From Actinomycetota bacterium (GTDB taxonomy: Bacteria > Actinomycetota > Actinomycetes > Nanopelagicales > Nanopelagicaceae): a stretch of 19,633 nucleotides of DNA. Shown here in pieces: positions 1 through 19,633 of this stretch. Positions within the stretch are counted from its first letter, which is position 1. Each line of letters begins with the position of its first letter. Location of the stretch: assembly GCA_947480375.1 (NCBI GenBank), contig CANKCX010000001.1:1-19633 (forward strand). The letters run 5' to 3'. Both the position numbers and the translations under genes were made by a program. The notes under the pieces were generated by a model, which had not been told where the DNA came from, did not search any database, and worked only from the letters and a program-made list of their open reading frames with translations.

Positions 1-938
1 CATTCGCAATCTTTATCCTCGGTTGGATGTGGCGCATGATCCGTTCCTACAATGTCAATTGTTCCATCAGCCAACCCTTTCCGAAGTGCAATAACATCTT
101 TCTCGGTTCGAAGTGGCGGATTAACTTTAAAAACTGGATCATAATTTGCGATTAGTTCATCAGTAAGAAGTAAGTGATGCGGTGTTACTTCAGCAGTAAC
201 GCTTATTCCTCTTGACTTGGCGAAGCGCACTAGTTCAACGCCACCTGCAGTTGTTAGGTGACAGATATGTAGTCGACTTCCCACGTGTTCGGCTAAGAGA
301 ATATCGCGGGCAATAATTGCTTCTTCGGCGACTGCGGGCCAACCTGCTAGGCCTAACTTAGAAGAAACTATTCCTTCGTTCATTTGCGAACCAACTGTTA
401 GCGCAGGTTCCTGCGCATGCTGAGCAATAATCCCATTGAAAGTCTTTACGTATTCCAAAGCACGTCGCATCAATAATGGATCAGAGACGCATTTGCCGTC
501 ATCACTAAAAATCCGCACTCGAGCTTTTGAGTTTGCCATCGCACCAAGCTCTGCAAGTGATTCACCATTTAGTCCTTGCGTGACGGCACCAATCGGGAAA
601 ACATCGCAATAACCGGCTTCTTGTCCTAATCGGAATACTTGTTCAACAACTCCCGCAGTATCTGCTACTGGAAAAGTGTTAGCCATCGCCGAAATCGCCG
701 TGTATCCACCCTTAGCTGCCGCCATACTTCCGGTTGCAACTGTTTCAGAATCCTCGCGTCCTGGTTCGCGCAGATGCGTGTGTAAATCAACTAGCCCAGG
801 TACCAATAAATTTTTATCTGCATCAATGACTTTCTTGGCTTTTATGCCTGATCCGATTTCAGTGATGACACCATTTGCAACTGAAACATCTACAACCGAC
901 CCGTCGAGCAAACGTGCATTCGTGATTGTGAATTCCAT
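1..938 (-). CDS. pyrC: Dihydroorotase, class I (3' end cut by window edge)
   Basis: This enzyme closes N-carbamoyl-aspartate to dihydroorotate, the third step of pyrimidine synthesis, in the cytosol. Reading the minus strand from the ATG at 938 gives 312 open codons to the window edge. Residues 51-60 are the metal-binding DLHTHLREPG, followed by RIFSDDGK, a conserved histidine in AQHAQEP, another in ICHLTTAGG, and the late signature GTDHAPH near the cut end. This pattern fits the roughly 430-residue class I enzymes rather than the shorter E. coli type, so about 110 residues probably lie outside the window. The start abuts the pyrB stop with no gap, and a GAGGTGAG ribosome binding site lies inside the pyrB end. 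That site sits in a hairpin described separately. A 5' neighbour to pyrB and pyrR in this order is usual for actinobacterial pyr operons. Confidence 0.96.
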   Translation of the reverse strand, partial: MEFTITNARLLDGSVVDVSVANGVITEIGSGIKAKKVIDADKNLLVPGLVDLHTHLREPGREDSETVATGSMAAAKGGYTAISAMANTFPVADTAGVVEQVFRLGQEAGYCDVFPIGAVTQGLNGESLAELGAMANSKARVRIFSDDGKCVSDPLLMRRALEYVKTFNGIIAQHAQEPALTVGSQMNEGIVSSKLGLAGWPAVAEEAIIARDILLAEHVGSRLHICHLTTAGGVELVRFAKSRGISVTAEVTPHHLLLTDELIANYDPVFKVNPPLRTEKDVIALRKGLADGTIDIVGTDHAPHPTEDKDCE

Positions 939-1892
939 TTAAGCACTCACCTCTCCGGTAAGCGCAGCGCCACCAAGTAATTGATATAGGACAGCCATGC
1001 GAACTAAAACTCCATTTGCCACCTGCGCCAGTACAACAGATTTATGCGAATCAGCGCTTTCGGCAGAAATTTCTAATCCCCGAATCATCGGACCTGGATG
1101 CATCACGATTGCAGAATCCTTGAGTGCATTTAATCGAACTGCATCTAAACCGTAACCACGGGAATATTCACGGACCGATGGAAAAAAGGAGTCGGCCATT
1201 CGCTCGGCCTGTACGCGTAGCGCCATCAAAACATCAACTTCACCAATTACTGAATCTAAATCGTAACTAACATCCACGTCCCAATCTTCGACGCCAACTG
1301 GAATCAGAGTTGGTGGTGCGACCAAAGTTACGTGTGCACCAAGTTTTGTCAGCAAAAGTACATTGCTACGTGCTACTCGTGAATGAAGAATGTCACCAAC
1401 GATTGCAACCTTTAGACCTTTGAAGTCACTTTGAAATTGCGGGAACTTACTTCTAATTGTGTACGCATCCAATAGCGCTTGAGTTGGATGTTCATGGGTT
1501 CCATCCCCAGCGTTAATGACCGAAGCACTTATCCACCCAGAATCTGCGAGTCTTTGCGCGGCACCAGAAGCACCGTGACGAATAACAACGGCATCTGCTC
1601 CCATCGCTTGCAAAGTCTGCGCGGTATCTTTAAGTGACTCGCCTTTACTTACGCTGGATCCCTTTGCTGAAAAGTTAATGACATCTGCCGACAAACGTTT
1701 CGCCGCAGATTCGAATGAAATTCTTGTACGTGTTGAATCTTCGAAAAAGAGATTTACCACAGTGCGACCGCGAAGGGTTGGAAGTTTCTTCATTGGGCCA
1801 TCTGAAATCTTCGATAATTCACTTGCTGTATTCAAGATCTCGATCGCATCGCTCGCTGATAAATCTGCGATTGATAGAAGATGCTTCTTCAT
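939..1892 (-). CDS. pyrB: Aspartate carbamoyltransferase catalytic subunit
   Basis: This 317-residue enzyme transfers the carbamoyl group from carbamoyl phosphate to aspartate, the committed step of pyrimidine synthesis. Visible motifs are STRTR at residues 53-57 (carbamoyl-phosphate loop), SKGES at 82-86 with the active-site lysine at 84, HPTQ at 135-138, [11 protein letters not shown] around 166-176, and HPGPMIRG at 265-272. In the last motif the family usually has Asn where this protein has Ile270, a small oddity. Length is normal for the catalytic chain, and no regulatory pyrI gene is seen here. It starts immediately after the pyrR stop (TAA at 1893-1895). An AGGTG ribosome binding site lies inside the pyrR end, so translation is probably coupled to pyrR and subject to the PyrR element upstream of it. 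Confidence 0.98.
943..965 (-). promoter_or_regulatory. Hairpin covering the pyrC ribosome binding site, PyrR-site-like
   Basis: Read on the minus strand, GCGCTTACC and GGTGAGTGC form a nine-pair stem (two G-U pairs) around the loop GGAGA. The 3' arm contains the GAGGTGAG ribosome binding site of pyrC. The top of the hairpin, CCGGAGAGGT, fits the CNGNGA-GG core of PyrR-binding loops. However, the U-G pair usually seen below the loop is not preserved in that register. The hairpin lies in the last codons of pyrB (residues LTGEVSA). Folding is inferred by eye, and PyrR binding is a guess. Confidence 0.4.
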
Positions 1893-2420
1893 TTAGGCAC
1901 CTGCAACAATCTCAACGCCATCTTGACCGTCAATCTCACTCAATTGCACTCGTACGGTTTCAGATGCTGCGGTAGGAATATTTTTTCCAACATAATCGGC
2001 CCGAATTGGAAGTTCGCGGTGTCCGCGATCCACTAAGACAGCGAGCTGAACGGTCTTTGGTCTACCGATTTCGCCAAGCGCATCTAGCGCGGCACGGATT
2101 GTTCGTCCAGAGAAGAGAACATCATCTACCAGGATTACATCTTTACCTTCTATGCCACCCGCGGGAATTAACGTTGGAAGCAGAGGCCTTGGTGGTCGCA
2201 TCCGAAGATCATCGCGATGCAAAGTTATATCTAGAGTTCCGACAGGAACCGGAGATTGAATCTCCCCTAAAAATTGTGCGATGCGTTCGCCAAGAAATGC
2301 ACCACGCGTGGGAATGCCAAGTAGAACAACGTTTTCTAAACCGTGATTATGTTCAATGATTTCATGTGCAATGCGCTTAAGTGCACGGCCTATTTCGCCG
2401 GCGTCCAGGACTGTAGCCAT
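1893..2420 (-). CDS. pyrR: Pyrimidine operon regulator PyrR / uracil phosphoribosyltransferase
   Basis: PyrR is an RNA-binding repressor that senses UMP/UTP and keeps a uracil phosphoribosyltransferase activity. The 175-residue protein has the PRPP-binding signature [13 protein letters not shown] (acidic pair D99-D100), the [14 protein letters not shown] segment near residues 35-48, and a basic stretch [12 protein letters not shown] that fits the RNA-binding face of the family. Length is typical. It is the first gene of the pyr operon. An AAGGAG ribosome binding site sits five bases before the ATG and forms the 3' arm of a PyrR-binding hairpin, so the protein probably represses its own translation. 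The pyrB start follows its stop directly, which would pass that control to pyrB and pyrC. Confidence 0.97.
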
Positions 2421-2425
2421 TTTTT

Positions 2426-2461
2426 CTCCTTCGCCGCCTCTCTGGACGGATCGTTAAAGGA
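2426..2461 (-). promoter_or_regulatory. PyrR-binding RNA hairpin enclosing the pyrR ribosome binding site
   Basis: On the minus strand the leader reads TCCTTT, then CCG-TCCAGAGAGG-CGG, then AAGGAG. The upper stem CCGUC/GGCGG (2445-2449 with 2434-2438, one U-G pair) closes the hexaloop CAGAGA, which matches the known PyrR-site consensus CNGNGA flanked by UC and GG. The lower stem UCCUU/AAGGA (2457-2461 with 2427-2431) contains the Shine-Dalgarno bases of pyrR, with a bulged segment between the stems as in Bacillus sites. Established knowledge: mycobacterial PyrR represses translation through such a hairpin. Inference: the same happens here when UMP/UTP is plentiful. Confidence 0.85.
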
Positions 2462-2485
2462 CTTTCTTGCCTCTCGGGCGAGGAA

Positions 2486-2494
2486 AAGATACCA
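2486..2494 (-). promoter_or_regulatory. Possible extended -10 promoter element for pyrR
   Basis: On the minus strand TGG-TATCTT resembles an extended -10 box (TGnTATAAT). It would start transcription near 2479, giving a leader of about 58 nt that holds the complete PyrR hairpin. No convincing -35 box is visible. The placement is sensible but the match is weak. Confidence 0.35.
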
Positions 2495-2532
2495 CCTGTG
2501 GATGACCAAATCCATTTGAAACACCCCGAGCC

Positions 2533-2538
2533 TATTCT
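2533..2538 (+). promoter_or_regulatory. Possible -10 box for a leaderless bldD transcript
   Basis: TATTCT at 2533-2538 fits the actinobacterial TANNNT -10 pattern. Its end is six bases before the bldD ATG at 2545, so transcription would begin at or next to the start codon. No Shine-Dalgarno-like sequence precedes this ATG, which agrees with a leaderless mRNA. No -35 box at proper spacing is visible (TTGAAA at 2516-2521 is only 11 bases away). Confidence 0.4.
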
Positions 2539-2544
2539 CGCCTA

Positions 2545-2787
2545 ATGATAATAATTCCCGAACGTTCAATCGAAGAAATTGCAGCATCTATTAAGGCAGT
2601 ACGTAAATCCAAGGGCATGACACTCCGCGATGTCGAAATAGCCTCCGCAGGAATCTGGAAGGCGGTGGTGATTGGATCATATGAACGATGCGACCGAGCT
2701 CTTTCGATAAAAAAGGCAATTAACCTCGCCAATTTCTATCAAGTTCCGCTGGATGAACTCCTAGGGCTACACCACGAATATTCATAG
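2545..2787 (+). CDS. bldD: BldD-family transcription factor, N-terminal DNA-binding domain ending at in-frame TAG
   Basis: The 80-residue product is an XRE/Cro-type helix-turn-helix domain, residues about 14-70. The stretch WKAVVIGSYERCDRALSI followed by NLANFYQVPLDELLG closely matches, from memory, the DNA-binding domain of Streptomyces BldD, a developmental regulator. Streptomyces BldD is about 167 residues and has a C-terminal domain that dimerises on c-di-GMP. Here the reading frame meets TAG at 2785-2787 in the inter-domain linker, and the C-terminal domain continues in the same frame to 3030. As written, the protein would be a DNA-binding domain alone, without its ligand-driven dimerisation part. 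The gene lies between nusB and pyrR, a usual actinobacterial position, but on the opposite strand from both. No ribosome binding site is seen; translation is probably leaderless. Confidence 0.88.
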   Translation: MIIIPERSIEEIAASIKAVRKSKGMTLRDVEIASAGIWKAVVIGSYERCDRALSIKKAINLANFYQVPLDELLGLHHEYS

Positions 2788-3030
2788 CCAACACTTGAGA
2801 AAATAACGCTCGATATCCGAGCTACGAATAATTCAAATGGGCAAGAACCAGGAATGGATACCGTTAGAAATTTCGCCACCTTGATTTGCGCTAAACGACG
2901 CGATTGGAATGGTGAAGTTCTATCTATTCGCAGCTCTGATCTCACAACGCTCGCGCTTCTCGTAAATAGAGATGAAGAAACTACCTTTGAATGGTTAATT
3001 GCAAAAGGCTTGATCTTAAAGCGCAAATGA
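2788..3030 (+). pseudogene. bldD: BldD C-terminal c-di-GMP-binding domain, cut off from its N-terminal half by an amber codon
   Basis: In the same frame as the upstream domain, directly after the TAG, 80 sense codons run to TGA at 3028-3030. Read through, the whole protein would be 161 residues, close to the family length. The peptide contains RRDWNGEVLSIRSSD (2896-2940), which matches the BldD c-di-GMP signature RXD-X8-RXXD exactly (residues 118, 120, 129 and 132 in full-length numbering), followed by LTTLALLV and EWLIAKGLI as in the family. No frameshift or other stop is present. The only in-frame ATG is at 2854; it would remove the start of the domain and has no well-spaced ribosome binding site. 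The 3' end overlaps the nusB end by 15 bases. The feature could be a fresh nonsense mutation, a base-call error, or a readthrough product; the sequence alone cannot say. Confidence 0.85.
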
Positions 3031-3423
3031 GGGCTTGAGAATGATTATTCTCCCCAGAACTCCGTTTATATAGTTTGCAGAATCATCTGTAGAAATTTCT
3101 TTAGCAATTTCAATAGCTTCAGAGACCGCAATCTGATCGTCTAATTCATCTCTCCAAAGAATCTCAAGAAGAGCAATCCGTAAGATATTGCGATCAATCG
3201 CCGGCATCCGGTCCATATCCCAACCTTGGGCGTAAGTTGTTATCAATTCGTCAATCTTGATTCGGTGCTCTTCTACTCCAGATAAGAGTTCGGCCACATA
3301 AGTACCTTGTGAAAGTTCTTCGGCAGGTCTGCTACCTAGAAGATCGAGCGCTCTTGCACCACGAATATCTGCTTCGTATAAGAAATCTAAAGCACGCTTG
3401 CGCGCCTTACGGCGTGCGCTCAC
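3016..3423 (-). CDS. nusB: Transcription antitermination factor NusB
   Basis: NusB binds boxA RNA with NusE (ribosomal protein S10) and helps antitermination on rRNA operons. The 135-residue, all-helical protein begins MSARRKARKRALDFLYEADIR, the typical basic N-terminus, and has the family segments GWDMDRMPAIDRNILRIALLEIL (about residues 67-89) and AVSEAIEIAKEISTDDSANYINGVLG (about 98-123). The start is GTG at 3423, overlapping the efp TAG by one base (TAGTG), so translation is probably coupled. It is the last gene of the long minus-strand block and converges on bldD, with which its 3' end overlaps if bldD is read to 3030. No strong terminator follows it. Confidence 0.97.
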   Translation of the reverse strand: MSARRKARKRALDFLYEADIRGARALDLLGSRPAEELSQGTYVAELLSGVEEHRIKIDELITTYAQGWDMDRMPAIDRNILRIALLEILWRDELDDQIAVSEAIEIAKEISTDDSANYINGVLGRIIILKPSFAL

Positions 3424-3983
3424 TAGTTGGCTCGGCCTAGGTAAGCCCCAGTGCGAGTATCAACAAGAACTTTTTCGTCTTGCTTAATGAATAGTGGCAC
3501 TTGAACTGTTATTCCAGTTTCTAGCGTTGCTGGCTTTGTACCACCTGAAGAACGATCCCCTTGTAAACCAGGTTCGGTGTACGTAATCGTTAATTCAACA
3601 GATGCTGGAAGGTCGATGTATAGCGGATTACCTTCGTGAATAGCTACATTGGCTTCGCAGTTTTCTAACATGTAATCGGCTGCATCCCCGACAATTGCTT
3701 CAGAGATATTCATCTGGTCGAAAGTTTTTTGATCCATAAATACAAAATCGTCACCATCGCGATAAAGAAATGTCATATCCCGCTTTTCTAGAACAGCAAC
3801 ATCAACTTTAACGCCAGCATTCAAAGTACGATCAATTACTTTTCCAGTGGTTACTGATTTGAGTTTGGTTCTAACGAACGCTGGACCTTTTCCTGGCTTC
3901 ACGTGTTGAAATTCGACGACGTTCCATAGTTGACCTTCGATATCTAGGGTCATGCCGTTCTTAAGATCGTTTGTTGTTGCCAT
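3423..3983 (-). CDS. efp: Translation elongation factor P
   Basis: EF-P binds between the P and E sites of stalled ribosomes and relieves pausing at polyproline. The 186-residue protein has the usual three beta-barrel domains. The N-terminal KOW-like domain carries the loop [10 protein letters not shown] with lysine 32 at its tip. PGKGP at residues 30-34 matches the actinobacterial EF-P subfamily in which the tip lysine works unmodified, so no EpmA/EpmB or rhamnosylation partner is expected. The C-terminal part, [19 protein letters not shown] then VQVPLFI, is the family signature. The start [11 protein letters not shown] is the conserved one, although no good Shine-Dalgarno sequence precedes it. 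It lies 53 nt after aroQ. The stop is TAG, showing that TAG is used as a normal terminator here. Confidence 0.98.
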
Positions 3984-4036
3984 GATAAAAATCCATTTCC
4001 GCGGAGGTAAGGGGTAAAGAATACCTGACCTGGTGG

Positions 4037-4471
4037 TTAGCTCTTAACCATTCGCGACACCGCTATAAGTGCAAGGCGATAAGAATCCGGACCAAAACCA
4101 GCAATGGTTCCATCTGCAACCCCTGAAATCACCGAGGTATGACGAAATTCTTCGCGTGACATCGGGTTCGATAAATGTACTTCTATGAGCGGTGCTGAAA
4201 CCATATCGGCAGCATCGCGTATTGCATACGAGTAATGAGTAAACGCAGCGGGGTTAATGATTACTGGAATCTTTTGATCTGCAGCTTCATGTAACCAAGA
4301 AATCATTTCAACTTCACTATCGCTCTGTCGAACATCGCATTCAATGCCAACTTCAATTCCAGAAGCAACTATCAGCTTTGTAAGTGCAGCAAAATCAAGG
4401 TCACCATAGATCTTTGAATCTCGTAGATCTAATCGTCCTAAATTTGGACCGTTCAAGACTAGAACTTTCAT
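4037..4471 (-). CDS. aroQ: 3-dehydroquinate dehydratase, type II
   Basis: This enzyme dehydrates 3-dehydroquinate to 3-dehydroshikimate, shikimate step 3, as a dodecamer. The 144-residue protein keeps the residues known from the Mycobacterium tuberculosis enzyme with an offset of two: R17, Y22 (catalytic base), N73, H79, D86, H99 (catalytic acid), R106 and R110. The usual motifs are altered but recognisable: [18 protein letters not shown] at the N-terminus, [32 protein letters not shown] and [17 protein letters not shown]. The first lacks the common NLLG sequence, so this is a somewhat divergent member. The start overlaps the aroB stop by ATGA, indicating coupled translation. It follows aroB as in many Actinobacteria. 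Confidence 0.95.
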
Positions 4472-5499
4472 GAAGAAATTCTCTCATAAGCGCGCGTAAT
4501 CTGGTCGTTAGTAACGTTCTCTATCCAAATAGGTTTGGCGATATCTTCTAATCCGATGAAACGCAGAAGCGATCCACGTGATTTCTTATCCCCCGCCATT
4601 AGCTCCAATAAATTTGGCAGCGCCGAGGCGTTGTATGTGATCGGTAGCCCAAGATCCAGCAACAATTTGCGATGCTGCGCGACAATTTGCGCATCTAACT
4701 TGCCGATTACATTGCTCAATTCCGCAGCAAAAACTAAGCCAATAGCCACTGCCTCGCCATGACGAAGTTTGTAATCTTCCAATTTTTCAACGGCATGCCC
4801 CAAGGTATGTCCATAATTCAAAATTTCACGAAGTCGGCCTTCTTTGAAATCTGCGCTAACCACTGATGCTTTAACATCAATGCTGCGCCAGATCAGCTCT
4901 TTAATATTTTCAGTTGGATCTGACACTAGTTCGAGAATCTTTGGATCAGAGATAAAACCCGCCTTTATAACTTCAGCTAGCCCGGCATTGAAATCGCGCT
5001 CCGAGAGCGTAGATAAAAAGGTCGTATCAACTATTACCGATTGTGGTGAATGGAAAGATCCAATTAAATTCTTGCCATACTCACTATTGATACCGGTCTT
5101 ACCGCCGATAGCGGCATCGACCATGCCGGCTAATGAAGTTGGAATCGCATACCAAGAAATTCCCCGCAGCCAAGTGGCGGCAACGAAACCTGCTAAATCT
5201 GTAGTTGAACCGCCACCAATTCCAACAATGCAGTCACTTCTAGTTAAACCATAATTTCCACACTCATCCCACATCTCTGCCAGGAATGCAGTTGTTTTTG
5301 CAGCCTCACCACTTGGCGTTGCCACAACTTTGATTGAAGCAATACTTAAATCATCCAAGCCAAAAAGATCGAACAAATCATGAGGCACAAGTACTAGAGT
5401 TTTTTCGTGCTTTTGCGCTATTTCGCGCAGACTCTCACGCCAATTGCTATCAAGATGCACAACGTAATCGTGTTCCGCCTTTATTTTTATACTATTCAT
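4468..5499 (-). CDS. aroB: 3-dehydroquinate synthase
   Basis: This NAD- and zinc-dependent enzyme converts DAHP to 3-dehydroquinate, shikimate step 2. The 343-residue protein has the NAD-binding segment GIGGGSTTDLAGF at residues 93-105, YAIPTSLAGMVDAAIGGKTG with the active-site lysine, GLAEVIKAG with expected zinc ligand E176, NYGHTLGHA at 228-236 (expected ligand H231), and RHGEAVAIGL with expected ligand H247. Length is normal. It overlaps aroK upstream and aroQ downstream by four bases each (ATGA), a tightly coupled run of shikimate genes. DAHP synthase, which makes its substrate, is not in this window. Confidence 0.98.
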   Translation of the reverse strand: MNSIKIKAEHDYVVHLDSNWRESLREIAQKHEKTLVLVPHDLFDLFGLDDLSIASIKVVATPSGEAAKTTAFLAEMWDECGNYGLTRSDCIVGIGGGSTTDLAGFVAATWLRGISWYAIPTSLAGMVDAAIGGKTGINSEYGKNLIGSFHSPQSVIVDTTFLSTLSERDFNAGLAEVIKAGFISDPKILELVSDPTENIKELIWRSIDVKASVVSADFKEGRLREILNYGHTLGHAVEKLEDYKLRHGEAVAIGLVFAAELSNVIGKLDAQIVAQHRKLLLDLGLPITYNASALPNLLELMAGDKKSRGSLLRFIGLEDIAKPIWIENVTNDQITRAYERISS

Positions 5500-6008
5500 A
5501 ATTGCGCACCAATCGCTTCGGCAATCTCATGAGCGACCTCAGCCGGTTTACGGTTATCAGTAGACACTTTCAGTGTTGCCAAACTTTCATAAATTCCCCG
5601 ACGTTTCTCCATCAACGCCATCCACTGTTGTCTTGGATTCATTGCAAGAAGCGGTCGCTCTTTATTGAAGCCAACTCTAGGTGCGGCCTGCGAAATTGAA
5701 ACCTCCAAATAAATCACCGGAATCAAACCCGCGGTTAATTTATTTGCAACATCACTATCTAGAACGGATCCTCCGCCGAGAGCGATTACACCTGTTGCAT
5801 TAGCCAAGGATTCAAGTACAACAGTTTTTTCAATTGCCCGAAAGGCAGGTTCTCCATCCTCCGTGAATATCTCTGCAATCTTCTTATTGCTTCGTTTCTC
5901 GATTTCTAAATCTGTGTCGAGAATTTCGCAGGACAAAAGCTTCGCTAATTGCCTTCCCACAGAAGATTTCCCCGCACCAGGCGGACCGATAAGAACCGCC
6001 TTGGGCAT
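5496..6008 (-). CDS. aroK: Shikimate kinase
   Basis: This enzyme phosphorylates shikimate at O3 with ATP, shikimate step 5. The 170-residue protein has the P-loop GPPGAGKSS at residues 8-16, the shikimate-binding aspartate D33 in LDTDLEIEKR, the arginine R57 in AFRAIE, the GGG triad at 78-80, and the lid arginine R118 in ERPLL. These are the family's substrate and nucleotide contacts, and all are present. The start overlaps the aroC stop by one base (TAATG), and its own stop overlaps the aroB start (ATGA). It sits between aroC and aroB, the order typical of Actinobacteria. Confidence 0.97.
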   Translation of the reverse strand: MPKAVLIGPPGAGKSSVGRQLAKLLSCEILDTDLEIEKRSNKKIAEIFTEDGEPAFRAIEKTVVLESLANATGVIALGGGSVLDSDVANKLTAGLIPVIYLEVSISQAAPRVGFNKERPLLAMNPRQQWMALMEKRRGIYESLATLKVSTDNRKPAEVAHEIAEAIGAQL

Positions 6009-7192
6009 TACGCGATTCCTAGATTTGCAACAAAATTTTCGTAGTTACGTTTAACTTCACCAACGCTGTCGCCACCGAACTTTTCAATAACAGCATCAGC
6101 CAGCACGAGTGCCACCATTGCCTCTGCCACAATTCCAGCAGCCGGAACCGCGCAAACATCTGAACGCTGATTTATTGCTTTCGCAGCTTCGCCAGTTGAA
6201 GTGTCAATAGTGTCTAGCGCTTTCGGTACGGTTGAAATTGGTTTCATTGCCGCACGAACGCGGAGAATTTCACCATTACTTATGCCACCTTCTGTACCGC
6301 CTGCACGATCAGTGCGTCTTACAATTTTGCCCGCGGAATTCTTTTCAATTTCATCATGCGCTTTTGAACCACGGCGCTTTGCGGATTCAAAACCGTCACC
6401 AATTTCTACGCCCTTAATTGCCTGAATTCCCATCAAAGCGCCAGCTAATTTTGAATCTAACCTACGATCCCAATGTGTATGAGAGCCCAATCCGACCGGC
6501 AAATTAAAGGCTAAAACTTCTACAACACCACCAAGTGTGTCGCCATCTTTATGTGCACTTTCAATCTCTGCAACCATCGCGGCGCTTAAGTCTTTATCTG
6601 CTGCTCGCACCGGATCGGCATCAATATCAGCTTTTTTCTCGTAACTTGGGAGCTCGTAATCTAGCGGAGCAGATGCACTTCCAATAGAAAGTACGTGACT
6701 CATAATTTTAATGCCGACGCTCTGTTCTAAAAATGCACGAGCTATCGCGCCTAGTGCAACCCGGGCTGCGGTTTCTCTTGCACTTGCTCGTTCTAAGATC
6801 GGTCTGGCATCATCAAAATCATATTTTTGCATTCCAACTAAATCAGCATGACCTGGTCGAGGTCTGGTGAGTGGCGCGTTGCGAGCAAGTTCGCTCAACT
6901 CTTGTGCATCTACTTTCTCGGGCGCCATAACTTTGGACCACTTCGGCCATTCAGAATTTGCAATTTGAAGTGCTATCGGACCGCCTTGAGATTGTCCATG
7001 GCGTACTCCGCCTAAAATTGAAACTAAATCTGCTTCGAAGTTCTGTCGTGCTCCACGTCCAAAACCTAATCGACGCCGTTGTAAATCCGCATCAATCATC
7101 TCTTTGGTGATCTCAATATGAGCTGGCATGCCTTCAAGAATTGCATTTAGCGCAGGACCGTGTGACTCACCAGCTGTTAACCAACGAATCAT
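6008..7192 (-). CDS. aroC: Chorismate synthase
   Basis: This FMN-dependent enzyme makes chorismate from EPSP, the last shikimate step. The 394-residue protein begins [12 protein letters not shown] (signature at 8-12) and has [12 protein letters not shown], the segment [39 protein letters not shown] and [26 protein letters not shown], all standard chorismate synthase signatures. Length fits the long actinobacterial form. It has its own good ribosome binding site (AGGAG, seven bases before ATG), unlike the coupled genes after it. It follows the prepilin peptidase after about 90 nt, so an extra promoter may exist there. EPSP synthase (aroA), which supplies its substrate, is not in the window. 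The protein probably also depends on a separate flavin reductase, as in other bacteria of the monofunctional type. Confidence 0.98.
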
Positions 7193-7199
7193 TCGATAA

Positions 7200-7221
7200 C
7201 TCCTAAATAGCCGTATGTATA
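7200..7221 (-). promoter_or_regulatory. aroC ribosome binding site and possible -10 box
   Basis: The 92-nt gap before aroC holds a clear AGGAG (7200-7204) seven bases from the ATG. It also holds TATACA (7216-7221), a four-of-six match to a -10 box, which would place a start near 7209. There is no good -35 box. The ribosome binding site is well supported; the promoter is weak. I see no terminator hairpin in the gap, so readthrough from the upstream genes is likely. Confidence 0.4.
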
Positions 7222-7284
7222 GCGACTAGAAAATCGCAGAACCCTATTGTGGCAGAAACCTTGGTCCACTCGCTCGAAATAACC

Positions 7285-7683
7285 CTAGATTGCGCTTATG
7301 AATCCGATAAAAATGAATGGCGCAAAAGGAATATTCGATTTTCGCTCACTTCGCAATAGCCAGAGCCCAATACTGAATAGACCACCCAAGATCCAAGAAA
7401 CCATAAAGCTATTGAGCCAACTATCGAAACCTTTGCTCCAAATCAACAAGATCCAAAATAGCTTTAGATCCCCTGCTCCAATTTTTCCGCGAGCCACTCC
7501 GTGTAGCAACAGCGTAATAACGGTTGTGTAAACAAACCAAATTGGTCGCAATGGATATGCCACAAAAGAACCACAAATCGCAAAGAGGATCAGAGTTCTG
7601 TTTTTTATGAGATGAGTTTGCAAATCTCTAATTGATATAAAGATAGCAAAGAGAGCGAAAAGTGAAAAACGAAAATATTGCAT
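7285..7683 (-). CDS. Small A24-family prepilin peptidase (TadV/CpaA-like)
   Basis: These integral membrane aspartic proteases cut the leader of type IV prepilins and related secretion pseudopilins at the cytoplasmic face of the membrane. The 132-residue protein is very hydrophobic with about four to five membrane segments. It has the two family aspartates: D20 in SIRDLQTHLIKN and D72 in the GxGD motif GAGDLKLF (69-72), followed by the late IPFAPF segment. It lacks the N-terminal N-methyltransferase domain of PilD, so it is the minimal peptidase form. It lies between aroE (50 nt) and aroC (92 nt), a place where Actinobacteria often carry it. No pilin, ATPase or Tad gene is in the window, so its substrate must be encoded elsewhere. 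It ends with TAG. Confidence 0.88.
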   Translation of the reverse strand: MQYFRFSLFALFAIFISIRDLQTHLIKNRTLILFAICGSFVAYPLRPIWFVYTTVITLLLHGVARGKIGAGDLKLFWILLIWSKGFDSWLNSFMVSWILGGLFSIGLWLLRSERKSNIPFAPFIFIGFISAI

Positions 7684-7699
7684 CCAAGCAACCTACAGG

Positions 7700-7711
7700 T
7701 GGCAAGTGCCA
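7700..7711 (+). repeat. Perfect 12-base palindrome in the aroE / prepilin peptidase gap
   Basis: TGGCA-AG-TGCCA is a perfect inverted repeat with a two-base spacer in the 50-nt gap before the prepilin peptidase start. It has the shape of a small operator for a dimeric regulator. As RNA it could not form a useful hairpin with a two-base loop. No regulator is known for it, and chance occurrence is possible. Confidence 0.25.
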
Positions 7712-7733
7712 TAGATAAGCGCTTGTGGACAGC

Positions 7734-8519
7734 CTAATTTTGAGCAAGATAATTAAGCAGAGTGGCTCTCATCTTTGGGAAATCAAAATCCATACCCGTA
7801 AATAATTGAATTTGAAATAGGGCTTGTTCCACCAATAATTCTGCGCCCGAGATCACTTTGTTGCCATTTGCCAAAGCAGAAGTTACAAGTTGCGTCGGCC
7901 AAGGGTTATAGATGCACTCCATAAGTGTTCCCTTAATTGTGGCGCCGGCTACGTACTGATCAAAAGCTCCAGCGGGAGTTGTTTGAATAACCAAGTCGTA
8001 TCCTGAGAGATTTGAGTCCATACTTTTTACATTAATTTCTAAATCTGGAGCAGCCTTTTGAAGTGCCGACACTCGTTGCGTATTGCGTAGCAATACATCC
8101 AACTTTTCCAACCTGGAATTTAGAGCCCCAGCCGCTGCTCTAGCAGTACCACCACCACCGATAATTGCCACCGCAGCACTTGGATCAACGACAAGTAAAT
8201 TCTCAAAAGCCAAGTAATCAGTAGATGTAGCAGACCAGACACCAGAGTTGTTAATTAAAGTATTTGCAGAATTAGTGCGAAGCGCGAATTCTGAAATTTG
8301 GGAACAGAATAGAAAGGCAACCTCTTTTAGCGGCATCGTTAACGAGAAGCCATTCCAGTCCGCACTCTGTTCTTTAGCGAAGAACTCTGCAAAATTACTC
8401 TCATTGATTTCGATTGCAGAATAATCGCCATTTAATCCAAGAACTTCATAAGCCTTTTTATGTATCTTAGGAGAGAGTGAATGACTTATAGGAGATCCCA
8501 ATACCGCGGCCTTAATCAT
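7734..8519 (-). CDS. aroE: Shikimate 5-dehydrogenase
   Basis: This enzyme reduces 3-dehydroshikimate to shikimate with NADPH, shikimate step 4. The 261-residue protein starts MIKAAVLGSPISHSLSP, the shikimate-binding SxS motif. It has the catalytic pair K65 (in LTMPLKE) and D101 (in ATSTDY), NSANTL at 83-88, the dinucleotide loop IIGGGGTARAAAG around 119-131, and IQTTPAG. The Rossmann loop is one glycine richer than the common GAGGA. Length is normal. Its start overlaps the mltG stop by ATGA, so the shikimate run is physically joined to the cell-wall and tRNA-synthetase genes upstream. It ends with TAG. Confidence 0.96.
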   Translation of the reverse strand: MIKAAVLGSPISHSLSPKIHKKAYEVLGLNGDYSAIEINESNFAEFFAKEQSADWNGFSLTMPLKEVAFLFCSQISEFALRTNSANTLINNSGVWSATSTDYLAFENLLVVDPSAAVAIIGGGGTARAAAGALNSRLEKLDVLLRNTQRVSALQKAAPDLEINVKSMDSNLSGYDLVIQTTPAGAFDQYVAGATIKGTLMECIYNPWPTQLVTSALANGNKVISGAELLVEQALFQIQLFTGMDFDFPKMRATLLNYLAQN

Positions 8520-9520
8520 TTGAATTTCCCATTCGCAACATTGTTATTGAATTCGGTATTCCAAAGCGAGAACTCCTTGAAATCCTTGGTGAATCTGGTA
8601 TCCCCCGGAGCAACTGTAATGAAATACAACCAATCCCCGCTGGCAGGTTTCATCGTAGCTTTGAGGGCATCTCTGCTTGGGTTTGAAATCGGAGTCGGTG
8701 GAAGTCCGACCCTGCGGTAAGTGTTGTATGGCGAATTAATCTGGGTCGCTTTATTTGAAAGTGTAATTTTGCCGCGCAGATTGGCCGCGTATTGCACCGT
8801 CGAATTCAATTGAAGGGGCATGCCTATTTCCAGTCGGTTGTATATAACACGCGCAACCTTTGCAAAACTTTTTGGGTCGCCTTCGACCTGAACCATGGAG
8901 GCTATTTTGAGAAGATCGTATGACGAATATTTACCAAGTCCTGCAGCAATACCCAAAGCTGCATACTCAGACTTCGCTTTATCAACCATGGTCGAAATCG
9001 CATCTGCAAGCGAAGTATTTGATTCAAAAGAATAATACGCGGGGAATAACGAACCTTCGAGCGACTTACTAATTTTTGGATAAAGCGCAGTAACTCCAGA
9101 GAGATCGAAATTGGTTCTTGAAATATGATCATTCTTTTTCAAAATTGCTACCACATCCGAAAACGTCGAGCCTTCCTTTACGACAACCACATTATTTAAT
9201 CGCTTTGGATCTAAAAGCTGAATAATCGCAGTTTTAACTGGAATGCGAGTCTGAATTGAGTGCGAGCCAGGACTAATTCCTTTAGCCGCACTATCTTTTG
9301 TAAATTCCGCAACAAATTTCTTGGCGCTCTTTATTACACCTGCCGCTTCTAGGTTTGACGCAATCGTGCTTCCGAGTTCGCCATCAGCTATTTGAAATTC
9401 TATGGCCGGACCAGAATCTTTGGATCCATAATCATCCTGTGGTGACAGGCGGATAAATCCAATTACGATAAATAACACCGCTACAAAAATTGCAGAAATG
9501 CGTTTCTGTTGCTGATTCAT
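8516..9520 (-). CDS. mltG: Endolytic murein transglycosylase MltG (YceG-like)
   Basis: MltG cuts nascent glycan strands at the outer face of the membrane and is thought to end peptidoglycan polymerisation. The 334-residue protein has a single N-terminal membrane anchor at residues 8-24, then an extracytoplasmic region. A LysM-like part precedes the YceG catalytic domain. The conserved active-site glutamate is E213 in ASMVQVEGD (207-215), followed by ARVIYNRLEIGMPLQLNSTVQYA, NSPYNTYRRVGLPPTPISNP and the late YFITVAPGDTRFT segment. Its start overlaps ruvX by ATGA and its stop overlaps aroE by ATGA. This ruvX-mltG-aroE order is common in Actinobacteria. Confidence 0.95.
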   Translation of the reverse strand: MNQQQKRISAIFVAVLFIVIGFIRLSPQDDYGSKDSGPAIEFQIADGELGSTIASNLEAAGVIKSAKKFVAEFTKDSAAKGISPGSHSIQTRIPVKTAIIQLLDPKRLNNVVVVKEGSTFSDVVAILKKNDHISRTNFDLSGVTALYPKISKSLEGSLFPAYYSFESNTSLADAISTMVDKAKSEYAALGIAAGLGKYSSYDLLKIASMVQVEGDPKSFAKVARVIYNRLEIGMPLQLNSTVQYAANLRGKITLSNKATQINSPYNTYRRVGLPPTPISNPSRDALKATMKPASGDWLYFITVAPGDTRFTKDFKEFSLWNTEFNNNVANGKFK

Positions 9521-9966
9521 TTGCCATACCGATTCATCGGTTCGCCTTGCAACCGCTCTTGATTGAGCGCCGACTCCAGGATCGCGACTGCCGATGCTGA
9601 ATCGATTGATTCTTTTGCGTTTTTCGCGTTCTTGCCTGATTCTCTTAATGTACGACTCGCTGAAACTGTTGTCATGCGCTCGTCAATTAAATAGATAGGT
9701 TTATTAGTAAGGGTTGAAATCGTTTCGGCAAAAGCCAGGACGCTTTCGCTCTTTGCACTCTCTGACCCTGAAAGATGCAGTGGAAATCCAAGTGCAATGT
9801 AGATTGGCGAAAATTCGTCAAACAATTCTTGCAATTTCTCGGCTGAATTGCCAGATTCATTTAATAGATACGGAATTGGCGAAGCTAATAGACCGGAAGC
9901 ATCAGTAACTGCGACCCCGATACGAGTATCACCATAATCGAAACCGATTCTGCGCCCCGGCTTCAT
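9517..9966 (-). CDS. ruvX: Putative pre-16S rRNA nuclease / Holliday junction resolvase-like YqgF
   Basis: This RNase H-fold nuclease is thought to process the 16S rRNA 5' end; the resolvase role is older and less certain. The 149-residue protein has D10 in GFDYGDTRIGVA, the segment YIALGFPLHLSGSES (residues 56-70), E96 in IDERMTT and D122 in IDSASAVAILESAL, which together form the expected acidic active site. Length is typical for the family. It starts directly after the alaS stop with no gap and overlaps mltG by four bases. An alaS-ruvX-mltG run is widespread in Gram-positive bacteria and supports the call. Confidence 0.94.
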   Translation of the reverse strand: MKPGRRIGFDYGDTRIGVAVTDASGLLASPIPYLLNESGNSAEKLQELFDEFSPIYIALGFPLHLSGSESAKSESVLAFAETISTLTNKPIYLIDERMTTVSASRTLRESGKNAKNAKESIDSASAVAILESALNQERLQGEPMNRYGK

Positions 9967-12651
9967 TTACTTACCTGCAGTTTGACCTATTGATTTAGAT
10001 ATTGCAGCAAGAGCGTTAGAAATTTCCTCATGCGAAGTTCCGCCACCTTGCGCGAAATCATCTTTACCGCCACCGCCACCGCCAAGTATTTGCGAACCTA
10101 TCTTTACCAAATCTCCTGCCTTGATTCCTGCTTTAACAGCGTTTGGTGGCGTTGCAACTACTAGGGTCGAACGCTCTGCACCCTTGGAAGCAAGAACAAC
10201 AATTCCATCTGACATTCGATTGCGAAGATCCAGGGCAATTGTTCTTAAATCGTCTCCAGAAATTCCGGATTCCAGTTCTGCAGATAAAATCTCAAACCCA
10301 CCTACTTTTGTGGTGCTCTTGAGCAGTGCAGAAGCACTAGCCAAGATCTGTGCAGTTTTAAAAGTAGCGAGCTCTTTCTCCACCACACGCAGTTTTTCAA
10401 TCAAATCAGAAATACGCGAAGGCAGCTCTTCAATCCTTGCGCCCTTAATTATCTGCGTTAAAGAATTCAAAAGAAGATGTTCGCGCGCCAAGAATCCATA
10501 TGCGTCGCGACCGACTAACGCTTCAACGCGTCGAACTCCTGCCCCAATTGATGATTCAGATAGCAGTTTTACGACTCCGAGTTCTCCGGAGGATTTCACG
10601 TGTGTTCCACCGCAAAGTTCATGTGCCCAATCTCCTACGCTGACGACGCGCACTTGATCGCCATATTTTTCACCAAAGAGTGCCATAGCGCCCATAGCTT
10701 TAGCCTCTGGTTGCGTCATAACTTTTGCAGTCACAGATAAATTATCGAGCAATAAGTTATTTACTCTTCCTTCTACTTCTTCGAGAACGCTCGCTGGTAC
10801 GGCTCCTGTTGCGGGAAAATCAAACCGAAAGCGACCTGGTGAATTCTCTGAACCCGCTTGCGTTGCGGTCTCACCTAAAATTTCACGAAATGCTTTGTGC
10901 ACCATATGTGTTGCGGTGTGCGCACGCGAAATTGCTAATCGACGTTCGATATCGATAGTTGCCATAGCTTGGCTCTTTAAATCAACAGCGCCAGAAATTA
11001 CTTGTCCTCTATGAATATAAAGTCCAGGAACTGGTGTCTGAACATCATCGATCTCAACTACTGCGCCGTTAGAAAGCGTAATCAAACCGCCATCTGGAAG
11101 TTGACCACCACCTTCGGCGTAAAAAGGTGTTCGCTGCAAAATGATTTCGACATCCGTATTCACGTCAGCTTCTTGTACAGACTTACCATCAACCATAATC
11201 GCTGAAATTTTCGATTCACTAGCCATTTCACTGTAGCCAGTAAATTGGGTTGCACCGTTTGCATCAAGAATTTTGCGGTATTCGCTGACATCGGTGTGTC
11301 CAGTTTTCTTGGCTCGCGCATCAGCTTTCGCGCGATCCTTCTGCTCCTTCATCAATTTACGGAAGCCCTCTTCATCAACGCTTAAACCTTGCTCAGATGC
11401 CATCTCTAAAGTTAGGTCGAAGGGGAAACCATAAGTGTCATGCAATTTGAAAACTGTATCGCCATCCAATTTCGTTGACTTTGCCTTCTTGATCGAACCA
11501 GCCGCAACATCAAATATTTGAGTTCCACTCTTGAGCGTTGTTAGGAACGACTCTTCTTCATTCACTGTTACTGCGGTAATGCGTTCCGCATTCTCGATTA
11601 GCTCGGGGTACTGAGCCCCCATTGCACCAATTGCGGCGCCAACGAGTTCGCGTGAAGTTGGATCCCCTGCTCCTAAAATTCGCATATTTCTAATTGTGCG
11701 GCGCATCATTCGGCGCAATACATATCCCCGGCCTTCATTGCCTGGCAGAACACCATCACCGATTAACATCATCGAGGTTCGTGCATGATCTGCAATCACG
11801 CGGAGTGCAACATCGCTCTTTTCATTTGCGCCGTAGGCGACTCCGGTTAGTTCTGATGCCTTACTAAGAATCTGCATTGTTGTATCGATTTCATAAATAT
11901 TTTCTACACCTTGCAAAAGCGCCGCCATACGTTCTAGGCCTAAACCGGTATCAATACTCTTTGCGGGTAGTTCTCCCAAGATTGGAAAATCATCTTTACC
12001 CGAACCAGCACCACGCATGTTCTGCATGAAGACTAGGTTCCAAACTTCTAGATAGCGATCTTCATCAGCAATTGGTCCACCATCACGCCCATATTGTGGA
12101 CCGCGATCATAATAAATTTCAGAACAAGGACCACATGGACCAGGAACACCCATAGACCAGAAATTATCTTCCATGCCTCTGCGCTGGATTCGTTCTTTAG
12201 GTATCCCAATTTTCTTATGCCAAATATCAGCGGCTTCATCATCATTTTGAAAAACAGTCACCCAAAGCTTCTCTTCTGGAAATCCATAGCCACCTTGCGA
12301 AACCGGTTTAGTCAAAAGTTCCCAAGCGAGGGCGATTGCACCCTCTTTGAAATAATCTCCAAACGAGAAATTTCCGCACATTTGAAAGAACGATGCATGT
12401 CTAGTTGTTTTACCCACTTCATCAATATCAAGAGTTCGTACACACTTTTGCACTGAGGTTGCTCTTGCATATGGCGGCGTGATTTCACCGAGAAAAAACG
12501 GTTTAAATGGAACCATTCCAGCATTTACTAATAGAAGATTCGGATCATCAGCGATTAAGGATGCTGATGGAACCACTGTGTGTTTTAGGCCTTGGCTATT
12601 TCCGGATTCAAAAAAATTAAGCCAGCGCGATCTGATCTCTGCGGAATTCAC
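9967..12651 (-). CDS. alaS: Alanyl-tRNA synthetase
   Basis: This enzyme charges tRNA-Ala and hydrolyses mischarged Ser- or Gly-tRNA. The 894-residue protein has the class II catalytic core at residues 1 to about 460, starting with [13 protein letters not shown] and VPSASL, and containing [22 protein letters not shown] and [23 protein letters not shown]. The editing domain carries the zinc ligands H578 and H582 (HTATH) and C680 and H684 (CGGTH). The C-terminal C-Ala domain has the glycine-rich end [15 protein letters not shown] near residue 865. The start is GTG, chosen because it aligns with the conserved N-terminus. A GAGGAG lies in the end of the preceding DUF948 gene, rather far away. Only four bases separate it from that gene. 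Confidence 0.99.
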
Positions 12652-12655
12652 GCGC

Positions 12656-13048
12656 TTACTCGAACTCCTCGTCAGTTACCTTGCTTTTCTTAGAGCTCTT
12701 TTTTGCTGAAGATTTCTTCTTCATCTTAGAAACCGCCAAAATTGCTCCGGCAGCATTCATTGCCATCTTATTTTTATCAAGGAAACCTTCAGTCGTATCA
12801 GAAATCTTTGTAGTCAAGCCTTCGACGGTCTTGGTTACCTTGTTAATGCTTTGTAGTGGACCATTAATTAATTCAACTGTAAGCGTCACTTCTTCAAGAA
12901 GTGGAGTCACTTCATTTGTGAGGTCGCCTATTGCTGTGCCAGCTTGATCGACTAGTCGTCCCACTCGCACAACGGCATATGCCAATGCGATAGCGATAAC
13001 CAACAGCGAAATTGCTGCGATTATTGTTGCGATTCCACCTGGACCCAT
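12656..13048 (-). CDS. DUF948-family single-pass membrane protein
   Basis: The 130-residue protein has one N-terminal membrane segment at about residues 7-27 ([25 protein letters not shown]). A helical, probably coiled-coil region follows (about 30-90, with [31 protein letters not shown]), then a lysine- and serine-rich tail ([16 protein letters not shown]) ending in an acidic DEEFE. This matches DUF948 proteins, which commonly sit just before alaS in Actinobacteria and whose function is not established. The basic tail is probably cytoplasmic or disordered; its orientation is not certain. It lies 25 nt after the FtsH-like gene and four bases before alaS, so all three are likely on one transcript. 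Confidence 0.85.
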
Positions 13049-13073
13049 ATCTAAAGCCTACCCGATGGCCAGC

Positions 13074-15329
13074 TTAGAGGGCTTCAAATAATGGAATTTG
13101 AACTTGCGGGCGTTCATGTTTTTGATGTGCCACTACTGCTGCCAAATGATAATTCCAAATAGCATCTAGATTCTTCTGTTCCAGATATGGCCTGCCATCT
13201 ACAAGTGGTCCCTTATCCCCGTTCATCACAGCAATTACATCATCGCCCGAAATTGTTTTATGCGTTTCAAGGGCATGCGCAAGGGCTAGCACCTTGAATT
13301 TATTATCGCGCAAAATTTCTTCGGCTCGTGAAAGAAGTGAGGCTAGGTTGTTTTCAATTCTGTCACCAAGCGCCATGCGAAGATCCTTCGCGCCATCATC
13401 TTTTCCTCGATTTCCACCGGGCGCACCAACTTCATTTCGTCGGTTCGAAGCATGAGAAGAAATAGTGGAACCCATTCCCCAATGACCTTCCATAAAACTT
13501 GCAATTGTTGTCGCGCTTTCCAAATCGCCAGAAACGCCTGAAGAATTATCACCATCGAAGAACATGCGTTCTCCGGCAAGCGATGCCAACGAAACCAGAA
13601 TGTCTGCTTCGTATTCAGTACGCCATCTTGTGAATTGATCATCTGGCGGAATACTTGCAACCATTCCCAAATAATCAGATCCTTTTTCAATCGTTGCTAA
13701 ATCGATTGCCATGTGTTGTCTAACTAAATGTGCCATTACGCCATGACATGCTTCGTGCACCGCAACTGCGTGTCGTTCGCGCTCGATGTATTCAACATCT
13801 TCAGCAGGTCCTAGATCTTTTAACTGCTTAGCCTTGATTACATCCGTCCAAGTAATAGTTGTACGGCCATTTCTAATCGCCATAATTAAAGCTTCGTTAA
13901 TGGTGTCTTTTATAATCGCACCAGTTGCATAAGGTGTAATTGTCGCCAGTTTGTCGATTTCTTCCGCAGTAAGCGAATGCGAAACTTTCGCAAAATAACC
14001 TTCGTAAGTGCGAATGCGTCCTGCTTTACTTGGATAACCAACGCGATACATTCGATCGATTCGACCCGGACGCAGCAAAGCTTCATCTAGAGCCTCTGGC
14101 ATATTTGTAGCCATAACAACCAAGATTCGATATTTCGGCGGATTCTTTGGGCGCATACCAAGTGCGCGACGTACTACTCGATTTATAAATCCACGTGGCT
14201 TTTTTAATCCGGATAATTCAGTCAGTAGCGCTTGCAGAGTTCCCATTCCTCCGCCGCCCCCGCCGCCTGCTCCACCAACAACAAATTTATTCTGTGCCAT
14301 AGCCGCACTGGTTACTAATGATTTACCGGGATCAGAAAGATAAGTTCCACCATTGCAAGGAGTGCTAAATACAGATTGTTTGGCGCTGGCCCTGGAAGGA
14401 GTACTAATTCCTCGATTACCTAAGGAGTCTGCCTCATCAAAGAAAACAACTACGCCACCATAACGAAGGGCTAGTTTTCGTAGTTTGCGAAAGAGAGATT
14501 TAACTTTGAGAACGCCAACGCCCATAAACATATTTGTGAAAGCGCCTGGATCTACAAATACGAAAGGCTTACCAGTTTCACCTGCCATTGATTCGGCCAT
14601 TAGCGTCTTGCCGGTACCTGGTGGGCCCCATAGCAAAATACCACCAGGAACATAACCACCATGTTTTTCAATGTTTTCTGGAGATTCTAGGAAGAGTAGA
14701 TTTTCACGAATGCGATTTAAAACGTGATCTTGTCCCCAGACATCAGAGAAACGCGTGCGAATGTCATCCGGAAAATAAGTATCAACACCGCCGCGACTCA
14801 AAAACCAGAAAATTGCAGCGAACTGAATGACTACGAAAACAACCGCAAAAAGCAATTGACCAATCATTGGGAGTGCAGACCAGAGCGCCTTTGGTGCAAA
14901 GAAGAGCGCACGTACCGGAGTCTCTTTATAAATTGCCCCCAGCACTACTGATAGCAGCGCCACAAAAACTAACCATTTAATTACGCGCCCTAAACGGTAG
15001 CGATTCCAATCGCTTAATTTATGAAGCAAACGATCAACGAAGGCGAAGTATCGCAACCAGATTCCGTGATACGGCGCTAGTAATTCCGCCAAAGCGAAGT
15101 GCATCTGTCGAATAATTTCTATTCCAATTAGAACTATCAACCAAATTTTTTCATCTGCGGTTCGAGCAAAAGCATCGGAGAAAGAGAGCAGTGGATTATC
15201 GGCCATGCTCGCCCAAGCAAGGAGAAAGAATGTGATTGCAAAGAGCGCCAAGAATTTGGTTCGATCATAAACCGAAAGTTGGACACGAGTCTTTCTATCG
15301 GTATCGCGTGGGCGGCTTTGGTTGCTCAT
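13074..15329 (-). CDS. FtsH-like membrane AAA ATPase / M41 zinc metalloprotease, divergent
   Basis: The 751-residue protein combines an AAA ATPase with an M41 protease, as in FtsH, which unfolds and degrades membrane and short-lived cytosolic proteins. There are four hydrophobic segments, at about 26-43, 62-75, 117-134 and 153-177; ordinary FtsH has two. The ATPase has Walker A GPPGTGKT (235-242), the pore-loop segment NMFMGVGVLKVKSLF, Walker B VVVFFDEAD (293-301) and the second region of homology with LLRPGRIDR (418-426). The protease has HEACH (525-529, catalytic E526) and the third zinc ligand D602 in SGDLESAT, so it should be active. Between D298 and R423 there are 126 residues against about 62 in E. 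coli FtsH. The extra length is in two insertions, one with a ten-residue, nearly pure glycine run (352-361). The start overlaps the lipoprotein stop by ATGA. It is probably a paralogue of the housekeeping FtsH, not that protein itself. Confidence 0.88.
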   Translation of the reverse strand: MSNQSRPRDTDRKTRVQLSVYDRTKFLALFAITFFLLAWASMADNPLLSFSDAFARTADEKIWLIVLIGIEIIRQMHFALAELLAPYHGIWLRYFAFVDRLLHKLSDWNRYRLGRVIKWLVFVALLSVVLGAIYKETPVRALFFAPKALWSALPMIGQLLFAVVFVVIQFAAIFWFLSRGGVDTYFPDDIRTRFSDVWGQDHVLNRIRENLLFLESPENIEKHGGYVPGGILLWGPPGTGKTLMAESMAGETGKPFVFVDPGAFTNMFMGVGVLKVKSLFRKLRKLALRYGGVVVFFDEADSLGNRGISTPSRASAKQSVFSTPCNGGTYLSDPGKSLVTSAAMAQNKFVVGGAGGGGGGGMGTLQALLTELSGLKKPRGFINRVVRRALGMRPKNPPKYRILVVMATNMPEALDEALLRPGRIDRMYRVGYPSKAGRIRTYEGYFAKVSHSLTAEEIDKLATITPYATGAIIKDTINEALIMAIRNGRTTITWTDVIKAKQLKDLGPAEDVEYIERERHAVAVHEACHGVMAHLVRQHMAIDLATIEKGSDYLGMVASIPPDDQFTRWRTEYEADILVSLASLAGERMFFDGDNSSGVSGDLESATTIASFMEGHWGMGSTISSHASNRRNEVGAPGGNRGKDDGAKDLRMALGDRIENNLASLLSRAEEILRDNKFKVLALAHALETHKTISGDDVIAVMNGDKGPLVDGRPYLEQKNLDAIWNYHLAAVVAHQKHERPQVQIPLFEAL

Positions 15330-15985
15330 TTGTTGCCTCTCACGGTGAATGAATCACCAATCGCTTGCAGTTCTTTGGCGTGTTTTTTGAAGTACTTAGT
15401 TTGGGCTCGGACCAATAAAACATAGATCCGAGATCGATCATCAGAGACCAGAGCGGTCTGATCTACCGTTTCAGAGATTCCCGCAGGATCAGCAAAGGTG
15501 AATATTGTTCTTACTCCCCTGGCAATTTTCTCAACTCTTTCATAGTCATCATGCAGCATAAATTTAGAGTTCGCCTTTGTCGGATCTTCCAACCAAGTAG
15601 TTATCGGAACGATCAAGTTGCGAAGCGAGTTATAAGAAATCGAATTCATATCGTCATAGTTCAAATCACGAACTCGAACATAAACCACAGCACCATCTGG
15701 CGCATCAAGGCTAAAGATCGATGGCGGCGTAACTTCTGGCGAAGTTGTATAGGCCTCTTGCCAAATAACACTTGCCAAACGTTCTGCAGCGCCTTCTGCG
15801 GTTGATTTAGATTCCGCACTATTTAATTGAGTATTGGGGATCTTGTGCCAACCTTTTGGGATAGCTACATAGACGCCACTAGTTTTATCTGCAGCATATA
15901 TTTGAGATTGCGAACAGGAAGTTAAAAGTAAAAGCGTGCAGACCGTAAGCGTTGCAAGGGTTAAACGCTTTGGCACTTTTCTCAT
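15326..15985 (-). CDS. Predicted lipoprotein of unknown function
   Basis: The 219-residue protein begins with a basic stretch (MRKVPKRL), a hydrophobic core, and a lipobox LTSC at residues 21-24, so it should be lipidated at C24 and anchored on the outer face of the membrane. The mature part starts SQSQIYAADKTSGVYVAIPKGW; the phrase VYVAIPKGWHKI recalls the opening strand of MOG1/PsbP-like or LpqN-like lipoproteins, but that is only a weak impression. No catalytic motif is visible. It is joined to aspS by a TAATG overlap upstream and to the FtsH-like gene by an ATGA overlap downstream. The tight link suggests a partner or substrate-related role for the protease, which is inference. Confidence 0.8.
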   Translation of the reverse strand: MRKVPKRLTLATLTVCTLLLLTSCSQSQIYAADKTSGVYVAIPKGWHKIPNTQLNSAESKSTAEGAAERLASVIWQEAYTTSPEVTPPSIFSLDAPDGAVVYVRVRDLNYDDMNSISYNSLRNLIVPITTWLEDPTKANSKFMLHDDYERVEKIARGVRTIFTFADPAGISETVDQTALVSDDRSRIYVLLVRAQTKYFKKHAKELQAIGDSFTVRGNK

Positions 15986-17754
15986 TACTTCTGCGAATCC
16001 TGCGGTTTCACTTCTGGAACAAAATCAACACCGGCTTCTTTGCGTTGCGGGGCAGTAATTGGAGTTGGGGCACCAGTTAATGGATCTCCGCCACTAGCGG
16101 TCTTAGGAAAAGCAATAACTTCACGGATTGAATCCGCCCCTGCAAGTAATGCACATAGACGATCTAAACCGAGTGCAATTCCACCATGTGGAGGTGGACC
16201 GTAGTTGAAGGCTTCTAACAAGAATCCAAATTTACTTTCAGCTTCAGCTTTCGATAATCCAATAGTGTCAAAGACTCGCGCTTGCATATTGCGATCGTGA
16301 ATACGAATGGAACCGCCACCGATTTCATTTCCGTTCAAAACAATGTCATATGCATAGGCAAGTGCGTTTGCCGGATCTTTATCGAAACTATCGGCGAATT
16401 CTGGCTTTGGGCCAGTGAAAGGATGGTGAACAGCAGTCCAACCGCTATTTGCATCGGCACTATCGATTTGCTCAAACATTGGTGCATCAACAATCCATAA
16501 GAAGTTCCATGCCTTCTCATCAATTAAATTGCAGCGCTTGCCAATTTCCAGACGGACTGCGCCGAGTAAATTCAATGATGAAATTCGATCGCCCGCAGCG
16601 AAGAAGATTGCATCTCCCGGCTTTGCCCCACTGTGTCCAACAATTCCTGCTGCCTCTTTTTCAGATAAATTCTTAGCCACCGGGCCACCAAGAGTTCCAT
16701 CGGCCGCAACCAAGATATATGCCAAACCTTTTGCGCCACGAGCCTTTGCCCAATCTTGCCAGGCATCAAGTTCGCGTCTTGGTGAATCGGCACCACCAGG
16801 CATTACAACTGCGCCAACATATGGCGATTGAAACACTCTAAATGTTGTGTCTGCAAAAAATTCGGTGCAATCCACTAATTCATTTGCAAAACGTAAATCT
16901 GGTTTATCTGATCCAAAACGACGCATTGCTTCCCAATATGTCATTCTTGGAATTGGCATCGGGATATCAAAATCAACAACCTTCTTAAATACACGAGAAA
17001 GAATCTTTTCAGCGACCTTTAAAATATCTTCTTGATCGATGAAAGACATTTCAATATCTAGTTGTGTGAATTCTGGCTGACGATCTGCACGAAAATCTTC
17101 ATCACGGAAGCAACGAGCTATTTGGTAATAACGTTCCATGCCGGCAACCATTAATAATTGCTTGAAAAGCTGCGGTGACTGTGGCAACGCATACCAGCTG
17201 CCCGGTTGTAGTCGAACTGGTACTAGGAAATCTCTGGCACCTTCAGGTGTTGAACGAGTTAGATATGGAGTTTCAATTTCTAGGAAATCTTCATCATCCA
17301 TAACGGTACGAATCACTGAAGTTACTTTTGAACGCAACCTTAAATTCTTCGCTGGACCTTCGCGTCGCAAATCTAGATAGCGATACTTTAAACGAACTTC
17401 CTCACTGATAGTGCTTAGATCTCCACTATCTACCGGGAACGGAAGTGCTGCAGCTTCACTTAATACTTTTAACTCTTCGCAGACAACTTCGATTTCACCC
17501 GTCGGAATATTTGCATTTTCGTTTCCAGCAGGTCGAACTCGAACTGTTCCGGTAATCAGCACACACCATTCAGCGCGCAATGATCCGGCCAATGATTCAT
17601 CATTAATAACAACTTGAGCCGCACCAGAAGAATCACGAAGATCTATGAAAGCAACACCGCCATGATCTCGACGTCTGGCCACCCAGCCGGCCAAAGTTAC
17701 CTTCGTGCCAACATCGCTCTTGCGCAACGAACCTGAGGTGTGTGTTCTAATCAT
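15985..17754 (-). CDS. aspS: Aspartyl-tRNA synthetase, probably non-discriminating (Asp/Asn)
   Basis: This enzyme charges tRNA-Asp and, in non-discriminating forms, also tRNA-Asn with aspartate. The 589-residue bacterial-type protein has an N-terminal OB-fold anticodon domain ([19 protein letters not shown], residues 23-41), the catalytic segments [19 protein letters not shown] and [10 protein letters not shown], class II motif 2 [20 protein letters not shown] (216-235), and motif 3 [15 protein letters not shown] near the C-terminus. It has histidine at position 31 and glycine at 77, aligned with H31 and G81 of the non-discriminating Pseudomonas aeruginosa enzyme; E. coli has Leu and Lys there. 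This predicts that Asn-tRNA is finished by GatCAB. It follows hisS after 23 nt with a GGAG ribosome binding site. Confidence 0.97.
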
Positions 17755-17777
17755 CTTTAATAGGCTCCGATATTTTC

Positions 17778-19037
17778 TTAGTTAGCTTTAAATTCTGTGA
17801 TCAAGGAGGCAATTCTAACTTCTTTTGCCTCCCCTGATTTCATATCTTTCAGCGCAAGCGACCCAGATTTGATTTCATCCGCGCCAATAACTGCACTAAA
17901 TCTGGCGCCACTCTTATCTGCAGATTTCATGGAACCCTTCAGGGCTCTATCGCCATAAGCCATGTCGCAGGAAATTCCAGAGTTGCGTAATTCATTCACT
18001 AAATTCGATACATAAGCCTTCTCGTCAGATCCAAGTGCAATCAAGAAAATATCAATTTCCGATCTAACAACCGAAGAATCAAAGATACCTTCAGCCTCAC
18101 ATGCCATAAGAATTCGATCAACGCCGAGACCAAAGCCAATTCCCGATAGATTATTTCCACCAAGTTCTTCCATTAATCCGTCATATCTTCCCCCGCCGCC
18201 AATGCCTGATTGGGCGCCGAGTTTCTCGCTTACAAATTCAAAAGTTGTTCCGGTGTAGTAGTCCAAACCACGAACCATCCGCGGATTAATTGTGAAATCT
18301 ATCTTTGCCGATTTAAGAAGCTCTTGTACTTTCGCAAAATTTGCAGCACTTTCTGGCGAGAGATAATCCAACAAAAGTGGGGCGTCCTTCATCGCAGCGC
18401 GAACTTCCTCTCGCTTGTCATCGAAAAGCCGAAGTGGATTTAACGCTGCCCGCTCTGCGGTAGCTTCATCTAAATCTAACTTTGCAATATAAGCGACAAG
18501 ATCTTTGCGATGTGTGGCACGACTCTGCGCATCACCGAGTGAAGTAATATCTAACCGGTAGGACTTAAGTCCCAATTTCTTAAAAGCTCGATCCGCAACT
18601 GCAATAACTTCGAAATCGATCTCTGGATCATCTAGCCCAATTGCCTCGATTCCCACCTGATAAAACTGGCGGTACCTTCCTGCCTGCGGTCTTTCTGCTC
18701 TAAAGAATGCACCTGAATACCAAACCTTTAAGGGCAGTGTTAACTTATCTAAATTATTTTCAATAACACTGCGCATAACGCCAGCAGTTCCTTCCGGCCT
18801 AAGCGTTATCGAACGACCACCTCTATCTTCAAAGGTGTACATCTCTTTTGAAACGACATCAGTAGATTCCCCAACACCGCGTTTGAAAAGTTCGGTATCT
18901 TCAAATACCGGAAGTTCCATTAATTGGTAGCCCGAAATCTGCGCAGATGAAATTAAAGTTTCTCGGACGAATTCAAAATATTGCGAGCGAGGCGGAAAGT
19001 ATTCGCTCACACCTTTAGGGGCTTGGATCTTGCTCAT
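17778..19037 (-). CDS. hisS: Histidyl-tRNA synthetase
   Basis: This enzyme charges tRNA-His in the cytosol. From the ATG at 19037 the protein has 419 residues. It begins [16 protein letters not shown], the usual HisRS opening. It has LRPEGTAG (79-86), class II motif 2 [15 protein letters not shown] (113-127), the histidine-specific segment [21 protein letters not shown], and motif 3 [11 protein letters not shown], followed by the C-terminal anticodon domain. A GTG at 19040 lies just upstream in frame. I prefer the ATG because the AAGGGGAG ribosome binding site at 19042-19049 is four bases from it and only one base from the GTG. The ATG overlaps the upstream hydrolase stop (TGATG), so translation is probably coupled. 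Confidence 0.97.
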
Positions 19038-19633
19038 CACTCTCCCCTTTCCGGTTTCGAATACAGAAAATCTTCCTGCAAATAAGGATTGATGCTTCGT
19101 TCTCGCCCAATTGTAGTTTGTGGGCCGTGTCCAGGCAGCACAATTAATTCGTCTTTCAAAGGCAAAATCTTTGATATCAACGAACTACGCATAAAAACTG
19201 GTGAGCCAGTGGGCAGATCGGTGCGACCAATAGACCCCGCAAATAGCACATCCCCCGAAATTAGAAATTCATCATTGACTGTAAACATGGCCGAACCGGC
19301 TGTGTGCCCAGGGGCATGGGAAATCGAAATATCGAAACCTGCAATTTTAAATTCATCATTATCTTTAATTTCACGAACATCTTTAGGTTCCTCAAATTTC
19401 GAAACTCCAAAGGCAGCCATTATCTGCGCGCTCTCGCCGCCAGGATTTAAAGCTTTGTAAGGATCGGCAAGCAGTTTGCGATCTGTACTATGAATATAAG
19501 TAGGGACAGCATATTCATTTGCAAATGGAAGCACTGAAAATGTATGGTCGAGGTGGCCATGAGTAACTAGGGTTGCAATAGGTTTTAGATTATGTTTATT
19601 CAAAACGCTCTTTATCGCTGACACAAGATTGGG
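19037..19633 (-). CDS. Metallo-beta-lactamase-fold hydrolase, glyoxalase II-like (5' end cut by window edge)
   Basis: The frame is open to the window edge, so the N-terminus lies outside; 198 residues are visible. The motif THGHLDH (family THxHxDH) binds the two metals, with further ligands in APGHTAGSAMF, SGDVLFAGSIGRTDLPTG and VLPGHGPQT. This is the glyoxalase II (YcbL-like) group, which hydrolyses thioesters such as S-lactoyl adducts, but the exact substrate in Actinobacteria is not known. A GTG at 19624 could be read as a start but would remove the first beta strands, and upstream codons PNLVSAI continue in frame, so it is not the true start. The stop overlaps the hisS start. A glyoxalase II-like gene directly before hisS is common in Actinobacteria. 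Confidence 0.9.
   Translation of the reverse strand, partial: PNLVSAIKSVLNKHNLKPIATLVTHGHLDHTFSVLPFANEYAVPTYIHSTDRKLLADPYKALNPGGESAQIMAAFGVSKFEEPKDVREIKDNDEFKIAGFDISISHAPGHTAGSAMFTVNDEFLISGDVLFAGSIGRTDLPTGSPVFMRSSLISKILPLKDELIVLPGHGPQTTIGRERSINPYLQEDFLYSKPERGE

Follow-up and report, generated by a model that had tools for sequence, protein, structure and literature searches.

Among the genes of a 19,633-nucleotide stretch of the draft genome of an uncultured actinobacterium (hereafter the window), one that resembles bldD, the gene for a c-di-GMP-binding regulator, is interrupted by a single in-frame TAG codon, behind which the coding sequence continues in the same frame. What does such a stop mean: is the gene on its way to being lost, is the base an error in the consensus, does the cell make use of a shortened regulator, or is the stop read through by the ribosome? 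In the following, we describe the interrupted gene, compare it with its relatives and weigh these possibilities. The answer that we prefer, and consider rather probable though well short of certain, is that one nonsense codon in the interdomain linker has newly inactivated the only bldD found in this draft genome, and that the gene stands at an early stage of being lost.

The interrupted bldD frame

On the plus strand, the frame opens with an ATG at position 2545, runs for 80 codons to the TAG at 2785–2787 and goes on with 80 sense codons (2788–3027) to a TGA at 3028–3030, which amounts to 161 positions if the TAG is counted as one. Upon re-reading, the frame, the coordinates of both stop codons, the 80 codons after the TAG and the total length all proved correct in the original prediction. 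The gene is flanked by two open frames on the opposite strand, which, from their proteins and the order of the genes, we take to be pyrR and nusB. The features of the locus are as follows:

1893–2420, minus strand: pyrR, the left neighbour, an open frame of 175 amino acids
2533–2538, plus strand: -10-like element TATTCT, 6 bases 5' of the bldD ATG
2545–2784, plus strand: first half of bldD, 80 codons, with the DNA-binding domain of the XRE-type helix-turn-helix (HTH) class (PF01381)
2785–2787, plus strand: in-frame TAG, codon 81; the frame and the alignment of relatives place it in the variable linker between the domains
2788–3027, plus strand: second half of bldD, 80 sense codons, with the BldD-like C-terminal c-di-GMP-binding domain (PF21179 and signature)
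3028–3030, plus strand: TGA that closes the full bldD frame, whose end overlaps the end of the convergent nusB
3016–3423, minus strand: nusB, the right neighbour, an open frame of 135 amino acids

The -10-like element has counterparts (TATTCT, TATCCT or TAATCT) at the same distance from the bldD ATG in 16 near relatives (L003–L018), as judged by eye from the 30 bases upstream of each gene. The element and its spacing suggest a leaderless bldD transcript that would start at 2545, and a promoter that is still intact.

Domain composition and relationship to Streptomyces BldD

Two Pfam domains are recognized in the full frame, both above their cut-offs: HTH_3 (PF01381) at residues 16–72 and BldD-like_C (PF21179) at residues 86–155. 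Each is also found when its half is searched alone, the first half with its XRE-type HTH scoring 28.3 bits against the HTH_3 cut-off of 23, and the second half, in the same frame behind the stop, scoring 44 bits against the PF21179 cut-off of 27. Solved structures divide the protein in the same manner. Since the 71-residue chain 2ewt matches residues 10–73, and 4oay and others match residues 86–157, the TAG at codon 81 falls between the two domains. We take 2ewt to be the isolated HTH domain of BldD, and 4oay and the others to be BldD C-terminal domains.

The second half contains the motif RXD-X8-RXXD exactly (R118-X-D120-X8-R129-XX-D132), which the available parts of one study describe as the c-di-GMP-binding signature of BldD in Streptomyces (PMC4151990). 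With both domains and the exact signature in place, the assignment of the gene as bldD, the positions of the four signature residues and the intactness of the c-di-GMP-binding half are as they had been predicted. The likeness to Streptomyces BldD (NF050110; HTH_3 and BldD-like_C) extends to the order of the two domains, to the similarity of the HTH to 2ewt and of the C-terminal domain to 4oay and 5tzd, and to the identical signature. Likewise, bldD adjoins nusB in Saccharopolyspora erythraea, where the group pepQ-efp-nusB lies beside it, according to the accessible parts of the corresponding report (PMC3359211).

The window gene differs from Streptomyces BldD in being broken by the TAG at codon 81, and no single uninterrupted frame yields both of its domains. 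It also differs at the position equivalent to Arg130, a c-di-GMP contact in Streptomyces BldD, which, mapped by eye, is Thr in the window protein; the aligned relatives of the genus lack an Arg there as well. Against the NCBIfam equivalog model for BldD, the window protein, for which alone this score was obtained, reaches 115.5 bits and stays far below the cut-off of 250. Judged by its sequence, the window gene is a member of the BldD group by descent and only putatively a working BldD.

The stop codon among relatives

A match to bldD is present in 26 of the 27 genomes of the genus, the window's own (G000) included, and G000 is the only one in which the gene has an internal stop. As homologues span both halves in the 25 other genus genomes, the full frame is more than a chance opening. 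In a wider sample of the family, 161 of 201 genomes match bldD, and no other match listed contains an in-frame stop. When the relatives' copies are aligned with the query by codon, the TAG column holds a sense codon in 26 of 26, and the kinds of codon are many; accordingly, the comparison of this codon across related genomes, which had been proposed along with the original prediction, lists no relative with a stop at this position. The surrounding linker is itself variable, with none of the 11 columns at residues 75–85 invariant among 15 near relatives. Eight genes around bldD were followed through 23 related loci and show no in-frame stop in 167 matches, a count that leaves out the pyrC rows (20 of 187 matches). 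Two of the locus records, L030 and L051, are titled Bifidobacterium breve; their bldD loci match uncultured actinobacteria, and they are probably mislabelled.

Constraint on the second half

The second half of the gene has evolved in the query as it has in the relatives. Its mean nonsynonymous difference is 0.269 for the query and 0.250 over the 105 pairs of 15 near relatives, whose own means range from 0.205 to 0.312, and the corresponding value for the first half is 0.101 both for the query and among the relatives; synonymous sites are near saturation in this comparison. Twenty-seven second-half sites are invariant in the 15 near relatives, and 26 of them are the same in the query. The one exception, Y148F, is conservative, and apart from the TAG there is no sign of decay in the gene; both points count against an inactivated gene.

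In a neutral simulation, the probability of at most one change at these 27 sites was 0.20 at 0.05 substitutions per site, 0.054 at 0.08 and 0.021 at 0.1, and the terminal branch of the query in the bldD tree measures 0.31 substitutions per site. Given 26 of 27 sites kept on a terminal branch of this length, constraint was lost late on this branch, or never. A long-dead pseudogene is ruled out, since the second half is no less conserved than in the relatives; the argument that such a pseudogene would not be expected to keep the signature holds, with a second half that evolves like those of intact relatives.

A probable recent inactivation

Among the options that had been put forward for the TAG, a very recent nonsense mutation is the best supported, the stop being unique and the second half evolving normally. 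A recent nonsense pseudogene is characterized by a disabling change that is absent from its relatives, as is the case here, and one that is heading for loss by a single stop, a remainder like that of working relatives and the absence or breakage of the gene in some related genomes, all of which are found for the window bldD. Here, a recent nonsense codon in the linker would have inactivated the sole bldD found. With the promoter and the start intact, a fragment of 80 residues that contains the HTH would probably still be made, but, not being dimerised by c-di-GMP, it would be a weak repressor of its targets or none, so that the cell would in effect be a bldD null. It would stand at an early stage of the loss of bldD, as appears to have happened elsewhere in the family. 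We infer that the base is genuine and common in the population, and that the fragment has no activity. An intact copy of bldD may also lie on the unassembled part of the draft, which is 62% complete.

Relatives in which bldD is missing or damaged are consistent with this reading. In G024, a genome of the same genus that is 94% complete, only 100 bases separate pyrR from nusB, and bldD is absent from this gap (L062:3013-3112, G024:C4), and a search of the rest of G024 returned no match to bldD. In G073, which belongs to another genus (L119, G073:C128), the two halves of bldD lie in different frames and the gene seems to be broken once more towards its end, although these breaks may be draft errors. 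Of the family genomes, 99 have a completeness of 90% or more and a contamination of 5% or less. The query protein finds a match in 88 of these, and the C-terminal domain model likewise in 88; in the other 11, bldD is absent, too distant to detect or unassembled. Three further candidates were dropped: the apparently broken bldD of G165 has a run of N inside the gene, and the pieces of the split bldD of G103 and G190 lie at contig ends. On the evidence of these genomes, bldD looks dispensable.

If the interruption is real, it would show a global regulator caught at an early step of its loss, in a genus that seems to have little c-di-GMP machinery, and would point to cells that can do without BldD. 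A broken gene leaves the existing knowledge of BldD unchanged, and the case would be an ordinary one. In the accessible portions of the literature on BldD, which covered pseudogenes, nonsense mutations, c-di-GMP in freshwater bacteria and the domains of the protein, no report of this case was found, and a search for literature on c-di-GMP in Nanopelagicales returned nothing.

A possible sequence error or strain variant

The main rival to a recent inactivation is that the TAG is an error of sequencing or assembly, or a minor strain variant that entered the consensus, and that bldD is intact in the living population. We regard this as possible, if on the whole unlikely. It agrees with a gene in which all codons but one are normal, those of the second half included, with a stop that is seen in no other genome compared among the matches listed, and with the fragmented state of the genome, which is a draft in 145 contigs.

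The overall quality of this assembly was gauged from 39 of the 145 contigs (426,182 bases including the window), which were compared with a reference set of 334 open reading frames of G020 and G009, matches being kept at 45% identity or more. The 186 reference matches obtained correspond to 129 distinct genes of the window's own genome (119,460 bases); for 116 of these, at least 80% of the gene is covered. A stop occurs in the alignment of 13 matches; in 12 of these, when they are read singly, it precedes the likely start or stands right at the end. This leaves bldD as the sole gene that is interrupted inside among the 129 tested; a further stop in the bldD alignment lies upstream of the start. 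Genes split between frames did not occur among the 186 matches from the 39 contigs. For the contigs tested, a poor assembly full of interrupted genes is thereby ruled out, and with 128 further genes uninterrupted, errors of this type must be rare here.

Because interrupted genes are rare both in the assembly and around bldD in the relatives, a careless consensus becomes less likely, and the absence or breakage of bldD in relatives makes a real mutation more likely. The draft genome yields one match to bldD only, and a scan of viral contigs turned up no relative that would point to a second strain. The base-call error that had been listed as an option is disfavoured by an otherwise clean assembly and favoured by the fact that a single wrong base in the consensus would look identical.

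The proposal of a DNA-binding-only regulator

Could the 80-residue fragment instead be the functional product, that is, a c-di-GMP-independent or dominant-negative BldD for which the TAG is advantageous? The stop does fall between the domains (residues 74–85) and leaves a whole HTH of the kind that has been solved alone (2ewt), and the genome keeps a GGDEF protein with an intact motif. The linker, however, makes up about 12 of the 161 codons, and a random stop would fall there about 7% of the time, which weakens the argument from its position. In addition, no stop is found inside the bldD of any other matching genome of the genus. In Streptomyces, as described in the available parts of the same study, c-di-GMP activates the binding of BldD to DNA, and a bldD mutant was not complemented by a BldD that is defective in binding c-di-GMP (PMC4151990). 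The suggestion of a ligand-free, constitutive or dominant-negative regulator thus has the intact HTH half in its favour, and the failure of the non-binding Streptomyces protein, together with the relatives that lack or break bldD, against it. We consider it improbable.

Readthrough or restart of translation as an alternative

Even less probable, in our view, is that readthrough of the TAG, or a restart behind it, supplies a certain amount of full-length BldD, or a C-terminal domain by itself. TAG serves as a regular terminator in this genome. In the window, the genes efp, aroE and that of the prepilin peptidase end with it, as had been observed, and so do 56 of the 272 long open reading frames in the genome's own contigs; a recoding of all TAG codons, already deemed unlikely, is ruled out. 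The median distance to the next in-frame stop is 9 codons after TAG, much as after TAA (10) and TGA (8.5).

A second half that looks constrained into the recent past would fit readthrough, as would the GGDEF gene of G009, the one such gene found there, which also has one in-frame TAG and a well-kept remainder. Stretches of at least 60 open codons follow 8 of 57 long open reading frames that end in TAG, compared with 16 of 158 for TAA and none of 58 for TGA. In five of these eight TAG extensions, however, a start codon lies within 5 codons, as it would for a following gene. The other three (L066:8591, L069 and L074:4437, all in the genome's own contigs) continue for 64–138 open codons with no start codon near; two of them were compared with the reference open reading frames and gave no match, and all three are probably chance open frames.

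Further observations bear on both routes. No suppressor tRNA was found by ARAGORN among the 8 tRNAs in 39 of the 145 contigs (426 kb of the 62% complete genome). Against a restart, the first in-frame start after the bldD TAG is 22 codons on and, as judged by eye, lacks a well-spaced ribosome-binding site. Moreover, no relative listed has a stop at the TAG position, so that readthrough here is no conserved feature, and the option of partial readthrough goes unsupported. That the GGDEF cyclase (in G009) and BldD (in the window's genome) are being shut off or throttled by leaky in-frame TAGs in this genus, with c-di-GMP control tuned by partial readthrough and not lost, strikes us as barely credible.

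c-di-GMP signalling in the genus

The window's own genome encodes a GGDEF protein on contig C24, whose start is cut off by the contig end and whose motif is intact. A GGDEF match is present in 21 of the 27 genus genomes; that of G007 is a single weak one, and four others have a second, weak match. No match to EAL or HD_5 (HD-GYP type) was obtained in any of the 27 genomes at an E-value of 0.001, while, among 14 control genomes, the EAL search was positive in 6 and the HD_5 search in 4. From these profiles, c-di-GMP signalling in the genus seems to be minimal and to go hardly beyond one GGDEF cyclase and BldD.

An independent loss of the cyclase in the six genomes without a GGDEF match was considered and dropped, as missing assembly can explain it. 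All of these but G008 were checked for the photolyase gene that lies beside the GGDEF locus: in G016, this gene runs into the contig end, and in G022, G003, G001 and G025 it was not found.

The TAGs in two genes of one small pathway are a curiosity and have no statistical weight, because it was the TAG in bldD that prompted the search. In G009, which belongs to the same genus, the sole GGDEF gene found (L061:2073-3449, G009:C11, minus strand) contains a single in-frame TAG, behind which come the GGDEF motif and a remainder of 101 well-kept codons; it is the only GGDEF gene with a stop among the matches listed for 201 genomes of the family.
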